Assembly: GCF_001422245.1 (NCBI RefSeq)
Contig: NZ_LMMM01000001.1
Location: 63,422-127,421, forward strand
Direction of reading: 5' to 3'
DNA length: 64,000 bases
Source of the DNA: Rhizobium sp. Leaf262
Lineage (GTDB): Bacteria > Pseudomonadota > Alphaproteobacteria > Rhizobiales > Rhizobiaceae
A program made the translations under genes and the position numbers. The notes under the pieces were generated by a model. The model did not search any database, was not told the DNA's origin, and was given only the letters and a program-made list of their open reading frames with translations. This document shows positions 1 through 64,000 of the stretch, one piece after another; within the stretch, counting starts at the first letter, position 1, and the number at the start of each line of letters is the position of its first letter.

Positions 1-1095
1 TGTAGCCTGTGCTCCCAATGTCTTTTCTGCCTCTTGATAAGCCGAATGGCTGATTGAAAGCATGTTTTTAACAACATTGGTCGCCTGTTTGAGTTCCTGC
101 CAGCTTCCTACAGCGCCATTTGGTCCATAAAGCGATATTTCTGGGCATGCCTTGATGACGGTTTGAAGATCGAAACTGTCTCTCTGATAGCTGCTGGAAT
201 CTTTCGTGATCGTGACCTCTTTCACTTTTTCATCTGCATCACTGGTCGAGACGGAGGTGATATCTACTGTCTTCGTTGCGTTATCCACATGCTCCGGTTC
301 AAAAATGGATTCGGATTCTGAACTCTGTATAAGCCGCTCATTTTGATAGGCATTGGCGCTTATTTTTTTTGTTTCTATATGTTTTTCCAATTGGTTAGCC
401 ATATCGTCGCGCAGGCTGGTCAAATAATCGAGGATCAAGGTGAGATGGGGTGCCTTAGCCTTGCGATCCAGCATGGATTTTGCCGAGAAGTAACGTTGCT
501 GAAAGAGTTCCCAGTCTCCATCTGCCTGTTCCTCAAGCGCGATTTCGGCAAACTTCACGATATCGCGTCTGCACAGGCTGATTTTTTCCCGCAATCTCTG
601 AAGCTGCAAGCGAGCCTCGATGACCTGCTGGGCCAATGCCTGGATTTCGTCGGCACGGGTAATCAATGGAGCGAGGGAAAAACCGTATGCGTCGCTTATT
701 TCGCCGTTGCGATCTTTGCGGGCATAACGCTTTCCATTGGGGCTGTCCTTTCGCAGGATCAGACCAGCATCGACCAGAGCGGAGAGATGACGGCGCAGAG
801 TTTGCTCCGGCATACCGTGGGCACGAAGAGAAAGCTGTTGGTTTGATGGAAACACGACCAGTCCGTTTTCTTCGGACAGTTCCGTGTGCGGATAAAAACT
901 GATGAGCGCGTTGAGGACCGCGAGAGATCGGTCACTCACGCCAAGTAGCGGACGGGCTTCGCAGGTCGCACGAAACACCTTCCATTTATCGATCGATCGA
1001 TTGGGATCAATCACTTTCGATGCGAACTGACTTGCCAGACGGCCAAGGGACATCCCCCGCCGCCCGAAAGGCGTCGCTAAATTATCGCTATTCAT
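1..1095 (-). CDS. repC: RepC replication initiator (3' end cut by window edge)
   Basis: RepC is the replication initiator of repABC replicons, and the origin usually lies inside its own coding sequence. Starting from the ATG at 1093-1095 the minus frame stays open for 365 codons to the window edge, so the C-terminus is missing; complete family members are about 400-440 residues. The N-terminal part contains the winged-helix-like stretch typical of RepC (around residues 55-110, with SFYPHTELSEENGLVVFPSNQQ-type sequence and a following RRHLSALVDAGLI recognition-helix-like segment). It is the third gene of the repA-repB-repC order, separated from repB by the ctRNA region. The identification rests on both sequence character and synteny; function is known for the family, not shown here. 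Confidence 0.93.
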   Translation of the reverse strand, partial: MNSDNLATPFGRRGMSLGRLASQFASKVIDPNRSIDKWKVFRATCEARPLLGVSDRSLAVLNALISFYPHTELSEENGLVVFPSNQQLSLRAHGMPEQTLRRHLSALVDAGLILRKDSPNGKRYARKDRNGEISDAYGFSLAPLITRADEIQALAQQVIEARLQLQRLREKISLCRRDIVKFAEIALEEQADGDWELFQQRYFSAKSMLDRKAKAPHLTLILDYLTSLRDDMANQLEKHIETKKISANAYQNERLIQSSESESIFEPEHVDNATKTVDITSVSTSDADEKVKEVTITKDSSSYQRDSFDLQTVIKACPEISLYGPNGAVGSWQELKQATNVVKNMLSISHSAYQEAEKTLGAQAT

Positions 1096-1158
1096 GTCTT
1101 TCACCTTCAAAAAGGCAAAAGAAAATCGCCCACCGAAGAAATTTCGATGCCAAGACTC

Positions 1159-1187
1159 TTGACTATGATTCGCGGAAATGAGATTCT
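1159..1187 (+). promoter_or_regulatory. Putative promoter of the repABC antisense RNA
   Basis: A TTGACT box at 1159-1164 is followed after exactly 17 bases by GATTCT at 1182-1187. The -35 is close to consensus and the -10 is weak. It points into the repB-repC gap on the strand opposite to repABC, where the incompatibility ctRNA promoter is expected. A start near 1194 would give a transcript of about 50 bases ending at the terminator at 1211-1246. Confidence 0.55.
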
Positions 1188-1193
1188 TTGGGT

Positions 1194-1246
1194 GCTTAGA
1201 TCAAAGAAAGGCTTCCGTGCGGCAACGTGCGGGGGCTTTTTTCTTT
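1194..1246 (+). ncRNA. Antisense counter-transcribed RNA (ctRNA/RepE-type)
   Basis: Many repABC replicons encode a short antisense RNA between repB and repC that limits RepC synthesis and causes incompatibility. Here the gap contains an opposing promoter-like element and, on the plus strand, an 11-bp stem (1211-1221 with 1226-1236, some G-U pairs) closed by a GCAA tetraloop and followed by TTTTTTCTTTT. That stem-loop would be both the ctRNA's target-recognition hairpin and its intrinsic terminator. The start is inferred from the promoter. A 60-codon frame covering this region has no ribosome-binding site and is not called. Confidence 0.7.
1211..1246 (+). terminator. Intrinsic terminator of the ctRNA
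   Basis: An 11-bp stem with a GCAA loop is followed by six T residues, a C and four more T residues on the plus strand. On the opposite strand the same bases lie in the repB-repC leader and could form the structure that the ctRNA stabilises to reduce repC expression. Confidence 0.75.
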
Positions 1247-1290
1247 TGGGCTTGCTGCTCCTGTTAAAGTTTCAGTTGGTTGAACTCAGT

Positions 1291-2304
1291 TCACTGCTTG
1301 GAGCGATGCTCTTCAAACAGCGCCTGTAAGTGATCAAGGACAAAGGCTGCAAACTCTGGCGCCTGACGGCGATCAATTGAGATATCGACCCTATGATCGG
1401 ACTCGACGATCTTTGCGAGTTTCTGACCGTTTTGGGTGGCTAGGACGCCCGTCTTCTTTGGCTCTGCCTTCGGTTTCAAAAACTCCAGAATAGACTTGAA
1501 GCGCTCTTCGGACGGTAAACGGGCAACACTCTCGTCACGCAGATAGGCACGTGCGGCATCATTGACCTTGGATGAGGACAGCTGTTCTGCAAGATCCATC
1601 CAGTTGCGTCGCCCGACGCCGGGAGCGGGGCCGATGCTGTCGACGATGTCATCGGGGATGCGCCCGACAACCGACAGCATGTTGGAGAGGTCACCCTTAT
1701 ATAGCGACATCGCAGCCATGATGGTCTCGCGCGGGAAACGCATCTGAAGCTTCTGAGCGAAACGCGCTTTTTCAATATAACTGAGGTCACGACGTTCGTT
1801 ATTTTCCTGGCCCTGAGCCACGACCAACTGTTCGTCGGTAAGATTGCGGACGACGGCACGAACGGGGATGCCGATTTCGGCTACAGCACGCAGGCGACGA
1901 TGACCGAAGGCCACCTGATAACGACCGGGATGATCCGGGTGAGGGCGAACAAGGATCGGAACCTGTTGCCCCTGCTCGCGGATTGCTTCCACCAGTCCGA
2001 CATCCGCCTCGAGAGACGAAGGCATGCGGTCTGGAATGAAAGACGGATCGACATCTGCCGGATCGAGCGCGACAATGGTCAGCCCTTCGGCAAGTTTACG
2101 CTCGATTTCTTCTGCACGCTTGGAGCGCTCGGAGACTTCGTTGAGAGACTGTCCGATCATGCCGACGGGTGAATTGATGACATCCGTCACCAATTCCGGG
2201 GACCCGAGAATTGGGCGGATACGCGGACGCGCCCGTTCGACAGGCGCTTCTGTATTGTCAGTGTTCTTGCCGCCCAGATTGGCGAAGATTTCTTTTCTGC
2301 TCAT
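1291..2304 (-). CDS. repB: RepB, ParB-family centromere-binding protein
   Basis: RepB binds parS and works with RepA to segregate the replicon. The 337-residue length is normal for the family. A ParB/Spo0J nuclease-like domain is visible around residues 70-165: the FGHRRLRAVAEIG segment carries the ParB box with GHRR, and ENNERRDLSYIEKARFA is the second conserved box. A helix-turn-helix region follows (about 165-200). The ATG overlaps the repA stop by four bases, so the two are translationally coupled. Downstream lies the ctRNA region and repC. The assignment is firm from motifs and gene order. Confidence 0.95.
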   Translation of the reverse strand: MSRKEIFANLGGKNTDNTEAPVERARPRIRPILGSPELVTDVINSPVGMIGQSLNEVSERSKRAEEIERKLAEGLTIVALDPADVDPSFIPDRMPSSLEADVGLVEAIREQGQQVPILVRPHPDHPGRYQVAFGHRRLRAVAEIGIPVRAVVRNLTDEQLVVAQGQENNERRDLSYIEKARFAQKLQMRFPRETIMAAMSLYKGDLSNMLSVVGRIPDDIVDSIGPAPGVGRRNWMDLAEQLSSSKVNDAARAYLRDESVARLPSEERFKSILEFLKPKAEPKKTGVLATQNGQKLAKIVESDHRVDISIDRRQAPEFAAFVLDHLQALFEEHRSKQ

Positions 2305-3515
2305 ACGGCCCTACCCCAGGCTTTCTTGATCAAGCCTTCTATTTCAGCATTCACATTCGTCATGGATTCCAGCGCACGGTCATAAGTTGATCGCGTGAAC
2401 TGTGTACGCTCCACTTCAAACAGCGTTTGGTTGGTCAAACCCGCATCGGACACGGCTGTTGTCTTCAGCATCGGATGGTTCAGCACATGTTCGCCGAAGA
2501 TGGAGCGCAGGAAAGCGACCATCTGGTTTTGTGGACCGTCGCTGGGTTCGAAGCGGGTGACGAGATAACGCATCCAGTGATAATCGGAACGCGCTCCGGC
2601 ACGACCGATCTCTGCAAGGAGATCACCGGTCATGGCCAGAAATTGGTTCATGGACATCACGTCGAGCATTTGCGGATGAACGGTAACGAGAACCGATGTG
2701 GCAGCCGTCAAGGCAGACAGGGTGAGATAACCCAGCTGCGGCGGGCAGTCGATGACGACGACGTCATAAAAGTTTTGCGCCTGTGCAATAGCCTGTCCAA
2801 TGCGAGCGAAGAACAAGGTATCGCCCGGTGCTCGACGCATCAAAGCCCTCGGCGTGTCATGCTCAAACTCCATCAGTTCGAGATTGCCAGGGATGATGTG
2901 GAGATCGGGAATGTAGGTTCCACGGACGATCTCGGCGATGGGCCGCTGCTCGCTGTCGTAACGAATAGCGCCATACAGTGTCTCATTCGGTCCAACATCC
3001 AGTTCAGGCTGATGTCCGAACAGAGCCGAAAGACTAGCCTGTGGATCAAGATCGACCGCGAGAACTCGGTATCCCCTAAGTGCGAGATATTGCGCAAGGT
3101 GGGCCGACGTTGTGGTCTTGCCGGAGCCGCCTTTGAAATTCATGACCGCGATGACCTGAAGCTCTTCGCCTTCGCGGCGGTGCGGCAGGTAGCGTCGTGT
3201 TCCCCGTGCGCCCTGGTCAAGAAACTTGCGGATGACATGAATGTCGTCCACGGAGTAGCTGCGACGGCCGCCGGTTTGTGATGCGTTCAGTTCCGGCTGT
3301 TCGGCAGCGATCTGTCGGAGATAGGCTTCTCCGATGCCAATCAGCTTAGCCGTTTCGGAAGGCGAGAAATTTCGCATGCTTTTTTCAGCAAGTGGTGCGA
3401 AGGTGTTTGCGTTGTGCGCTTGAAGCTGTGCCGACAGCGCGGCCGAATGCTGAAGGATAAGCCCCGTCAGGTCGGGCGCTTTCTCAGCAGATTTCAGATC
3501 GGCACTTTGAGTCAT
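2301..3515 (-). CDS. repA: RepA, ParA-family partition ATPase
   Basis: RepA is the ATPase of the partition system and, with RepB, represses the operon. The deviant Walker A motif MNFKGGSGKTTTSAHLA is near residue 125, Walker A' is VLAVDLDPQASLS, and a Walker B-like VVVIDCPPQLG follows. The N-terminal region has the usual helix-turn-helix (FSPSETAKLIGIGEAYLRQ). The frame extends upstream to 3638, but the ATG at 3515 gives the familiar MTQ start and a normal length of 404 residues. The extra 41 upstream codons are in AT-rich leader DNA and were excluded. A parS palindrome lies 182 bp upstream. Confidence 0.95.
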   Translation of the reverse strand: MTQSADLKSAEKAPDLTGLILQHSAALSAQLQAHNANTFAPLAEKSMRNFSPSETAKLIGIGEAYLRQIAAEQPELNASQTGGRRSYSVDDIHVIRKFLDQGARGTRRYLPHRREGEELQVIAVMNFKGGSGKTTTSAHLAQYLALRGYRVLAVDLDPQASLSALFGHQPELDVGPNETLYGAIRYDSEQRPIAEIVRGTYIPDLHIIPGNLELMEFEHDTPRALMRRAPGDTLFFARIGQAIAQAQNFYDVVVIDCPPQLGYLTLSALTAATSVLVTVHPQMLDVMSMNQFLAMTGDLLAEIGRAGARSDYHWMRYLVTRFEPSDGPQNQMVAFLRSIFGEHVLNHPMLKTTAVSDAGLTNQTLFEVERTQFTRSTYDRALESMTNVNAEIEGLIKKAWGRAV

Positions 3516-3696
3516 ATCAGGGTTTTCCACTTGTTGGATCAGTTGCGTTATTTTCCGCTGAAATCGGTTTTTTCCGCAACTGAGATATAAGCGCCGATTC
3601 TCTTTTTGGCGCAATAGGCATTCGCAACCACCAAACATGAATCTTTTCAGCTGGCTAAGACCGATTTTTCGCGTGAATGAGCGCGATATTTTCGAA

Positions 3697-3712
3697 GTTA
3701 GCCGCGGCTAAC
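3697..3712. promoter_or_regulatory. parS: parS centromere site (perfect 16-bp palindrome)
   Basis: GTTAGCCGCGGCTAAC is an exact palindrome and fits the repABC parS pattern GTTNNNNGCNNNNAAC as I remember it. It lies in the 314-bp gap between repA and the divergent flavoprotein gene, upstream of the repABC promoter region, a common parS position. RepB should bind it. Confidence 0.85.
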
Positions 3713-3829
3713 AGCATTTGACGCACAGGCATCTAACGCCGCTAGTGAAATGAAATTAGAAAAGCTTCAGTTTGCCTTTCTGCTGGAGATAGGGTTTTCT
3801 CTGCCGACTTTAATGATTGGAGTGTCTCA

Positions 3830-5200
3830 GTGAAGTATGACGTCGCCGTAGTAGGCTCGGGTTTTTCCGCGATCAGTCTGGTCACGAATCTGTTGCAATG
3901 TTTGCCGAGCAATTCGTCAATCGCCATCGTCGGCGACGACTCAGCCTTCGGCCGAGGAACCGCCTATCGCACCGAACTGCATCTACATCGGCTGAATGTG
4001 CCGGCGGCGAGAATGAGCGCGTTCTCGGATAGGCCGGGTGACTTTATGGAGTGGTTGGCCAGGAAAGGTCGTGACGTCACCGGTAGCGGCTTCGCGTCTC
4101 GCCACGACTATGGCCTTTATCTTCGTGACACGCTTGCGTCCCTTTTGCGCAGCCAACATCACCGGGCGCGGGTGGACTTCGTTAAGGCCAAAGCTATTTC
4201 CTGTTACGGCTGCGGTGACGACGAGACCGTGTTCAGATTGAATGACGGAAGAGAATTGACGGCTTCCGCCGTTGCCTTGTGTCTCGGTGTTGGAACCGCC
4301 AGTTTGCCGCGGCTAACTTCCGACGCGGACATGGGGCTGTTGAGACGTGTGGTGAGAAATCCCTGGCGAATGGGTTGGCTGTCGCGTGTCGGCATTGACG
4401 ATACGGTTGTGATCCTGGGGTCCGGATTGACGATGATCGACCAAGTGCTGTCTTTGCGTGATCGCGGTCATAGGGGGCAGATCCATGTAGTCTCACGTCG
4501 AGGCTTGGTACCGCATTCCCATAGTGCCGTTCCGGTCGACCCGGTGGAGCCACGCTTTAGAGATAAGCGAATGGGGCTGAGCCACTTGCTATTCGATCTT
4601 CGCACGCAAGTTCGGTCAGGCAGTGAATGGCGCGGCGTGATGGACGGGCTTCGCCACGAGACGCAGACCTTGTGGCAGGGATTGACCCAAGAACAGCGAT
4701 CAAGGTTTCTCCGACATGGGCTGGCGTGGTGGAACATTCATCGGCACCGAGTTGCGCCACAGGTGTACCGGCAATTCGATCGCCTGATCAAGGACGGCAC
4801 TGTGACCGTTCATGCGGGGTTCGTGTCTAAAATCTCACGGGCAGAGCAGGGCAATGAGCTCGTTTTCCGGCAGCGGGGAACGTCCAATGAGAAGATTTTG
4901 AGTTTTGACTGGCTGGTGAATTGTACAGGCATGGAACGCGCTGGCATCGGCCATTCCCCCTTGTTGCAGGATATGGTCAACCGGCAAATGCTCGACACCG
5001 ATCCCCTTGGACTGGGTGTCCGCGTCGACGAAACGTCCCGACTGCTAACAGTTGAAGGAAACACGCATGCTGCGTTGTTCGCTGTAGGAGCCTTGACAGC
5101 CGGGCAGTTTTGGGAAATTACTGCTGTACCCGACATAAGAAACCAGACTCGAGAAGTCGCCGAATCGATTTCCAAGTTGATGTCAAAGAAGACATCCTGA
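3830..5200 (+). CDS. FAD/NAD(P)-binding oxidoreductase (COG4529-like)
   Basis: This 456-residue protein is a two-dinucleotide-domain flavoprotein of the FAD-NAD(P)-binding type. An FAD Rossmann motif is at the N-terminus (VAVVGSGFSAISL, residues 5-17), followed by a conserved GRGTAY segment, and a second GxGxxM motif (VVILGSGLTMID) lies near residue 195. The start is GTG at 3830, with GGAG seven bases upstream. Substrate and electron acceptor cannot be deduced. It is divergent from repA and stands alone. Its coding sequence contains a second parS-like palindrome at 4302-4317. No signal peptide or membrane segment is evident. Confidence 0.75.
   Translation: MKYDVAVVGSGFSAISLVTNLLQCLPSNSSIAIVGDDSAFGRGTAYRTELHLHRLNVPAARMSAFSDRPGDFMEWLARKGRDVTGSGFASRHDYGLYLRDTLASLLRSQHHRARVDFVKAKAISCYGCGDDETVFRLNDGRELTASAVALCLGVGTASLPRLTSDADMGLLRRVVRNPWRMGWLSRVGIDDTVVILGSGLTMIDQVLSLRDRGHRGQIHVVSRRGLVPHSHSAVPVDPVEPRFRDKRMGLSHLLFDLRTQVRSGSEWRGVMDGLRHETQTLWQGLTQEQRSRFLRHGLAWWNIHRHRVAPQVYRQFDRLIKDGTVTVHAGFVSKISRAEQGNELVFRQRGTSNEKILSFDWLVNCTGMERAGIGHSPLLQDMVNRQMLDTDPLGLGVRVDETSRLLTVEGNTHAALFAVGALTAGQFWEITAVPDIRNQTREVAESISKLMSKKTS
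4302..4317. promoter_or_regulatory. Second parS-like site inside a coding sequence
   Basis: GTTTGCCGCGGCTAAC differs from the perfect site at 3697-3712 by one base, the fourth, and still satisfies GTTNNNNGCNNNNAAC. It begins 605 bp from the first site and lies in the flavoprotein gene, where it encodes ordinary residues (SLPRLT). Twelve consecutive bases, GCCGCGGCTAAC, are shared with the first site, which is unlikely by chance at this distance. Confidence 0.65.
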
Positions 5201-5390
5201 GCGTCCGGACATCAAAAAATCAACCATACTAGGTGTTGAAAGAAAACTGCGGGTTGGTTTTCATTGGATGGTATTTTGTCAATCAAATCAGGTTTCTATA
5301 CTTGCGGTGTTTTTAGCTTCTGAGCCGCGAAACCGACGCTGTACGTCGCGGTTCTGAACTATCGACGGAGCTGGGATTGCGAAATCTGTC

Positions 5391-5421
5391 GAGAGGCCGC
5401 GGCAAACTGCATCGGCCTCTC
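5391..5421. terminator. Candidate bidirectional terminator hairpin
   Basis: GAGAGGCC (5391-5398) and GGCCTCTC (5414-5421) form a perfect 8-bp stem with a 15-base loop between the convergent flavoprotein and opine-dehydrogenase-family genes. Neither side has a strong T-run, so termination strength is uncertain. The left arm runs into a GCCGCGGC core that resembles half a parS site. Confidence 0.45.
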
Positions 5422-5442
5422 TGGTATCATGACAGATTATGA

Positions 5443-6513
5443 TCAGAAGCCATCAGCGCAGAGCCGCTTGAGTTGATCGAGCGTCATGTCCGATAGCGCA
5501 AGTTCCGGCAGAAGATCGTTTTCTGCGGAAAGATCGCGTCCCGTTGCTGCCGCCAGCAGCGTTGTTCCCGCTTCATGCAACACTGCAGGTTTGCCGGTCA
5601 TGCGCCCCAGAAGGGCGGTTGGAACAAGACCAAACGGCACGTCCTCGAAAATATAGCGGCTGTCGATGGTCGACGGCCCCATGCCGCCCCTGCCTTCGCT
5701 GTGCATCTGCTGGTTCATTTCAGAGACGCTTCCCATGGGGACATGAAACGACAGCGAGAAGTGTTCGAAGACGGTGCGAACTGAAAGCCCGAACGTTTCG
5801 GCAATGGCCAAACGCTCTGCGTCAAGGGATTCGATAACGCTTCCCACTGCTGGGGTTACGTGTTCGCCTTGTCCCCACGCCTCCCCTTTTTCCATTCTCG
5901 TCAGGTTCAGGAGCGCAATGCCCAGATGGTTTTGCGGATTGAGATTGCTGAGCGCTATAGCCAGAAGACCATCGCGTGCGACGAAGCGGTCGCCGAACAG
6001 CTTGGTGCAGAGTGCCAGACCTTGATCGATTGCCGATTGTGGCAATGTCGCGATGTCGACCTTCTGACGAACGGTGTTGATCTTGACGGAGGTTTCGCTT
6101 TGCTGGCGCGCGGTCAGCAACGTCGTTCCCCAGACGGAGATCGGCAATTGCACGCCGCGCTCCGCGAGACGCTTGGACAGATAAAGAGCGCCAAACGAGC
6201 AGTGGGAACTGATGATGACATGCTGATGCGATTTTAGAGATGGTGCAGCGGCATCAAAGGCTGCGCGATGCCCGTAGCCCGGCATGGCGATGATCACGAC
6301 ATCAGCCGTGTCTATGGCTTCGGCGCAGTTCTTGGCGACCCTAACCTGGCTCTTGTGTTCGAACGAGCCGGTCGCCTCCAATGCCTCGCCGGCTGCCAGT
6401 GCTTTTGCTCCTTCGCCGGACGGAGACCAAAGCATCGGGTCGTGACCCTCTTTAGCGAGATAGGCCGCCATTCCAAAAGCTATAGATCCGGCTCCGAGGA
6501 TGCTGATGCGCAT
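5443..6513 (-). CDS. Opine dehydrogenase family NAD(P) enzyme
   Basis: The protein resembles the octopine/nopaline dehydrogenase family, which reductively condenses an amino acid with a keto acid or runs the reverse oxidation. An N-terminal Rossmann motif ILGAGSIAFGMAAYLA starts at residue 4. The mid-protein segment NLNPQNHLGIALLNLTRMEKGE contains the Asn-Pro-x-x-His-type signature near the family's catalytic His. The ATG at 6513, preceded by AAGGA, is preferred over the one at 6534, giving 356 residues. An Lrp regulator lies just upstream on the same strand. The substrate is unknown, and the fold is also shared with ketopantoate-reductase-like enzymes. Confidence 0.75.
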   Translation of the reverse strand: MRISILGAGSIAFGMAAYLAKEGHDPMLWSPSGEGAKALAAGEALEATGSFEHKSQVRVAKNCAEAIDTADVVIIAMPGYGHRAAFDAAAPSLKSHQHVIISSHCSFGALYLSKRLAERGVQLPISVWGTTLLTARQQSETSVKINTVRQKVDIATLPQSAIDQGLALCTKLFGDRFVARDGLLAIALSNLNPQNHLGIALLNLTRMEKGEAWGQGEHVTPAVGSVIESLDAERLAIAETFGLSVRTVFEHFSLSFHVPMGSVSEMNQQMHSEGRGGMGPSTIDSRYIFEDVPFGLVPTALLGRMTGKPAVLHEAGTTLLAAATGRDLSAENDLLPELALSDMTLDQLKRLCADGF

Positions 6514-6555
6514 GTCTTTTCCTTCAATGGTCATCGGTTGGCCGATGATTGTCTG

Positions 6556-7017
6556 TTACATGTATTTGGTCGGGAGTGCCGTCGTGAATTTCATTTCTTC
6601 CATGGCTATGGAGGAACTGAGATCCGAAAACTCCACGCGGCTGATGAGATTTTTGTAGACCTGATCGTAGACGTCAATGTCTGGAACGACCGTCCGCAAC
6701 AAATAGTCGGCATCTCCGGTCAGGCGGTAGGCTTCCAAAATTTCCGGTATGTCTCTTATTTCCTTTCGGAAACTATCCAGCCACGTCGTTGTGTGGCGAG
6801 GAACTTTTACGGAAATGAAAACGGTCATGGGCACATTGGCCATCCGCCTGTCGATCAACGCGACGCGGCTTCGGATCAGCCCCATGTCTTCCATCCGCTT
6901 GATCCGCCGCCAACACGGCGTGTGCGACAATCCGACTTCGTTTGCGATATCAACGACGGACTTTTCCGCGTTTTGCTGGAGGATTTCGATGATCTTACGG
7001 TCTATGTGATCGAACAT
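6556..7017 (-). CDS. Lrp/AsnC-family regulator
   Basis: At 153 residues from the ATG at 7017 this is a standard-size Lrp/AsnC protein. Its N-terminal winged helix-turn-helix is clear (DRKIIEILQQNAEKSVVDIA, then SHTPCWRRIKRMEDMGLI), and the C-terminal RAM ligand-binding half includes TGDADYLLRTVV. A longer frame to 7119 lacks a ribosome site, whereas GGAG sits seven bases before 7017. It is 42 bp upstream of the opine-dehydrogenase-like gene on the same strand, so it probably controls that gene and perhaps the divergent ABC operon. Lrp proteins usually sense amino acids. Confidence 0.88.
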   Translation of the reverse strand: MFDHIDRKIIEILQQNAEKSVVDIANEVGLSHTPCWRRIKRMEDMGLIRSRVALIDRRMANVPMTVFISVKVPRHTTTWLDSFRKEIRDIPEILEAYRLTGDADYLLRTVVPDIDVYDQVYKNLISRVEFSDLSSSIAMEEMKFTTALPTKYM

Positions 7018-7701
7018 GGAATGCTCCAAGCGACAATCTATAAGAACGCCCAACCCGCGTATTCCAGAGTTTGTTGCGCGAATGTCAATTAACTCTGCTT
7101 CAGCCAAATGGCGTGACAATGGCCGCTTATCCGCATGATTGCTTTAAATAGTTGCTTTTTGCAACGGTGATGACAAAATATGCATTAGTCATATTTTTTG
7201 CCGTTAATGGATAGAGCGTAAATTCTAACTATTATAGTTGGTTTTAATAGGATGAAGTTGCATGGAAACTGAGGTTTGCGCGATAAAAAAGCATGACATT
7301 CGCGATCATGGCTTCGTATTGTTGTGGTCGTGAAAGAATAGAGGGTAGAATTTGAAGTGTATGGTCGGATCAGAATTATTCTTCGGGAAAGTGGGGTCGC
7401 CCTTACAGATGCACAGCGAGGCAGGGGCGGAATGTGCGGCCAAGAAGTCTGAATCGGGCAGATGTGGTAATGCGCACCTTTGATTTCCAAGATATCGTTC
7501 TGGTGACAAAAGCAGGGTGCCAGGCCTGTCTCGGCCTGAAATGCACGATGCTGCTTTACGTCGATGCTGCCTTGATGGTCCATTCGACGCGAGACACTGT
7601 GCGACACCGGTAAGCGGCGTTGCGATTCCGATACGCTGAGAGTGGGGTGTCGATTCGCAAGGCCGGGGGACCCGTTCATTTGAACTAGACAGGAGAGAGA
7701 C
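7018..7701. other. Long intergenic region (684 bp) with inverted repeats
   Basis: No convincing gene lies here. Minus-strand frames at 7185-7823 and 7306-7986 run into the ABC binding-protein gene, lack Shine-Dalgarno sites and have no recognisable motif. The left third is AT-rich and holds two inverted repeats, listed separately. The right two thirds form an unusually long leader to the ABC operon. I see no known riboswitch in it, although a CTGAGA-containing segment near 7640 was examined. Confidence 0.5.
7151..7197. promoter_or_regulatory. Candidate Lrp-type operator (two inverted repeats)
   Basis: GTTGC-TTTTT-GCAAC occupies 7151-7165. AAAATATG (7175-7182) and CATATTTT (7190-7197) form a perfect 8-bp inverted repeat with a 7-base spacer. 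Both are AT-centred palindromes of the kind bound by Lrp dimers, about 135-180 bp upstream of the Lrp start and 500 bp upstream of the divergent ABC operon. Assignment to this Lrp is inference. Confidence 0.5.
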
Positions 7702-8802
7702 ATGAAAGACTTCATCCAGACACGCCGCTCGGCACTGAAAATTCTGGCGACCGGAACAGGCATTCTGGCCGCACCATCGATCATCCGGCCAGCGTTTGCG
7801 CAGGAAAAAGTCGTGAACATCACGACCTATGACAAATTCGTTCCTCAGGAATTCATCGATCAGTTTCAGAAGGACACGGGCATTCAGGTCCGCGTGCGCC
7901 TGACGGATGACCAGGGCAAGCAGTACAATCTTCTCTCTGCCGAAGGTGCCAAGCCCTCCACCGACATCGTGACGGTGACGGGTCACCGTCTGTCGCAGTT
8001 CATCAAGTCAAATCTGCTGGCACCGCTCGATACGGCACGCATCAAGAACTGGGACAAGCTGGCGAGCGCTTACAAGGGTGCGCCGCAGTTGACGGTCGAT
8101 GGCACCATTTACGGTGTGCCCCTTCTTGCCGGTTTCGAAGGGCTGGTCCGCAACACCGATTACACCAAGCCGACCGACAGCTGGTCGATCATGTTCGATG
8201 ACGAATTCAAAGGTCTCACCTCTTACATCATCTCAGACTTTCTATCGATCACGATGCGCTATCAGGGGACGGATGGCGACTATGTGACCTATGAGAACAA
8301 GCCCGATGTCGCCCAGGAGGCCACGAACAAAGCGCGGGACTTCCTCATCAAGCAGAAAGACAAGGTGCGCAAATATTATGACGCTGGGTCCGAAGTGCAG
8401 CAGATGTTCCTGAACGAGGACATTTACGTTGCCCAGGCATGGTCAGGTCCTGCAGCCAAGCTGATTATGGACGGTCATCCCGTGGAGCTTTCGGTGCCCA
8501 AGGAGGGAACATACGGATTCCTTTATTCCTTCAACGTCGTCAACAATGCTCCCAATGCCGAAGCTGCCTACACGTTCCTCAATGCCATGATGGCCTCTCC
8601 GGAGATCGGTGCGGCCTTGACGCGTCAGACCGGCTTCGCATCGACTATCGATGGTGTGGACAAGATTCTCAACGACCGCGAACGCGCTGCGAACGCTCTA
8701 CCGCAGGATCAGATGGAACGCATCCAGTTCTTCAGTTCCGTCAATCGCGCCATGAAAAACGATATGATCGAACGAGCATCTGCGGAGATCAAGGCGGCCT
8801 GA
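7702..8802 (+). CDS. ABC transporter periplasmic binding protein (PotD-like)
   Basis: This 366-residue family-1 extracellular solute-binding protein resembles spermidine/putrescine (PotD) types. A Tat-type signal peptide is visible: the twin arginine in TRRSALKILATG is followed by a hydrophobic stretch and a PAFA-Q cleavage region near residue 33. The mature part starts VVNITTYDKFVPQEF, as in PotD/PotF-like proteins. An AGGAGAGAG ribosome site precedes the ATG. It is the first gene of an operon with two permeases and an ATPase. Whether the ligand is a polyamine is uncertain; proteins of this group also bind other cationic or small organic molecules. Confidence 0.85.
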   Translation: MKDFIQTRRSALKILATGTGILAAPSIIRPAFAQEKVVNITTYDKFVPQEFIDQFQKDTGIQVRVRLTDDQGKQYNLLSAEGAKPSTDIVTVTGHRLSQFIKSNLLAPLDTARIKNWDKLASAYKGAPQLTVDGTIYGVPLLAGFEGLVRNTDYTKPTDSWSIMFDDEFKGLTSYIISDFLSITMRYQGTDGDYVTYENKPDVAQEATNKARDFLIKQKDKVRKYYDAGSEVQQMFLNEDIYVAQAWSGPAAKLIMDGHPVELSVPKEGTYGFLYSFNVVNNAPNAEAAYTFLNAMMASPEIGAALTRQTGFASTIDGVDKILNDRERAANALPQDQMERIQFFSSVNRAMKNDMIERASAEIKAA

Positions 8803-8892
8803 CAGGACGTGTTTTCGCAATTTGCAGGCTCCATACCGGGGCCTGCAAGTCAACGAACTCAAGAGCTGGAACACAGAGCCGGGAACGAATGA

Positions 8893-9876
8893 ATGGCGCA
8901 ACATAGTAGGACGCAATCGGATGGACATGCCAACGCAGGCAGCGCCCGATATGCAGGCTGGATCGGCAGGGTTGCACAGTCGGGTCTGTATCAGACGACA
9001 ATCGGTGCATTGGCAAACAGCAGACGGGCACGCCTCGTGCTGCTACTTGTGGTTCCGGTGGTGTGGATCGTCATGCTGCATATCGGGCCGATCTACCAGA
9101 TGGCGCGCATCAGTATCATGACAGCCTATCCGGTGCCGGAAAACGCGGACGCGGCTTATACGCTGGAGAACTACCGACTGTTTTTCCGCGAACCGCTATA
9201 TTTCGTTCCGTTTGTTCGCAGTCTCATATTTGCAGCTGCAGTCACCATAGCGACGCTGATCGTGGTGTTTCCTGTTGCCTATTACGTCGCCAAGATCGTC
9301 AAGCCGAGGAACCGGACGCGGGCTTTGCTTTTGCTTCTCATTCCATTCTGGGCAGGCGAGCTGATCAGAACATTCTCGGTCATTATGCTATTGGCCAATC
9401 GCGGCGCGCTGAATGTGTTGCTGCGCGAACTGGGCTTCATCGATCGGCCCATTCCCATGCTCTACACCTATTTCTCGTTGAGCTTCGGCGTCATCTATCT
9501 GATTGCGCTTTTCATGCTTCTACCGCTCTATTCTGCCATTGAAAAAATACCACCACAACTGGTCGATGCTGCAGCAGACCTCGGGGCAGGACCATTCACT
9601 CGGTTTCGCAAGGTCATCCTTCCGCTCGCCAGAGATGGCATCGTGTCCGGGTGCAGTCTCGTCTTTCTGACATCGGTCGGTGTCTTTGCAGCCCCGTTGC
9701 TTCTGGGTGGCCCGGGTACGGTCATCTTTCCGGAAATCATTGCGAGCCTGTTTCACGGGTCGAGCGACAAATGGCCAGCCGGTGCAGCCTTCTCCGTTGT
9801 GATGCTTGCCGTGTCGCTATCGACGGTCGGCATATTCATGCGCGTGGCCGGTGGCCGCTCGGTCAGATTGATGTGA
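8893..9876 (+). CDS. ABC transporter permease (PotB-like)
   Basis: This inner-membrane permease has 327 residues. A hydrophilic N-terminal tail of about 45 residues precedes the first membrane segment (ARLVLLLVVPVVWIVML), and about six segments follow. The EAA loop that contacts the ATPase is visible as LVDAAADLGAGPFTRFRKVILPL near residue 225. It follows the binding-protein gene after 90 bp and precedes the second permease by 10 bp. The start is not certain, because the unusual tail might reflect a later true start. Family knowledge assigns it to polyamine-type importers; the substrate is inferred only from that. Confidence 0.85.
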   Translation: MAQHSRTQSDGHANAGSARYAGWIGRVAQSGLYQTTIGALANSRRARLVLLLVVPVVWIVMLHIGPIYQMARISIMTAYPVPENADAAYTLENYRLFFREPLYFVPFVRSLIFAAAVTIATLIVVFPVAYYVAKIVKPRNRTRALLLLLIPFWAGELIRTFSVIMLLANRGALNVLLRELGFIDRPIPMLYTYFSLSFGVIYLIALFMLLPLYSAIEKIPPQLVDAAADLGAGPFTRFRKVILPLARDGIVSGCSLVFLTSVGVFAAPLLLGGPGTVIFPEIIASLFHGSSDKWPAGAAFSVVMLAVSLSTVGIFMRVAGGRSVRLM

Positions 9877-9886
9877 GGGTAGACAG

Positions 9887-10678
9887 ATGCGCCAATATTT
9901 CAACGATGCTCCCAAAACGGCACTGTCCGCTTCCTACTGGCTATTCGTCATCTATCTCCTGCTGCCTCTGGCGTTGATGATGGCCATGAGTTTCAAGGAC
10001 GCCAACTTCATCGCATTCCCGATCGGCAACTGGACATTGGACTGGTACGGCAAGGTCTTGCAGGACAAGCAGTTTCTACACGCTGCCGGCTACTCGATTT
10101 TCATTGCGGTATCGACGACGATATTCGCCACCGCCATCGGGCTTTGGATTGCGCTCCTGATATCTGCGGAAGGAATCTGGGGTAGGGCGATCATTTTTGC
10201 GCTGGCCTGTCTGCCAGCAGTGGTGCCCGGTCTGATCAATGCCATTTCGATGCGAATTTTCATTCGTGTGCTGGATATTCCCACCGGCACCGGCGCAGTC
10301 ATTCTGGGTCATACGGTGCATGCCGTTCCCTTCGTGGTCATCATGGTGCTGACGAGATTGCGCTCGATGCCGAACAATCTGATCGATGCCGCGCGTGACC
10401 TCGGCGCCGATAATTTCATCGCATTCGTCCGTGTCACCATTCCGTTTCTTGCGCCGGCGCTGATCGGCGGGATGATTTTCTGTGTTCTCACCAGTATCGA
10501 CGACTTCGTTCGGACGTTCTTCCTCGGGGGATATCAGACGACGCTTCCGATGTTGATTTTTGCCAAGGTGCAAAGCGGCATGTCGCCGGAAATCAATGCC
10601 ATGGCCACGATCGTTCTCCTCGTTACCGCCTGCGTCGGCCTCTACGCCGAACACTTTACACGCCGTTCAAGGACCTGA
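9887..10678 (+). CDS. ABC transporter permease (PotC-like)
   Basis: The second membrane subunit of the importer is 263 residues long with about six transmembrane segments, the first being YWLFVIYLLLPLALMMAMSF. Its EAA loop reads LIDAARDLGADNFIAFVRVTIPFLAPA near residue 165. Length and loop match PotC-type subunits. It starts 10 bp after the first permease gene and ends 4 bp before the ATPase start, so the three genes are tightly coupled. Confidence 0.88.
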   Translation: MRQYFNDAPKTALSASYWLFVIYLLLPLALMMAMSFKDANFIAFPIGNWTLDWYGKVLQDKQFLHAAGYSIFIAVSTTIFATAIGLWIALLISAEGIWGRAIIFALACLPAVVPGLINAISMRIFIRVLDIPTGTGAVILGHTVHAVPFVVIMVLTRLRSMPNNLIDAARDLGADNFIAFVRVTIPFLAPALIGGMIFCVLTSIDDFVRTFFLGGYQTTLPMLIFAKVQSGMSPEINAMATIVLLVTACVGLYAEHFTRRSRT

Positions 10679-10682
10679 CCCC

Positions 10683-11753
10683 ATGCAGCCAGTCGTTCAC
10701 TTTCGCAACGTCAACAAATATTACGGCACATCGCTTGCCGTCGATAATCTCGACCTTGCCATTGCGCCCGGGCAGTTCGTCACCTTGCTTGGCCCTTCCG
10801 GATGCGGAAAGTCGACCACATTGCGCATGTTGGGTGGGTTCGAGACGCCATCCTCGGGAGAAATCTTTCTTGATGGAAAGGACATCACGCGACTTCCTCC
10901 CAATAAACGCAATGTCAACATCGTCTTTCAGGACTACGCGCTCTTTCCGCATCTGACCGTCGCCCGCAATATTGCCTTCGGCCTCGAACTGAAGGGTTTG
11001 CCGTCCGATGCCATTCACAAGCGGACCCAGGAGCTTCTGAGCCTCGTTCATCTAAAGGATTTTGCCGACCGGACGCCGGATCAACTGTCCGGTGGGCAAC
11101 GCCAGCGCGTCGCTTTGATGCGTGCCCTTGCGCCCGATCCAAATGTCTTGCTCCTGGACGAACCTTTGAGCGCGCTCGATGCGAAGTTGCGCCAGCAGAT
11201 GCAGATCGAACTGAAGTCCATCCAGCAAACCACCGGCAAGACCTTCATTTTCGTCACCCACGACCAGGAAGAGGCACTGACCATGTCCGACGTGATCGTG
11301 GTCATGAACAATGGCCGCGTGGAGCAGATGGGCGATCCGCATACGCTCTATTCCAAGCCGCGCAGCCGATTTGTCGCCAGCTTCATCGGCCAGAGCAATT
11401 TTCTGGACTGCGAGGTCATCTCGGTGGAGGGCGGTATGGCCGCGCTGCGCTGGGAAGGCAACGTCATCCATGCCAAGGTCGATACCAGACAACCCGCAAT
11501 CGGCGAACGGGTAACGGTGGCGCTCAGACCGGAAGCGCTCCACTGCTCAAGTGAAAAGCCGATGGACAGGCTGGGTCTTTCGGGACGTGTCCTGCAACGT
11601 ATTTTCAAGGGAAATCACACGTCGCTGGTTATCGCGCTCGCCAACGGGCAGGAGGTCACGGCACAGCTCGACCTTGTCGCGCTGTCGCAAGTGTCTGGTG
11701 ACGAGGTTTGGATCGGTTGGCGCGAAGAGGACGCCGTGATTCTGGCGGACTAA
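10683..11753 (+). CDS. ABC transporter ATPase (PotA-like)
   Basis: The ATPase powers the importer. Walker A is GPSGCGKSTT near residue 38, the signature motif is LSGGQRQRVALMRAL, Walker B is VLLLDEPLSALD, and the switch histidine is in FVTHDQEEAL. A C-terminal TOBE-like region follows, as in PotA and other CUT1/polyamine ATPases; total length is 356 residues. The frame extends upstream into the permease gene to 10560, but the ATG at 10683 gives the normal MQPVVHFRNVNKYYG start. Confidence 0.92.
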   Translation: MQPVVHFRNVNKYYGTSLAVDNLDLAIAPGQFVTLLGPSGCGKSTTLRMLGGFETPSSGEIFLDGKDITRLPPNKRNVNIVFQDYALFPHLTVARNIAFGLELKGLPSDAIHKRTQELLSLVHLKDFADRTPDQLSGGQRQRVALMRALAPDPNVLLLDEPLSALDAKLRQQMQIELKSIQQTTGKTFIFVTHDQEEALTMSDVIVVMNNGRVEQMGDPHTLYSKPRSRFVASFIGQSNFLDCEVISVEGGMAALRWEGNVIHAKVDTRQPAIGERVTVALRPEALHCSSEKPMDRLGLSGRVLQRIFKGNHTSLVIALANGQEVTAQLDLVALSQVSGDEVWIGWREEDAVILAD

Positions 11754-11832
11754 GTGGCAAGTGCAGGAATGGCGTGGAGCGACAGCAAGCTGAAAACCAT
11801 CTGCAAAACATATGCGAACAAAGGATTTATCG

Positions 11833-13299
11833 ATGACCACCGAGGAGAACCCAGGATTGGCGCAGCTCAATGAGCGTGTCCGGCAGGATCTCGAATTTTT
11901 GAATTACCCGGCTAAGGATTGGTCGAAACCCGTTCAGTCTGCTGACGGAAGGCCGGTGAGTAACGTGGTGATCATTGGTGGAGGGATGTGCGGTCTGGTT
12001 GCCTGGCATGCGTTGACCCGTGCAGGTATCGGCAATGTCCGCGTTCTCGACAGGGCAGCGAAGGGTGCTGAGGGGCCATGGGTCACCTATGCCCGAATGG
12101 AAACGTTACGGTCGCCGAAGATTTTGCTGGGTCCAGCGCTCGGCATGGCGTCCCTGACCTTCCGGGCTTGGTTCACCGCTCAACACGGTGTCGAGACATG
12201 GGATGAGCTGTTTCGCATACTTCGACCGATGTGGATGGATTATCTGAACTGGTATCGGGATGTGCTGTCGATTCCGGTGGAAAACGAGACGCATGTCACG
12301 CGCATCATGCCCCGACCGGATGGTCTGCTCGAGCTTGAAATTCAGGACGGAGAGCGCGCTTCGATCCTTACACGTAAAGTGGTGATGGCGACGGGACGTG
12401 ATGGTCTGGGCGAGCCTGCGATACCGTCCTTCGTCAATGCGCTCACACGTCACGAGGATTGGGGGCATTCCGCCGACATGATTGACTTCGGTGCGCTGCG
12501 CGGCAAACGCGTCGTCGTAATCGGTGTCGGCGCTTCTGCGGTTGATAATGCCTCGGAAGCGCTGGAAGCGGGTGCGGGGGAAGTCCGCCTGCTTGCCCGC
12601 CGCAAGAAGATGCCGACGATCAACAAGCTGATGGGCATCGGTTCCTATGGCGTGACGGCGGGATTTCCGCAGATATCACCGCAATGGCGTTGGCGGCTGA
12701 TGGATTATTCGACCAAGCAGCAGACGCCGGCACCGCACAATTCGACATTGCGCGTCAGCAAGCACTCCAACGCCTATTTCCATTTCGATTGTGCAATTGC
12801 GTCGATGAGAAAAGAAGGCGGCGAGATTGTCGTTACCACCACAAATGGCCGCATCTTCAAGACGGATTTTGTCATCCTCGGCACCGGTTTCAACATCGAT
12901 CCCTTGAGCCGAAGCGAGCTTGCGCCTTATCAAGACCAGATTGCCTGCTGGCAAGATCGTTTCATTCCACCCGCAGATGAAGCCAACCCTTCGCTTGGAC
13001 GGTTTCCGTGGCTCGAGGATGACTTCTCCTTCACCGAGAAGAAGCCCGGTGCGGCACCGTGGCTCAAGGATATTCACTGCTTCAACTACGGCTCGACCAT
13101 GAGCCTTGGCAAGGTAAGTGGCGACATTCCGGCCATCAGCGAAGGCGCGCTGTGGCTTGCGCGCGGCATTGCCGGTCGTCTTTTCATCCGCGATATCGAT
13201 TATCATTGGGATGAGCTCTTGGCTTATGAGAAACCTGAACTGGACGGGACGGAATGGGTGGATGCCGACGCGGTCGCTCCCGAGCAGAAGTCCGCCTGA
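11833..13299 (+). CDS. Flavin-containing monooxygenase-like NAD(P)/FAD protein
   Basis: This 488-residue protein resembles class B flavoprotein monooxygenases. It has an FAD-binding GxGxxG motif (VVIIGGGMCGLVAWHAL, about residues 43-59) and a second, NADPH-type motif (VVVIGVGASAVDNASEAL, near residue 225). Just upstream is a His-Ser-rich segment (HEDWGHSADMIDF) where the FMO fingerprint usually lies, although the fingerprint is not canonical. AAAGGA precedes the ATG at 11833; an upstream ATG at 11812 is less well placed. It sits inside the transporter operon, so it probably oxidises the imported compound, perhaps at nitrogen or sulfur. That role is inference. Confidence 0.75.
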   Translation: MTTEENPGLAQLNERVRQDLEFLNYPAKDWSKPVQSADGRPVSNVVIIGGGMCGLVAWHALTRAGIGNVRVLDRAAKGAEGPWVTYARMETLRSPKILLGPALGMASLTFRAWFTAQHGVETWDELFRILRPMWMDYLNWYRDVLSIPVENETHVTRIMPRPDGLLELEIQDGERASILTRKVVMATGRDGLGEPAIPSFVNALTRHEDWGHSADMIDFGALRGKRVVVIGVGASAVDNASEALEAGAGEVRLLARRKKMPTINKLMGIGSYGVTAGFPQISPQWRWRLMDYSTKQQTPAPHNSTLRVSKHSNAYFHFDCAIASMRKEGGEIVVTTTNGRIFKTDFVILGTGFNIDPLSRSELAPYQDQIACWQDRFIPPADEANPSLGRFPWLEDDFSFTEKKPGAAPWLKDIHCFNYGSTMSLGKVSGDIPAISEGALWLARGIAGRLFIRDIDYHWDELLAYEKPELDGTEWVDADAVAPEQKSA

Positions 13300-13400
13300 C
13301 GATGCCGCCCTGAAAGGCCACTTCTGGTCTTAATCATTTAAATTCGACATGTGCCTGATGCGCTGGACAAGGCAGGACGCAAGACTGAAAGGATATGGAC

Positions 13401-13907
13401 ATGATAACCACAGCCGATGGTGACGTCATCAACACCGCATTGGGCCTGGCGGCCAATTCGGATCTGGCAAAACTGCGCGAGCGGCGCGCCAAGCTTCAGC
13501 AATTCACGCAATCAAGCTTCAACGCGGCTTTCCATCCACAAGACCCGCGTAACTTCTCCTACGCGGAGCGCGCGGCCTTTGCGCTTCGAATGGCCAATCT
13601 GTGGAATGCGCAAGAACTGGCTGGACAATATAAGGCCCTGCTCGAAAAGGAAGGGTCGACAGAAGCGCTGCTGGATATCGCCATGCCGGGATACAAGCCT
13701 GCGGATGAAACCAGCCGGCTTGCCGCCATCTTGCGCCATATCGACCTCGTCACCTTGTCTCCGAAGGAGGCGACGCGTGAAAACATCGAAAAACTCTATG
13801 CCGCAGGTCTGGATGACCGGGATATCGTGACGCTCGCCGGCCTGATTGCTTTCGTCAACTATCAGGTTCTTGTCGTCGCCGGTCTCAAAATGCTGAGGGA
13901 TAACTGA
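13401..13907 (+). CDS. CMD-domain protein, Avi_7170-like family
   Basis: This 168-residue protein looks like the carboxymuconolactone-decarboxylase-domain family named after A. vitis Avi_7170 (remembered, not searched). It is mostly helical and contains no cysteine, so it lacks the redox CxxC of AhpD. The ATG at 13401 is preferred to the one at 13395 because AAGGA is then seven bases upstream. The next gene starts two bases after its stop and encodes the usual partner family. A catalytic function is not evident; it may be a non-redox subunit of its neighbour. Confidence 0.7.
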   Translation: MITTADGDVINTALGLAANSDLAKLRERRAKLQQFTQSSFNAAFHPQDPRNFSYAERAAFALRMANLWNAQELAGQYKALLEKEGSTEALLDIAMPGYKPADETSRLAAILRHIDLVTLSPKEATRENIEKLYAAGLDDRDIVTLAGLIAFVNYQVLVVAGLKMLRDN

Positions 13908-13908
13908 A

Positions 13909-14487
13909 ATGTCCGATGCTATTCACGAATTCACGCTCGATCCGCTGATCTGGAAACCTTACGTCAAGCCGGTTGACCTGGCGGAAGCGACCGCAGAACA
14001 ACTGGATGCGATGAAGGTCACGCCTTCAAACACGAAAGTATCGGATTACGTTCTCGTTCTTGCGCAGGAAGCGGAGATGCTCGCCGAGCGCACGCCCCTT
14101 TTCAACGACATTATGTATAGCGAAGGTGGACTTTCACGTGGTGGACGTGAAATCGGTGCTTTGGCCGCGTCCTTCGTCAACAAGTGCATCTACTGCGCGT
14201 CGGTCCACGCCAATCGCTATATCCAGCTTGAGAAGAAGCCCGATGTCATCGAAGAAATCTATGAAAAAGGGTTGGATGCAGACCTGCCGGATTTCGAGCA
14301 GGCACTTTTCAATTTCGGCGTCGATCTGACCGAACATCCAGACCATGTCGGTGTCTACCAGTTCTATCATCTTCGCGAAATCGGACTTGACGACCTGGAG
14401 ATACTGGATCTGATCCATGCGGTTGCGATTTTCGGTTGGGCCAATCGGCTGATGCACACACTCGGCGAGCCGCATCGGAAAGCCTGA
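13909..14487 (+). CDS. AhpD-like alkylhydroperoxidase-domain protein, Avi_7169-like
   Basis: This 192-residue helical protein carries an AhpD-type redox motif, NKCIYCASVHANRY near residue 92, with two cysteines in CxxC spacing and the histidine four residues on. In AhpD this dithiol reduces peroxides or AhpC. The protein matches the family named after A. vitis Avi_7169, which is usually encoded beside the Avi_7170-type protein, as here. Its stop overlaps the start of the MATE gene (TGATG). The likely role is detoxifying peroxide or reactive intermediates made by the flavin monooxygenase in the same operon; that link is inferred from context. Confidence 0.78.
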   Translation: MSDAIHEFTLDPLIWKPYVKPVDLAEATAEQLDAMKVTPSNTKVSDYVLVLAQEAEMLAERTPLFNDIMYSEGGLSRGGREIGALAASFVNKCIYCASVHANRYIQLEKKPDVIEEIYEKGLDADLPDFEQALFNFGVDLTEHPDHVGVYQFYHLREIGLDDLEILDLIHAVAIFGWANRLMHTLGEPHRKA

Positions 14488-15830
14488 TGTCACAAATGCG
14501 TGTCGAGGCACCGGAAGAAGCGGCAAGGGCGTTCGACGTGACACATGCCGGTGTCTTGCGCATCGCCGTTCCCATGATGATCGCCTATCTCTCAACGCCT
14601 TTGGTCAGCCTCGTTGCGACTGGCGTGATCGGGCAGTTGAGGGACGAAGCCTTGATCGGCGGGGTTGCGCTGGCCGCCGTCATCTTCGACGTGATCTTCG
14701 TTTCCTTCAACTTCCTGCGCGGTGCGACGACCGGTTTTACGGCCCAGGCTGTAGGCGCAGGTGATCGTCGCGCCGAGCAGCGCATGTTGCTGGGCGGTCT
14801 CGTTATAGCGCTGGTTTCCGGGTTGCTGCTTCTGTTGCTGCATGTTCCCATCGGCAAGGCAGGGCTTTTCATTCTCGGAGCCAATGGTCCGGTCGCAGAT
14901 GCTGCGTCCATCTATTTCGGTTGGCGAGTGTGGTCGGCACCATTCGTGCTGATCAATTTCGTCATTTTCGGATGGGTTATCGGGCGCGGGGAGGCGGTCG
15001 CAGCCCTGATACTGCAAACGGTGCTGAACGGCTTGAACATCCTGCTGAGTTTCTGGTGGGTGCTTGGACTTGGTTGGGGCATTGCCGGGGTCGCCATCGC
15101 CGGTCTGGTCGCCGAAGCCGTGACGGCATTTCTGGGGCTGTTTCTCATTCTGAGACGGACCGAGAAGAGCCTGTGGGAAATCCCCGACGTCAAAAGCCTG
15201 CGCCTGCTGTTTTCAGTGAATTCCGACATGATGATCCGCTCACTGTCGCTGCTGATCGGCTTGTCCTTCTTTACCCGCCAAAGCGGCATGCTGGGTATCG
15301 ATATTCTGGCTGCCAACACCATTCTTCTGCGTTTCTATTTTTTCGGTGTCGCCTTTCTGGATGGAATTGCGACGGCTGCAGAGCAGCTTGCCGGGCGCGC
15401 TGTCGGTGCCCGTTATCGACCTGCTTTCGACCGAATGATTACGCTGACCACCTTGTGGGGGTTCATTTTCGCGGCTCTTGTTTCAGCCGCCTTTCTCGTC
15501 AGTGGCTCATGGGTCATTTCCATGACGTCGCCTACGGATGACATAACGGCTCTGGCAACCACCTTCCTTCCCTATGCCGCAATCCTGCCGCTCATCGGCG
15601 TGGTCGCTTTCCAGATGGATGGCATCTACATCGGCGCAACGTGGTCGCGGCAGATGCGAAACCTCATGCTGATCTCTTTAGCCATATATTTTGCCGCATG
15701 GTCGGTGCTCCAGCCTGCCTTCGGCAATCATGGCTTGTGGATCGCGCTTATCCTGTTCCAGAGCATTCGCTCCATCGTCTTCCGCTGGATGCTGCCACGC
15801 CTTGCGGCCAAGACCTTCAAGGAAGCCTAA
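14487..15830 (+). CDS. MATE-family efflux protein
   Basis: A 447-residue inner-membrane protein with about twelve hydrophobic segments arranged as two similar halves, typical of MATE/NorM-DinF antiporters. The N-terminal half begins VLRIAVPMMIAYLSTPLVSLV and contains the GATTGFTAQAVGAGD segment usual after the second helix. The start at 14487 overlaps the preceding stop; an upstream ATG at 14436 lies inside the AhpD-like gene. As the last gene of the import/oxidation operon it may export a toxic product or protect against the imported compound. The substrate is unknown. Confidence 0.85.
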   Translation: MSQMRVEAPEEAARAFDVTHAGVLRIAVPMMIAYLSTPLVSLVATGVIGQLRDEALIGGVALAAVIFDVIFVSFNFLRGATTGFTAQAVGAGDRRAEQRMLLGGLVIALVSGLLLLLLHVPIGKAGLFILGANGPVADAASIYFGWRVWSAPFVLINFVIFGWVIGRGEAVAALILQTVLNGLNILLSFWWVLGLGWGIAGVAIAGLVAEAVTAFLGLFLILRRTEKSLWEIPDVKSLRLLFSVNSDMMIRSLSLLIGLSFFTRQSGMLGIDILAANTILLRFYFFGVAFLDGIATAAEQLAGRAVGARYRPAFDRMITLTTLWGFIFAALVSAAFLVSGSWVISMTSPTDDITALATTFLPYAAILPLIGVVAFQMDGIYIGATWSRQMRNLMLISLAIYFAAWSVLQPAFGNHGLWIALILFQSIRSIVFRWMLPRLAAKTFKEA

Positions 15831-15944
15831 CGGATACTGGTCCGGATATAAAAAGCCTGAGGCCTACAAATTGTCTTATCTGCATTGCAATTGCGTGATG
15901 TCAGGCGACAAAACGTTCGAATAAAAGGCCGCGAAGTCATTTCT

Positions 15945-15980
15945 GGAGATTCGGGTCCGGCTACTAAGACCCCGATCTCC
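15945..15980. other. Large hairpin between MATE and carboxypeptidase genes
   Basis: GGAGAT..GGGTC and GACCC..ATCTCC form a 6-bp plus 5-bp stem interrupted by a two-base mismatch, with a 10-base loop. No T-run follows. It lies 68 bp before the carboxypeptidase start and might be a factor-dependent terminator for the long operon or a leader structure. Nothing else was recognised in the 217-bp gap. Confidence 0.35.
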
Positions 15981-16047
15981 GTCGTTCGTGCCTGTACCTG
16001 AATGGCATCTCGTGCCATGACGGTCCTGGTTGCGTGGAGTATGAGAC

Positions 16048-17124
16048 ATGTTAAAAATGAGTTTGACCCGAGGCATCGGGATGGGTTTGGTCTGTTCGAC
16101 AGTCCTTCTGACGAGCGGTGCCGCCGAAGCCACTCCGGTGCTGGTCGTCGATACGGCGAACCACCAGGTGCTCTATCAGGAAGAAGCCGGTGTGCCGTGG
16201 TATCCGGCCTCTACGACCAAGCTGATGACGGCGCTGGTGGTTTTCGAAGCATTGCGCTCCGGGCAGGTGACCCTCACCACACCGGTGGTGATGACGCGCA
16301 ACGCCACGAAACAGGCTTTTCTGGAATCGGGTCTGACCCTTGGTCGGACGATGACGCTGGAAGATGCCTTGTTTGCGACGATAGCCGCGTCGGCCAATGA
16401 TGTTGCCGTGGCACTGGCGGAAGCGGTGGCCCCCACTGAGGCTGAATTCGTTCAGCGCATGAATTCCGAAGCGCAAAGGCTGGGCATGACGGCAACCCAT
16501 TTCGCTAGCCCGAACGGGTTGTTCAACCGGACGAACTATACGACTGCCCGCGATCTTGCACTTCTTGGCATGGAAATTGACCGGCTTTATCCGGAATATC
16601 GCCGTTTCTTTCAGGCGTCAGCCGTTACCATCGATGGCAAGGAAATTAAGTCCAACAACGCGCTGTTGACCCGTTTCAACGGGACGGTTGGTATGAAGAC
16701 CGGATTTTTGTGCGCGTCGGGGCGCAATTATGTGGGACTGGCCGAACGCAACGGAAAGCGCTTGATGGTGGTAATGATGGGCGCCACCACGGAGCGAGAA
16801 CGCGACGAGCGATCCGCGCAATATCTGACACAGGCCTTCCAAGGCCAGCTTCAACCGGCTGGCACCGTAGAAGCCATTCAAAACCGTCCGGAGGTTGCGC
16901 CCGAGGACATGCGCATTCGTCTCTGTACGGACAAAAGTGTCGCCTATGAAGCCGGTCGCGAAGCACTTTATCCTATGGGCCTGCCCGGTCGGGAAAGTTT
17001 CCTTAACGACCAAATCCCGGCGCAGGTTCATGCAATTGCCACCTGGCCCGGCGATAATGCTGCCGATGTGCCTGTTCCGCTTGAGCGTCCACGCGTTCAG
17101 CACGGTACAGGTTCTGCAGGATAA
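16048..17124 (+). CDS. D-alanyl-D-alanine carboxypeptidase (PBP5 family)
   Basis: A class-C low-molecular-weight penicillin-binding protein that trims the terminal D-Ala of peptidoglycan stem peptides in the periplasm. A signal peptide ends near residue 28 (TSGAAEA-TP). The serine-peptidase triad is complete: SxxK in YPASTTKLMTAL (near residue 54), SxN in AASANDVAVAL, and KTG in VGMKTGFLCASG. At 358 residues it is somewhat short of DacA-type proteins and may have a reduced C-terminal domain. GGAG precedes the ATG. The following gene encodes another exported protein 15 bp away, suggesting an operon. Confidence 0.9.
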   Translation: MLKMSLTRGIGMGLVCSTVLLTSGAAEATPVLVVDTANHQVLYQEEAGVPWYPASTTKLMTALVVFEALRSGQVTLTTPVVMTRNATKQAFLESGLTLGRTMTLEDALFATIAASANDVAVALAEAVAPTEAEFVQRMNSEAQRLGMTATHFASPNGLFNRTNYTTARDLALLGMEIDRLYPEYRRFFQASAVTIDGKEIKSNNALLTRFNGTVGMKTGFLCASGRNYVGLAERNGKRLMVVMMGATTERERDERSAQYLTQAFQGQLQPAGTVEAIQNRPEVAPEDMRIRLCTDKSVAYEAGREALYPMGLPGRESFLNDQIPAQVHAIATWPGDNAADVPVPLERPRVQHGTGSAG

Positions 17125-17139
17125 AATCGGGACGTCTCC

Positions 17140-17952
17140 ATGCGTGGCTATGTGTTCACTGGAAAAGTAGAGCTGACACGGCGTTCGTTGATCGCCAGTC
17201 TGCTTGCGGCAGTCGTAGCATCTCCGGCGTTTGCTGCACCCTCATGGCGTTACGCCCGCCCGGTCACGATCACAGCCGATGATATCGAATGGTTTCGTCG
17301 CGCCCGCGCGCTCTGGATTGATTGTGAAGCGGGAGCGCCTGCCATTATCCCACAGGGCATGGACGAAGATGCCTATTGGAACGCGTTCGAGAACCCGGCT
17401 TCGGATGCCCTCCAGCGAATGGAGAGGGTCATCTGCGCGTTCTTCCTTCATGCCAGCTTTTCACCGGGTCGCTATACATTGAGCCAACCAGTCAAAGGGT
17501 TGAGCAGCTTCGAGGTGACGGCGAATCATGTTCGACTGTTGCAAACAACGAGCTGGCGATCGAGTTCTATCGATTGCAAACGACCCTATGGCGATTTCAC
17601 TCATTTCGAGATCGACATGGCAAGGGCGCTTGGCCTGCCTATCACCGAGGGTGCGGAGGGTTATGCCGAGATCGGGCCGGAAAACGAGTCGAAAATGGTC
17701 GCCTTGCACGAGCGAATGCTGTTTGTGCTGCAATGTTACGTGGAGCATGCAGCCATGGAGCCAGGGGACTGGTTCATACCCTTCGACGGATGGGAGGGTA
17801 TCATCCATCCACGCTGCGTCCCGGTCAGCGACCAGAAGATCAAGATCTATGAAAGCGCCATGGCTGCGATTGCGCTTCGAGGCATCGTGGAAAGCGATTA
17901 CGATCTCGTCGTGCCGAAACTAAAGGCCTCTTCCGATCTGTTCTCACTGTAG
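17140..17952 (+). CDS. Secreted protein of unknown function
   Basis: I do not recognise this 270-residue protein. It has an export signal: basic residues (LTRRS) are followed by the hydrophobic stretch LIASLLAAVVASPAFA, with likely cleavage near residue 33. The mature part is mixed in character, with two cysteines in WIDCEAG and SIDCKRP that might form a disulfide, and a third near VLQCYVEH. It starts 15 bp after the carboxypeptidase stop, so a periplasmic or envelope role is plausible. The start could lie a few codons later because no strong ribosome site is present. It converges with matR. Confidence 0.6.
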   Translation: MRGYVFTGKVELTRRSLIASLLAAVVASPAFAAPSWRYARPVTITADDIEWFRRARALWIDCEAGAPAIIPQGMDEDAYWNAFENPASDALQRMERVICAFFLHASFSPGRYTLSQPVKGLSSFEVTANHVRLLQTTSWRSSSIDCKRPYGDFTHFEIDMARALGLPITEGAEGYAEIGPENESKMVALHERMLFVLQCYVEHAAMEPGDWFIPFDGWEGIIHPRCVPVSDQKIKIYESAMAAIALRGIVESDYDLVVPKLKASSDLFSL

Positions 17953-17976
17953 CACTGGCAGCAATCACCGGCAGCG

Positions 17977-18624
17977 TCATCGCGCCATGCTGGCGACGAG
18001 GTCGCTGAAACGCTCGCCCTGAATGCCGACATGACCGCGCAGCAGGCGGCGCGCTTCTTCGCCATCGCCGGTGAAGATGGCGTCGACGATGGCGCAATGT
18101 TCCTGAAATGATGTCGAAAGGCGGTTGCGCACCCGCAGCTGCAAGCGACGATAGGGTCGAAGTCGCCGGTGCAGTTGGGCGCATTGGGCCTTGAGAAAAT
18201 CGCTCTGGCTCGCGTCGTAGATGGCGATGTGGAATTCTTCATTATCATAATAATAGGCGTCACTGTCTCCAGCCGCCGCCGATCGTTCGCAGCGAGCATG
18301 GGTCAGGGTAATTGCCTCACGAGATGATGTGTCCAGACGTCTCGCAGCGAGCGAGCCCGCAAGGCCTTCCAGCTCGGCCATGACTTCGAACATTTCATAG
18401 ACCCGATGCGGACCGGGATCAATCACGACCGCGCCCCTTCGTGGTCTGATTTCGATGAGACCAATGGCGTCAAGCTGCATCAATGCCTCTCGCACCGGCG
18501 TGCGCGATACGCCGAAGCGTGTTGCGAGCACTGTCTCGTCAAGTCGCTCGCCCGGAGCGAACTCATTCGAAAGAATTGAATTTTCAATTTCGTCCCGCAG
18601 CCATCGGCCTACTTTTTCGGACAT
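17977..18624 (-). CDS. matR: GntR/FCD-family repressor of malonate genes (MatR)
   Basis: A GntR-family regulator of 215 residues with an N-terminal winged helix (ERLDETVLATRFGVSRTPVREALMQL, about residues 27-52) and a C-terminal FCD ligand domain (histidine- and aspartate-bearing helices around DNEEFHIAIYDAS). The ATG at 18624 follows AAGGTGAG; a longer frame to 18678 overlaps the operator. It is divergent from matABC, with the palindrome TCTTGTATACAAGA between them, matching the known arrangement of matR in rhizobia, where malonate relieves repression. The assignment rests on family, operator and position. Confidence 0.88.
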   Translation of the reverse strand: MSEKVGRWLRDEIENSILSNEFAPGERLDETVLATRFGVSRTPVREALMQLDAIGLIEIRPRRGAVVIDPGPHRVYEMFEVMAELEGLAGSLAARRLDTSSREAITLTHARCERSAAAGDSDAYYYDNEEFHIAIYDASQSDFLKAQCAQLHRRLRPYRRLQLRVRNRLSTSFQEHCAIVDAIFTGDGEEARRLLRGHVGIQGERFSDLVASMAR

Positions 18625-18654
18625 CTTTCTCACCTTCGAATGCAATAACCATAT

Positions 18655-18668
18655 TCTTGTATACAAGA
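18655..18668. promoter_or_regulatory. MatR operator (14-bp palindrome)
   Basis: TCTTGTATACAAGA is a perfect palindrome containing the GTATAC core typical of FCD-type GntR sites. As I recall, the R. trifolii MatR site differs from it by one base in the right arm. It sits between the divergent matR and matA starts, 31 bp upstream of the matR ATG. A TTGACA -35-like box at 18672-18677 points toward matA, so occupancy should block both promoters. Confidence 0.8.
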
Positions 18669-18776
18669 TACTTGACAACGTGTGCCAGCGCTGAGAGTTT
18701 GGATGCTAACGATAAGCGTTGGGAATGGAAAGCTGCTAATACAGCTTTCTCGACTGGAAACCGAGGGAGAGCGGTG

Positions 18777-20171
18777 ATGTCTGAAACGTCATTCTTTATG
18801 GACATGATCCAGAACATTACCGACCGCGGGCGGAAACTTCTGTTTTCTGGCCCCCGTGTGACGGATGTGGCTGCCAATGCCGACACCGAGACACTGTGCG
18901 AAATGCTGCTGTCGAGCCGCGGCGAAGCGTCGGGCATGGCGCTTGCGGCAGAAATTCTCGATCGCTGGAGCGTTCTCGATGCCGAGGGGGCGCAGCGGTT
19001 TTTCCGTCTGCTTTCCGATAAATTCGGCCCAGATACCGCAAAGCTCGAAGAGGCTATCGCAACTTACAGCACGGACAGGAGTTCAGCAGCGATCCTCGGC
19101 CTTCATCAAGCGGCCGAACCCAGACGGCAGGAATTGCTTCGCCGGTTGAATCAGGCGCCGAGCGGAACTGCCAAGCTTGTCAGAATGCGGGAGCAACTCC
19201 TGTTGCTCAAAGACAAGGACGAGGGTTTTCAGGCGCTCGACGCGGATTTCACGCATCTTTTCAGTTCCTGGTTCAACCGAGGCTTCCTGACGTTGCGGCC
19301 TATCGACTGGGCGACGCAGGCCAATATCCTGGAAAAGATCATCGCGTATGAAGCCGTACACAAAATCGCGGGCTGGGATGAATTGCGCCGCAGACTTGCG
19401 CCATCGGACCGCCGTTGCTTTGCTTTTTTCCATCCGCGACTGGCCGATGAGCCGCTCGTTTTCGTCGAGGTGGCCCTGACGCGTGCGGTCCCGACCAGCA
19501 TTCATGACGTGTTGGATGAAAGCCGCACGCAGATCGCGGCAGGTGAAGCGACAACCGCCGTCTTCTATTCCATATCCAATTGCCAGGATGGCCTGCGTGG
19601 CATTTCGTTCGGTAACTTTCTGATCAAGCAGGTGGTTGATGACCTGAAGCGGGAACTTCCGGGCCTCACCAACTTCGTCACACTGTCGCCGGTGCCGGGT
19701 TTTGCACGCTGGCTGGCTGGCATCCGCAAGGCAGAGGATGACACGCTGCTGTCGGAAACGGATCGTTCAACCCTGGCATTGATGGATGATCCATCGTGGA
19801 GCAGCGACGAGGAGACCGCCGGCAAGGTCGAGCGCGTGCTGTTGCCGATGGCGTCGCATTATTTCCTGGCAGCCAAGACATCCGATGGTCGCCCGGTCGA
19901 TCCGGTGGCGCGGTTTCACCTTGGCAACGGCGCACGGCTGGAAAGGCTGAATTTCCTTGGCGATCGCTCGGGTAAGGCTATGAAGCAAGCTCATGGACTG
20001 ATGGTGAATTATCTCTACAAACTCGATGATATCGTCGCCAACCACGAAGCGTTGGCGCAGCGCGGTGAGGTGGCTGCGTCGCCGTCGGTCAAAAGCCTTT
20101 TGAAGCAACGGGGCGAAATCAAAGCGGTGGCCAATAGTGCCGCATTTCAGAGCAAACCGCGCAAATCGTAA
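18777..20171 (+). CDS. matA: Malonyl-CoA decarboxylase
   Basis: MatA decarboxylates malonyl-CoA to acetyl-CoA and CO2, completing malonate use. At 464 residues from the ATG at 18777 it has the usual length; the frame is open upstream to 18483 but those codons cross the matR operator and promoter. Recognisable MCD features are the helical N-terminal oligomerisation part and the C-terminal acetyltransferase-like domain, with NCQDGLRGISFGNFLIKQV and TLSPVPGFARWL (the Ser-Pro-x-Pro-Gly-Phe region) around residues 265-305. GAGGGAGAG precedes the start. It is the first gene of matABC. Confidence 0.93.
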   Translation: MSETSFFMDMIQNITDRGRKLLFSGPRVTDVAANADTETLCEMLLSSRGEASGMALAAEILDRWSVLDAEGAQRFFRLLSDKFGPDTAKLEEAIATYSTDRSSAAILGLHQAAEPRRQELLRRLNQAPSGTAKLVRMREQLLLLKDKDEGFQALDADFTHLFSSWFNRGFLTLRPIDWATQANILEKIIAYEAVHKIAGWDELRRRLAPSDRRCFAFFHPRLADEPLVFVEVALTRAVPTSIHDVLDESRTQIAAGEATTAVFYSISNCQDGLRGISFGNFLIKQVVDDLKRELPGLTNFVTLSPVPGFARWLAGIRKAEDDTLLSETDRSTLALMDDPSWSSDEETAGKVERVLLPMASHYFLAAKTSDGRPVDPVARFHLGNGARLERLNFLGDRSGKAMKQAHGLMVNYLYKLDDIVANHEALAQRGEVAASPSVKSLLKQRGEIKAVANSAAFQSKPRKS

Positions 20172-20197
20172 AACAACAAATGTGAGGGAGGGCATTC

Positions 20198-21712
20198 ATG
20201 GGCAACCATCTTTTCGACGCAATAAGGGCAGCCGCTCGCAGCGATGCACCATTCATCGTCACCAACGGGGGACGGTCTTGGACCTATGGCGAGGCGATCG
20301 ATCTTTCAGGGCGTATCGCGAACGCGCTCGTCAAGCTTGGCATTCAACCCGGTGACCGCGTTGCCGTTCAGGTGGAAAAGAGCGCGGAAGCACTCGTGCT
20401 CTACCTCGCCTGCGTGCGCAGCGGTGCCGTCTATCTGCCGCTCAACACGGCCTACACGCTGGCTGAGCTCGATTATTTCATCGGCGATGCGCAGCCAAGG
20501 CTGGTGGTTGTGTCGACCTCGGTTAGGGACAATGTGAAGACTGTGGCTGCCCCGCATGGCGCCATCGTCGAGACGCTGGATGCCGATGGTAACGGTTCGC
20601 TCATGACGCTGGCCGGTAACGAGCAGGCCGACTTTGTCGATGCGGCGCGCGCGTCGGACGATCTGGCCGCCATCCTTTATACATCCGGCACGACCGGACG
20701 CTCCAAGGGTGCGATGTTGACGCACGACAATCTGTTGTCGAACGCTCGGACCCTGCGTGAGATCTGGCGGGTGACGGCTGATGACAGGTTGATCCACGCC
20801 CTGCCGATCTTCCATACGCATGGATTGTTCGTCGCAACAAACGTCACGCTGCTTGCAGGCTCTTCGTTGATTTTGTTACCGAAGTTCGATCCGGAAGAAG
20901 TGCTGTCGCTCATGCCTCAGGCAACACTTCTGATGGGCGTACCGACATTCTATGTGCGCCTTCTCCAGAGCTCACGCCTGGACAAGCAGGCCGTTTCCAC
21001 GATGCGCCTGTTCATTTCCGGTTCTGCGCCGCTGCTCAGTGAGACCCATGTGGATTTCGAGCGCCGCACCGGTCACGCCATTCTCGAGCGCTACGGCATG
21101 ACCGAAACCAATATGAACACGTCCAATCCCTATGATGGCAAGAGAATTGCCGGAACCGTCGGCTTTCCACTGCCCGGCGTGACCGTTCGCGTCACCGATC
21201 CATCAACGGGAGACCTGTTGCCGGATGAGGAAACCGGCATGATCGAAATCAAGGGTCCGAACGTCTTCAAGGGTTACTGGCGGATGCCGGAAAAGACGGC
21301 GGCCGAATTTACCGCAGATGGTTTCTTCATTAGTGGCGATCTCGGCAAGATCGACAAGGACGGATACGTCCATATCGTCGGCCGCGGCAAGGATCTGGTG
21401 ATTTCGGGTGGCTACAACATCTATCCGAAAGAGGTCGAAAGCGAGATCGATCAGATCGACGGTGTCGTGGAAAGCGCCGTCATCGGTGTGCCGCACCCTG
21501 ATTTCGGTGAGGGTGTAACGGCCATCGTCGTGCGCAAGCCCGGTGCTTCCCTAGACGAACCGCAGGTTATTGCCGCACTGACCGAAAGGCTTGCGCGCTA
21601 CAAACAGCCCAAGCGGGTGATCTTCGCCGAAGATTTGCCACGCAACACCATGGGCAAGGTCCAAAAGAACGTTCTTCGTCAGCGTTTTGCTGATCTCTAC
21701 AACGTGAGCTGA
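20198..21712 (+). CDS. matB: Malonyl-CoA synthetase
   Basis: MatB activates malonate to malonyl-CoA with ATP. This 504-residue ANL-family enzyme shows the P-loop-like motif ILYTSGTTGRSKGAMLTH near residue 160, the YGMTETNMN motif, the SGDLGKIDKDGYVHIVGRGKDLVISGGYNIYP hinge region, and the C-terminal catalytic lysine context PRNTMGKVQKN. These match MatB proteins closely. It starts 26 bp after matA with a strong GAGGGAGGG ribosome site. Confidence 0.93.
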   Translation: MGNHLFDAIRAAARSDAPFIVTNGGRSWTYGEAIDLSGRIANALVKLGIQPGDRVAVQVEKSAEALVLYLACVRSGAVYLPLNTAYTLAELDYFIGDAQPRLVVVSTSVRDNVKTVAAPHGAIVETLDADGNGSLMTLAGNEQADFVDAARASDDLAAILYTSGTTGRSKGAMLTHDNLLSNARTLREIWRVTADDRLIHALPIFHTHGLFVATNVTLLAGSSLILLPKFDPEEVLSLMPQATLLMGVPTFYVRLLQSSRLDKQAVSTMRLFISGSAPLLSETHVDFERRTGHAILERYGMTETNMNTSNPYDGKRIAGTVGFPLPGVTVRVTDPSTGDLLPDEETGMIEIKGPNVFKGYWRMPEKTAAEFTADGFFISGDLGKIDKDGYVHIVGRGKDLVISGGYNIYPKEVESEIDQIDGVVESAVIGVPHPDFGEGVTAIVVRKPGASLDEPQVIAALTERLARYKQPKRVIFAEDLPRNTMGKVQKNVLRQRFADLYNVS

Positions 21713-21803
21713 GAGGGGCGCGTGTTGGTGAGGAACACGCGGCTTGGCTTTCTCGATTTGAAAACAGCACCACGGCGCGGGAGGCGTCGAAGGGAGGGGA
21801 ATC

Positions 21804-23150
21804 ATGGGTATTGAAATACTGTCTATCGGGCTGCTCATTGCGATGTTCGTCATCGCGACGATCCAGCCAATCAACATGGGTGCCTTGGCTTTTGCCGGCG
21901 CCTTCGTGCTCGGCACGCTCGTCATTGGAATGAAAACCAACGACATCTTCGCCGGTTTTCCGAGCGATCTGTTTCTGACACTTGTCGCGGTGACCTATCT
22001 TTTTGGCATTGCACAAATCAACGGCACCATCGACTGGCTGGTGGAAGGTGCCGTGCGGGTGGTACGCGGGCGGATAGGTCTCATTCCATGGGTGATGTTT
22101 CTCGTCGCAGCGATCATCACAGGTTTCGGCGCCTTGGGACCGGCTGCGGTTGCGATTCTGGCACCGGTTGCCCTCAGCTTTGCGGTGCAATATCGCATTC
22201 ATCCGGTTATGATGGGCCTGATGGTCATTCATGGCGCGCAGGCGGGCGGCTTTTCGCCGATCAGCATCTACGGGGGGATCACCAACCAGATCGTGGCGAA
22301 GGCCGGGTTGCCATTTGCTCCGACCTCGCTGTTCCTCTCCAGCTTCTTCTTCAATCTTGCCATCGCCGTACTCGTCTTTTTCATTTTCGGCGGCGCAAAG
22401 ATCGCGCGGCAGATTTCCGCTTCGCGTGAACCCCTGCCTGAACTCCATCCCGAAGGCGTGGCGGAAGCCATCCGCGGACATGGCGGAACTCCTGCGAAAG
22501 CCATCCGTGAACACGCTTACGGGACAGCCGGCGACACTGCGGCAAACCTGCGCCTGAACAGCGAACGCATCACGACGCTCATCGGCTTGACGGCACTGGG
22601 CGTGGGTGCTCTTATCTTCAAATTCAACGTCGGCCTTGTCGCAATGACCGTTGCCGTCGTTCTCGCACTGCTGTCACCGAAAACACAAAAGGCAGCTATC
22701 GACAAAGTCAGTTGGTCAACCGTGCTTTTGATCGCCGGTATCATCACCTATGTTGGTGTGATGGAAAAGGCAGGGACGGTGGATTACGTGGCACACGGCA
22801 TCTCCAGCCTGGGCATGCCGCTTCTGGTGGCTCTGCTGCTCTGCTTTACTGGCGCCATCGTCTCCGCATTCGCGTCTTCGACGGCGCTGCTCGGTGCCAT
22901 CATTCCGCTTGCCGTGCCATTTCTTCTACAGGGTCAGGTCAGCGCCGTCGGCGTCGTCGCGGCAATAGCGATTTCGACAACGATTGTCGATACCAGCCCC
23001 TTCTCTACCAATGGCGCCCTTGTCGTTGCGAACGCGCCTGATGACCGCCGTCAGGAGGTCTTGCGTCAATTGCTGATCTATAGCGCGCTGATCGCCATCA
23101 TTGGACCTATCGTGGCCTGGCTGGTCTTCGTCGTTCCTGGCTTGGTGTAA
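21804..23150 (+). CDS. matC: Malonate/dicarboxylate transporter MatC
   Basis: A 448-residue inner-membrane carrier of the MatC type (dicarboxylate carrier family) with about eleven to twelve hydrophobic segments. The N-terminal part IEILSIGLLIAMFVIATIQPINMGALAFAG and the HGAQAGGFSPISIYGGITNQIV loop are typical of the MatC N-terminal domain. It is the last gene of matABC, 91 bp after matB, preceded by AGGGAGGGG and followed by two terminator hairpins. It should import malonate for MatB. Confidence 0.92.
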   Translation: MGIEILSIGLLIAMFVIATIQPINMGALAFAGAFVLGTLVIGMKTNDIFAGFPSDLFLTLVAVTYLFGIAQINGTIDWLVEGAVRVVRGRIGLIPWVMFLVAAIITGFGALGPAAVAILAPVALSFAVQYRIHPVMMGLMVIHGAQAGGFSPISIYGGITNQIVAKAGLPFAPTSLFLSSFFFNLAIAVLVFFIFGGAKIARQISASREPLPELHPEGVAEAIRGHGGTPAKAIREHAYGTAGDTAANLRLNSERITTLIGLTALGVGALIFKFNVGLVAMTVAVVLALLSPKTQKAAIDKVSWSTVLLIAGIITYVGVMEKAGTVDYVAHGISSLGMPLLVALLLCFTGAIVSAFASSTALLGAIIPLAVPFLLQGQVSAVGVVAAIAISTTIVDTSPFSTNGALVVANAPDDRRQEVLRQLLIYSALIAIIGPIVAWLVFVVPGLV

Positions 23151-23174
23151 CCCATAGGTAAGGATTGAAACAGA

Positions 23175-23202
23175 TCGCGGATGCCTCGGCATCCGCGACT
23201 TT
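23175..23202 (+). terminator. Hairpin after matC
   Basis: TCGCGGATGC and GCATCCGCGA form a perfect 10-bp stem with a CTCG loop, followed by a short CTTTTG. It is the first of two hairpins after the mat operon. Confidence 0.75.
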
Positions 23203-23218
23203 TGCAAGGTTGAAATAA

Positions 23219-23259
23219 GATGGCAGAGCCTGGGTTTCGAGCTATGCCATCCTTTTTTT
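23219..23259 (+). terminator. Intrinsic terminator after matC
   Basis: GATGGCA (23219-23225) pairs with TGCCATC (23245-23251), extended inward by three pairs across a mismatch, and is followed by CTTTTTTT. It faces the plus strand, just before the converging aminotransferase gene ends at 23274. Confidence 0.8.
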
Positions 23260-23273
23260 GATAAAGAGCGGGC

Positions 23274-24608
23274 TTATGCAGTGCGTTTCAACACGTCACC
23301 GATGATGGAGACGATGTCTGCGATCTGGCTTTCCTCGATGATCAGCGGTGGAGACAGGGCGATGATGTCGCCAGTGACGCGGATCAGCAGGCCTTTTTTC
23401 AAGCATTCTACAAACACGTCGTAAGCGCGTGTGCCCGGCGCGCCATCGCGAGGAGCAAGCTCGATCGCTCCAACGAGCCCGAGGTTTCGGACGTCGAGAA
23501 CGTAGGGCAGGTCCTTTACGGAGTGAAGAGCGTCCTGCCATGCCGTTGCAAGTGTGGCTGCACGGGTGAGAAGGTCCTCATCCTGATAGATTTCAAGCGT
23601 AGCGATACCGGCGGCACAGGCCACTGGATGGCCGGAATAGGTGTAGCCATGGAAGAGCTCGATCTGGTTTTCAGGCCCCTGCATGAGCGCATCATAGACT
23701 GCGCGCTTTGCAAACACCGCACCCATCGGAACAGCGCCGTTGGTGATGCCCTTCGCCGTCGTGACGAGATCCGGGACCACGCCAAAGTAATCTGTCGCGA
23801 AAGGCGTGCCGAGGCGTCCGAAACCGGTTATGACCTCGTCGAAAATCAGCAGAATGCCGTGTTTGTCTGCGATGGCGCGCAAGCGTTGGAGATAGCCTTC
23901 TGGCGGCAGGATGACGCCCGCGGAACCAGACATGGGTTCCACGATAACGGCAGCGATCGTTTCGGCACCATGCAGGGCGACGAGCCGTTCCAGATCGTCT
24001 GCCAGTTCCACGCCATGGGCTGGAATACCCTTTGAGAAGGCGTTGCGATCGAGATCGAGCGTGTGTCGCATGTGGTCGGCTGGGATTTGTGGGAAGACCC
24101 TGCGGTTGTTGACGAGGCCGCCAACGGAAATGCCGCCGAAACCGACACCGTGATAGCCCTTTTCGCGGCCGATGATGCGGCTGCGCGTTCCCTGGCCGAT
24201 CGCGCGCTGATAGGCGATGGCGATTTTGAGTGCCGTATCGACAGACTCCGAACCAGAGCCGGTGAAGAAGACACGGTCGAGTCCCGCGTCAGGTCCGCCG
24301 GGAGACACAGCTGCGAGCTTCTCTGCAAATTCGAATGCAATCGGATGGCCCATCTGGAACGTTGGCGCGAAGTCCAGCGTGGAGAGCTGTCTTTCAACGG
24401 CTTCAGCGATGCGTCTGCGGCCATGGCCAGCGTTGACGCACCATAGCCCGGCAGTGCCGTCGAGAATCCGATTGCCGTCTATATCTGTGTAATACATGCC
24501 CTCGGCGCTGGCCAGAAGACGCGGCGCGGCCTTGAACTGCCGGTTGGCTGTAAACGGCATCCAGAAATTGGCGAGGTTCGGCATGTTCGATTTGCTGGTG
24601 TGGTCCAT
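23274..24608 (-). CDS. Omega-amino acid:pyruvate aminotransferase (class III, PLP)
   Basis: A 444-residue class-III PLP aminotransferase close to beta-alanine:pyruvate transaminases. Visible features are the N-terminal FWMPFTANRQFKAAPRLL and DGTAGLWCVNAGH segments characteristic of that subgroup, the cofactor loop FTGSGSESVDTALKIA, the aspartate of LLIFDEVITGFGRLG, and the Schiff-base lysine in TTAKGITNGAVPMG (near residue 283). It should interconvert beta-alanine or a similar omega-amine with pyruvate. It is divergent from an XRE-cupin regulator that probably controls it. Malonic semialdehyde, the keto product of beta-alanine, lies chemically close to the neighbouring malonate pathway. Confidence 0.88.
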   Translation of the reverse strand: MDHTSKSNMPNLANFWMPFTANRQFKAAPRLLASAEGMYYTDIDGNRILDGTAGLWCVNAGHGRRRIAEAVERQLSTLDFAPTFQMGHPIAFEFAEKLAAVSPGGPDAGLDRVFFTGSGSESVDTALKIAIAYQRAIGQGTRSRIIGREKGYHGVGFGGISVGGLVNNRRVFPQIPADHMRHTLDLDRNAFSKGIPAHGVELADDLERLVALHGAETIAAVIVEPMSGSAGVILPPEGYLQRLRAIADKHGILLIFDEVITGFGRLGTPFATDYFGVVPDLVTTAKGITNGAVPMGAVFAKRAVYDALMQGPENQIELFHGYTYSGHPVACAAGIATLEIYQDEDLLTRAATLATAWQDALHSVKDLPYVLDVRNLGLVGAIELAPRDGAPGTRAYDVFVECLKKGLLIRVTGDIIALSPPLIIEESQIADIVSIIGDVLKRTA

Positions 24609-24757
24609 TGGAATCCCCCGTGTTTTGATGAGTCACTTTCCAGATTCTTGTGCTTCGAAACAAGCCCTTTTCTCGGTGGGCTCAACCCATTGATTCTTAT
24701 CAGCACTGATGCCACTCTTTGCGTTATATTCAACATCTGCAAATCGAGGGTTCACAG

Positions 24758-25306
24758 GTGGTCGTCGATATCGGCAACAGGCTGCGGCATTTGCGTTCGC
24801 TTCATAATCTTTCCCAACGGGAGTTGGCCAAGCGGGCGGGGGTCACGAATTCGACGATTTCGCTGATCGAGTCCAACTCGACCAACCCTTCTGTCGGTGC
24901 GTTGAAACGCATTCTGGATGGCATTCCCATCGGTCTGGCAGAGTTTTTTGCCTTCGAGCCGGATAGGCCACGCAAGGCGTTCTACGCCGCCGAAGATCTT
25001 GTGGAGATTGGCAAGGGGCCGATTTCCTACCGTCAGATCGGTGACAATCTGTTTGGAAGAAGCCTGCAAATCCTGAAAGAATGCTACCAGCCGGGTGCTG
25101 GAACCGGCCGCGTTCCGCTGGTCCATGAGGGAGAGGAGGGCGGTATCGTTCTTTCAGGGCGTCTTGAAGTCACTGTCGACGACGAGCGACGTATTCTGGG
25201 ACCCGGGGATGCCTATTATTTTGAGAGCAGACGGCCTCACACGTTTCGTTGTGTCGGGCCGGTGCCGTGCGAGGTGATCAGCGCCTGCACGCCGCCAAGT
25301 TTCTAG
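24758..25306 (+). CDS. XRE-family regulator with cupin sensor domain
   Basis: A 182-residue regulator with an N-terminal HTH_3 domain (LRHLRSLHNLSQRELAKRAGVTNSTISLIE, about residues 6-38) and a C-terminal cupin (VHEGEEGGIVLSGRLEVTVDDERRILGPGDAYYFESRRPHTF), the layout of PuuR-type regulators. The frame reaches a TTG at 24719, but GTG at 24758 has CGAGGG seven bases upstream and was chosen. It is divergent from the omega-aminotransferase gene. In related systems the cupin senses an amine or amino acid, consistent with that neighbour; the ligand here is unknown. Confidence 0.85.
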   Translation: MVVDIGNRLRHLRSLHNLSQRELAKRAGVTNSTISLIESNSTNPSVGALKRILDGIPIGLAEFFAFEPDRPRKAFYAAEDLVEIGKGPISYRQIGDNLFGRSLQILKECYQPGAGTGRVPLVHEGEEGGIVLSGRLEVTVDDERRILGPGDAYYFESRRPHTFRCVGPVPCEVISACTPPSF

Positions 25307-25628
25307 CCGCGAGCCAGGAGGCGCAGCGACGGCTTTGCTGATACTGTCTCTTTTCGTCTCAGATATCACGTCAGTAAAACGACTGACCATGCTCTGTGCG
25401 CGTGGCAGATGCCTGTAAAAAGCTTTTTTTCGAAGAACAGTATATTAACGGGTCGTCCCTAGACTGACGGATGGTCAATGCCCGCCGTGGGCTGTGAATC
25501 TGCCAGCGCGCCAGATGATCCGGCACGAATGCTCAGGATTTTGTCTGGATTGCAACATGGTGAGCAACGTTCAAGAGCATGACGATGTCAGGTAATCGCA
25601 ACAGGTCGCGCAGCAAGAATATGGGATC
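25307..25628. other. Intergenic leader of the polysaccharide locus
   Basis: This 322-bp stretch has no gene-like frame. An AT-rich segment near 25420-25450 (AAAAAGCTTTTTTT followed by GTATATTAAC) could hold a promoter for the exopolysaccharide operon; I cannot assign exact boxes. No known riboswitch or regulator site was recognised. Confidence 0.35.
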
Positions 25629-27713
25629 GTGAACCGTATGGCCATCAACGAAACCACGTCTTACGAACCGCATTATCGCGAGCAGGCGACAGGCCCCAAC
25701 AATCTTCTGCGGCTGGTTGCACTTTTGTGGCGCAACGTCCTGTTCATTATACTGATCGGCATTCTGTGTGGTGCGCTGGCTTTCGGTGTATCGCTGCTCA
25801 TTCCCAATTATTACGTCGCTACTTCCCAGATATTACTCGACCCCGAAGGCTCGCGTGTGCTGGAAAGCGACTTGCCCGGCCAGCCGAGGGCCGTGGACTC
25901 GCACGTTCTGAACCAGCAATATATCATCACCTCGGCGCAGGTCCTGTCACGCATTGTCGAGAGTGAGAAGCTTTATGACGACCCGGATTTTGGGGCTGCC
26001 GAACCCGTTTATCCAGACAAGGAGCGGCGCAGCAATCTGGCGCTCGATGCCCTGCGCAAGGTAACGTCAGTAGCCGCCGTCGGCAAAAGTTTCGTCGTCA
26101 ACATTTCGGTCAAATCCGACAGCCCCCAGCGCGCAGCGCAACTGGCCAACCTCATCGCAACGACCTATACGCAGGTTCGTATCGAGATGAACAGCGATGT
26201 TCTTCGGCGCACCGGCGGCGGATTGGCCTCGCAGCTCGACCAGCTGCGCAAGACCGTGGAGGACGGTGACCGCGCTGTCCAGGCGTACAGGGCTGAGCAT
26301 AACCTTGCCGATATTCAGGGCCGACCCGACGTCGAGCAACGCATTGCCGATGCAAACACCGAGATATCCAGGCTGCAGGCCTCTGTCTCTGAAAACGAGG
26401 CGCTGGTCGCGGAACTCAATCGTGCAAGAAACGATCGCCAATATCTGCGTTCGATACCGGATACGTCGCTGACACCCGCGATCATTTCGCTGCGGGCCAG
26501 ATATCAGGAAAGCCGCGAGGAAGAATCGGTTCAGGCAACATCGCTTGGCGCGCAACATCCGTCTTTGCAGGCAGCAAGGGCGCGCACGCAGTCGCTCGCC
26601 AATATTCTCGATGAGCAATTGCGAAATTTTGCAACGGCGACATCGGCCAATCTCGCGCGTTTGAAAAATCAGCTGGCACTTTCCACGTCTAATGTGAATG
26701 CGCTGAAGACCAGTCTCAACAGCGATGAGCAGACCATGGTTCGTCTGCGCGAGTTGCAGCGCAAACTGGACAGCGACCGTGCCGTTTATGAAGCGTTTCT
26801 GTTGCGAACCAAACAGCTTTCAGAGCAGCAGGGCGCTTCGAGCGAAAATCCGCAAATCATCTCCACGGCAGAACCACCTTTGCGCAAGGCGGGTCCACCG
26901 CGGGCATTGATGCTGGCCGGTGGGACTATCTTCGGGCTCATTCTCGCTGCTGGCCTGCTTATCCTGCGTGACCAGTTCCGCGATCAGCCCAGCGATTTGC
27001 AGATGGTACCGTCGCGGCGAAACACGCTTGCGCCAGCAGACGACAACAAGGCGCCCGCTGCGCTTTTGCCGGTATCGACTGCACCGGACGTTATAGCCAC
27101 GCCCCCCGATACGAGAACCCGCACCGTGGTAAGAGCTTCGCAGGCGCAGTCCTTGAGCGCAACGGCAACGGAGGGGTTCCATCATCTTGCCCGGTCGGTG
27201 TCGTCAGGCCTGAAACCCGCAGGCAACCATTCCATTCTCGTGGTTTCCACTGGCCCCAAAAACCGTGCGCCGTATGGGGCATTCAACCTTGCGGCAGAGG
27301 TCTCGAAACTGGGACGCCGGGTTCTGCTCGTCGATGGTGCTCGCCACGATCCGCTCATGACGGCCCTGCTGTTGCCGCAGCATGATGAAGGCGACAGCGG
27401 CAATGATGCATTTTGCGATGTCGAATCTCTTCCTCTCTTGCGGTTTGCACCGGCTGACGGACTCTATGAAAGCGCGACCGGTTCTGAACCGAAAGACGAG
27501 GACGGTCAGGCTTTCGACCTCGTTGTGATCGACGGTGGAGTGGCGGCAAAATCCCGGATTGAAGCAAGCATTCGCCACAGTCTGGACGATACGTTCCTGA
27601 TGCAGCACGAAGATGATACCGGCAGTGTCGTCATTGCGCTGGTGACTTTGGAAGAACAGGGTCTGGAGAATGTCAAAGTGCTGCGAATGACACGCTCCGG
27701 CCTGCAATATTGA
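25629..27713 (+). CDS. Wzc/ExoP-like polysaccharide co-polymerase, degenerate kinase domain
   Basis: A 694-residue inner-membrane chain-length/export protein. The N-terminal Wzz domain has a membrane segment at about residues 35-57 and a LLDPEGSRVLESD region, a long periplasmic coiled coil spans about 180-400, and a second membrane segment (LMLAGGTIFGLILAAGLLIL) lies near 430. The C-terminal bacterial tyrosine-kinase domain is recognisable, but its Walker A position (about 540-548) reads STGPKNRAPYGAF instead of a GEGKT-type loop; Walker A' is VLLVDGARHDP and Walker B FDLVVIDGG. It has no C-terminal tyrosine cluster, only a single terminal tyrosine. Export scaffolding is likely, autokinase activity is doubtful. 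GTG at 25629 or ATG at 25638 may be the start. Confidence 0.85.
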   Translation: MNRMAINETTSYEPHYREQATGPNNLLRLVALLWRNVLFIILIGILCGALAFGVSLLIPNYYVATSQILLDPEGSRVLESDLPGQPRAVDSHVLNQQYIITSAQVLSRIVESEKLYDDPDFGAAEPVYPDKERRSNLALDALRKVTSVAAVGKSFVVNISVKSDSPQRAAQLANLIATTYTQVRIEMNSDVLRRTGGGLASQLDQLRKTVEDGDRAVQAYRAEHNLADIQGRPDVEQRIADANTEISRLQASVSENEALVAELNRARNDRQYLRSIPDTSLTPAIISLRARYQESREEESVQATSLGAQHPSLQAARARTQSLANILDEQLRNFATATSANLARLKNQLALSTSNVNALKTSLNSDEQTMVRLRELQRKLDSDRAVYEAFLLRTKQLSEQQGASSENPQIISTAEPPLRKAGPPRALMLAGGTIFGLILAAGLLILRDQFRDQPSDLQMVPSRRNTLAPADDNKAPAALLPVSTAPDVIATPPDTRTRTVVRASQAQSLSATATEGFHHLARSVSSGLKPAGNHSILVVSTGPKNRAPYGAFNLAAEVSKLGRRVLLVDGARHDPLMTALLLPQHDEGDSGNDAFCDVESLPLLRFAPADGLYESATGSEPKDEDGQAFDLVVIDGGVAAKSRIEASIRHSLDDTFLMQHEDDTGSVVIALVTLEEQGLENVKVLRMTRSGLQY

Positions 27714-27722
27714 GGAACGATT

Positions 27723-29015
27723 TTGGCTGAAAACAATAACAGGACAGCCATGCGTATCCCCTTTTTGCAAGGACGTTCGGTCACGGGATTGAACGTCATC
27801 TTCAATATGGGCCTGCGTGGCTCGACGCTGGTGCTGCGCTTTGCACTGTCCTTCTACATCGTCAAATTCATCGGTCTCGAAGCTGCGGGCGTTTATGGTC
27901 TGGCGCTTGGTGTCGTCAATGCCGCACCGGCGGTCCTGGGCTGGGGGCTGAACTACTTCATAGCACGCGATGTAAGCGGAAAGACTTCAGGCATCGCCGG
28001 GGTCTACATGAAGACCCGTCTTCTGGTAACGGTCTCGTCACTGGCGGCCATGACGGCGACAGCATTGCTGGTTGCATACGTCATGGGCCACGCGGTCATC
28101 CCACTGTATTTCCTCATTCTTCTGGTGATGTGGCTGGAAACGATCTCCTGTGACATTCACGTGCCGCTGATTGCGCAGGAAATGTCCAGCCAGGCCAATG
28201 TGCTGTTCTTCCTGAGGACATCGTCGTGGATTTTGCCCGTTGTTGGCCTGGGATTGATGTTCGAAGAATTCCGCAACATCGAAACGATCATGATCGCCTG
28301 GAGTTTGGGTTACATTCTCATGTTCTTCGGGCTCGTCTGCTTCCTGCGTCAGTGGCCCTTCCGCAGGATTCTTCAGGCGCCGATGCGGCTGCGATGGGCC
28401 AGAAAGCGGATGCGCAGGGCCTGGCTGATTTATATCAGTGACATGAGCAATGTCGGACTGGTTTATGCCGATCGTTATATCGTCTCGCTTTTGCTGACAT
28501 TGTCGCTGACGGGCGTCTACACATTTTACTGGTCGCTCGCCAATGCATTGCAAACGCTGATTTCGACGGCGGTTTTACAGGTCGCCATTCCAGCCTTGTT
28601 CAAAGCCTACAATACCGGCTCCATGAAGGAATGGCGCGAGGTCATGATCTGGCAGTTTACCAAAACGGCAGCGGTCGCCTTTGGGCTGGGCGTGGCGATC
28701 TTCATCAGTGGAAACATTCTGGTTCATCTGATGAACATGCCCGAGCTGGGCCAGCATCAGGGCATTTTCGCCCTGCTGCTTCTGACTGCCGTCGTGCGCT
28801 CCTGCACCGATCTCATGGGGTTGGGGCTCAACAGCCTGCGCAAGGACGGTCATTACGCCTTCGTCAACCTGTCGAGCGTGCTGCTGTCCATCGGCATGAG
28901 CTTTCTTCTCATCAGCACCTTTGGCTTCATCGGTGCCGGACTATCTGCATTTTTCACGGCATTGGTCACCGCGACGATCTCAAGCACGTTGCTCTGGCGG
29001 GCATCGAGATCATAG
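27723..29015 (+). CDS. Polysaccharide flippase (Wzx/MOP superfamily)
   Basis: A 430-residue membrane protein with about twelve hydrophobic segments, resembling O-antigen/EPS repeat-unit flippases. The N-terminal GLRGSTLVLRFALSFYIVKFIGLEAAGVYGLALG is typical of polysaccharide-synthesis MOP proteins. It should move the lipid-linked repeat unit to the periplasmic side for the Wzy-like polymerase at 29995-31293. The start is TTG at 27723, with GAGGAA six bases before; ATG at 27750, with AGGA upstream, is an alternative. It starts 10 bp after the Wzc-like gene. Confidence 0.82.
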   Translation: MAENNNRTAMRIPFLQGRSVTGLNVIFNMGLRGSTLVLRFALSFYIVKFIGLEAAGVYGLALGVVNAAPAVLGWGLNYFIARDVSGKTSGIAGVYMKTRLLVTVSSLAAMTATALLVAYVMGHAVIPLYFLILLVMWLETISCDIHVPLIAQEMSSQANVLFFLRTSSWILPVVGLGLMFEEFRNIETIMIAWSLGYILMFFGLVCFLRQWPFRRILQAPMRLRWARKRMRRAWLIYISDMSNVGLVYADRYIVSLLLTLSLTGVYTFYWSLANALQTLISTAVLQVAIPALFKAYNTGSMKEWREVMIWQFTKTAAVAFGLGVAIFISGNILVHLMNMPELGQHQGIFALLLLTAVVRSCTDLMGLGLNSLRKDGHYAFVNLSSVLLSIGMSFLLISTFGFIGAGLSAFFTALVTATISSTLLWRASRS

Positions 29016-29056
29016 CGTGACATCCCATATTCGTTTTCAATCAGGCGAGTGAACCC

Positions 29057-29971
29057 ATGGCATCGGACCAGCCCAAGCATTCTCCAGGCCGCCGTCTTTT
29101 CAAAAAGCTTTACCATGCAGCGATACAAAGCCTGCCACTCAAACAGGCCACGCAGCTTCAATATTATCGATATCACAAGCTTTGGGCAGATCTGGATCAT
29201 CCCAAAACACTGAACGAACACCTCTGCGCCCGCAAAATTGCCTGGACGGGCCCGCAATCAGATCCTCGGCTGATCACGCTCAGCGACAAGATAGCCGTCA
29301 AGGACTATGTTGCTGACGTTCTTGGGCCTGAATGGGTCACGCCCACACTCTGGCGCGGAAAAAATCTCGATGATTGTCCACCGCTGCCGTTTCCCTATGT
29401 CATCAAGGTCAACCATGGGTCGGACCGCAATATTTTCGTCTACGGCCCGGATGATCTGATCGGGGCAAAAGAGAAATGCGACCTCTGGCTCTCCGGTCGG
29501 ACCGCCTGGCGTCTGGCCGAGGAGTGGTACAACCACATCGAGCCGGAAATCTTTATCGAGCCTTTTATCGGCGACGATGGCGAGGCGCCGGTCGATTACA
29601 AGCTATTCTGTTTCGAAAACGACATTCCCTGCATTCAAATTGATACGGCGCGTTTCACCGATCACAGACGCTGCTTTTATGACGAGCACTGGAACAAGCT
29701 CGATTTCGGCCACTACTACCCTCTGGAGACTGGCGATCTTCCGAAACCGCCGCATCTGGGTGCCATATTGGCATCTGCGCGCCGCCTTGCGCAGGGCTTC
29801 GAATTCGTTCGCATCGACTTTTATGATAAACCGTCCGGGCCGCTTTTTGGGGAGATGACATTCTGCCCGACATCAGGTTTTGGCGCGTTCCGCCCACCGT
29901 CCGTTGATGCCTGGCTAGGGACGTTCTGGAAGGACAAGCCGGCGGGCCATTCCTCAGCCCCCGCAGAATAG
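29057..29971 (+). CDS. TupA-like ATP-grasp protein
   Basis: This 304-residue protein fits the TupA-like ATP-grasp family found in polysaccharide and teichuronopeptide loci. It has the early KLWADLDHPKTLNEHL and KIAVKDYVADVLG segments, VIKVNHGSDRN as the ATP-grasp lysine strand, and the C-terminal FEFVRIDFYDKPSGPLFGEMTFCPTSGFG, in which Asp and Glu should bind magnesium. ATP-grasp enzymes ligate carboxylates to amines, so this may add an amino acid or other acyl group to the polysaccharide; the exact reaction is unknown. It lies 41 bp after the flippase. Confidence 0.8.
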   Translation: MASDQPKHSPGRRLFKKLYHAAIQSLPLKQATQLQYYRYHKLWADLDHPKTLNEHLCARKIAWTGPQSDPRLITLSDKIAVKDYVADVLGPEWVTPTLWRGKNLDDCPPLPFPYVIKVNHGSDRNIFVYGPDDLIGAKEKCDLWLSGRTAWRLAEEWYNHIEPEIFIEPFIGDDGEAPVDYKLFCFENDIPCIQIDTARFTDHRRCFYDEHWNKLDFGHYYPLETGDLPKPPHLGAILASARRLAQGFEFVRIDFYDKPSGPLFGEMTFCPTSGFGAFRPPSVDAWLGTFWKDKPAGHSSAPAE

Positions 29972-29994
29972 CACTACGGAATGAGGCGGGCGCT

Positions 29995-31293
29995 TTACCG
30001 TCTGGCTGGAGCGGCCTTGCCTTGCGATGCTGGCGTGTCCAGCAGGTAAGACAAAATGATGCCGCCGGTCAGCCAGGCGACGACGACATAGACGTAGTAA
30101 AAGCCTGGCGTAAAAACCGCGTTGAAGAGAAACAGGAAGGCGATGTAGCCGCAGGCCACTTTTCTCAAGCCGAGGCGGTTGGGCTGCAAATTGTCATGCA
30201 CCCACATTTGCAGTTTGCCAAAGTAATAGCCGAAGAGCGTTGCAATGACGACAACGCCCGGAATGCCGAAATTCAGATAGGCCTCACCGAAGAGGGTTGG
30301 ACGCAGACCGGCATGGAATTGCGGATCGAGGCCAGCAAGCGTGCTCGTGATGATGCCCATGCGGAAATCATTGCGAAACTCACTGATGAAGGACGGCACC
30401 AGCGCCGTATATCCTGCAAGATAGGTCATGCCGCGGTAGAAATGACCGTCGAAACCGCTCAATATCCAGGCGTAATCCCTGAAGTCGGAGAAGTTGTTGC
30501 CGTATAGTATTTGGTAGGACAGGATCTGCAGAATATCGACGCTGTCATTCCCGTCTGCTGTTGATCGCAATATGCCGATGATGATCGCAATCGCAACGAA
30601 GCCTGCAATCGAGGCTGTGAACGCCAGCAGGTTCTTGTAGCGGTATGCGATGATCAGGCACACGACGAAGACAAACAGCACCTCAATGCTGGCCCCACGT
30701 GTACCGATCATCAATCCCAGGGCGCTGCACATGAAGCCTGCAAAAACGAAAAAGCGGCTATGTCCGAAGCCATAAACCAGCAGGCTGAGAGTGATCGTCG
30801 GCAAGATCACCGAATATAGATTGATGGCGGGCCGCAGAGAGGTGTTTTCGAACGAAAATTGCCTGCCTTCGAAAGGCCGCACACCCAGTGCGATAAGCCC
30901 CATGGTGGCCAGGACGATGACGAACAGAGAAATCCAGACGCCGGGTTTGGTCTGCCAGAAAGCGTAGCCTTTTTCGACAAAGGTGAACATCGCGCTTTTC
31001 CCGGAACTGAACGTGGCCATCCCCATGCCCACCAGCACGAAAACCACGCCCAGAACCGAGAGATAGAAGGCCTCGTCGATATATTCCCTTATGATATAGA
31101 TGGAATCGCCGACCGCTTCCATGTTCTGGTCGGAGGCCGCGAAAGGCGACATGAACAGGATGGGAAGGACGTTATAGCGAATCCAGAAATAGGATGAGAA
31201 GGTCAGCACGCCCCATTTGAAAAACGAGCTGACGTAATAGAGAAGAAAAACCAGCCAGCCGATGATGAATATGAGCCAAGCAAGATGGGACAT
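29995..31293 (-). CDS. Wzy-like O-antigen/EPS polymerase
   Basis: A 432-residue membrane protein with roughly ten to twelve hydrophobic segments and a large hydrophilic loop in its C-terminal half (around residues 270-345), as in Wzy-type repeat-unit polymerases. These proteins are poorly conserved, so the call relies on topology and on location beside flippase, co-polymerase and glycosyltransferases. AAGG lies six bases before the ATG. It is on the minus strand, facing the ATP-grasp gene, and the glycosyltransferase at 31404-32639 lies upstream on the same strand. Confidence 0.75.
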   Translation of the reverse strand: MSHLAWLIFIIGWLVFLLYYVSSFFKWGVLTFSSYFWIRYNVLPILFMSPFAASDQNMEAVGDSIYIIREYIDEAFYLSVLGVVFVLVGMGMATFSSGKSAMFTFVEKGYAFWQTKPGVWISLFVIVLATMGLIALGVRPFEGRQFSFENTSLRPAINLYSVILPTITLSLLVYGFGHSRFFVFAGFMCSALGLMIGTRGASIEVLFVFVVCLIIAYRYKNLLAFTASIAGFVAIAIIIGILRSTADGNDSVDILQILSYQILYGNNFSDFRDYAWILSGFDGHFYRGMTYLAGYTALVPSFISEFRNDFRMGIITSTLAGLDPQFHAGLRPTLFGEAYLNFGIPGVVVIATLFGYYFGKLQMWVHDNLQPNRLGLRKVACGYIAFLFLFNAVFTPGFYYVYVVVAWLTGGIILSYLLDTPASQGKAAPARR

Positions 31294-31403
31294 GTCGAAC
31301 CTTATTGCCCACGCATCGTTGCAGGACGCGGCATTGAGAACCGTCTCAATGACCGTCGCAGAAATCGGTTAAGAAGCTGTTAACCATCTTTACGTGCGGG
31401 AGG

Positions 31404-32639
31404 TCAGCGGACCGCTGCAGCCAGCAATATGGATTCCAGTCGACCATAGTAGCCGGATGATTCCGCCGTACCCTTGAAACCAGAAACGCCGGGGAAGTTT
31501 TCATCGCGCTTTTCCCACCACTGCTTTTGGCCGATGGTAAGCGCTTTGGCCATGAGCTGGGTGAGAACGTCGGGCTTGTCTGGATCATAATACCAGCCCG
31601 TTTGATGTTCGCGAAGAATTTCTGTCGTTCCGCCGCGCATGGTTCCAATGACGGGAATGCCATAGATAGGTGCTTCGACAAGGATGCGGCTTTGCGGTTC
31701 ATGCCAGCGCGACGGAACGATCATCGCGTCCGCTACCCGGTAAATCTCCTCCGGCCTGACAAAGCCTTTGAATTCGATGCGCGCATCTGCGGATAGCTGC
31801 TTGAGACGAGCGATGTCACCGTCACGCCCCCGCCCGGCAATGATCAGCCTCGCATTTTGCCCCTGCGGCAAATCCAAAAAGGCGCGAACCATATCTTTCA
31901 CACCCTTTTCGTCCGCTATGGCACCGAGATAGCCGAATGTGAATGTTGAGGTTGCGGGACGGTCCCGTCCGATCATGCCGGTGTCGAAGGTGTTTTCAGT
32001 CGCGTTGGTGTTGTGCATCACATGCCAAACCGCATCGGACAGAACGCCATTGCTGATAAAGCGATGGCGCAGGGCATCGCTGACCGCAATGACCGTCATG
32101 CCGCTACCGGTCATGTCACGCATTCGCCGGTTCAACATTGAGCAGTCCAAGCAAGGGCGTTCGCAATTGTCCCCATTGCGAAACATGCTGGTCTTAGGGC
32201 AAAGCAGACCGTAATCCCGTAAATGCAGGCAAAGCGGTATGTTGGCTTTGCGGGCTGCGATGAAAAGCGCGGGCTGCATATAGGCCGAGTTCTGCGCATA
32301 GATCAGATCGAATTTTTCCGTGACCAGAAACCGGGTCAATCGTTCCGGACAGATCGCGCCCATGGCGGTGCGCAGGTGCCAGCTCGCGCGGCGCAGAAAA
32401 CCGGCAGACGACTTGCGGGGCAGCGGCAGATAGCTGTTGTTCCAGGGAAGGCGGACAACGCGAATGCCGCCTTGCAGGCGGGTTTCGCCCGGGGGGGCAA
32501 GTGCGTCGCCTTCCTTGCCCAATGCAAGCACTGTCACATCATGTCGCTGGCCAAGCTCTATGGCACCCAGGCGTGCGGAGATTTCCGCGCCGCCCTCCTC
32601 CTGTGGAGCAAAAGTCTGCGATACGATGCAGATTTTCAA
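31404..32639 (-). CDS. Family-4 glycosyltransferase (paralogue of the one at 35220)
   Basis: A GT-B retaining glycosyltransferase of 411 residues. The N-terminal domain starts MKICIVSQTFAPQEEGGAEI; the C-terminal nucleotide-sugar domain (GT1) shows TFGYLGAIADEKGVKDMVRAF, IIAGRGRDGDI and the acid motif region VPSRWHEPQSRILVEAPIYGIPVIGT. A cysteine-rich insertion (LCPKTSMFRNGDNCERPCLDC, near residues 148-168) is shared with the protein at 35220-36494. The start codon is TTG at 32639, preceded by a weak GGTAAG. Donor and acceptor sugars cannot be read from the sequence. Confidence 0.85.
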   Translation of the reverse strand: MKICIVSQTFAPQEEGGAEISARLGAIELGQRHDVTVLALGKEGDALAPPGETRLQGGIRVVRLPWNNSYLPLPRKSSAGFLRRASWHLRTAMGAICPERLTRFLVTEKFDLIYAQNSAYMQPALFIAARKANIPLCLHLRDYGLLCPKTSMFRNGDNCERPCLDCSMLNRRMRDMTGSGMTVIAVSDALRHRFISNGVLSDAVWHVMHNTNATENTFDTGMIGRDRPATSTFTFGYLGAIADEKGVKDMVRAFLDLPQGQNARLIIAGRGRDGDIARLKQLSADARIEFKGFVRPEEIYRVADAMIVPSRWHEPQSRILVEAPIYGIPVIGTMRGGTTEILREHQTGWYYDPDKPDVLTQLMAKALTIGQKQWWEKRDENFPGVSGFKGTAESSGYYGRLESILLAAAVR

Positions 32640-32952
32640 ATCCGCTTACCTCTACCTAAACTCAGCGCTGACCATTTACAGTGCCGGTACTTTATGGCCT
32701 TGCAACCATTTAAATATATTGAACATGAATGGCCGAAATTTTGTAGTTCGGCAGCAGCGCTATCAAAATAAAATGAGGGGTGTCAGGGCAGGAAAGACAT
32801 GTGCACGTTGCATTGCACACAATATACTCATGCCGCATACTGTTTTCGCTGCTTGTCCTTTAATATTCTGTCTTGATTAAGGAATTTACGATTTAAGTTC
32901 TCTGCGAAAGGGCGGGTCGTCTTCGACCCGATCCCGTCGGCTGAGGTGGATC
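32640..32952. promoter_or_regulatory. Divergent intergenic region between two glycosyltransferase genes
   Basis: This AT-rich 313-bp gap separates divergently transcribed glycosyltransferase genes and should hold promoters for both arms of the polysaccharide locus. TGTGCA (32800-32805) and TGCACA (32814-32819) form a 6-bp inverted repeat with an 8-base spacer that may be an operator. No open frame of note is present. Confidence 0.45.
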
Positions 32953-34059
32953 ATGAAGATTCTGCATGTTTTCGAAACCATTCCTGGTGGTCCGGCAACC
33001 TATTTCAATGAAATAGTGCCGAGCCAGATCAGGGCTTTGGGCGCGGAAAACGTGCGGGTCATCGTGCCGGATGCTCATATCGGCTTTCTCAAGAACACCC
33101 CACCATCCTCTATATCGACATTCGTTCGGCGCAAACGATCCACCGCATTGCCTGCGCTTGCGCGCGCCATCCTGCACGAGGTGAAAGCGTTTCAGCCCGA
33201 CATCGTCCATGCGCATTCAACCTTGGCCGGCGCGGTTTCCAGAATGATCGGCGCTTTGCCCGGAAAATTTCCACCCGTGGTCTATTGCCCGCACGGATGG
33301 GTCTTCGACATGCAGACGCTGGGGAGCCTCCGCCACCCGGCTCGATGGGCGGAACGGATTCTGTCACCTTTGGCCCGCAGCATCGTGGCCATATCCGGCT
33401 ATGAATATGAGCAGGGTTTGAAGGCGGGCATTGCCGCTCACCGTATGATCGTCATAGAGAACGGCATATCGTCCGTCATGCCTGCCGCCACGCCCACGCA
33501 ATGGGATGATACCCGTACGAAGGTTCTGTTTGTCGGACGTCTTGACCATCAAAAGGGTGTCGATGTGTTGCTGAGGGCGGCTGCGGAACTGTCGGAAACG
33601 GCGGTTTTCAGGGTCATCGGGGCTCACGTCACGACCAAGAACAACCTGACACAGAATATACCGGCCAATGTCGAACTGCTGGGATGGAAATCGCCCGAGG
33701 ATATTGCCGGGCATCTGGCGGTTTGCGATGTGGTTGCCATGCCCTCGCGCTGGGAAGGCTTCGGGCTTGTAGCCTTGGAGGCGATGCGCTCGCGCAAACC
33801 TGTCATTGCCTCGGCCGTCGGTGGTCTGCAATCTGTCGTCAGCGATGGCAAAACGGGAATACTGTTTCCCCCAGGCGACCATCGGGCACTTGCTGCTGCT
33901 ATTGCATCCCACGACAGTGAGGGCTGGGCAGCATTGGGTGCTGCGGGTTATGATCGTTTCATGGCGCGCTACCGCAGCGAGCGGACAAATGACGAGCTGA
34001 TGGAACTCTACAGGCGCATACTGAACGAATGGCCGGATGAAAGACGCAGGATCGCATGA
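32953..34059 (+). CDS. Family-4 glycosyltransferase
   Basis: A 368-residue GT-B glycosyltransferase. The N-terminal domain begins MKILHVFETIPGGPATYFNE and has the DIVHAHSTLAG strand; the C-terminal domain has VLFVGRLDHQKGVDVLLRAA and the catalytic-region motif VAMPSRWEGFGLVALEAMRSRKPVIAS, with EGFGLVALE as the ExxxxxxxE motif of GT4. GAGGTG precedes the ATG. Its stop overlaps the next glycosyltransferase start by four bases (ATGA). Confidence 0.87.
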   Translation: MKILHVFETIPGGPATYFNEIVPSQIRALGAENVRVIVPDAHIGFLKNTPPSSISTFVRRKRSTALPALARAILHEVKAFQPDIVHAHSTLAGAVSRMIGALPGKFPPVVYCPHGWVFDMQTLGSLRHPARWAERILSPLARSIVAISGYEYEQGLKAGIAAHRMIVIENGISSVMPAATPTQWDDTRTKVLFVGRLDHQKGVDVLLRAAAELSETAVFRVIGAHVTTKNNLTQNIPANVELLGWKSPEDIAGHLAVCDVVAMPSRWEGFGLVALEAMRSRKPVIASAVGGLQSVVSDGKTGILFPPGDHRALAAAIASHDSEGWAALGAAGYDRFMARYRSERTNDELMELYRRILNEWPDERRRIA

Positions 34060-35135
34060 CGAATTTCATCAATGGCCGGTTCCTGACGCAAAAAACCAGC
34101 GGCGTACAGCGCTTTGCCAGGGAGATCGTTAAGGCGTTGGACCGTCAGCTGACCGCAACGCGGGGCGGGGACGAATGGGTATTGCTCGCGCCACAGGGCG
34201 TCGTGATCGATATGCCTCTGTCCGCGATTACACAGCGCCATGTGGGCGGTTTTTCCGGCCATCTTTGGGAGCAGACACAGCTATTTGGCGCCGCGCGTCG
34301 AGGCAAACTCATCAATCTGTGCAACAGCGGGCCTGTTTTGCATGGAAAAAGCCTGACCGTCATTCACGACGCCATGATTTTTCGCACACCAGAAAATTTC
34401 TCGCGTCCCTATCGTGCGGTTCACGGAACGCTTGGCCACCTTCTTTCCCGTCGCGGACGCATTGCCACCGTTTCGGAATTCTCAAAGCGAGAACTGAATG
34501 AGACGATCGGTGCCAAGGACGTAACGGTTATCCCTAACAGTTGCGAGCATCTGGCATCCATCACGCCCGATGATGCCGTGTTGCAGCGCCTTGGCCTGAC
34601 ACCCGGTCGCTACCTGCTTTTCGTGGGCTCACCAACGCCGAACAAGAATATTCTGCGAGCCGTAGAGGCGATCTGCCTTATGGGTGATCAAGCCCCGGAT
34701 TTCGTCGTCGTGGGTGCGGCCGCATCCACGGTCTTTCGGGCAGACCTGCCGGGTACCCAAAACGGGGTGCCGCAAAATGACTGTGTCAAATTTGCCGGTC
34801 GTTTATCCGACGAAGAGATTGTCGCGCTTTATACGCACGCGAATGCACTGGTTTTTCCAAGTCTCTATGAAGGCTTCGGTATTCCGCCATTGGAAGCCAT
34901 GCTCCTTGGTTGTCCAGTGCTGTCGTCGAATATTGCGACATCCCAGGAGGTTTGTGGCGAAGCCGCGCTCTACTTCGATCCCAATGACCCGCACGACATC
35001 GCCCGTGCCATCGTCCATCTCGCAGAGAATCCTGATCTTCGTCGCGAAATGATTGATCGTGGCCATAGGCGTGCCGCTTTGTTTTCCTGGGATCGAAGCG
35101 CCTCGGCGCTGCTGCGTGCCGTGTCGGGACTTTGA
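34056..35135 (+). CDS. Family-4 glycosyltransferase (mannosyltransferase-like)
   Basis: A 359-residue GT-B glycosyltransferase, translationally coupled to the previous gene. The N-terminal domain (FINGRFLTQKTSGVQRFAREI) and TVSEFSKREL resemble WbaZ/mannosyltransferase-type GT4 enzymes; the C-terminal domain contains YLLFVGSPTPNKNI and VFPSLYEGFGIPPLEAMLLGCPVLSS with the EGFGIPPLE motif. The sugar specificity implied by the resemblance is uncertain. Confidence 0.87.
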   Translation: MTNFINGRFLTQKTSGVQRFAREIVKALDRQLTATRGGDEWVLLAPQGVVIDMPLSAITQRHVGGFSGHLWEQTQLFGAARRGKLINLCNSGPVLHGKSLTVIHDAMIFRTPENFSRPYRAVHGTLGHLLSRRGRIATVSEFSKRELNETIGAKDVTVIPNSCEHLASITPDDAVLQRLGLTPGRYLLFVGSPTPNKNILRAVEAICLMGDQAPDFVVVGAAASTVFRADLPGTQNGVPQNDCVKFAGRLSDEEIVALYTHANALVFPSLYEGFGIPPLEAMLLGCPVLSSNIATSQEVCGEAALYFDPNDPHDIARAIVHLAENPDLRREMIDRGHRRAALFSWDRSASALLRAVSGL

Positions 35136-35219
35136 TGCTATGTTTACTCCTGCTGAAATACGATGGTTGCGACTGACAGCGCTGAAAGAGAGACGTGTGA
35201 TGGAGACAATGCAAAGCCG

Positions 35220-36494
35220 ATGAAAATCTGTATCGTCGCCCAGACATTCGCGCCTCAGGAAGAGGGCGGTGCAGAGATCGTTGCTCGCATGTGCGCGGCC
35301 GAGCTTTCACGTTTTCACGACGTCATCATTCTTTCTCTGGGGCTGGAAGGTGACGAGATCGCGCCTCCCGGCGAGACGGTCAACAGCGATGGCATCAGAG
35401 TTTTGCGGGTCAACTGGCACAACAGCTATCTCCCCGGTCCCCGCAAGCCGGCGGTCGGCAAGCTGGCAAAGTTTGTCTGGCATCTCCGCAGCGCACTGGG
35501 CGCGACATCTGCCGAAGAGGTCAAAGCCCTGTTGCTGCGCGAAAAGGTCGATCTCGTCTATGCGCATAATTCCGCAAGAATGCAGCCGGCCATCTTCGAG
35601 GCGACGAGTGCACTCAAGATTCCGCTTTGTCTGCATCTGCACGACTATGCCTTTCTTTGCCCGAAATCGAGCATGTTTCGGAGTTCCGGAAATTGCGAAA
35701 AACCGTGTGTCGAATGCCGAATCCTCACCGCTCGCATCAAATCCAGCCAGGGGGAAGGTGTCACCGCGATTTCCGTCAGCGATGCGCTTCGCCAGCGTTT
35801 CCTCAAAAATGGTGTCTTTCCGAAAGCGGACTGGCATGTCCTCTTGAATGCCAATCGCAGCGAGGCGCTGTTTAACGCACCACTGATCGGTCGCCGTGAA
35901 GGAAGGAGCGAGATCTTCACCTTCGGTTACCTGGGCGCGCTTGCAGAGGAAAAAGGAATCGAGGATCTGATCCGGTCCTTCCTGAAGCTGTCGAGTGACG
36001 AGCCCAGAACACTCCTCATTGCCGGTCGTGGCAGAGAGGACTATGAACGACATCTCAAGTCGCTGGCGGCAGATGCATCGATCCGGTTTCTCGGCTTCGT
36101 GGCACCGGAGGAGATTTACAAGGTCGCGGATGCCGTTGTGGTTCCGTCGCGCTGGCACGAACCTCAAAGCCTGATTTTGATGGAGGCTGCCACCTACGGC
36201 GTGCCGGTGATCGGTACGGAACGCGGCGGCACCCCGGAAATTCTGCGGGATTTGGGCACCGGTTGGTGCTACGATCCAGACAAGGAAACAGCGCTTGCTT
36301 CGGTCATGGAGCGCGCTCTTGCGATCGGGCGCGAAAACTGGTGGAAGCAGCGCGACACGCATTTTCCAGGCATCGAAGGCTTTGAAGGAACGTCGGAAGT
36401 ATCCGGCTATTATAACAAGCTCAACGATATTCTGTCGGCGGCAAAAATGAGAAGTGCGGCTGGGCAAGCCAATGTTGACTTGCATCGCAAGTAA
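35220..36494 (+). CDS. Family-4 glycosyltransferase (inverted paralogue of 31404-32639)
   Basis: This 424-residue GT-B enzyme is clearly homologous along its length to the protein at 31404-32639: both begin MKICIV.QTFAPQEEGGAEI, share the LCPK-SMFR-NCE-PC cysteine segment and VPSRWHEPQS, and end in a similar SGYY...LESIL-like tail. The ATG at 35220 aligns with the paralogue's start; an upstream ATG at 35163 would add 19 residues with no clear ribosome site. The pair lies on opposite strands, flanking two unrelated glycosyltransferases. They may add related sugars in one repeat unit. Specificity is unknown. Confidence 0.85.
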   Translation: MKICIVAQTFAPQEEGGAEIVARMCAAELSRFHDVIILSLGLEGDEIAPPGETVNSDGIRVLRVNWHNSYLPGPRKPAVGKLAKFVWHLRSALGATSAEEVKALLLREKVDLVYAHNSARMQPAIFEATSALKIPLCLHLHDYAFLCPKSSMFRSSGNCEKPCVECRILTARIKSSQGEGVTAISVSDALRQRFLKNGVFPKADWHVLLNANRSEALFNAPLIGRREGRSEIFTFGYLGALAEEKGIEDLIRSFLKLSSDEPRTLLIAGRGREDYERHLKSLAADASIRFLGFVAPEEIYKVADAVVVPSRWHEPQSLILMEAATYGVPVIGTERGGTPEILRDLGTGWCYDPDKETALASVMERALAIGRENWWKQRDTHFPGIEGFEGTSEVSGYYNKLNDILSAAKMRSAAGQANVDLHRK

Positions 36495-36569
36495 AATATC
36501 AAGCATTGATTAACGTGAATACGTCATGGTGCACGACTGTTGCTTGAGACATCCATTGGAGGGTGGGAC

Positions 36570-38420
36570 ATGAATGCCGGTTTCAACCTGCCGAAATTGG
36601 AGAAAAACAGCGAGCAGATCGCTGCCGATCATCCGATTGCGTTTGCAGATACGATCGGTCTGTTCCGTCCCGCTGATGCGCGAGCCCAATCCAGTTGTCA
36701 TCCAACCGGTCCCGTCAGCGATACCGCGGTGCTTTTCGTGGGTTCCTGGGGTTTTGAGGAACTCTGTGCGCGCAAATTCTGGCAACAGCTTGCGGTGGAA
36801 TTGTCGGCGCGTGGCATGGCCAGCATGCGTTTCGATTATCCTGGCACCGGCGATGCGTTGGATCATGCCGACTATGCCGAAGGCCTCACTGTTTGGCTGG
36901 ACACGGTCAAGGCAGCCGCAAGGACGCTGAAACAGCTTTCCGGTGTCGACCGACTGGTGTTCATCGGCCATGGTATCGGTGGTGCGCTCGCATGGCGCGT
37001 GGCTGAAACGATGGAAGACGTTTCAGGTCTCGTGCTTGCAGCGCCCGCCTTATCTGGCCGTCACTGGCTGCGCGAATTCGTTGCCTTGAGCCGAATCGCA
37101 AATCAGGGTGCCATCCTGACGGCCAACAGCAGTTCTGGCCCCACCATGGGAGAGCAGGTCATCCCACCCACGGTGACTTCAGGCCTGAAAGCGCTCAACA
37201 TAACCTCGGCGACCTCAGCGCCTGTAGACAATATTCTCTTGCTCCAACAGGAAAACCGACCGGCGGATGCGGCGTTTGCCGATCATCTGAACGCGCTGGG
37301 CGTGAAGATCGAGGCACAGATATTCGAAGACTACGAGCGGTTTATTCGCGACGTTCTTTTTTCCATTCCGCCAAATGGCGCCATCCGCACCATTGCTGCA
37401 TGGGCAGAAAAGCAGGGGACTACGGTTGCATATGCCGACAAGCCCGAAAGCTTGACGGTTCCGTCCCATTCAAGCCTTGAGGCGGAGTGCTTTACCGAAA
37501 CGCCGGTACGCTTTGGTGAGCATAACCGGCTTTATGGCGTCTTGTGCGAACCGCGGGGCGAGCGCAAGGGCGCGACTGTTCTGGTGCTACCGACCGGATA
37601 TGAGCGAGCCTCGGGATGGGGGCGGATATCGGTTCGGCTGTGTCGGGACCTTGCCCGCACCGGTATTGCCAGCCTGCGCTTCGATATGGCCAACATTGCC
37701 GACAGTCCTGCTGTTCCAGGCCGCCCGGAACAAATCATCTATGGTGAAGGCCAATTGGCCGATGTCGATGCGGCGATGGATTTTCTGACGGAAAGAAAAC
37801 TGTTTCCAGTCGTCGTCACCGGTCGCTGCAGCGGCGGATGGGCAGCCTTCCGAAGTGGCGTGCGCGACCTGCGTTTCAGCGGTGTCGTGCCCGTCAATGT
37901 GTTTGATTTCTACATTCCGCCGGATGCCGACGTCGAGGCGTTGCTGATCTCTTCACGCCAGCCACTTTCGAGCTATGGCGCAAAACTTCTGCGTGGCAGT
38001 TTCTGGCGCAGGGTCTTGCGCGGGGAAGTCAGGATACGCAACGGTATCGTCAATCTCTGGGCCATGGTGATGGGCAAGGCCATATCCTTTGCGACGCCGA
38101 TCATGGTGCGATTTCCGTTTTTATCCCCGCGGTTTCGTACCCTGTCGCGTGACTTCAATGCCATTGCAGCTAACGATACGCGCATGTCCATCGTCTTTAC
38201 GGAAGGTGATATCGGTGCTGCGATGCTCGAGACGAACTTTGGACCGCGTGGGCGTTTGCTGACCTGTCGCTACGGAAATCCGCGCATTGTCTTCATAGAA
38301 GACGCCGATCACAATCTAACAACCGCGGAAGCACGTCATGCATGGGCCGATGAGGTAAGGGACATCGCTATGCGATTTCCGCCGACACATCAGGATGGGT
38401 CTTCTACTCATCAGCTGTGA
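36570..38420 (+). CDS. Tandem alpha/beta-hydrolase fusion, first domain lacking its nucleophile
   Basis: A 616-residue protein made of two alpha/beta-hydrolase domains. Domain 1 (about residues 50-290) has the strand and elbow RLVFIGHGIGGALAWRVA, but the GxSxG serine is replaced by Gly135. Domain 2 (about 312-610) has VVVTGRCSGGWAAF with Cys420 in the nucleophile position and a late HNLTT histidine (EDADHNLTTAEAR). Domain 2 resembles the cysteine-type hydrolases associated with exosortase/EPS loci. GGAGGGTGGG precedes the ATG at 36570; 36540 is less likely. It closes the polysaccharide locus and overlaps the convergent Lrp gene by 17 bases. Acyl modification of the polymer is a guess. Confidence 0.75.
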   Translation: MNAGFNLPKLEKNSEQIAADHPIAFADTIGLFRPADARAQSSCHPTGPVSDTAVLFVGSWGFEELCARKFWQQLAVELSARGMASMRFDYPGTGDALDHADYAEGLTVWLDTVKAAARTLKQLSGVDRLVFIGHGIGGALAWRVAETMEDVSGLVLAAPALSGRHWLREFVALSRIANQGAILTANSSSGPTMGEQVIPPTVTSGLKALNITSATSAPVDNILLLQQENRPADAAFADHLNALGVKIEAQIFEDYERFIRDVLFSIPPNGAIRTIAAWAEKQGTTVAYADKPESLTVPSHSSLEAECFTETPVRFGEHNRLYGVLCEPRGERKGATVLVLPTGYERASGWGRISVRLCRDLARTGIASLRFDMANIADSPAVPGRPEQIIYGEGQLADVDAAMDFLTERKLFPVVVTGRCSGGWAAFRSGVRDLRFSGVVPVNVFDFYIPPDADVEALLISSRQPLSSYGAKLLRGSFWRRVLRGEVRIRNGIVNLWAMVMGKAISFATPIMVRFPFLSPRFRTLSRDFNAIAANDTRMSIVFTEGDIGAAMLETNFGPRGRLLTCRYGNPRIVFIEDADHNLTTAEARHAWADEVRDIAMRFPPTHQDGSSTHQL

Positions 38421-38877
38421 ATGCCGCTGATCGCCTGACGAAGGTCTTCGTGGCGAAATTGGTTTGGATGCGTGCGACACCTGGGACTGTTGTCAGGAAA
38501 TCCAGAAGTTGCTGGTAATGGGGAAGATCACGCACCATGGCATGTATCAGATAGTCCGAACTGCCACTGGTCTGATAGCCGCCAACGACTTCCGGCATGG
38601 AGGCGACGCTGTGCTCGAACGTGACCAGCGCATCCTTGATCTGCCGCTCCAGCGTGACCGAAATGAAGACCCCCATGGTTCCGAGCAGCCGGTTTTCATC
38701 AAAAACCGCGGTGTACCCTCGAATAATGCCTTCCTGCTCCAGCTTGCGAACGCGGCGCAGCGTGGGCGAAAAGGACAGGCCGATCCGAGCGGCCAGATCG
38801 CGCCAGCTGATACGTCCATCCTCACCCAGAACATGCAAAATCTTCTGATCGAAGGTGTCGAGGTCCATGTGGATCAT
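38404..38877 (-). CDS. bkdR: Lrp/AsnC-family regulator (BkdR-like)
   Basis: A 157-residue Lrp-type protein with an N-terminal helix-turn-helix (FDQKILHVLGEDGRISWRDLAARIGLSFSPTLRRVRKLEQEGII) and a RAM domain (TSGSSDYLIHAMV). The ATG at 38877 follows GAGGGATC; ATGs at 38889 and 38868 are alternatives. It is divergent from the branched-chain keto-acid dehydrogenase operon, the arrangement of BkdR in other bacteria, where branched-chain amino acids act as co-activators. Inverted repeats over its start suggest autoregulation. The gene symbol is given by context and family. Confidence 0.8.
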   Translation of the reverse strand: MIHMDLDTFDQKILHVLGEDGRISWRDLAARIGLSFSPTLRRVRKLEQEGIIRGYTAVFDENRLLGTMGVFISVTLERQIKDALVTFEHSVASMPEVVGGYQTSGSSDYLIHAMVRDLPHYQQLLDFLTTVPGVARIQTNFATKTFVRRSAAFTADE

Positions 38878-38910
38878 TTGATCCCTCATTTGGGTAATTA
38901 TTGGATCAAA
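38871..38910. promoter_or_regulatory. Candidate BkdR/Lrp operator repeats
   Basis: GGATCA-TT-TGATCC is at 38871-38884. TTTGATCC (38877-38884) and GGATCAAA (38903-38910) also form a perfect 8-bp inverted repeat with an 18-base spacer. The cluster covers the Lrp start codon and faces the bkd operon 230 bp away. Confidence 0.5.
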
Positions 38911-39143
38911 CGTATGTTATTGGCAACGGATGTCAATCAATTCAGCTTTGTCTATCGCTGGGTACGGTGGTACCGTGTCTGTGTGGCAGCGTTGATCGCG
39001 AGGAAACACCTTGCGCTTCGTGCTTCATCCTTGGAGGAGGGTGAGCTGCCGTGAACCGGGATCTTTCCAGGGAGGTGGAGAGTGACTGTTGATATAGAGC
39101 CCATCACCGCTGGCATAACCATCGCTCCATTGGTGGAGGCGAT

Positions 39144-40271
39144 ATGCTGCTGAGCGAATCCCAAACGCAGATCAGAGACATGGCGCGCTCGTTTGCGCGT
39201 GAGCGCCTGCTGCCCGGTGCAGCGCAGCGCGACCGCGAAAGCCGGTTTCCCAAGGAAGAACTGCGTGAGATGGGAGAGCTGGGTTTTCTTGGTATGCTCG
39301 TAACCGAAGATTTTGGCGGTTGCGATACAGGCGCGGTCGCCTATGCGCTCGCCATCGAGGAGATCGCGGCAGCCGATGGGGCCTGCTCAACAATTATGAG
39401 TGTTCACAACTCAGTCGGCTGTGTTCCGATTCTCAATTTCGGGACATGGGAGCAGAAACAGCGTTTCCTTCCCAAATTGAGCAGTGGTGAGTGGATCGGT
39501 GGCTTTGCCCTCACGGAACCACAGGCGGGCTCTGATGCGTCCAGCCTCAAGACACGGGCGCGGCGTGATGGCGACAGCTATGTCATCACCGGGACCAAAC
39601 AGTTCATCACTTCGGGTAAAAACGGAAATGTCGTCATCGTTTTTGCGGTTACCGATCCGGATGCAGGCAAAAAGGGCATTACGGCCTTCATCGTACCGAC
39701 CGATACGCCGGGTTACGAGGTCGTCAGGGTCGAAGACAAGCTTGGCCTGCACTCCTCCGACACTTGCCAGATCGCCTTTACGGATATGCGCCTTCCAGCT
39801 GCATTGCGGCTTGGCGAGGAAGGGCAGGGTTACCGCATTGCGCTTGCCAATCTGGAGGGCGGGCGCATTGGCATTGCAGCACAAGCGGTTGGTATGGCCA
39901 AGGCTGCGTTCGATGCCGCCAGACATTACGCCAGCGAGCGCAAGGCTTTCGGCAAGGCGCTTGAAGAACACCAGGCTGTGGCATTCCGTCTTGCAGACAT
40001 GGCGACTCAGATCGAGGCGGCGCGCCAACTCGTTCTGTATGCTGCTGCACTGAAGGAAGCGGGAGAGCCCTGCCTGACGCAGGCATCAATGGCCAAGCTA
40101 TTCGCTTCGGAGATGGCCGAACGCGTGTGTTCCGACGCGATCCAGATTCACGGCGGCTACGGTTACATGTCCGATTATCCGGTGGAGCGGATTTATCGGG
40201 ATGTTCGCATTTGCCAGATTTACGAGGGAACGAGTGACGTCCAACGAATGGTGATAGCGCGCAATATTTGA
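39144..40271 (+). CDS. Acyl-CoA dehydrogenase (probably isobutyryl-CoA)
   Basis: A 375-residue FAD acyl-CoA dehydrogenase. Family signatures are [17 protein letters not shown] (near residue 120), the C-terminal [37 protein letters not shown], and the [18 protein letters not shown] helix. The position normally holding the catalytic Glu in short-chain enzymes falls in YEGTS near residue 362. GGAGG is five bases before the ATG. As first gene of the bkd operon with a 3-hydroxyisobutyrate dehydrogenase at the end, oxidation of isobutyryl-CoA from valine is the best guess; 2-methylbutyryl- or isovaleryl-CoA remain possible. Confidence 0.88.
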
Positions 40272-40275
40272 ATAG

Positions 40276-41556
<1,281 letters not shown>

Positions 41557-41557
41557 T

Positions 41558-42571
41558 ATGAGCAGAATGACCATGATCGAAGCGGTGCGCAGTGCCATGG
41601 ACGTATCGATGGCGCGCAGTGACGATGTCGTCGTCTTCGGCGAAGACGTTGGATATTTCGGTGGTGTATTTCGTGCCACGCAGGGTTTGCAGGCAAAATA
41701 TGGTCGCACGCGCTGTTTTGATGCGCCCATCAGCGAATCCGGCATCGTTGGAACCGCCATCGGCATGGCGGCCTATGGCCTGCGGCCCTGCATCGAGATC
41801 CAGTTCGCTGATTATATGTACCCGGCTTACGACCAGATCACACAGGAGGCGGCGCGCATAAGATATCGTTCCAACGGCGATTTTACGTGTCCTATCGTCA
41901 TCCGCATGCCGACGGGCGGCGGGATTTTCGGTGGACAGACACACAGCCAAAGCCCTGAAGCCCTGTTTACGCATGTTTGCGGACTGAAGGTGGTGGTTCC
42001 GTCTAATCCGTACGACGCCAAGGGATTGTTGATTTCCGCGATCGAAGACCCCGATCCTGTGATGTTTCTTGAGCCGAAGCGGCTCTACAACGGACCATTC
42101 GACGGACATCATGATCGCCCCGTCACGCCATGGTCCAAGCATACGTTGGGAGAAGTCCCAGAAGAGCACTATTCCATTCCCATCGGCAAGGCGGAAATTC
42201 GTCGCGCAGGCTCTGCGGTGACCGTGATCGCTTACGGCACGATGGTGCATGTGGCCCTTGCTGCGGCAGAAGAAACGGGCATCGATGCAGAGGTGATTGA
42301 CCTCCGCAGTCTCCTTCCTCTCGATCTAGACTGCATCGTGCAATCGGTATCGAAGACTGGTCGTTGTCTGATGGTCCATGAGGCGACACTCACGTCCGGT
42401 TTTGGTGCGGAAGTTGTAGCGCTGGTGCAGGAGCACTGCTTCTACCACCTCGAAGCACCGATCAGTCGCGTGGCCGGGTGGGATACGCCTTATCCGCATG
42501 CGCAGGAGTGGGACTATTTTCCCGGTCCCGCTCGTGTCGGTCGCGCACTCGCCGAACTTATGGAGGCATGA
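41558..42571 (+). CDS. bkdA2: 2-oxoisovalerate dehydrogenase E1 beta subunit
   Basis: The 337-residue beta subunit of the E1 component. Typical features are VVVFGEDVGYFGGVFRATQGL near residue 26, ISESGIVGTAIGMAAYGLRPCIEIQFADYMYPAYDQI, and the C-terminal transketolase-like domain (VTVIAYGTMVHVALAAAEETGIDAEVIDLRSLLPLD). The start at 41558 is one base after bkdA1; a longer frame to 41459 is inside that gene. Its stop overlaps an ATG of bkdB. Confidence 0.95.
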   Translation: MSRMTMIEAVRSAMDVSMARSDDVVVFGEDVGYFGGVFRATQGLQAKYGRTRCFDAPISESGIVGTAIGMAAYGLRPCIEIQFADYMYPAYDQITQEAARIRYRSNGDFTCPIVIRMPTGGGIFGGQTHSQSPEALFTHVCGLKVVVPSNPYDAKGLLISAIEDPDPVMFLEPKRLYNGPFDGHHDRPVTPWSKHTLGEVPEEHYSIPIGKAEIRRAGSAVTVIAYGTMVHVALAAAEETGIDAEVIDLRSLLPLDLDCIVQSVSKTGRCLMVHEATLTSGFGAEVVALVQEHCFYHLEAPISRVAGWDTPYPHAQEWDYFPGPARVGRALAELMEA

Positions 42572-42573
42572 CC

Positions 42574-43806
42574 ATGACGGATTTTGTGCTGACGATGCCT
42601 GATGTCGGGGAGGGGGTGGCAGAGGCTGAGGTCGTGGAATGGCATGTTAAGCCCGGAGACCCCGTGCGTGAAGACATGGTTCTGGCTGCGGTCATGACCG
42701 ACAAGGCAACGATCGAGATTCCTTCGCCTGTTGCCGGTGTCGTAACGTGGGTTGCGGCAGATGTGGGTGAAACCGTGGCGGTTAAGGCGCCGCTGGTTCG
42801 CATCGCAAGGGAAGGCAGCGAAATCGCGGCTCCAGCAGACGCCGACACTGTCGAAACACCACAGCCGAAGCCAGATCAGCCAGCCTCGCCGACTGCGCCA
42901 TCACTTCCGACCAAGGACGTGCCGGGTCTAAAGTCGCAAAAACCCGTTGCAGCCCCGGCTGTCCGTCGCCGTGCAATAGAAGCTGGCATCGATCTTCGTC
43001 AGATCGAGGGAACCGGTCCGGCCGGGCGGATAACCCACGAGGATCTCGACTCGTTCACCGCTCCCGGCAAAACGTTGGCAGAAACATCCGGCCTTGTAAA
43101 AAGGACGACGGTGGAAGAGGTCAAGATCACCGGCCTTCGCCGGAAGATCGCTGAAAAAATGTCACTCTCCGTCTCGCGCATTCCACACATCACCTACATC
43201 GAAGAGGTCGACGTCACCGATCTCGAAGAGTTGCGCGCCAAAATGAATGAAGGCCGCAGGGACGATCAGCCAAAGCTGACGGTACTGCCGTTCATGATGC
43301 GTGCCCTTGCAAAGACCATTGTCGAACAGCCCGGAATGAACGCGACCTTTGATGATGCAGCGGGTATCGTCAGCCGCTACGGAGCCGTTCACATCGGCAT
43401 CGCCACCCAGACGCCAGCGGGGCTCGTTGTGCCGGTGGTCCGTCACGTCGAGGCGCGCAGCATATGGGATAGCGCGAAGGAACTTGCGCGCGTAGCCGAT
43501 GCCGCCCGCGATGGCAGCGCACAACGCGAGGAATTATCCGGTTCAACCATCACCATCAGTTCACTGGGCGCTTTGGGTGGTATTGCGTCGACGCCTGTCA
43601 TCAACCACCCGGAGGTGGCCATCATCGGCGTCAACAAAATCGTCACGCGCCCGGTCTGGGATGGCAACCAGTTCATACCCCGCAAGATGATGAACCTCTC
43701 TTCCAGCTTCGATCACCGCATTGTCGATGGCTGGGACGCAGCGCGCTTCATTCAGCGCATCAAAGCGCTTATCGAAACGCCTGCATTGATCTTTATCGAA
43801 AGCTGA
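42574..43806 (+). CDS. bkdB: Branched-chain keto-acid dehydrogenase E2 (lipoamide acyltransferase)
   Basis: A 410-residue E2 subunit with three domains: a lipoyl domain (residues 3-80, lipoylated lysine in MTDKATIEIPSP), a peripheral subunit-binding domain (AAPAVRRRAIEAGIDLRQIEGTGPAGRITHEDL, about 126-160) and the C-terminal acyltransferase domain ending with SSSFDHRIVDGWDAARF, which holds the catalytic His and Asp. Proline/alanine-rich linkers separate them. GGAGG lies seven bases before the ATG at 42574; the ATG at 42568 is too close to it. It is the core that carries acyl groups to CoA. Confidence 0.95.
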   Translation: MTDFVLTMPDVGEGVAEAEVVEWHVKPGDPVREDMVLAAVMTDKATIEIPSPVAGVVTWVAADVGETVAVKAPLVRIAREGSEIAAPADADTVETPQPKPDQPASPTAPSLPTKDVPGLKSQKPVAAPAVRRRAIEAGIDLRQIEGTGPAGRITHEDLDSFTAPGKTLAETSGLVKRTTVEEVKITGLRRKIAEKMSLSVSRIPHITYIEEVDVTDLEELRAKMNEGRRDDQPKLTVLPFMMRALAKTIVEQPGMNATFDDAAGIVSRYGAVHIGIATQTPAGLVVPVVRHVEARSIWDSAKELARVADAARDGSAQREELSGSTITISSLGALGGIASTPVINHPEVAIIGVNKIVTRPVWDGNQFIPRKMMNLSSSFDHRIVDGWDAARFIQRIKALIETPALIFIES

Positions 43807-43814
43807 GGGCTGGC

Positions 43815-45206
43815 ATGAAAGAGATTACCTGCAAACTTCTTGTCATCGGTGCCGGTCCGGGCGGATATGTCTGTGCCATTCGTGCAGGCCAGCTGGGCAT
43901 CGATACCGTCATCGTGGAGCAGGCAAGACCGGGCGGGACATGTCTCAACATTGGTTGCATACCGTCGAAGGCAATCATTCATGCAGCCGAGGTCTTTCAC
44001 GGTGCCCGGCAAATGGCGGCGGGCTCGACCATGTTCGGGGTCCGGGTCGAGACGCCGAGCCTTGCTCTTTCCGAAACCATGGAGTGGAAAGACGGGATCG
44101 TCAGTCGTCTCAACAACGGTGTTGCAGCGCTGTTGCAAAAGGCGAAAGTGAAGGTTGTCGAAGGAAGCGCAAGGTTCAAGGACGGGAAAACCGTGCTGGT
44201 CGAGACGGTGACCGGTGTGCAGACCGTGCGTGCTGAAAATATCGTCATCGCAACAGGCTCGGTTTCGATGGAATTGACAAACCTGCCGTTCGGCAACAAC
44301 GTTCTGTCATCCGCAGACGCATTGTCGTTGCGCGACGTGCCGAAACGGCTTGCTGTCATCGGTGGAGGTTATATCGGCCTGGAACTGGGCACGGCATTCG
44401 CGAAGATGGGTGCCGAGGTTACGGTCATCGAGGCCACAGAGCGCGTCTTGCCGCAATATGATGCCGATATCGTCAAGCCTGTCGTGAAAAGGCTGGGGCA
44501 GCTCGGTGCGACCATTCTGACCGACACCAGAGCAGAGAGTTTCGATGGTGCTCAAGTGACCATTGAGGCCAAGGGGCAGGCGCAGCGAACCTTAGCCGCC
44601 GACAAGGTGCTTGTGACCGTTGGACGCAAGCCACGCACGGAAGGTTTTGGTCTGGAGGAGCTGGATCTCGATATGGCGGGTGCGTTCATTCGCATTGATG
44701 AGCAATGCCGCACATCGATGCGCGGCGTCTTTGCCATCGGCGATATCACAGGAGAGCCGATGCTCGCACATCGCGCTTCGGCGCAGGGAGAGATGGTCGC
44801 AGACGTCATTGCAGGTACGAAACGGGCTTGGGACGCGCGCTGTATTCCTGCTGTCTGCTACACCGATCCGGAGATCGTCTGTGTCGGGCTGTCACCATCG
44901 GAGGCGCAGGCGCAAGGCGTCGACATATCCATCGGGCAATTTTCGTTCACCGCCAGCGGACGCGCTATGACCATGGACGACGACCGTGGCTTCGTCCGTG
45001 TGGTATCCCGTGCCGACAATCATCTCATTCTGGGTGTCCAAGCCGTCGGTGCAGGCGTTTCCGAGCTCTCAGGCGCATTTGCGCTGGCCGTGGAGATGGG
45101 CGCGCGGCTTGAAGATATCGCGGGCACGATCCATGCGCATCCCACACGAAGTGAAGCCTTCCATGAGGCCGCGCTCAAAGCGCTCGGTCACGGGTTGCAC
45201 GGATAG
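43815..45206 (+). CDS. lpdV: Dihydrolipoyl dehydrogenase (E3) of the BCKDH complex
   Basis: A 463-residue flavoprotein disulfide reductase that reoxidises the E2 lipoyl group. The FAD motif VIGAGPGGYVCAIRAGQLG is at the N-terminus, the redox-active disulfide is in GGTCLNIGCIPSKAIIHAAE (cysteines near residues 43 and 48), the NAD motif is AVIGGGYIGLELGTAFAKMG, and the C-terminal His-Glu pair is in HAHPTRSEAFHEAA. It starts 8 bp after bkdB. Operon-dedicated E3 proteins of this type are often called LpdV. Confidence 0.94.
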   Translation: MKEITCKLLVIGAGPGGYVCAIRAGQLGIDTVIVEQARPGGTCLNIGCIPSKAIIHAAEVFHGARQMAAGSTMFGVRVETPSLALSETMEWKDGIVSRLNNGVAALLQKAKVKVVEGSARFKDGKTVLVETVTGVQTVRAENIVIATGSVSMELTNLPFGNNVLSSADALSLRDVPKRLAVIGGGYIGLELGTAFAKMGAEVTVIEATERVLPQYDADIVKPVVKRLGQLGATILTDTRAESFDGAQVTIEAKGQAQRTLAADKVLVTVGRKPRTEGFGLEELDLDMAGAFIRIDEQCRTSMRGVFAIGDITGEPMLAHRASAQGEMVADVIAGTKRAWDARCIPAVCYTDPEIVCVGLSPSEAQAQGVDISIGQFSFTASGRAMTMDDDRGFVRVVSRADNHLILGVQAVGAGVSELSGAFALAVEMGARLEDIAGTIHAHPTRSEAFHEAALKALGHGLHG

Positions 45207-45231
45207 GCGCATTATTGACAGGGAGGCATTC

Positions 45232-46113
45232 ATGACATCCATCGGATTTATCGGGCTTGGTCATATGGGCGGCCCCATGGCTGCAAATCTGTTAAAAGCG
45301 GGCCATGCTGTACGGGGCTACGATCTGGTTGCCGAGTTGCTCGATACAGCCGCCGCGCAAGGTATCCTGCCAAGCCATTCGTTGGAGGATGTGGTCGAAG
45401 GCTGTGATGTCGTCATCACCATGTTACCCGCTGGCAATCACGTCATTTCCGTCTGGAATCAGCTTGTAGCGGTGGTGCCGGCTGGCACGCTGCTGATAGA
45501 TTGCTCGACGATCGACATCGAAAGTGCTCGTGTGGCCCATAATTTGGCGCAGCAACATGGATGCCCATCACTGGATGCACCGGTGTCGGGAGGAACTTCC
45601 GGCGCGCAGGCCGCCAGTCTGACCTTCATGGCGGGCGGTGAAGACGAGGCCTTCGCCGCAGCCAAACCTCTATTGCAGGCCATGGGAAAGACCATCATTC
45701 ACTGCGGTGGTGCCGCCATGGGGCAGGCGGCCAAGATTTGCAATAACATGATCCTTGGTATTTCGATGATAGCGGTCTCGGAAGCCTTCATTCTGGCTGA
45801 CAAGCTTGGCCTCTCGCAGCAATCGCTTTTCGATGTTGCTTCCGTATCGTCCGGTCAATGCTGGTCGCTGACGACCTACTGCCCGGTGCCGGGTCCGGTT
45901 CCGACTTCACCGGCAAACCGCGATTACCAGCCGGGCTTTGCCGCCGCGCTGATGTTGAAGGACCTGATCCTTTCCCAGGACGCCGCTGCAACCGCTGGCG
46001 TCACGACGTCTCTCGGCCACGAAGCCATGGCGCTGTATCAGCGGTTCAACGATGCGGGCGGCACCGCGAAGGACTTTTCTGCGATCATAGAGATGTTGCG
46101 AAAATCACAATAG
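45232..46113 (+). CDS. mmsB: 3-hydroxyisobutyrate dehydrogenase
   Basis: A 293-residue beta-hydroxyacid dehydrogenase that oxidises 3-hydroxyisobutyrate to methylmalonate semialdehyde in valine degradation. The N-terminal GFIGLGHMGGPMAANLLKAGH dinucleotide motif is exact for the family, DAPVSGGTSGAQAASLTFMAGG is the substrate-binding signature, and the catalytic lysine is in GQAAKICNNMILG (near residue 172). The C-terminal LMLKDLILSQDAA is conserved. ATG at 45232 follows GGGAGG; a longer frame runs back into lpdV. No mmsA or enoyl-CoA hydratase is present, so valine degradation needs genes elsewhere. Confidence 0.93.
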   Translation: MTSIGFIGLGHMGGPMAANLLKAGHAVRGYDLVAELLDTAAAQGILPSHSLEDVVEGCDVVITMLPAGNHVISVWNQLVAVVPAGTLLIDCSTIDIESARVAHNLAQQHGCPSLDAPVSGGTSGAQAASLTFMAGGEDEAFAAAKPLLQAMGKTIIHCGGAAMGQAAKICNNMILGISMIAVSEAFILADKLGLSQQSLFDVASVSSGQCWSLTTYCPVPGPVPTSPANRDYQPGFAAALMLKDLILSQDAAATAGVTTSLGHEAMALYQRFNDAGGTAKDFSAIIEMLRKSQ

Positions 46114-46121
46114 TACACCGG

Positions 46122-46141
46122 CCGAGACCGTATCGTCTCGG
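46122..46141. terminator. Hairpin between mmsB and the YcaO-TfuA operon
   Basis: CCGAGAC (46122-46128) and GTCTCGG (46135-46141) form a perfect 7-bp stem with a 6-base loop in the 60-bp gap between convergent genes. No strong T-run is present on either side. It may serve both operons. Confidence 0.5.
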
Positions 46142-46173
46142 GGCCAAGACCGCGACTGGGGTGCTATAAAGTT

Positions 46174-46422
46174 TCAGCAATGGCCAGCGCGAACGGACGA
46201 TAGGTTGATGATCTCGGCTTTCGAGAGATCGACATCCAGTTCGCTCTGCAGCGCCGCTTGCAACGCCTGCTTGGCAACGTCGATATACCAGCTGGCAGAT
46301 GGCGCGCCGAGGGTTTCCGCAACACCTTCTGCATAGGTCAGCATATTGATGAGCGTGAGGAAATCTTCCTGGCGTTCATTGATTTCGGCATCGGTTCTAA
46401 AGGACGTCATTTGAAAACTCAT
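46174..46422 (-). CDS. Small protein at the end of the YcaO-TfuA operon
   Basis: An unrecognised protein of 82 residues from the ATG at 46422, or 78 from the ATG at 46410; the frame is open to 46488 but no ribosome site supports that. It is acidic and predicted mostly helical (EINERQEDFLTLINMLTYAEGVAETL and SWYIDVAKQALQAALQSELD), with a single cysteine as the last residue (AGHC). It lies about 110 bp downstream of tfuA on the same strand. It could be a partner protein, or a precursor with an atypical C-terminal core; helical leaders are common in RiPP precursors. Function is unknown. Confidence 0.6.
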   Translation of the reverse strand: MSFQMTSFRTDAEINERQEDFLTLINMLTYAEGVAETLGAPSASWYIDVAKQALQAALQSELDVDLSKAEIINLSSVRAGHC

Positions 46423-46533
46423 CTTGGGGTTGTTGTGATTCTTTCTACGTCCATAATGAACTGGATGCGCGTTGCAAAACCGTTGCACACGCAGAGCTTG
46501 ATTTTAGTGGTCAACTGTTCGCCTGTGCGTCGA

Positions 46534-47226
46534 TCAAAAATACATCTTGCGAAATAACGGCGTCGCGTTGAATTGCCAGGGATCCGACGGCGACGACTTG
46601 CGGCTGCCCGTCATTGCTTCGAGCAAGGCGATAGCGTCTTGGCGTTTCTGATCCGTCCAGCATATGTCGATCATCGGCTGTAGCGTTGCGAGCTCAATGC
46701 CCGCCAGTTCTGCGATACGCTTCCAGCTTCGGCGTTTGAAGAAAAGAGCGCGTGCTGCATCCCGCAGTCTCTGACACATCGCTTCCTCCAACATATGGCG
46801 GGAGAATAGGGTGTCGATGGTGGCTTGCGCGTTGACAAGGGGGATCGTCAACGGCGAATAACCAAGTTCGGCAGGGCCAAAAAGCAGTGCCACATCGGCA
46901 TCATCCACCCGCAGACCCGAAGCATAATCCTCAAATATCCTGCCGATGCCGATCATGCCGAAAGCAGAGCATTCTGCTGCACGCAGCGCACCCATGCTGG
47001 CTGCTCCGAAGACTATAATGTTTTTTGACAGGGCAAAGAGCAATTCCTTGTGCCAGACCGGGGCAACGGAGCCGAAGTTGCCGTCAATCAGGCCGATCGA
47101 CGTCGCTCCATCGGCCAAGGCCCGCATGACGTCTCCTTGTGCGGCGGGCGGACGAAACTCCATATCTGTGGACACCAGGGCGCTGGCATCTGGAAGGCTT
47201 GGGCCGACGAAAACGATCTTCATCAC
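46534..47226 (-). CDS. tfuA: TfuA-like protein, probable thioamidation partner of YcaO
   Basis: A 230-residue TfuA-core protein. The N-terminal KIVFVGPSLPDA and the central block FGAASMGALRAAECSAFGMIGIGRIFEDYASG (about residues 73-105) are diagnostic of the family, followed by DDADVALLFGPAELGYSPLTIPLVN. TfuA was first seen near trifolitoxin genes; later work on the family links it to sulfur delivery for thioamide formation by YcaO enzymes. Its ATG overlaps the ycaO stop by four bases, indicating coupled expression and probably a complex. The substrate here is not known. Confidence 0.9.
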   Translation of the reverse strand: MMKIVFVGPSLPDASALVSTDMEFRPPAAQGDVMRALADGATSIGLIDGNFGSVAPVWHKELLFALSKNIIVFGAASMGALRAAECSAFGMIGIGRIFEDYASGLRVDDADVALLFGPAELGYSPLTIPLVNAQATIDTLFSRHMLEEAMCQRLRDAARALFFKRRSWKRIAELAGIELATLQPMIDICWTDQKRQDAIALLEAMTGSRKSSPSDPWQFNATPLFRKMYF

Positions 47227-48398
47227 AGAGCCCTGGAGAGGGCGCGGTTGCCGAAACGACGGTGGCGGTCACCGTCCGGATTTTCGAGCTGCGGCGCTAT
47301 GACCTTGACCACGAAGGCTGGCAGCCAATCGGGTGCGAGATCGACCGCGTAGAGTTGAGTGATACCTGACGTCCCGAGTCTTGCGAGCACGGTTTCAAGG
47401 GGCGATGTACCGGGAGTGACGTTCAGTGATGGTAGCGTCTGAAAATCTCTGCAAGCTTCGGCTTCCATCGCCAGGAGCGTGGATGGATCGGCTTTTCGCA
47501 CAAACATATTCGGCAACAGATCGTCTCTTGCGCCGGCAATAAAGGTCATTCTGGACTGCACGGCCTCGGTGATCGCTCTGCTCGCCGCAGCCAATGCAGA
47601 CAGGGATGCACCAGCACCAAGTGTTATATCGACATGCCTTACCTGACCGCGGCTTCGGTTTTTTGGACCCAACAGTGCCACGACGCACGGAATTGCAAGA
47701 TCCGTGGTGATGTCGAACAGAGCGATCTCCAGGCCCGCGCCTGCGATTTTCTCCAAGGCTTGCTGGATATCCGGATATTCGATGGTCTTGGGATCGATAG
47801 CCGAGTGGTACCGTTTGCGTGCTGGCGTTACCTGCCAAAGCGTCAAAGCATCCCGTTCGACGCGTTCCAATACGGCGTGCAAAAGCGCCTCGTCGCGGGT
47901 ATTGCCCGAGGCCAAGCCGTCGGAAGAGCGCCAGTATCTTGGATTCTCCAACGTTCGGTCAAGGTGAATTGCCTCGAACGGCAACCATGGCCGATGGCTA
48001 GTCAACAGCTGCTCTGCCTGCATCCATTCGATATCTTCTGACGGCGCTACGGCTCGCGCATGCGGAGATAAAAGAAGATCAAGCGAGAAAACGAGCTCAC
48101 CTTGTTCCTCCAGCCATGCTCGATTGGTCAGCACCCGTTTGCAAGCGGGGTTGGTCGCAACCGACCGCTCGATTGCCTCCATCACAGCCGATGTTTTGGC
48201 AGCATCGTCATCCATGCCCTTGCCTTGGGCGATGACGACTGCTTTTGCATTCGGCGTATAAGCACACCAAACGGGAATGCCGATATCGTCGAGACCTGTT
48301 TGCCGCGCAAGTCTCGTTATCCCAAGTCGACCAAGAAAGGGTGCAACTCTATCGAACGTTTCGCTTGGAGAGCACGCGCGGTAAGCGTCGACCGGCAC
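47223..48398 (-). CDS. YcaO-family ATP-dependent peptide cyclodehydratase/thioamidation enzyme
   Basis: A 391-residue YcaO protein. The ATP-binding residues of the family are present: S70xxxE74xxE77R78 in KTSAVMEAIERSV, E178 and E181 in AVLERVERD preceded by SSDGLASGNTRDEAL, and E278/Q281/R283 in SRAITEAVQSR. The C-terminus (RRFGNRALSRAL) lacks the PxPxP tail of azoline-forming YcaO enzymes, which together with the adjacent tfuA favours thioamidation. No separate E1-like or F-protein partner gene is nearby. The start is GTG at 48398, two bases after the stop of the 74-residue gene, so translation is likely coupled to it. Confidence 0.92.
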   Translation of the reverse strand: MPVDAYRACSPSETFDRVAPFLGRLGITRLARQTGLDDIGIPVWCAYTPNAKAVVIAQGKGMDDDAAKTSAVMEAIERSVATNPACKRVLTNRAWLEEQGELVFSLDLLLSPHARAVAPSEDIEWMQAEQLLTSHRPWLPFEAIHLDRTLENPRYWRSSDGLASGNTRDEALLHAVLERVERDALTLWQVTPARKRYHSAIDPKTIEYPDIQQALEKIAGAGLEIALFDITTDLAIPCVVALLGPKNRSRGQVRHVDITLGAGASLSALAAASRAITEAVQSRMTFIAGARDDLLPNMFVRKADPSTLLAMEAEACRDFQTLPSLNVTPGTSPLETVLARLGTSGITQLYAVDLAPDWLPAFVVKVIAPQLENPDGDRHRRFGNRALSRAL

Positions 48399-48400
48399 AA

Positions 48401-48625
48401 CTAGCCGTCGCCTTCGTGAACTCCGTGTACGCCGGTGCTATCCGCAGAGGCGGCAATCGCGAAGTCCACGCCCTTTGTGATGGTGACGCCCGATGCGCGC
48501 AGCGACGCTGCGTTCGCCAGCTCACCGGAAAGTGGCTCCTGAATGGCGGTGATCGTTCCAGCCTTCAAATCCGCCTGCCAGAGGGCCGCCTCACCCGAAA
48601 TTCCTAAAATAACAACCTGAGTCAT
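48401..48625 (-). CDS. 74-residue protein directly upstream of ycaO (candidate RiPP precursor)
   Basis: An unrecognised small protein starting MTQVVILGISGEAALWQAD and ending with a Gly/His/Asp-rich tail, STGVHGVHEGDG. It has no cysteine and is rich in Ala, Gly, Ser and Thr in its second half. GGGA lies six bases before the ATG. It begins 11 bp after the regulator gene stops and ends two bases before the ycaO start. Position and size fit a RiPP precursor for the YcaO-TfuA pair, the C-terminal region being the possible core. Against this, the N-terminal half looks like a folded beta/alpha segment rather than a typical leader. Confidence 0.65.
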   Translation of the reverse strand: MTQVVILGISGEAALWQADLKAGTITAIQEPLSGELANAASLRASGVTITKGVDFAIAASADSTGVHGVHEGDG

Positions 48626-48636
48626 TCGATTCCCAA

Positions 48637-50454
48637 TTAAAATCCGGCCTTTTTCAAGCCGTCACGATACATCTCGGTTTGCCACATTTCCTTGTGGGGA
48701 ATCACGGCAAGCCAGCGATCCAAATCGAAACTTGGATTGTCTTCGAAGACTCTTGCACGATATACGCGAGCTTTGTCAACATCTCCCAACATGCCGTAGC
48801 AGGCAGCAGCAAGGCGCGCGGCTGGCCGTTTGTTGCTCATCTGATTGATGTAACCCAGCGACTGGTCGAACTGGTTGAGGAAGTAGCTGGCGCTTGCTGC
48901 TGTCCAGTAATAAATATCCGGCGATATAGGGTTGAGATCGATGGCCTGCTTGATTTTGATGATGGAGCTGGCAGGGTCGCTGTTATGGTTGAGCGTGTCT
49001 GCATAGCTGCACAAAACATCGGCATATTGCGGACTGAGGGTTTCGGCTTGAGACAATGCCGCCAGACTGTCGTCAATTTTTCCCATAAAAAGCCGGGAAA
49101 CGCCAAGTTCCTTGTAACCGTTGGACGATTCCTCGTTCACCGCAATAGCGCGATCGGCAAGCCGTTCCGCGTCGATCAGCAATTGATCGTCTCCACGCGC
49201 GGTCAACAGCCATTCGACGCTGAGCGTGCGGGATAGGCCTGCAAATGCTTCCGAGAAATCGTTTCCGTGCTCCAGCGCTTCCTTGAAATATTTGCGCGCA
49301 CGCCGGACAGACGGGAGGTTGATGTTGGAGAGGGATTGCAGCCCCTTAAGATACAGAAAATAAGCTTCCGGGCGCTTCGAGAAATCGGCCCGCGCGTTCT
49401 GGTGCGAGCCGATCTGCACCGTCAGTTCACGTTGAATGACTGCGGCAATGTCGATGCGGTGGGATGCGACGGCGATGGGCGACAGTTCGAAGCGTCCGGC
49501 CCAGATGATTTCTTCGGTCGGCGTGAAGATCAATTGCATAAACAGGTGCGTGTCGTTGCGCCGACTGTCGAGTGCATAGACCACCTTGTGGCGCTCGAGA
49601 ACCGCAGCTTTGTCCTTCGATGCCTGAATGCGCGCGGACGTGTATGGTGCAACAACCGAAACCGTGCGGCTGCTGCAGAGCCCTATCGTCAGATCCTCGA
49701 TCAACGCATCCGCAATCCTTCCATCCGGGTTGGTCCCCGTTGCGGCGGCTGGCGGAAGCAGAGCGATGCGTGGGTGTCCTGAAAGCGTTTGCGCAAAAGT
49801 CTGCGCGACAGGCTGGACAGTCTCGGCAAATGACATCGGCGTCGCTGGTACGGTCGCAGGCTCGAGCGGTCTCGTGCTCAGTCCGGAAGACAGAAGGGCC
49901 CGAATGTCATGGTCATCCGGGTCAGCCTCAAGCAGCAGGATTGCCGCGCGTTTCAAATCCGAATGCGCGTCGGGATGGCGCTGCTGCAAGTTGATCATGT
50001 CGAGAAACTGCGCGCGCAAGTCGCCAAGAATACGCAGCCTGACATCGCGGATCCATACGTCGAGCCCGGCTTTTCCCTCACCAAAGCCGGGAAGGAACTG
50101 CATGGCTACAGCGTCGCACAGCGCTTTGAGACGCTCCACCGGTGTTCCCGTGATATCGAAGTCGCCGCTCAGAACTTGCCGATCGACCGAGATATGGGTC
50201 GTGTCGATCAGCATGACGGGGCTGGATGCCTCTAACGTTGCCTGCGAAAACCGGCGCAGAGTCGAGCGCAAGTTCGTCGATGCGGCATCGGGATTGCCCG
50301 GCCAGAGCAGATTGGCGGCGTCCCTTCTTCGAACAGGCTTGCCGACATCGAGCAGATAGGCCGCCAATAGGAGAGATTGCGCTGGCACGTTCACCACGTT
50401 GCCCGCTTCATCTTCCAGATTGCATCGCCCTAGTGTCGCTAGTCTGAAAGCCAT
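48637..50454 (-). CDS. SARP-like regulator with TolB-like and TPR domains
   Basis: A 605-residue regulator with an N-terminal winged-helix and bacterial-transcriptional-activation-like region (LLLAAYLLDVGKPVRRRDAANLLWPGNPDAASTNLRSTLRRF, about residues 28-70), a central TolB/FlgO-like domain (about 225-340, IALLPPAAATGTNPDGRIADALIEDLTIGL), and C-terminal TPR-like helical repeats (about 360-580). This mix resembles CadC/SARP-type regulators that control secondary metabolite or envelope genes. It lies 11 bp before the 74-residue gene and 5 bp after the XRE gene on the same strand, so it probably controls the YcaO-TfuA operon. The ligand is unknown. Confidence 0.75.
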   Translation of the reverse strand: MAFRLATLGRCNLEDEAGNVVNVPAQSLLLAAYLLDVGKPVRRRDAANLLWPGNPDAASTNLRSTLRRFSQATLEASSPVMLIDTTHISVDRQVLSGDFDITGTPVERLKALCDAVAMQFLPGFGEGKAGLDVWIRDVRLRILGDLRAQFLDMINLQQRHPDAHSDLKRAAILLLEADPDDHDIRALLSSGLSTRPLEPATVPATPMSFAETVQPVAQTFAQTLSGHPRIALLPPAAATGTNPDGRIADALIEDLTIGLCSSRTVSVVAPYTSARIQASKDKAAVLERHKVVYALDSRRNDTHLFMQLIFTPTEEIIWAGRFELSPIAVASHRIDIAAVIQRELTVQIGSHQNARADFSKRPEAYFLYLKGLQSLSNINLPSVRRARKYFKEALEHGNDFSEAFAGLSRTLSVEWLLTARGDDQLLIDAERLADRAIAVNEESSNGYKELGVSRLFMGKIDDSLAALSQAETLSPQYADVLCSYADTLNHNSDPASSIIKIKQAIDLNPISPDIYYWTAASASYFLNQFDQSLGYINQMSNKRPAARLAAACYGMLGDVDKARVYRARVFEDNPSFDLDRWLAVIPHKEMWQTEMYRDGLKKAGF

Positions 50455-50459
50455 ATCGT

Positions 50460-50894
50460 TCAGTGGGCAAGGGGCGCGGACGTCTCGGTCGTCTTTTGTA
50501 TCTCGCTAGTGTTGGAGGTGCTCAGCGACTGAACGAGTTCGAGGACGCGGCGGCGCACGCGGCTGTCTTCAATGCCGCAGAAAGCCTTGGCGAGCGAGAT
50601 GCCTTCCTTGGAGTTGAAGAACTGCGACAACATGCTGGGCACAGCCAGCGCTCTGTCTTCAGTGGCTTCCGGCGTTCCCTCGAAAAAATACGAGATATGA
50701 ACGTCCAGCAGTTCCGAGATGTGCTGCAAACGGCTGGCGCCGACGCGATTGGTGCCCTTTTCGTATTTCTGAACCTGCTGAAACGTAATGCCCAGTCCAT
50801 CGCCAAGCTTTTCCTGGCTGAGGCCCAGCATCACGCGGCGAAGTCGAATGCGGGACCCCACATGTATATCGGTAGCATTGGGTGATTTCTTCAT
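50460..50894 (-). CDS. XRE-family transcriptional regulator
   Basis: A 144-residue regulator with one HTH_3 domain (GSRIRLRRVMLGLSQEKLGDGLGITFQQVQKYEKGTNRVGASRLQHISELL, about residues 13-65) and a helical C-terminal part rich in Ser/Thr. This type is common and multicopy in Rhizobiales. The frame reaches 50993, but ATG at 50894 gives the family's usual MKKSPN-type start. It precedes the SARP-like gene by 5 bp, so it may head the YcaO-TfuA operon and regulate it. Its operator is not identified. Confidence 0.82.
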   Translation of the reverse strand: MKKSPNATDIHVGSRIRLRRVMLGLSQEKLGDGLGITFQQVQKYEKGTNRVGASRLQHISELLDVHISYFFEGTPEATEDRALAVPSMLSQFFNSKEGISLAKAFCGIEDSRVRRRVLELVQSLSTSNTSEIQKTTETSAPLAH

Positions 50895-51068
50895 GATGAG
50901 ACGAACTCCAGAATCTGATAATTGGGATAAGACTGCCTTAAAGTTGCAATGATCGCAACGGGTCGACAGCTTGAATCCAGTGTGTATTTTCAAAGAATGC
51001 CTGGTATCACGCTGAAAACCGTGCTGTCAGCGACAAGATGCTTCGGATCGGCCCACCCGGGTCGACCA

Positions 51069-51704
51069 CTAATGCGATGGTGCGGGCGGCATCGGCTTCA
51101 GAGTGTTCATCAGTGCGCCGTAAGGCAGCAGCATGACCAACCCCACTAGGACTTTAACGGTCAAATCTCCCAGTGCCCAAGATATCCAGCGCGGGGCCTC
51201 GTAGGCAAAGAGTCCGAGAACCGGTGCGGTTTCGACGGCAAAGGCATCGTTCGGCCCGATGAAGGAGAATGTGGCCGCAAAGGCAACGGAGAAGAAGAGT
51301 GCAGTGTCCAAGACGGAGCCGAGCATCGAACCCGCAAGCGGTGCACGCCACCAGCTTTGACGGCGCAGACTGTTGAAGACTGAAATGTCGAGCAATTGAC
51401 CTACAAGATAGGCTGTGCCCGACGCAACGGCTATGCGCGGAATGGATGTCCAGAAAGACAGGGTGACGCCGACGATAAAGCCCGCCAGAACCACACGTCT
51501 TGCGATGGCAGGGCCGAACTGCCGGTTGGTCAGGTCAGTCACCAGAAAGGCGATGGGGTAGGTGAAGGCGCCCCAGGTTAGGAGATCAGCGAGATTGATG
51601 CCGAACAGCGTGCCGGACAGGGGATATTGAACAAGGATGTTCGAGGCCACCACGACCAGCGTCATCAGAAGAACGTAGATAAGCGTAAAGCGCAGGTAGG
51701 GCAT
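51069..51704 (-). CDS. yhhQ: Queuosine precursor transporter (YhhQ/VUT family)
   Basis: A 211-residue membrane protein with about six hydrophobic segments matching the YhhQ/COG1738 family, importers of 7-deazaguanine precursors (preQ0/preQ1) for tRNA queuosine. The N-terminal LIYVLLMTLVVVASNILVQYPL and the ADLLTWGAFTYPIAFLVTDLTNRQFG motif are typical. The frame is open to 51782, but ATG at 51704 is preceded by AGGA eight bases upstream and the upstream codons cover the rpmB terminator. A probable preQ1 riboswitch overlaps this start. rpmB lies upstream on the same strand, separated by its terminator. Confidence 0.9.
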   Translation of the reverse strand: MPYLRFTLIYVLLMTLVVVASNILVQYPLSGTLFGINLADLLTWGAFTYPIAFLVTDLTNRQFGPAIARRVVLAGFIVGVTLSFWTSIPRIAVASGTAYLVGQLLDISVFNSLRRQSWWRAPLAGSMLGSVLDTALFFSVAFAATFSFIGPNDAFAVETAPVLGLFAYEAPRWISWALGDLTVKVLVGLVMLLPYGALMNTLKPMPPAPSH

Positions 51705-51733
51705 TTTTTTATCCTGGGTGATGCCACCAGTTG
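51699..51733 (-). promoter_or_regulatory. Probable preQ1-I riboswitch at the yhhQ start
   Basis: On the minus strand, CTGG (51730-51727) pairs with CCAG (51717-51714). The hairpin loop contains GGCA (51725-51722), which can pair with UGCC (51703-51700) across an A-rich linker GATAAAAAAA, giving the H-type pseudoknot of preQ1-I aptamers. The 3' strand includes two bases of the AUG, and the AGGA ribosome site abuts the stem, so preQ1 binding would block translation. The downstream gene encodes a queuosine-precursor transporter, the expected target. A competing simple hairpin is possible. Confidence 0.65.
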
Positions 51734-51744
51734 GAGCCGAATTG

Positions 51745-51787
51745 AAAACAAGCAAAAGGCTTGAGCGGCACATGCCATTCAAGCCTT
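51745..51787 (-). terminator. rpmB terminator
   Basis: AAGGCTTGA and TCAAGCCTT form a perfect 9-bp stem on the minus strand (arms 51787-51779 and 51764-51756) with an inner GGCA-UGCC pairing in the loop, followed by TTGCTTGTTTT. It lies 29 bp after the rpmB stop and upstream of the preQ1-like element. Confidence 0.8.
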
Positions 51788-51815
51788 CTGAAAGTCAGTG
51801 ATGTTGAAACTGCAA

Positions 51816-52112
51816 TTAAGCAGCAGCAGTTTCAACAGTCTTCTTTGCGATCTGACGACGCAGCAGACGGGCGCGCATCGAAAGATCGTTTTCGCTGGAC
51901 TTCAGCAGAAACGCATCCAGGCCACCGCGGTGCTCGACAGAGCGCAGAGCAGCAGCAGAAACGCGCAAACGGAAGCGCTGGCCGAGAGAATCGGAAATCA
52001 ACGTAACCTGGCAGAGGTTCGGAAGGAACCGGCGCTTGGTTCTGTTGTTGGCGTGGCTGACGTTGTTGCCCGTCTGGACGCCCTTGCCGGTCAATTCGCA
52101 TACACGGGACAT
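51816..52112 (-). CDS. rpmB: 50S ribosomal protein L28
   Basis: Ribosomal protein L28, 98 residues, the usual alphaproteobacterial length. It begins [33 protein letters not shown], the near-invariant L28 N-terminus, and the C-terminal half ([25 protein letters not shown]) matches alphaproteobacterial forms. It is an essential or near-essential translation gene lying on a repABC replicon. It has its own promoter at 52209-52237 and terminator at 51745-51787. Confidence 0.97.
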
Positions 52113-52208
52113 GGGTACACCTATTTGTTGTCGTCTGTTTCACCAGCGGCCTGCTAACCGGCAAAGTCCGGTGCGCAATCCATCTGGCAATGATTGGAAA
52201 GTTGCGGT

Positions 52209-52237
52209 TCTATAGTCAGACAGGAACTTGCAGTCAA
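52209..52237 (-). promoter_or_regulatory. rpmB promoter
   Basis: On the minus strand TTGACT (52237-52232) and TATAGA (52214-52209) are separated by exactly 17 bases, close to the housekeeping sigma consensus. Transcription should start near 52202, giving a leader of about 90 bases. It lies in the 252-bp gap shared with the divergent DUF3108 gene. Confidence 0.75.
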
Positions 52238-52364
52238 GCCGCTCGCTCTTTTTTGTGAGCGATTTCACCGCATTTCCGCGTCGCTCCGCTTTTTTATTGC
52301 CATAACTCGGCGTATATCATCGCCGCAGAGCGCGACTTTTTCGGCTCGTTGAGGTGTTACCTGA

Positions 52365-53138
52365 ATGAATGTCAAGGCACAAAGGTTTTTCATGGCCGCC
52401 GCCCTTATCGTGGTGGGCGCGTCCCCGACCATGGCTGCGGAAACGCGACATGACAGCGAATACTCCATCAATCTGGGTGTTCTGCCGATTGCGCGCGCCA
52501 ATTTCTCCACCAGAATGGACGGAGCGACCTACTCGATTTCAGGATCGTTCAGCGCGGCTGGGATCGCCAGCGTGCTCAAAGACATTTCTGGTCGCACCGT
52601 CGTTTCCGGTGCAAAGCGCGGAAACCGTATGCAGGCGAACGAATATTCCCTGGTTTACAAGGACGGAAAGCGGACGCGCACCTATGATGTGCAGTACCGA
52701 AACGGTAACGTTACCTCTACGACGGTCAAGCCGGAGCCGAAAGCACGTCCCGACAATTGGGTCGATGTGAAGGACCGCGATCTCCGCTCGGTACTGGATC
52801 CTATTTCAGGGCTTATCTTTCCGGTCGGAGGACGCATCTGCCCCAGCAGGCTTCCGATCTATGACGGCGAGTCGCGGCTGGATCTCGTATTGAGTTCCGG
52901 CGGCACGAAACCGTTTACCACCAACGGATTTACCGGTGATGCAATCGTCTGCAACGCGCGCTACGTTCCCAAATCGGGCTTCCGCAAGGGTCGGAAAGAC
53001 ATCGAATATCTAAAGTCGATCTCGATGGAAATATGGTTCGCTAAGGCTGGCGACATGAATGTCTATGCGCCCGTCTACGCCCGCATTCCAACCAAGGTCG
53101 GTCAGGTCTATATCACTGCGACGAAATATGGTGGCTGA
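52365..53138 (+). CDS. DUF3108-domain exported protein
   Basis: A 257-residue exported protein with a signal peptide (FFMAAALIVVGASPTMA, cleavage near residue 24). The mature part begins with the YSINLGVLPIARANF pattern and is mostly beta-strand, with a KDGKRTRTYDVQYRNGNV segment and a long DLRSVLDPISGLIFPV stretch typical of DUF3108 proteins. These are periplasmic or outer-membrane-associated proteins of unknown function. Two cysteines (ICPSR and IVCNA) may form a disulfide. It is divergent from rpmB. Confidence 0.8.
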   Translation: MNVKAQRFFMAAALIVVGASPTMAAETRHDSEYSINLGVLPIARANFSTRMDGATYSISGSFSAAGIASVLKDISGRTVVSGAKRGNRMQANEYSLVYKDGKRTRTYDVQYRNGNVTSTTVKPEPKARPDNWVDVKDRDLRSVLDPISGLIFPVGGRICPSRLPIYDGESRLDLVLSSGGTKPFTTNGFTGDAIVCNARYVPKSGFRKGRKDIEYLKSISMEIWFAKAGDMNVYAPVYARIPTKVGQVYITATKYGG

Positions 53139-53141
53139 ACC

Positions 53142-53576
53142 TCAACCCGGTGCCCAGCCGGGTTCAGCCATCACGAAGCTCTCGAATGTGAAACCGGGCG
53201 CGACCGTGCAGCCGACGAGCGTATAGTCGCCCAGTGTTTCCGCCGACTGCCAGCAATCTGCTGCAACGATGGCTTGTGGCCTCTCTCCTTCCAGAACGGA
53301 TGGGCCGAGCCTGACCGTTTCCGTTGCCTTCCCATCGACACTCAAGTGCAACAGAAGGGCTGCGCCGGCATAATAATGCCAAATCTCAGCTGCGTCGATA
53401 ACACGGTGCCAATGCGAGCGCTGACCCTTTTCCAGAAGATAGTATATAGCCGTTGAGTGGCCTCGTTCCCCTTCGGCGGCATCGCGGAATGTCTGGCGGT
53501 AGTACCCCCCTTCCGGATGGGGCTCCAGGTCGAGTTCACGAATGATGTCGGCAACTGATAGCGTGGTTTCAGTCAT
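53142..53576 (-). CDS. Cupin DUF985 family protein
   Basis: A 144-residue cupin of the DUF985/cupin_5 family. Conserved pieces are LDLEPHPEGGYYRQTFRD at the N-terminus, STAIYYLLEKGQRSHWHRVIDAAEIWHYYAGAALLLHL as the sugar- or ligand-binding barrel, and the C-terminal GCTVAPGFTFESFVMAEPGW. The start shares one base with the gloB stop (TAATG), so the two are translationally coupled. The enzymatic role of the family is not established. Confidence 0.88.
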   Translation of the reverse strand: MTETTLSVADIIRELDLEPHPEGGYYRQTFRDAAEGERGHSTAIYYLLEKGQRSHWHRVIDAAEIWHYYAGAALLLHLSVDGKATETVRLGPSVLEGERPQAIVAADCWQSAETLGDYTLVGCTVAPGFTFESFVMAEPGWAPG

Positions 53577-54346
53577 TAGAAACTATCTTTCCGGCTTCTG
53601 ATCTCGGCAAACACCTCTGCATCTGTGGCATCCGGCAGGCCAAGATGGGAACGAATGCCTTTATCCGCAACGCGCATGTAGGGATTGGTCTGTTTCTCTA
53701 GCCCGATCGTCGTGGGAATGGTGAACCCGCCTTTGTTCCGTAACGCTTCGACCTCGCTTGCGCGCTGCTTCAAAGCTGCGTTCTCGGGATCGACGGTCAC
53801 TGCAAAACGGGCGTTGGACAGAGTGTATTCATGGCCGAAATAAACCTCGGTGGAATCGGGTAACGCCATGAGTTTTTGAAATGAGTGCCACATATCGGCG
53901 GCGGGGCGTTCGAAAAGACGCCCACATCCCATGGCGAACAGCGTGTCGGCGGCAAAAAGCAACGCGTCATCCGGGAAGTGGTAACAAATATGTCCAGCGG
54001 TATGGCCTGGCGTCGCGATGACCTGAACACGCCTGCCAGAGAATTCGAATTCGTCACCATCTGCTGCGGAGCGGTCCAGACCAGGTATCGCGATCGCCTC
54101 GTCGTGCGGCCCGCGAATTTCGCAGGTGTATCTCTCCTTCAGAGTCAGATTGGCCTCGACATGATCCTGATGGTGATGTGTCGTAAAAACATGGGTAAGC
54201 TTCCAGCCGCGGCGATTGAGCGCCTCGATAATCGCGGCTTCCTCGGGCGCATCGATCGAAACCGTCTCGCCGGTGTCGCTGTCGTGCAGAAGAACCCCAA
54301 AATTATCGCTGCGACACAAAAAGACTTCTATTTCCAACGGCTTCAT
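53576..54346 (-). CDS. gloB: Hydroxyacylglutathione hydrolase (glyoxalase II)
   Basis: Glyoxalase II hydrolyses S-D-lactoylglutathione to lactate and glutathione, completing methylglyoxal detoxification. This 256-residue metallo-beta-lactamase-fold enzyme has the metal motif [13 protein letters not shown] (near residue 57), [10 protein letters not shown] for the third histidine, and [14 protein letters not shown] for the bridging aspartate. The C-terminal domain with [20 protein letters not shown] and the short basic helix is typical. ATG at 54346 is preferred to 54370. It is divergent from a methyltransferase gene. Confidence 0.93.
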
Positions 54347-54438
54347 CTTTTCCCTCCATCTGCTGCGCACAGGCTATCGTGCCGTCAATGTAGGCCACCA
54401 TGGCTTGAAGTCCAACCGGGGGCTGCTACATTCTGTCG

Positions 54439-55200
54439 ATGAACACCGATATTGTCGATCTGCGCGAATTCTATCATTCTCCGCTTGGCCGCTCCGCCGA
54501 GCAGGCGATTACCATGGCGCTCTCGACATTGTGGCCACCTCTTCCCGATGAGCGGCTGGTCGGTGTCGGATATGCAGTGCCTTTTCTCGACCGCTTCCGG
54601 CATGACACCGAGCGAACCTTTGCTTTTATGCCAGCCGGGCAGGGCGCGGTAAACTGGCCCGCGGGAGAGCTGTCGTCGACCGCGCTTGTTTTTGACGAAG
54701 AATTGCCGCTGCCCGACTCTTCCATAGACCGCGTCCTGATGGTGCATTCGCTGGAGTTTGCAGAAAATCCGCGTGAGACGCTCAAGGAATTGTGGCGTGT
54801 TCTTGCGCCCGGTGGGCGGCTGGTCATCGTTGTGCCGAATAGACGTGGCGTGTGGGCGCGTGTCGAGCATACGCCGTTCGGTTCAGGTCGTCCTTACTCA
54901 CGGGGCCAGTTGACATCTCTGCTGCGCGAAACGAATTTCACGCCCGGGGCAACGTCTGAAGCGCTGTTCTTTCCCCCGTCCAAAGTCAGATCGGTTTTGA
55001 AGTTTCGCCGCTATATGGAAAGTACAGGGCGCAAGCTGTGGCCGGTGTTTTCCGGCGTCATCATCGTGGAAGCGCAGAAGCGGCTTTATCAGGGCCTGCC
55101 GGTCAGTCAACGGGCATCACGACGGGTTTTCGTGCCAGTGATGGCACCACAGGGAATGCCCACCACCCGCACTTCGCCGCCTTCGCAAAAGCCGCGCTGA
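54439..55200 (+). CDS. SAM-dependent methyltransferase-like protein
   Basis: A 253-residue class-I methyltransferase-fold protein. The region LPLPDSSIDRVLMVHSLEFAENPRETLKELWRVLAPGGRLVIVVPNRRGVWARVEHTPFG (about residues 90-155) is the typical post-II to post-III Methyltransf_11 segment. The glycine-rich SAM motif is weak: VGVGYAVPFLDRF near residue 33 takes its place without a GxGxG. The C-terminal 60 residues are basic and Ser/Pro-rich. This family is always near gloB in Rhizobiales as I remember, but its substrate is unknown. Confidence 0.75.
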   Translation: MNTDIVDLREFYHSPLGRSAEQAITMALSTLWPPLPDERLVGVGYAVPFLDRFRHDTERTFAFMPAGQGAVNWPAGELSSTALVFDEELPLPDSSIDRVLMVHSLEFAENPRETLKELWRVLAPGGRLVIVVPNRRGVWARVEHTPFGSGRPYSRGQLTSLLRETNFTPGATSEALFFPPSKVRSVLKFRRYMESTGRKLWPVFSGVIIVEAQKRLYQGLPVSQRASRRVFVPVMAPQGMPTTRTSPPSQKPR

Positions 55201-55281
55201 CCCTCGACAAAGCGCCTATTCCGGTCTAATGCCTCCGGCATTGTCTTGCCGGTCTTCCGGCGTTTTTCAAAGGTCGATGAA

Positions 55282-56391
55282 ATGAGTGCAGAGCTTAACA
55301 AACCTGTCCCGCGCCCCGGTATTCTGGATATCGCAGCTTACGTTCCCGGCAAGGAACATGCAGACGGCGTGGCCAAGGTTTACAAGCTCTCCTCCAACGA
55401 AACGCCGCTGGGGGCAAGCCCGAAAGCCATCGAAGCCTTCAAGGCGGCGGCCGCGAATTTGGAAATCTACCCTGATGGTCAGGCAACAGCGTTGCGACAG
55501 GCCATTGCTGACGTGCATGGGCTGAACACCGCCAACATCTTGTGCGGCAATGGTTCGGATGAGCTGCTGGGGTTGCTGTGCCATGTCTATCTCGGCGCAG
55601 GCGATGAGGCGATCATTACCGAACACGGATTTCTCGTCTACAAAATCCAGATCATGGGTGCGGGCGCGGTGCCGGTGACAGTGAAGGAAAAGGATTGCAC
55701 CGTCGATGTGGACGCAATCCTTTCTGCCGTGACGCCGAAAACGAAAATGGTTTTCATCGCCAATCCAGGCAATCCGACCGGGACCTATGTCCCGGTCTCG
55801 GAGATTCGCCGTCTTCAAGCGGCGCTGCCGGGGCACGTCGTTCTCGTACTTGATGCTGCCTATGCCGAGTATGTTCGCAAGAACGACTATGAGGCAGGGC
55901 TTGAACTGGTTTCCGGCAGCAGCAACGTGGTCATGACGCGCACTTTCTCGAAGGTGTACGGTCTGGCAGCGCTCCGGGTCGGCTGGATGTATGGTCCCGC
56001 GGCCATCATCGACGCCTTGAATAGGGTGCGTGGTCCGTTCAACCTGAACGCTCCAGCCATTGCAGCTGGTGCGGCGGCCATTCGTGATCAGGCTTTCATG
56101 CAGCAGGCCGTCGCGCATAATCTTGAATGGATCGAGAAGCTGACACAGGCCTTCGGCGACCTTGGTCTTAAAGTGACGCCGTCGGTTACCAACTTCGTCC
56201 TTATCCACTTTCCCGATGTCGATGGCAAACGCGCTGCCGATGCGGACGAATTTCTGACTCGACGCGGGTACATATTGCGCGCCGTTCGCAGCTATGGCTT
56301 TACCAACGCCTTGCGCATGACGGTTGGATCGGAAGAAGCCAATATCGGTGTCATAACCGCACTCAAGGAGTTTCTGGGGAGTGATCGATGA
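55282..56391 (+). CDS. hisC: Histidinol-phosphate/aromatic aminotransferase
   Basis: A 369-residue class-II PLP aminotransferase of the HisC type. Visible are [20 protein letters not shown] at the N-terminus, [11 protein letters not shown] as the cofactor phosphate loop, [18 protein letters not shown] with the Asp that contacts PLP, and the Schiff-base lysine in [14 protein letters not shown]. The stop overlaps tyrC by four bases. Pairing with tyrC suggests a role in tyrosine/phenylalanine synthesis as well as histidine. ATG at 55282 is used; a longer frame starts at 55246. Confidence 0.92.
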
Positions 56392-57317
56392 GTGCCGCCC
56401 TGTTTGAGCGTATCACGCTGATCGGTATCGGCCTGATTGGCTCGTCCATCGCTCGCGATATCAAGGAGCTCGGCATCGCGAGAGAGGTGGTGGTTTCGAC
56501 GCGTAGCGAAGAAACCTTGCAGCGCGCAAAAGAACTTGAACTTGGCACATCCTATACGACGTCTGCTGCAGAGGCGGTCGATGGTGCAGACCTGATCATC
56601 GTTTCGGTTCCCGTCGGTGCATCCGGCGCTGTCGCTCAGCAGATTGCTCCTCACTTGAAGGCTGGTGCCATCGTCACGGACGTCGGTTCCACAAAAGCGT
56701 CGGTTATCGCCCAAATGGCACCGCATATGCCGAAAACGGTTCACTTCATTCCTGGCCACCCGCTGGCGGGTACGGAAAAATCCGGCCCGGATGCCGGGTT
56801 CACGGGGTTGTTTCGCGATCGGTGGTGCATCTTCACGCCTCTGCCTGAAACGGATGCTCAAGCTCTTAGCCGGCTTAAGGCCTTCTGGGAGATGCTTGGC
56901 TCGCGGATCGACGAGATGGACCCGGAGCATCACGATAAGGTGCTGGCAATCGTTTCGCATCTGCCACACATCATCGCCTATAACATCGTTGGCACAGCCG
57001 ATGATCTGGGAACGGTGACCGAATCGGAAGTCATCAAATATTCCGCCTCTGGCTTTCGAGATTTCACGCGACTTGCGGCTTCGGATCCCACCATGTGGCG
57101 AGATGTTTGCCTGCACAACAAGGATGCCATTCTCGAAATGCTCGCACGCTTTTCCGAGGATCTGGCCTATCTTCAACGGGCGATCCGCTGGGGTGAAGGC
57201 GACAAGCTGTTCGAACTCTTCAGCCGCACCCGCACCATTCGCCGTTCCATCGTGCAAGCCGGGCAGGATGTGGATGCGCCCGACTTCGGGCGTCACTCCA
57301 TGGATCAGAAGAAGTAA
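56388..57317 (+). CDS. tyrC: Prephenate/arogenate dehydrogenase
   Basis: A 309-residue TyrA-family dehydrogenase that oxidises prephenate or arogenate toward tyrosine. The NAD motif [17 protein letters not shown] starts at residue 10, the segment [20 protein letters not shown] holds the catalytic His region, and [21 protein letters not shown] is the helical dimerisation domain motif. Alphaproteobacterial forms coupled to hisC are usually called TyrC (cyclohexadienyl dehydrogenase). There is no ACT domain, so feedback regulation may differ. Confidence 0.92.
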
Positions 57318-57373
57318 ATTGAACCAACTGCGACCGGCGCAGGGATTGTGCCGGTCAGCCCATACACTGCCGA

Positions 57374-58375
57374 TCAGATCGGTGGAATTTTTCCCAAGGG
57401 AATGAAGCCGCTGACGGTTGCGCGACCGCGATCAACTACGAGATCGACCGAAGTCCTGTCGCCACCGCCCGCCAGCGCGCCCAAAAGCTTGCGTGCGGTA
57501 TCGATGGTGGACTGCAACTGTGGAAATGCCTGCTTGGCATTGTTGGCCCAATCGCCCAGTTTTTCGATTTCCAACTTGAACTGGCCGGACAGATAACCCT
57601 GATCGTCGAAGGAGAACGGGCCACTGATACGCATGGTGCGCCCCTCGCCAATATCAAGCATAACACGACGCAGCTCACCATTGGCACCATAAAGTCCGGA
57701 GCGATCGCTGCCGTCGATCATTCCCGCCTTTCCGGCCAGGGTCACATCGGCAATCGCGTTCAGGCGCGGAAGAAGTTGTGGCCAGTCCTTGATTACGGTT
57801 GAAGCGTCGGTCAGTGTAATGGCGCCGTCGAGGTCCGCACCGTTCTGGCGCAGATGAACTTCCGTCTTGGCAGCATCGAAATCGATGGTTTGTGAGGTGA
57901 CCGAAGAGACGGCGGTCGCCTTCAACCCGTCGATCACAAGTGCGGTTCGATCAATTCCCTTCAGCTTTTTCACAAGGCTGGATTGAAGGCTGGACCATTG
58001 CGCGGAAATACTGAGCCCGTGCTGGGTCTCGATCTTGGCAGGGGAATCGAGTTCCCAGACAACGTGGCCTGGCGCGTAAATCTGCGCCGCTGAACGGAGC
58101 GCACCGAAGGAGCCTGAGACACCATTGCGGGTATCAGTGACATCGACTTTCGAGCAGAACAGGCCGATGCGGAAGGGGTAGCCCTTGAAGGCCATGTCTT
58201 CGCACTGGGCGCTGACGGGCGCAGTGCCGCCGGGTGCGATGACCCTGACGACGGTTTCCTGAAGTTTATTGGCCGCGTAAAACCAGGCGGCAGTATAGAT
58301 GGCAACGAAAACTATTATCCCAATCGCGAGAAAAACGAATTTTCTGCTGCTGCGGGATTGGCTTGACGCTGCCAT
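57374..58375 (-). CDS. DUF2125 family membrane-anchored protein
   Basis: A 333-residue protein with a basic N-terminus (SSQSRSSRKF) and one membrane segment (VFLAIGIIVFVAIYTAAWFYA, about residues 11-31), then a long periplasmic beta-rich domain. The ISGPFSFDDQGYLSGQFKLEI segment and the paired cysteines (QCEDM and FCSKV) are typical of DUF2125, found across Rhizobiales with unknown function. GGAG eight bases upstream supports the start at 58375. It converges with tyrC. Confidence 0.82.
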   Translation of the reverse strand: MAASSQSRSSRKFVFLAIGIIVFVAIYTAAWFYAANKLQETVVRVIAPGGTAPVSAQCEDMAFKGYPFRIGLFCSKVDVTDTRNGVSGSFGALRSAAQIYAPGHVVWELDSPAKIETQHGLSISAQWSSLQSSLVKKLKGIDRTALVIDGLKATAVSSVTSQTIDFDAAKTEVHLRQNGADLDGAITLTDASTVIKDWPQLLPRLNAIADVTLAGKAGMIDGSDRSGLYGANGELRRVMLDIGEGRTMRISGPFSFDDQGYLSGQFKLEIEKLGDWANNAKQAFPQLQSTIDTARKLLGALAGGGDRTSVDLVVDRGRATVSGFIPLGKIPPI

Positions 58376-58421
58376 GATGATCTCCAATGGTAATCACAGG
58401 TGATTTGGTTTGGCTTGGGAT

Positions 58422-58958
58422 ATGGACGATTTTTGGGTCTTTGGCTACGGTTCGTTGATGTGGAATCCGGGCTTCCCGTTTGAGGAACGCCAGCAGGCGC
58501 GTCTCTACGGCTATCGGCGTGCCCTATGCATCCGTTCGAACGTGTATCGCGGAACGGATGAAAACCCTGGACTGGTACTGGGGCTGGAGCGGGGCGGTTC
58601 GTGCCATGGCGTGGCGTTTCGTGTGGCAGGGGTGAACCGCGAGCCGGTCCTTCAATATCTGCGAGAACGCGAGCTCGTCAGCCATGTCTATAAAGAGCGC
58701 GTGATTGCGGTTGGCCTGGCTGATGGCAGGCGGCTACCAGCCCTAACCTACGTGGCCGATATCAAGCATTCGCAATATGTCGGCGGACTTGCACTGGATG
58801 AGGCGGCCCACATCGTTCGTCACGCGGCGGGTCAGTCCGGCCCCAATGTCGATTATGTGTTCAATACGGTCAGGCATCTCAAGGAGATGGGAATCCGCGA
58901 CGTGGTGCTGGAGCGTGTTGCAGCCAATGTCGAAGCTCAGTGCGCTGTCGTGCCCTGA
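58422..58958 (+). CDS. chaC: Gamma-glutamylcyclotransferase, ChaC type
   Basis: A 178-residue ChaC-like enzyme that cleaves glutathione to 5-oxoproline and Cys-Gly. The family signature FWVFGYGSLMWNPGFPFEE is at residues 4-22, and the catalytic glutamate is expected in YLRERELVSHVYKER (near residue 92). ATG at 58422 is chosen; a TTG at 58410 is possible. Its end overlaps the convergent plsC gene by 22 bases. Ribosome site is weak. Confidence 0.9.
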   Translation: MDDFWVFGYGSLMWNPGFPFEERQQARLYGYRRALCIRSNVYRGTDENPGLVLGLERGGSCHGVAFRVAGVNREPVLQYLRERELVSHVYKERVIAVGLADGRRLPALTYVADIKHSQYVGGLALDEAAHIVRHAAGQSGPNVDYVFNTVRHLKEMGIRDVVLERVAANVEAQCAVVP

Positions 58959-59728
58959 AGCTCCGCCAGCCGTTTCACCGCAGTTGGCGGCAGCGGAAGT
59001 GACGGATTATCCCGCGCAGCGTCGAGCAACAACTCGTCACTGGCTTTTTCGGTGACGTCTATCAGTTGTTTGAAAAACACATCCGGGTCGAGACCGGGCT
59101 GGATCGCCGGAAGAATACGGACCTTGAAGTGTCCCGGATAGCGCATTGTGGACCTGCGCGGCCAGAAAAGGCCGGGATGCATGGCGACAGGAACGACGGG
59201 AACCTGCAGGTCGCGGTAAAGACGCGCTATGCCATAGCGATATTCCGGCTCTGCACCCGGCGCGCGTCGTGTTCCCTCGGGATAGATGATGAGTTCACGA
59301 CCCTGCGCCATTTCCTGCTTGGCGCGCTCCATGACCTTGAGCATCACTTTACCGCGCGCCGATCGATTGACGGGGATCATTCTCTGCTTGGCGACATACC
59401 AGCCGAAGAGCGGAATCCATGTCAGCTCCCGTTTGAGAATATAAACAGGGTCCTTGAGGTTCGGTAGCAGGGCATAGGTATCCCAGAACGACTGGTGCTT
59501 CGGCGCAAAAATGCAGCCGGATTCGGGAATGTTTTCCAACCCCTCGATTTCGAACGTCGTCCCGACGATCTTTTCCATGAGCCAATGATTGGAACGCGCC
59601 CAAGCCTTGGGAATCTCATAGGCCAGCTTTCTCGGGACGAGGAAATAGATCGGCGTCAGCACGATCATGCGCAGAATGAGGTTCAGATAGAATGCCGTAT
59701 TGAACAGGATGGAACGCAATCTGAGCAT
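58937..59728 (-). CDS. plsC: 1-acyl-sn-glycerol-3-phosphate acyltransferase
   Basis: PlsC transfers an acyl chain to lysophosphatidic acid in phospholipid synthesis at the inner membrane. This 263-residue protein has an N-terminal membrane segment (LILRMIVLTPIYFLV), an acceptor motif in APKHQSFWDTYAL (H-x4-D form, HQSFWD), an IYPEGTRRAPG motif for the glycerol-phosphate site, and VPVVPVAMHPGLFWPRR. All four family blocks can be seen. It is a single gene on the minus strand with GGAG upstream. Confidence 0.92.
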   Translation of the reverse strand: MLRLRSILFNTAFYLNLILRMIVLTPIYFLVPRKLAYEIPKAWARSNHWLMEKIVGTTFEIEGLENIPESGCIFAPKHQSFWDTYALLPNLKDPVYILKRELTWIPLFGWYVAKQRMIPVNRSARGKVMLKVMERAKQEMAQGRELIIYPEGTRRAPGAEPEYRYGIARLYRDLQVPVVPVAMHPGLFWPRRSTMRYPGHFKVRILPAIQPGLDPDVFFKQLIDVTEKASDELLLDAARDNPSLPLPPTAVKRLAELQGTTAH

Positions 59729-59858
59729 GAAAAAGGCTTCTCCAGGCGCATCCTATAGACATGCTGAAGCGATCTTCACTGTCGTGCGCAGAGCTGAACG
59801 CCTACACGAAAACAGGGTGTTTCAGCAAGGCCCATCAGTATGTAGGAAGGCCTTAACG

Positions 59859-60554
59859 TCAGGTCGACGTTGCACTATTGCGCAGGCCATCTCCTTTGCC
59901 GATGCCAGTCAGATCACGGGCGGCGACCGCGACGAACTTGATATATTCGTAAATCATGATGCGAACGACATCCGGGTTGGAGAACCAGTTGGTGCGCGCC
60001 AGATCCGAATTGATGACCGGATAGGCAATGAATGTCGTGTCGGGACTGGAGCTTCTCAGTTCGTGGAGGCTGCGATGCATGTGGTAGTTGTTGGTGACCA
60101 CGACGACCGATAGATAGCCCTTGTCCCTGATCCATTTGGCGGCTTCGCTGGCGTTGCCGATCGTGTCGACGGCCTGATATCCCATGTCGACACAGCAGGC
60201 GAAAAGATCAGAGGAACTCTGTGTCATCTTGCGGATCTGAGCGCGCGTCGTGGCTGGATTGACACCTGAAATCAGCAGACGTTTACCGACACCATCGCGT
60301 AAGAGCCCAACTGCCTGATCGATCCTGAGATATCCACCGGTCAGGACGATGATGGCGTCGGCCTTGGCGCCGGATGGCGGGCGCATCGAGGCGACGGAAT
60401 CGGCAAACCACAGAAAGCCGCCGAACAGAGCGCCAAGCACCACGAGGCAGACCAGAAGGACGCTGCGCACGAACCGGCGCAAGCGCCCGCGCCGCGAAAG
60501 CAGACCGTTGCGCGGCGTCTGGGTCGGTTGATCATCCGGGCCTGTGCGACTCAT
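59859..60554 (-). CDS. YdcF/SanA-like DUF218 membrane protein
   Basis: A 231-residue protein with one N-terminal membrane segment (FVRSVLLVCLVVLGALFGGFLWFA) and a DUF218 domain in the periplasm. The domain begins ADAIIVLTGGYLRIDQAVGLLRDGVGKRLLISGV and contains VVVVTNNYHMHRSLHELR, both typical of the family. Members such as SanA and ElyC affect envelope integrity. GGA seven bases upstream supports the ATG at 60554 rather than 60560. It lies 59 bp beyond ftsX on the same strand and may share its transcript. Confidence 0.87.
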   Translation of the reverse strand: MSRTGPDDQPTQTPRNGLLSRRGRLRRFVRSVLLVCLVVLGALFGGFLWFADSVASMRPPSGAKADAIIVLTGGYLRIDQAVGLLRDGVGKRLLISGVNPATTRAQIRKMTQSSSDLFACCVDMGYQAVDTIGNASEAAKWIRDKGYLSVVVVTNNYHMHRSLHELRSSSPDTTFIAYPVINSDLARTNWFSNPDVVRIMIYEYIKFVAVAARDLTGIGKGDGLRNSATST

Positions 60555-60619
60555 TACCATCCGATATCGGTAAGCGTGGATTAAGGCAAGGAACGGGCGG
60601 TTGAAGCAACACTGATAGC

Positions 60620-61624
60620 TTAAACGCCCTCGCTCTTGGACGGGTCCGAGCGAACACGATCAATGTCGTCAATTGTGCGGATGACGGTCACTCTTGCCGT
60701 GATCGTCGTCAGCAATGCGATCACCATCATCGTTGCGAAAATACCCAGATAGCCTTCCATTCCGACGGAAAATGAACCGAAAAGCGCGCTTGCCTGGTCG
60801 CTCTGCGGTGTCGCAAGCGAGCGGGACTGCCAGAAGCCGGCAGCCAGAAAGACGCCAGCTGCCAAAGCGCTTCCTGCCCCGGAGCCTTTGAGGCTGATCT
60901 TCAAAAAGTGCTTTTGAAATTCACGGGCCACGAAACTGCTTTCCGCGCCAACGAAATGCAGGACCTCGACGATATGGCGATTGCCAGAAAGCGCGCCGCG
61001 GGTTGCAAAGACCACGGTCAGCACCATGGCGCTGAAAACCAGGATCAAGACGCCAAGGCCGATCATCACAGTGGTATGGGCCATGGAAACAAGACGGTCG
61101 ACCCATGTCCGGTGGTCATCGAGAAAAGCCTGGGGAATTTCCGCCTTCAGCATGGCACGCATTGCCGCGAAGTCGGGTGGATTGGTTTCGTCAATTGTGA
61201 TGATTACCAGACGCGGTACGGGCAGTTCGGACAAATCGAGCCCGGCGCCCAGCCAGGGCTCCAGCAAACGCGCGGTCGCTGCCTCATCCATGATGGTGCC
61301 TTCACGCGTGCCGACGAAGGACAGAGCCAGATTGCGTGCCTTGTTCAAGGCGGCGTTCATGTCCAGACCCTCTTCCGGTTTTATCTGGATGGTGATTTCG
61401 CGGGAAATCTGACTTTGCCAAGTCGACGCAGTCGCCCGTACCATGCTGACGGCACCCAGCGTCAGGCAGGCGAGAAACGCCATGATGGCGATGACGACGA
61501 TCAACGCATTGCCCTGAATGTTGGAAGGCGGCAGAATTGGCGCCATGGGCCTGATCCGCATCTGCGGCAGTTTGGCTGCTGGCTTCTGTTCGGGTTTAAG
61601 CGGCTTTCGGTTCATCTCATTCAT
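60620..61624 (-). CDS. ftsX: Cell division protein FtsX
   Basis: A 334-residue inner-membrane subunit of the FtsEX complex, which controls septal peptidoglycan hydrolysis. The first membrane segment is ALIVVIAIMAFLACLTLGAVSMV (about residues 40-62), followed by a periplasmic loop (about 65-190) and three further segments, the four-helix FtsX arrangement. The basic proline-rich N-terminal tail (KPLKPEQKPAAKLPQ) is usual in alphaproteobacteria. Its start overlaps ftsE by eight bases. Confidence 0.9.
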   Translation of the reverse strand: MNEMNRKPLKPEQKPAAKLPQMRIRPMAPILPPSNIQGNALIVVIAIMAFLACLTLGAVSMVRATASTWQSQISREITIQIKPEEGLDMNAALNKARNLALSFVGTREGTIMDEAATARLLEPWLGAGLDLSELPVPRLVIITIDETNPPDFAAMRAMLKAEIPQAFLDDHRTWVDRLVSMAHTTVMIGLGVLILVFSAMVLTVVFATRGALSGNRHIVEVLHFVGAESSFVAREFQKHFLKISLKGSGAGSALAAGVFLAAGFWQSRSLATPQSDQASALFGSFSVGMEGYLGIFATMMVIALLTTITARVTVIRTIDDIDRVRSDPSKSEGV

Positions 61625-62276
61625 AGACGTCGAGCCGCCCTTCGGTCAGAATCATGCGGCGCGCATCCACCTGATCCATCAAGCCAAAATCGTGGGTCGC
61701 GATGACGACCGCAGTGCCCAGGCGATTCAATTCCAGAAAGAGATTGAGCAGCCGCTTTGCCATGGGCGGGTCGACGTTGCCCGTGGGCTCGTCGGCCAGA
61801 AGGATTTCGGGTTGGTCCATCAAAGCGCGGGCTATGGCTGCGCGCTGTTTTTCGCCACCAGAGAGGATAGGCGGCAGCACATTGACACGCTCTCCCAGTC
61901 CCACCCATTTCAAAAGCTCGATCACGTCGTTGCGATAGGCGCTTTCTTCCTTGCCGCGCACGCGCAGCGGTAGCGCGACGTTTTCATAGGTGGTGAGGTG
62001 ATCCAGCAGTCGGAAGTCTTGAAACACGATGCCGACGCGCCGCCGCAATAGGGGCAGTTCGCTGCGCGGAATGCGCGATACGTCGCGGCTGAACATGCGA
62101 ATGTTGCCACGTGTCGGCTGCAGCGACATGAGAAGCAGGCGCAGCAACGTGGTCTTTCCAGCGCCGGAAGGGCCGGTCAGAAACTGAAAGGACCCTTTCG
62201 GAATATCGAAGGTCATGTCCCGCAGGATTTCCGGGCCCATCCCGTAGCGCAACCCGACATTTTCGAAATGGATCAA
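61617..62276 (-). CDS. ftsE: Cell division ATPase FtsE
   Basis: The 219-residue ATPase partner of FtsX. Walker A is GPSGAGKTTLLRLL near residue 36, the signature motif is LSGGEKQRAAIARAL, Walker B is ILLADEPTGNVDP, and the switch histidine is in VIATHDFGLM. The N-terminal IHFENVGLRYGMGPEILRDM is typical of FtsE. The start is TTG at 62276, with GGAAG five bases upstream. It is first in the ftsE-ftsX pair and divergent from the gene at 62456. Confidence 0.92.
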   Translation of the reverse strand: MIHFENVGLRYGMGPEILRDMTFDIPKGSFQFLTGPSGAGKTTLLRLLLMSLQPTRGNIRMFSRDVSRIPRSELPLLRRRVGIVFQDFRLLDHLTTYENVALPLRVRGKEESAYRNDVIELLKWVGLGERVNVLPPILSGGEKQRAAIARALMDQPEILLADEPTGNVDPPMAKRLLNLFLELNRLGTAVVIATHDFGLMDQVDARRMILTEGRLDVYE

Positions 62277-62455
62277 CGAACTTCCAGTCTTTTGTTTATC
62301 ATCGTGTAGCCGCCGGTCCGTCCGTCATATCAGGAATCACGTCGGCTGCCCTCAAGCGATCTTTGCGAAGCATTAACCAATTAAATTTACGACTAGGCAG
62401 GATTTCATTCAATGCCCAAGTTTTTCGGGGCCGAAACACTGATCGAGGGAACTTC

Positions 62456-63133
62456 ATGGCTATGTTCCGTTCATCCCGCCGGCACGCGACACCTGATTTG
62501 GATCTCCTGATGCCTGATGCGCCGCTCCGTCAGACCTGGCGCACGCGCACTAGCAACGACATTCTAGATGCCGAGTTTGTCACGATAAAGGAAACGCCCT
62601 TTCGTGACTATGGAAACGACAATCGGCATCGCGCTTATCAACAAGCCAAGCCGCCGCAGTCCGTTTCCGCATTGAGCGCACTTAGGTCTCTGGTTGATTG
62701 GATAGACAGAAAACTTTCCAGCCTTTCCGTCGATGGTTACTCGGCCATTGTCGCTGCAGCGGTCGTGGGCGTGTTCTTTATCTCGGGTGGATTTACGATG
62801 CTGATGCATCAAAACTCTGCCCGTGCCGCGCCTGTCGATCCTCTTGCGATCACCCATATCTCCGTAACGCCGCAGGATGCGGGTGGCATGGACGTACTGG
62901 TGATCAACGGCATCGTGGAAAACAACGGCAGGACATCGCAACAAGTCCCGACCATCCGCGCCGACTTGTTCGCCTCAAAGGGTGAAAAAGTGGCCAGCAT
63001 GCTGATCGAGCCCCCGGTCACAGAGATGGAAGCCGGTGTGAGCCATGGTTTCTCCGCGAAACTGCGCCATCCCGGTGGAAAAAACCCGGAAATCAAGCTT
63101 TCTTTTGCCAAGCCGGGTGTTTCCGAGCGTTGA
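62456..63133 (+). CDS. Single-pass membrane protein of unknown function
   Basis: A 225-residue protein with a hydrophilic N-terminal region (about 100 residues), one membrane segment (YSAIVAAAVVGVFFISGGFTMLM, about residues 97-119) and a C-terminal beta-rich domain (ITHISVTPQDAGGMDVLVINGIVENNGRTSQQVPTIRADLF) that looks like the DUF3426-type domain of MJ0042 zinc-ribbon proteins. The N-terminal zinc ribbon itself is absent, since no CxxC is present. GAGGGAAC is upstream of the ATG at 62456. It is divergent from ftsE and precedes hpt by 81 bp. Confidence 0.7.
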   Translation: MAMFRSSRRHATPDLDLLMPDAPLRQTWRTRTSNDILDAEFVTIKETPFRDYGNDNRHRAYQQAKPPQSVSALSALRSLVDWIDRKLSSLSVDGYSAIVAAAVVGVFFISGGFTMLMHQNSARAAPVDPLAITHISVTPQDAGGMDVLVINGIVENNGRTSQQVPTIRADLFASKGEKVASMLIEPPVTEMEAGVSHGFSAKLRHPGGKNPEIKLSFAKPGVSER

Positions 63134-63214
63134 TTGTGCTACCGGACGCCCTTCGTTTCGTTCCTGGCGACAGTCTTGAGAGGGACGTTGCAGCGGGAAA
63201 GCGCAGGAGAAAAC

Positions 63215-63760
63215 ATGCCCGTCGTTCGTGGAAAAAATATCGAGCCGCTTTACACTGCCGAGCAGATTGCGGAGCGCAATCGCGATCTGGCCAAGCGTAT
63301 AGCAACTGGCCCCACCAACGATCTGCTGGTGATTGCCGTGTTGAAGGGCTCGTTTATTTTCGCAGCCGATCTCATTCGTGCGCTGCACGATAGCGGGCTG
63401 GCGCCTGAAGTGGAATTCATCACCTTGTCGAGCTACGGCACGGGCACGGTTTCTCAAGGCGTCAGGATCGTCAAAGACATCGACAGCGACGTAAAGGACC
63501 GTGATGTCCTGTTGATCGATGACATTCTGGAATCCGGCCGCACTTTGCTATTCGCCAAGGAATTGCTCTATGAGCGCGGTGCACGCAACGTCTCGATTGC
63601 CGTTCTTCTCGACAAGAAAGTGAAGCGCAAGGAGCAGCTGGAAGCGGACTATGTCGGCTTCGAATGCCCCGACTATTTTGTGGTCGGCTACGGCATGGAC
63701 GTTGCTTACGCGTTCCGTGAACTCCCATTTGTGGGCGTTGTGACCGGCGACGCGGAGTAA
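63215..63760 (+). CDS. hpt: Hypoxanthine phosphoribosyltransferase
   Basis: A 181-residue purine-salvage enzyme that makes IMP from hypoxanthine and PRPP. The PRPP-binding motif DVLLIDDILESGRTLLFAKELL is near residue 92; the N-terminal LLVIAVLKGSFIFAADLIRAL and the C-terminal FECPDYFVVGYGMDVAYAFRELPFVGVV are typical of Hpt. The frame extends to 63134, but CAGGAG before the ATG at 63215 and family length favour this start. It is probably co-transcribed with the upstream membrane-protein gene. Confidence 0.93.
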   Translation: MPVVRGKNIEPLYTAEQIAERNRDLAKRIATGPTNDLLVIAVLKGSFIFAADLIRALHDSGLAPEVEFITLSSYGTGTVSQGVRIVKDIDSDVKDRDVLLIDDILESGRTLLFAKELLYERGARNVSIAVLLDKKVKRKEQLEADYVGFECPDYFVVGYGMDVAYAFRELPFVGVVTGDAE

Positions 63761-63909
63761 AGTCCGGTTGTTGGAAATCGGCACAACCTCCGGCAATACA
63801 AGCATGGATTGTTAACCATGCCGCCCGGATGCCGGGTTCCATTTACCTCTTGCAAAGGGAAATGACCGAGTTTGTTGCTCGCTGGAATGAATACCAGGAG
63901 CAATGGAAA

Positions 63910-64000
63910 ATGGCAAAAATACTGATTACTGAAGATGAAGATGCGCTGCGCACATTCGTAGCGCGTGCGCTTCGTCTGGACGGACATGAGACTTACGAGG
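63910..64000 (+). CDS. CpdR-like single-domain response regulator (truncated at window edge)
   Basis: Thirty codons are visible, MAKILITEDEDALRTFVARAL and onward, then the window ends. The N-terminal acidic pair (EDED) is the receiver-domain metal site and the whole segment strongly resembles CpdR, which controls ClpXP-dependent CtrA turnover in alphaproteobacteria. The phosphoacceptor Asp is outside the window. AGGAG is nine bases upstream. The CpdR label rests on N-terminal similarity only; another single-domain receiver is possible. Confidence 0.65.
   Translation, partial: MAKILITEDEDALRTFVARALRLDGHETYE

Follow-up and report, generated by a model that had tools for sequence, protein, structure and literature searches.

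The operon and its neighbourhood

The window analysed here is a stretch of 64,000 nucleotides from Rhizobium sp. Leaf262 (contig NZ_LMMM01000001.1, positions 63,422 to 127,421). Its minus strand carries six genes encoding, in this order, an XRE regulator, a SARP/TPR regulator with a part that we take to be TolB-like, a small protein (s74), a YcaO protein, a TfuA protein and a second small protein (s82) (Table 1). The gaps between them are 5, 11, 2, -4 and 123 bp, the last measured from the ATG at 46410; the open reading frames and their coordinates bear out an earlier note on this sequence, which had described six tightly ordered minus-strand genes and the first four of these distances.

Table 1. 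Genes and predicted sites of the operon (window coordinates)
Feature	Position	Strand	Basis
XRE regulator, paralog of PraR	50460..50894	-	HTH_3, E 3.4e-12
SARP-TPR: predicted winged helix and BTAD-like part, presumed TolB-like part, TPR domain	48637..50454	-	Pfam TPR, AlphaFold2
s74, 74 aa, putative single-core RiPP precursor	48401..48625	-	alignments, repeats in relatives, model
YcaO, TfuA-associated type	47223..48398	-	PF02624, E 9.9e-62
TfuA	46534..47226	-	PF07812, E 2.2e-39
Predicted SARP operator TGCAACG-N4-TGCAACG, 11-base period	46470..46487	-	sole perfect copy in genome; recurs in relatives
s82, small CinS-like protein, predicted SARP output and XRE anti-repressor	46174..46410	-	operator, hhalign
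TTGCAA, possible XRE autoregulation site	50944..50949		sequence upstream of XRE gene

Exactly the same order of six genes was found in 56 of 94 loci that contain s74 and, because it recurs in this way, is not due to chance. The SARP gene lies directly upstream of s74 in 90 of the 94, including SARP-s74 pairs without a local YcaO or TfuA gene. At least three pairs of records are duplicated (L034/L092, L037/L091, L041/L220), their members being counted separately in the gene-order, neighbourhood, operator and s82 counts. The earlier note had proposed an undescribed TfuA-YcaO RiPP system with two small genes, a reading it would have abandoned had neither small gene accompanied YcaO-TfuA in relatives and co-expression given no mass shift; the comparison of neighbourhoods finds that both s74 and s82 do co-occur with the enzymes, so the co-occurrence half of that objection did not come true. 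None of the six genes of the module encodes a transporter, resistance or tailoring function. A transporter gene that matches PF02592, presumably yhhQ-like, adjoins the operon, but among the modules compared only those of the window, L033, L034, L036, L037, L095 and their duplicates have such a gene beside them, and its position is thus not conserved more widely; inspection of the relatives by eye indicates that the large open frames next beyond the module vary from locus to locus. The hosts of the six-gene operon are soil and plant-associated bacteria. In Rhizobium tropici CIAT 899 the module is located on pRtrCIAT899c.

The YcaO and TfuA proteins

The YcaO gene, the sole YcaO match in the genome, is adjacent to tfuA, as in TfuA-YcaO thioamidated RiPP systems, and its protein sequence contains no PxPxP motif, as the earlier note had stated. 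The best NCBIfam row for this protein is TIGR03266, a McrA-glycine thioamidation model, with 191.4 bits against a cut-off of 365; the McrA-glycine thioamidation pair model NF033432 also stays below its cut-off (170.2 versus 235.2 bits), and the E. coli-type YcaO model NF040716 falls far short (19.4 versus 700). The nearest solved relative of the YcaO protein is MJ1094 (6pe3), and TfuA has one in 6xp8 (E 1.2e-26). An azoline bacteriocin was considered and rejected, given that the module has no E1-like or dehydrogenase partner and that the enzyme scores higher on the thioamidation models. The substrates of TfuA-associated YcaO proteins were described in 2015 as still unknown (PMC4603692).

A candidate precursor, with core repeats in some relatives

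Two alignments divide s74 into a putative leader (residues 1 to about 60) and a core (about 61-74, roughly positions 48404-48445). The structure model is compatible with this division, with a folded N-terminus and a low-confidence C-terminal tail. Most Rhizobiaceae s74 proteins have the motif G-x-x-[DE] in the core, which in the window protein reads GVHE. Internal repeats occur in 19 of 93 distinct s74 proteins, compared with a mean of 2.2 and a maximum of 7 in 50 rounds of shuffling; all 19 arrays begin at residue 43 or later, and they reach up to eight tandem copies of the core. The s74 of L216 is of the multi-core type. s74 is also linked to the enzymes, as TfuA is present in all 78 genomes that have s74 versus 45 of the 316 that do not. 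Three genomes (G219, G273, G352) keep the operator, s82 and SARP; in these, no match to s74 or TfuA turned up anywhere in the genome, and the fetched stretch contains no YcaO. Searches of Pfam with s74 gave no match and of NCBIfam a single sub-threshold row, Foldseek returned no row at E < 0.24, and no signal peptide was seen by eye. On the strength of the repeats and the linkage, which are circumstantial evidence, we regard s74 as a putative RiPP-type precursor with leader and core, and the reading of the operon as an undescribed TfuA-YcaO RiPP system is well supported.

The SARP-TPR regulator and its predicted operator

SARP regulators recognise direct-repeat operators with a period of about 11 bases, and sequence comparison identifies a repeat of this kind between tfuA and s82, at the same place in relatives as in the window. 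With at most one mismatch, the site is present in 73 of 102 loci and in 71 of the 94 with s74, whereas nine fetched loci with a different type of TfuA-YcaO (L155, L156, L164-L170) had none, and 1.02 Mb of letter-shuffled control sequence contained one match. The AlphaFold2 model of the SARP-TPR protein (mean pLDDT 89.4) has a topology that fits a winged helix plus a BTAD part. A Pfam search of the window protein at E 1 yielded neither BTAD nor Trans_reg_C; in ten chosen relatives, BTAD exceeded its cut-off in seven, and Trans_reg_C appeared in one, below its cut-off.

Further indications come from covariation between regulator and site. The alignment excluded the SARPs of L147, L148 and L151, which are split or truncated, and those of L155, L156, L164, L166 and L167; of its 86 sequences, the 19 without a site in the fetched stretch were dropped, and the others were used to ask which of 605 positions best discriminates the operator type. 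The best is residue 64, in the predicted recognition helix, and residue 67 of the same helix ties with residue 389 for second. All 28 TGCAACG loci have Ser at residue 64, and all 34 TGTCACG loci have Lys or Gln there, counts that drop five loci (L146, L152, L153, L204, L218) whose site is not right behind tfuA; a test on independent pairs had a single supported pair, which puts significance out of reach. From these comparisons we infer that the SARP binds the direct repeat. The XRE protein was rejected as the operator binder because its recognition helix hardly changes between operator types. A wider SARP regulon was likewise rejected, with two one-mismatch sites in the genome versus one for the reversed-pattern control.

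s82 and the PraR-like XRE protein

Translated from the ATG at 46410, s82 has 78 residues (82 from the next upstream ATG), often ends in a cysteine among its relatives and, in the 78-residue form, has no match in Pfam or NCBIfam at E 1. A gene of this family follows the operator in 70 of the 73 loci with a site. The profile, iterated only on open reading frames behind operators, had no matches in shuffled sequence and 81 in all open reading frames, five of them in loci without s74. Compared with CinS-like proteins linked to luxI, s82 gave an hhalign probability of 82% (E 1e-5) in a single comparison, pointing to a remote relationship; the control of s82 against s74 gave 0.1%, and for each of four proteins the scores exceed those of all of about 2450 shuffles. 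Relatives of s82 are encoded behind luxI in L264 and L288-L290, the window copy instead behind the SARP operator, and XRE-s82 neighbours occur without enzymes nearby in L094, L260 and L261. Of the two small genes, s74 has core repeats, a hallmark of precursors, whereas s82 looks like a regulated, CinS-like output and not a second substrate.

The XRE protein is 56% identical over 135 residues to the one other match in the genome. Next after that match come genes for SAM synthetase and a Methyltransf_4 (TrmB-type) protein, an arrangement also described for praR. Judged by homology to this metK/trmB-linked protein, the XRE of the operon is a close paralog of PraR. The reported PraR consensus is TTGCAA (PMC4149787); this sequence lies within 220 bp of the XRE gene in 12 of 77 loci, a weak signal compared with about four sites expected at random. 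PraR is described as inactivated by CinS and, in R. leguminosarum, as influencing biofilms and the ability to compete for nodulation (PMC4149787); MmaP is described as binding PraR (PMC10790750). R. leguminosarum 3841 also has RL0149, a PraR-like gene that is reported to be repressed by PraR (PMC4149787).

A proposed circuit and its alternatives

Sequence comparison establishes the recurring module, the core repeats, the operator and, downstream of it, the s82 family; these features suggest a self-contained regulatory circuit built around a thioamidated peptide. The s74 protein would be a RiPP-type precursor with a folded leader of about 60 residues and a short core, in which YcaO would activate a backbone amide at the expense of ATP, with TfuA delivering sulfide to it, which makes a short peptide bearing a thioamide the likely product; the modification would most simply fall on the conserved core glycine, and general peptidases may free the peptide. 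SARP-TPR, the presumed partner of s74, would bind the 11-base direct repeat and turn on s82, and s82 would then inactivate the PraR-like XRE, the product of the operon's first gene, by binding to it. We give this scheme an even chance of being correct. The TPR groove would be a natural site for sensing the peptide. A more specific version is put forward tentatively, as less likely than not: a Gram-negative form of RRNPP-like peptide signalling in which SARP-TPR would sense the thioamidated core and, acting on one operator, induce the CinS-like anti-repressor, which would lift repression by the PraR-type protein.

Alternatively, the operon could make a conventional thioamidated natural product, for instance a peptide with antibacterial activity, with SARP and XRE as cluster-situated regulators and s82 as an immunity or accessory protein. 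The YcaO-TfuA pair and repeat-bearing precursor do resemble the thiovarsolin cluster, with its varA repeats and no specific protease (PMC6511847), and in Rhizobium Malit et al. listed more than 500 putative clusters for thioamidated RiPPs (PMC8120280). We nevertheless consider this unlikely, though the most likely of the alternatives: the module is without transporter, resistance and tailoring genes, the adjoining large frames differ between loci by eye, the biosynthetic genes are not preceded by the genome's sole perfect operator, which lies before s82, and s82 resembles CinS-like proteins and also occurs in genomes that lack s74 and TfuA.

A role reversal, in which s82 is the true precursor on its own SARP-driven promoter and s74 an accessory leader-binding protein like half an RRE domain, could account for the putative operator and frequent C-terminal cysteine of s82, and Foldseek did align s74 weakly with RRE domains (TbiB1 5v1u/5v1v, CteB 5why). 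Those rows are not significant, however (E ~0.7-1.7), the repeats belong to s74, none being noticed by eye in s82, and s82, with its CinS-like relatives, is present in four genomes without TfuA whereas s74 never is; the reversal is thus quite improbable. The earlier note's suggestion of an endogenous role was partly right in spirit. On a further reading, the module would modify a folded cellular protein, as methanogens do with McrA, or a ribosomal protein, as E. coli YcaO does with uL16, and s74 would be a recruiting factor. The McrA pair provides the closest NCBIfam models, and uL16 is reported to be thioamidated by the E. coli YcaO (PMC13063428), but an McrA-like cellular substrate finds no support in McrA models below their cut-offs or an E. 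coli-type score of 19.4 of 700, and would leave the tandem tails of s74 unexplained. We judge this the least probable of the readings.

Implications

A 2021 in silico survey listed more than 1000 TfuA-YcaO clusters in Proteobacteria, at a time when the known thioamidated RiPPs from such pairs were, by its account, all made by Actinobacteria (PMC8120280). In the open-licence literature we found no paper joining CinS with TfuA, YcaO with a tetratricopeptide transcriptional regulator in rhizobia, PraR with SARP or YcaO, or rhizobial thioamidated RiPPs with quorum sensing. One large set of Rhizobiales TfuA-YcaO loci can now be assigned a defined family of putative precursors whose cores can be read, together with a candidate receptor, a single operator and a single output gene. 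Should the proposed circuit prove correct, rhizobia employ ribosomally made, modified peptides as ligands in regulation and connect them to the PraR node, as a peptide-based parallel to the CinI/CinR/CinS/PraR branch with its acyl-homoserine lactones. Such a circuit, once confirmed, would be a type of peptide control new to these bacteria. A role for backbone thioamides in stable regulatory ligands, rather than in toxins, becomes testable.

Comparison with known systems

The thiovarsolin system of Streptomyces (VarA, VarY, VarT) is described as having a TfuA-YcaO pair, no dedicated protease and a precursor with a leader and imperfect core repeats of varying number (PMC6511847), a likeness drawn from the description. 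The rhizobial module differs in its association with SARP-TPR, with a direct-repeat operator and with s82, and in lacking heme oxygenase, ATP-grasp, amidinotransferase and MFS genes; no partners of the VarO, VarL, VarP or VarS type were found among its six genes with Pfam and NCBIfam, the neighbours in relatives being viewed by eye. With the McrA-glycine thioamidation pair the operon shares its nearest enzyme models and the ycaO-tfuA stop/start overlap (PMC5589413), whereas its scores do not reach the curated cut-offs, and the candidate substrate encoded next to the enzymes is a small protein, in some relatives with repeats.

Similar in regulatory layout are CinI-CinR-CinS-PraR of Rhizobium leguminosarum and MmaI-MmaP-PraR of Methylobacterium, which combine genes for making the signal, a transcriptional activator, a small protein that it induces and an XRE of the PraR family (PMC4149787, PMC10790750). 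Here, the signal would be a modified peptide instead of an acyl-homoserine lactone, the activator is a SARP-TPR and not a LuxR protein, and the operon itself includes the XRE gene. RRNPP pairs such as Rap-Phr likewise place a TPR receptor gene beside the small gene of a would-be ligand (PMC10075063), an adjacency between TPR gene and candidate propeptide gene seen in 90 of 94 loci. Those pairs, however, have been described in Firmicutes, which are Gram-positive, and in mobile elements of these bacteria, and are detected by secreted propeptides (PMC10075063), whereas the present loci belong to Gram-negative hosts, combine YcaO-TfuA with a predicted SARP winged helix and show no evident signal for secretion.

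Genes and distribution of the module

The six minus-strand genes reported in the earlier note are present in the window, encoding an XRE regulator, a SARP-TPR regulator, s74 (a 74-residue putative RiPP precursor), YcaO, TfuA and s82 (78 or 82 residues, depending on the start codon), with gaps of 5, 11, 2, -4 and 123 bp between consecutive genes. YcaO and TfuA are unmistakable by domain match, and each has one match genome-wide. s74 has no match in Pfam and a single sub-threshold row in NCBIfam, and the last protein, taken as 78 residues, is unmatched in both. When 75 relatives of s74 were compared with Pfam at E 0.1, every matched family was hit by at most one member; the most frequent NCBIfam row was a VapC model (three members, best E 0.0039).

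Features of the module and of related loci (L, fetched locus; G, genome)
Feature	Locus	Coordinates	Strand
Six-gene module	window	46174-50894	minus
s74	window	48404-48625	minus
XRE, operator and s82 only, beside a yhhQ-like gene	L094 (G017)	5192-7420	
Shortened SARP, YcaO, TfuA, operator and s82, without s74	L130 (G297)	2675-5971	
luxI-type autoinducer synthase gene and the small gene directly after it	L264	4431-5295	
TfuA locus without s74	L155	4820-5300	
TfuA locus without s74	L156	7180-7680	
TfuA locus without s74	L166	7000-7560	

In the family draw, TfuA occurs in 123 and s74 in 78 of 394 genomes, and an s82-type gene in 73 of 384 by a broad model and 18 of 394 by a narrow one; s74 was also found in 33 of 397 genomes drawn at order level, nine of which belong to the same family as the window. 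The exact gene order of the window recurs in 56 of the 94 fetched s74 loci, with a tandem pair of s74 genes in three more. SARP lies immediately upstream of s74 in 90 of the 94, the exceptions being L041 and L220 (one record, at a contig end), L147 (SARP split) and L035 (a SARP fragment only). In a collection of plasmids, YcaO is matched at E 1e-50 or lower by 67 records, for the most part from Rhizobium, Sinorhizobium and Ensifer; the full module with its operator is present in Rhizobium tropici CIAT 899 and Sinorhizobium terangae. TfuA-YcaO clusters of Rhizobium and Agrobacterium have already been listed in silico (PMC8120280); the passages of that paper examined name neither the s74 precursor family nor a SARP-s82 circuit, and searches of open-licence literature found no published link for the circuit proposed here.

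s74 as a putative precursor

TfuA is present in each of the 78 family-draw genomes with s74, versus 45 of the 316 without it. Three genomes (G219, G273, G352) have SARP, an operator with one mismatch and s82, G352 also with XRE on the fetched stretch; s74 and TfuA are unmatched genome-wide and YcaO is absent from the fetched stretch, and the SARP stop is separated from the operator by about 210 to 320 bases. Joint loss of s74 and the enzymes is the simplest reading. The SARP-s74 pair occurs without local enzymes in six loci (L111, L124, L129, L135, L148, L151), whose host genomes are all TfuA-positive; L143 likewise lacks local enzymes, L223 is interrupted by a contig end, and in genus g45 tfuA lies at a separate place, adjoining an XRE gene (L158, L159). 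G297 combines L130, listed in the table, with L111, where just the SARP-s74 pair is found. The SARP-TPR open frames adjoining s74 in L148 and L151 are without the DNA-binding part.

Residues 1 to ~60 of s74 are conserved in alignments, and structure prediction gives a folded region of the same extent followed by a low-confidence tail. A motif [SAGN]-G-x-x-[DE] is found in the tails of 60 of 75 aligned proteins, as H-G-V-H-E in the window. Core copies, counted by eye together with an internal-repeat analysis, include GLHE three times (L098, L099), SGKLE/D four times (L110), GGYMD three times (L161) and six GLFE with a single GLCE (L216); the imperfect copies found in other families are of SDAASHHYFPNRG (eight, L206), RSDAAAHILYGADT (eight, L209) and SEAASHYYYPSR (five, L214). 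Of the 93 distinct s74 proteins, 19 have internal repeats (shuffled mean 2.2, largest 7), in every case beginning at residue 43 or beyond, C-terminal to the conserved part. This pattern across relatives is like that of thiovarsolin precursors, described as ranging from non-repeating to five repeats (PMC6511847). s74 looks like a RiPP-type precursor. Its predicted fold gives weak, non-significant rows for RRE domains found in lasso-peptide and sactipeptide enzymes.

The TfuA loci without s74 (L155, L156, L166) encode SARP, another protein of ~140 residues, YcaO and TfuA; the ~140-residue protein of L155 contains MSSHFFIVGKKG. These proteins probably form a second family of substrates within the same architecture and may be distant relatives of s74.

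Predicted operator and possible SARP recognition

Downstream of tfuA lies a perfect direct repeat of 11-base period, TGCAACG-N4-TGCAACG, replaced in other genera by TGTCACG-N4-TGTCACG and located 3' of ycaO in g45. With at most one mismatch the site is present in 73 of 102 loci (71 among the 94 s74 loci), and 70 of these 73 loci have an s82-family gene beginning 53 to 192 bases beyond it; the sites in the other three (L146, L153, L218) are probably due to chance. Letter-shuffled sequence yielded one site in 1.02 Mb, nine fetched TfuA-YcaO loci of other types have none, and the window's is the genome's only perfect copy.

Among 605 SARP positions, residue 64 best discriminates the two operator types, with residues 67 and 389 tied for second; a structure model places 64 and 67 in the predicted recognition helix (55-72). 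With five loci dropped, all 28 TGCAACG loci have Ser at residue 64, and all 34 TGTCACG loci have Lys or Gln there. Since operator type switches just twice across the tree, this correlation is suggestive and no statistical proof. The XRE recognition helix is near-invariant with operator type (no more than 0.25, where 1 is the maximum), and XRE positions outside it reach 0.90. G009 carries two s74 loci (L143, L144) whose operator types and cores differ, as if mutually insulated.

s82, XRE and a proposed circuit

The s82 gene adjoins XRE with no enzymes nearby in L094, L260 and L261, and also adjoins it in L155, L156 and L166. G017, the genome of L094, has a complete module at another site (L093). 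The genome has one other match to the window XRE, with 56% identity across 135 residues; the gene of that match lies ahead of SAM synthetase and Methyltransf_4 genes, the types described for the neighbourhood of praR (PMC10790750), the gene of an XRE-type repressor.

The broad s82 model matches the luxI-linked small gene of L264 and, weakly, a gene 3' of luxI in L288, with close relatives in L289 and L290; among 26 luxI loci from 14 genomes, the L288 gene alone passed E 0.01. Compared with the L288-L290 proteins alone, the s82 profile gave a probability of 82% (single-comparison E 1e-5, 41 columns; negative control 0.1%); adding L264 raised this to 96%, which is circular. Each of the four luxI-linked proteins scores above all of ~2450 shuffles. 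In R. leguminosarum the product of the cinI-linked gene, CinS, is described as an anti-repressor of PraR (PMC4149787), and in Methylobacterium PraR is reported to be bound by a small protein, MmaP (PMC10790750).

The proposed mechanism starts from the two enzymes. YcaO proteins of the TfuA-associated type activate a backbone amide. Sulfide is described as supplied by the TfuA hydrolase with a ThiS-like carrier (PMC13063428), and a glycine is thioamidated in methanogen McrA (PMC5589413). Here YcaO would activate a backbone amide of the s74 core, most simply at its conserved Gly, and TfuA would bring sulfide. The proposed peptide and SARP-TPR are encoded as a pair; SARP would drive s82 expression, and s82 would release XRE. 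As the module genes include none for export, the peptide may act within the cell. Such a circuit would mirror the Cin quorum-sensing branch in its signal maker, receptor, anti-repressor and repressor, with a peptide as signal where the Cin branch uses a lactone.
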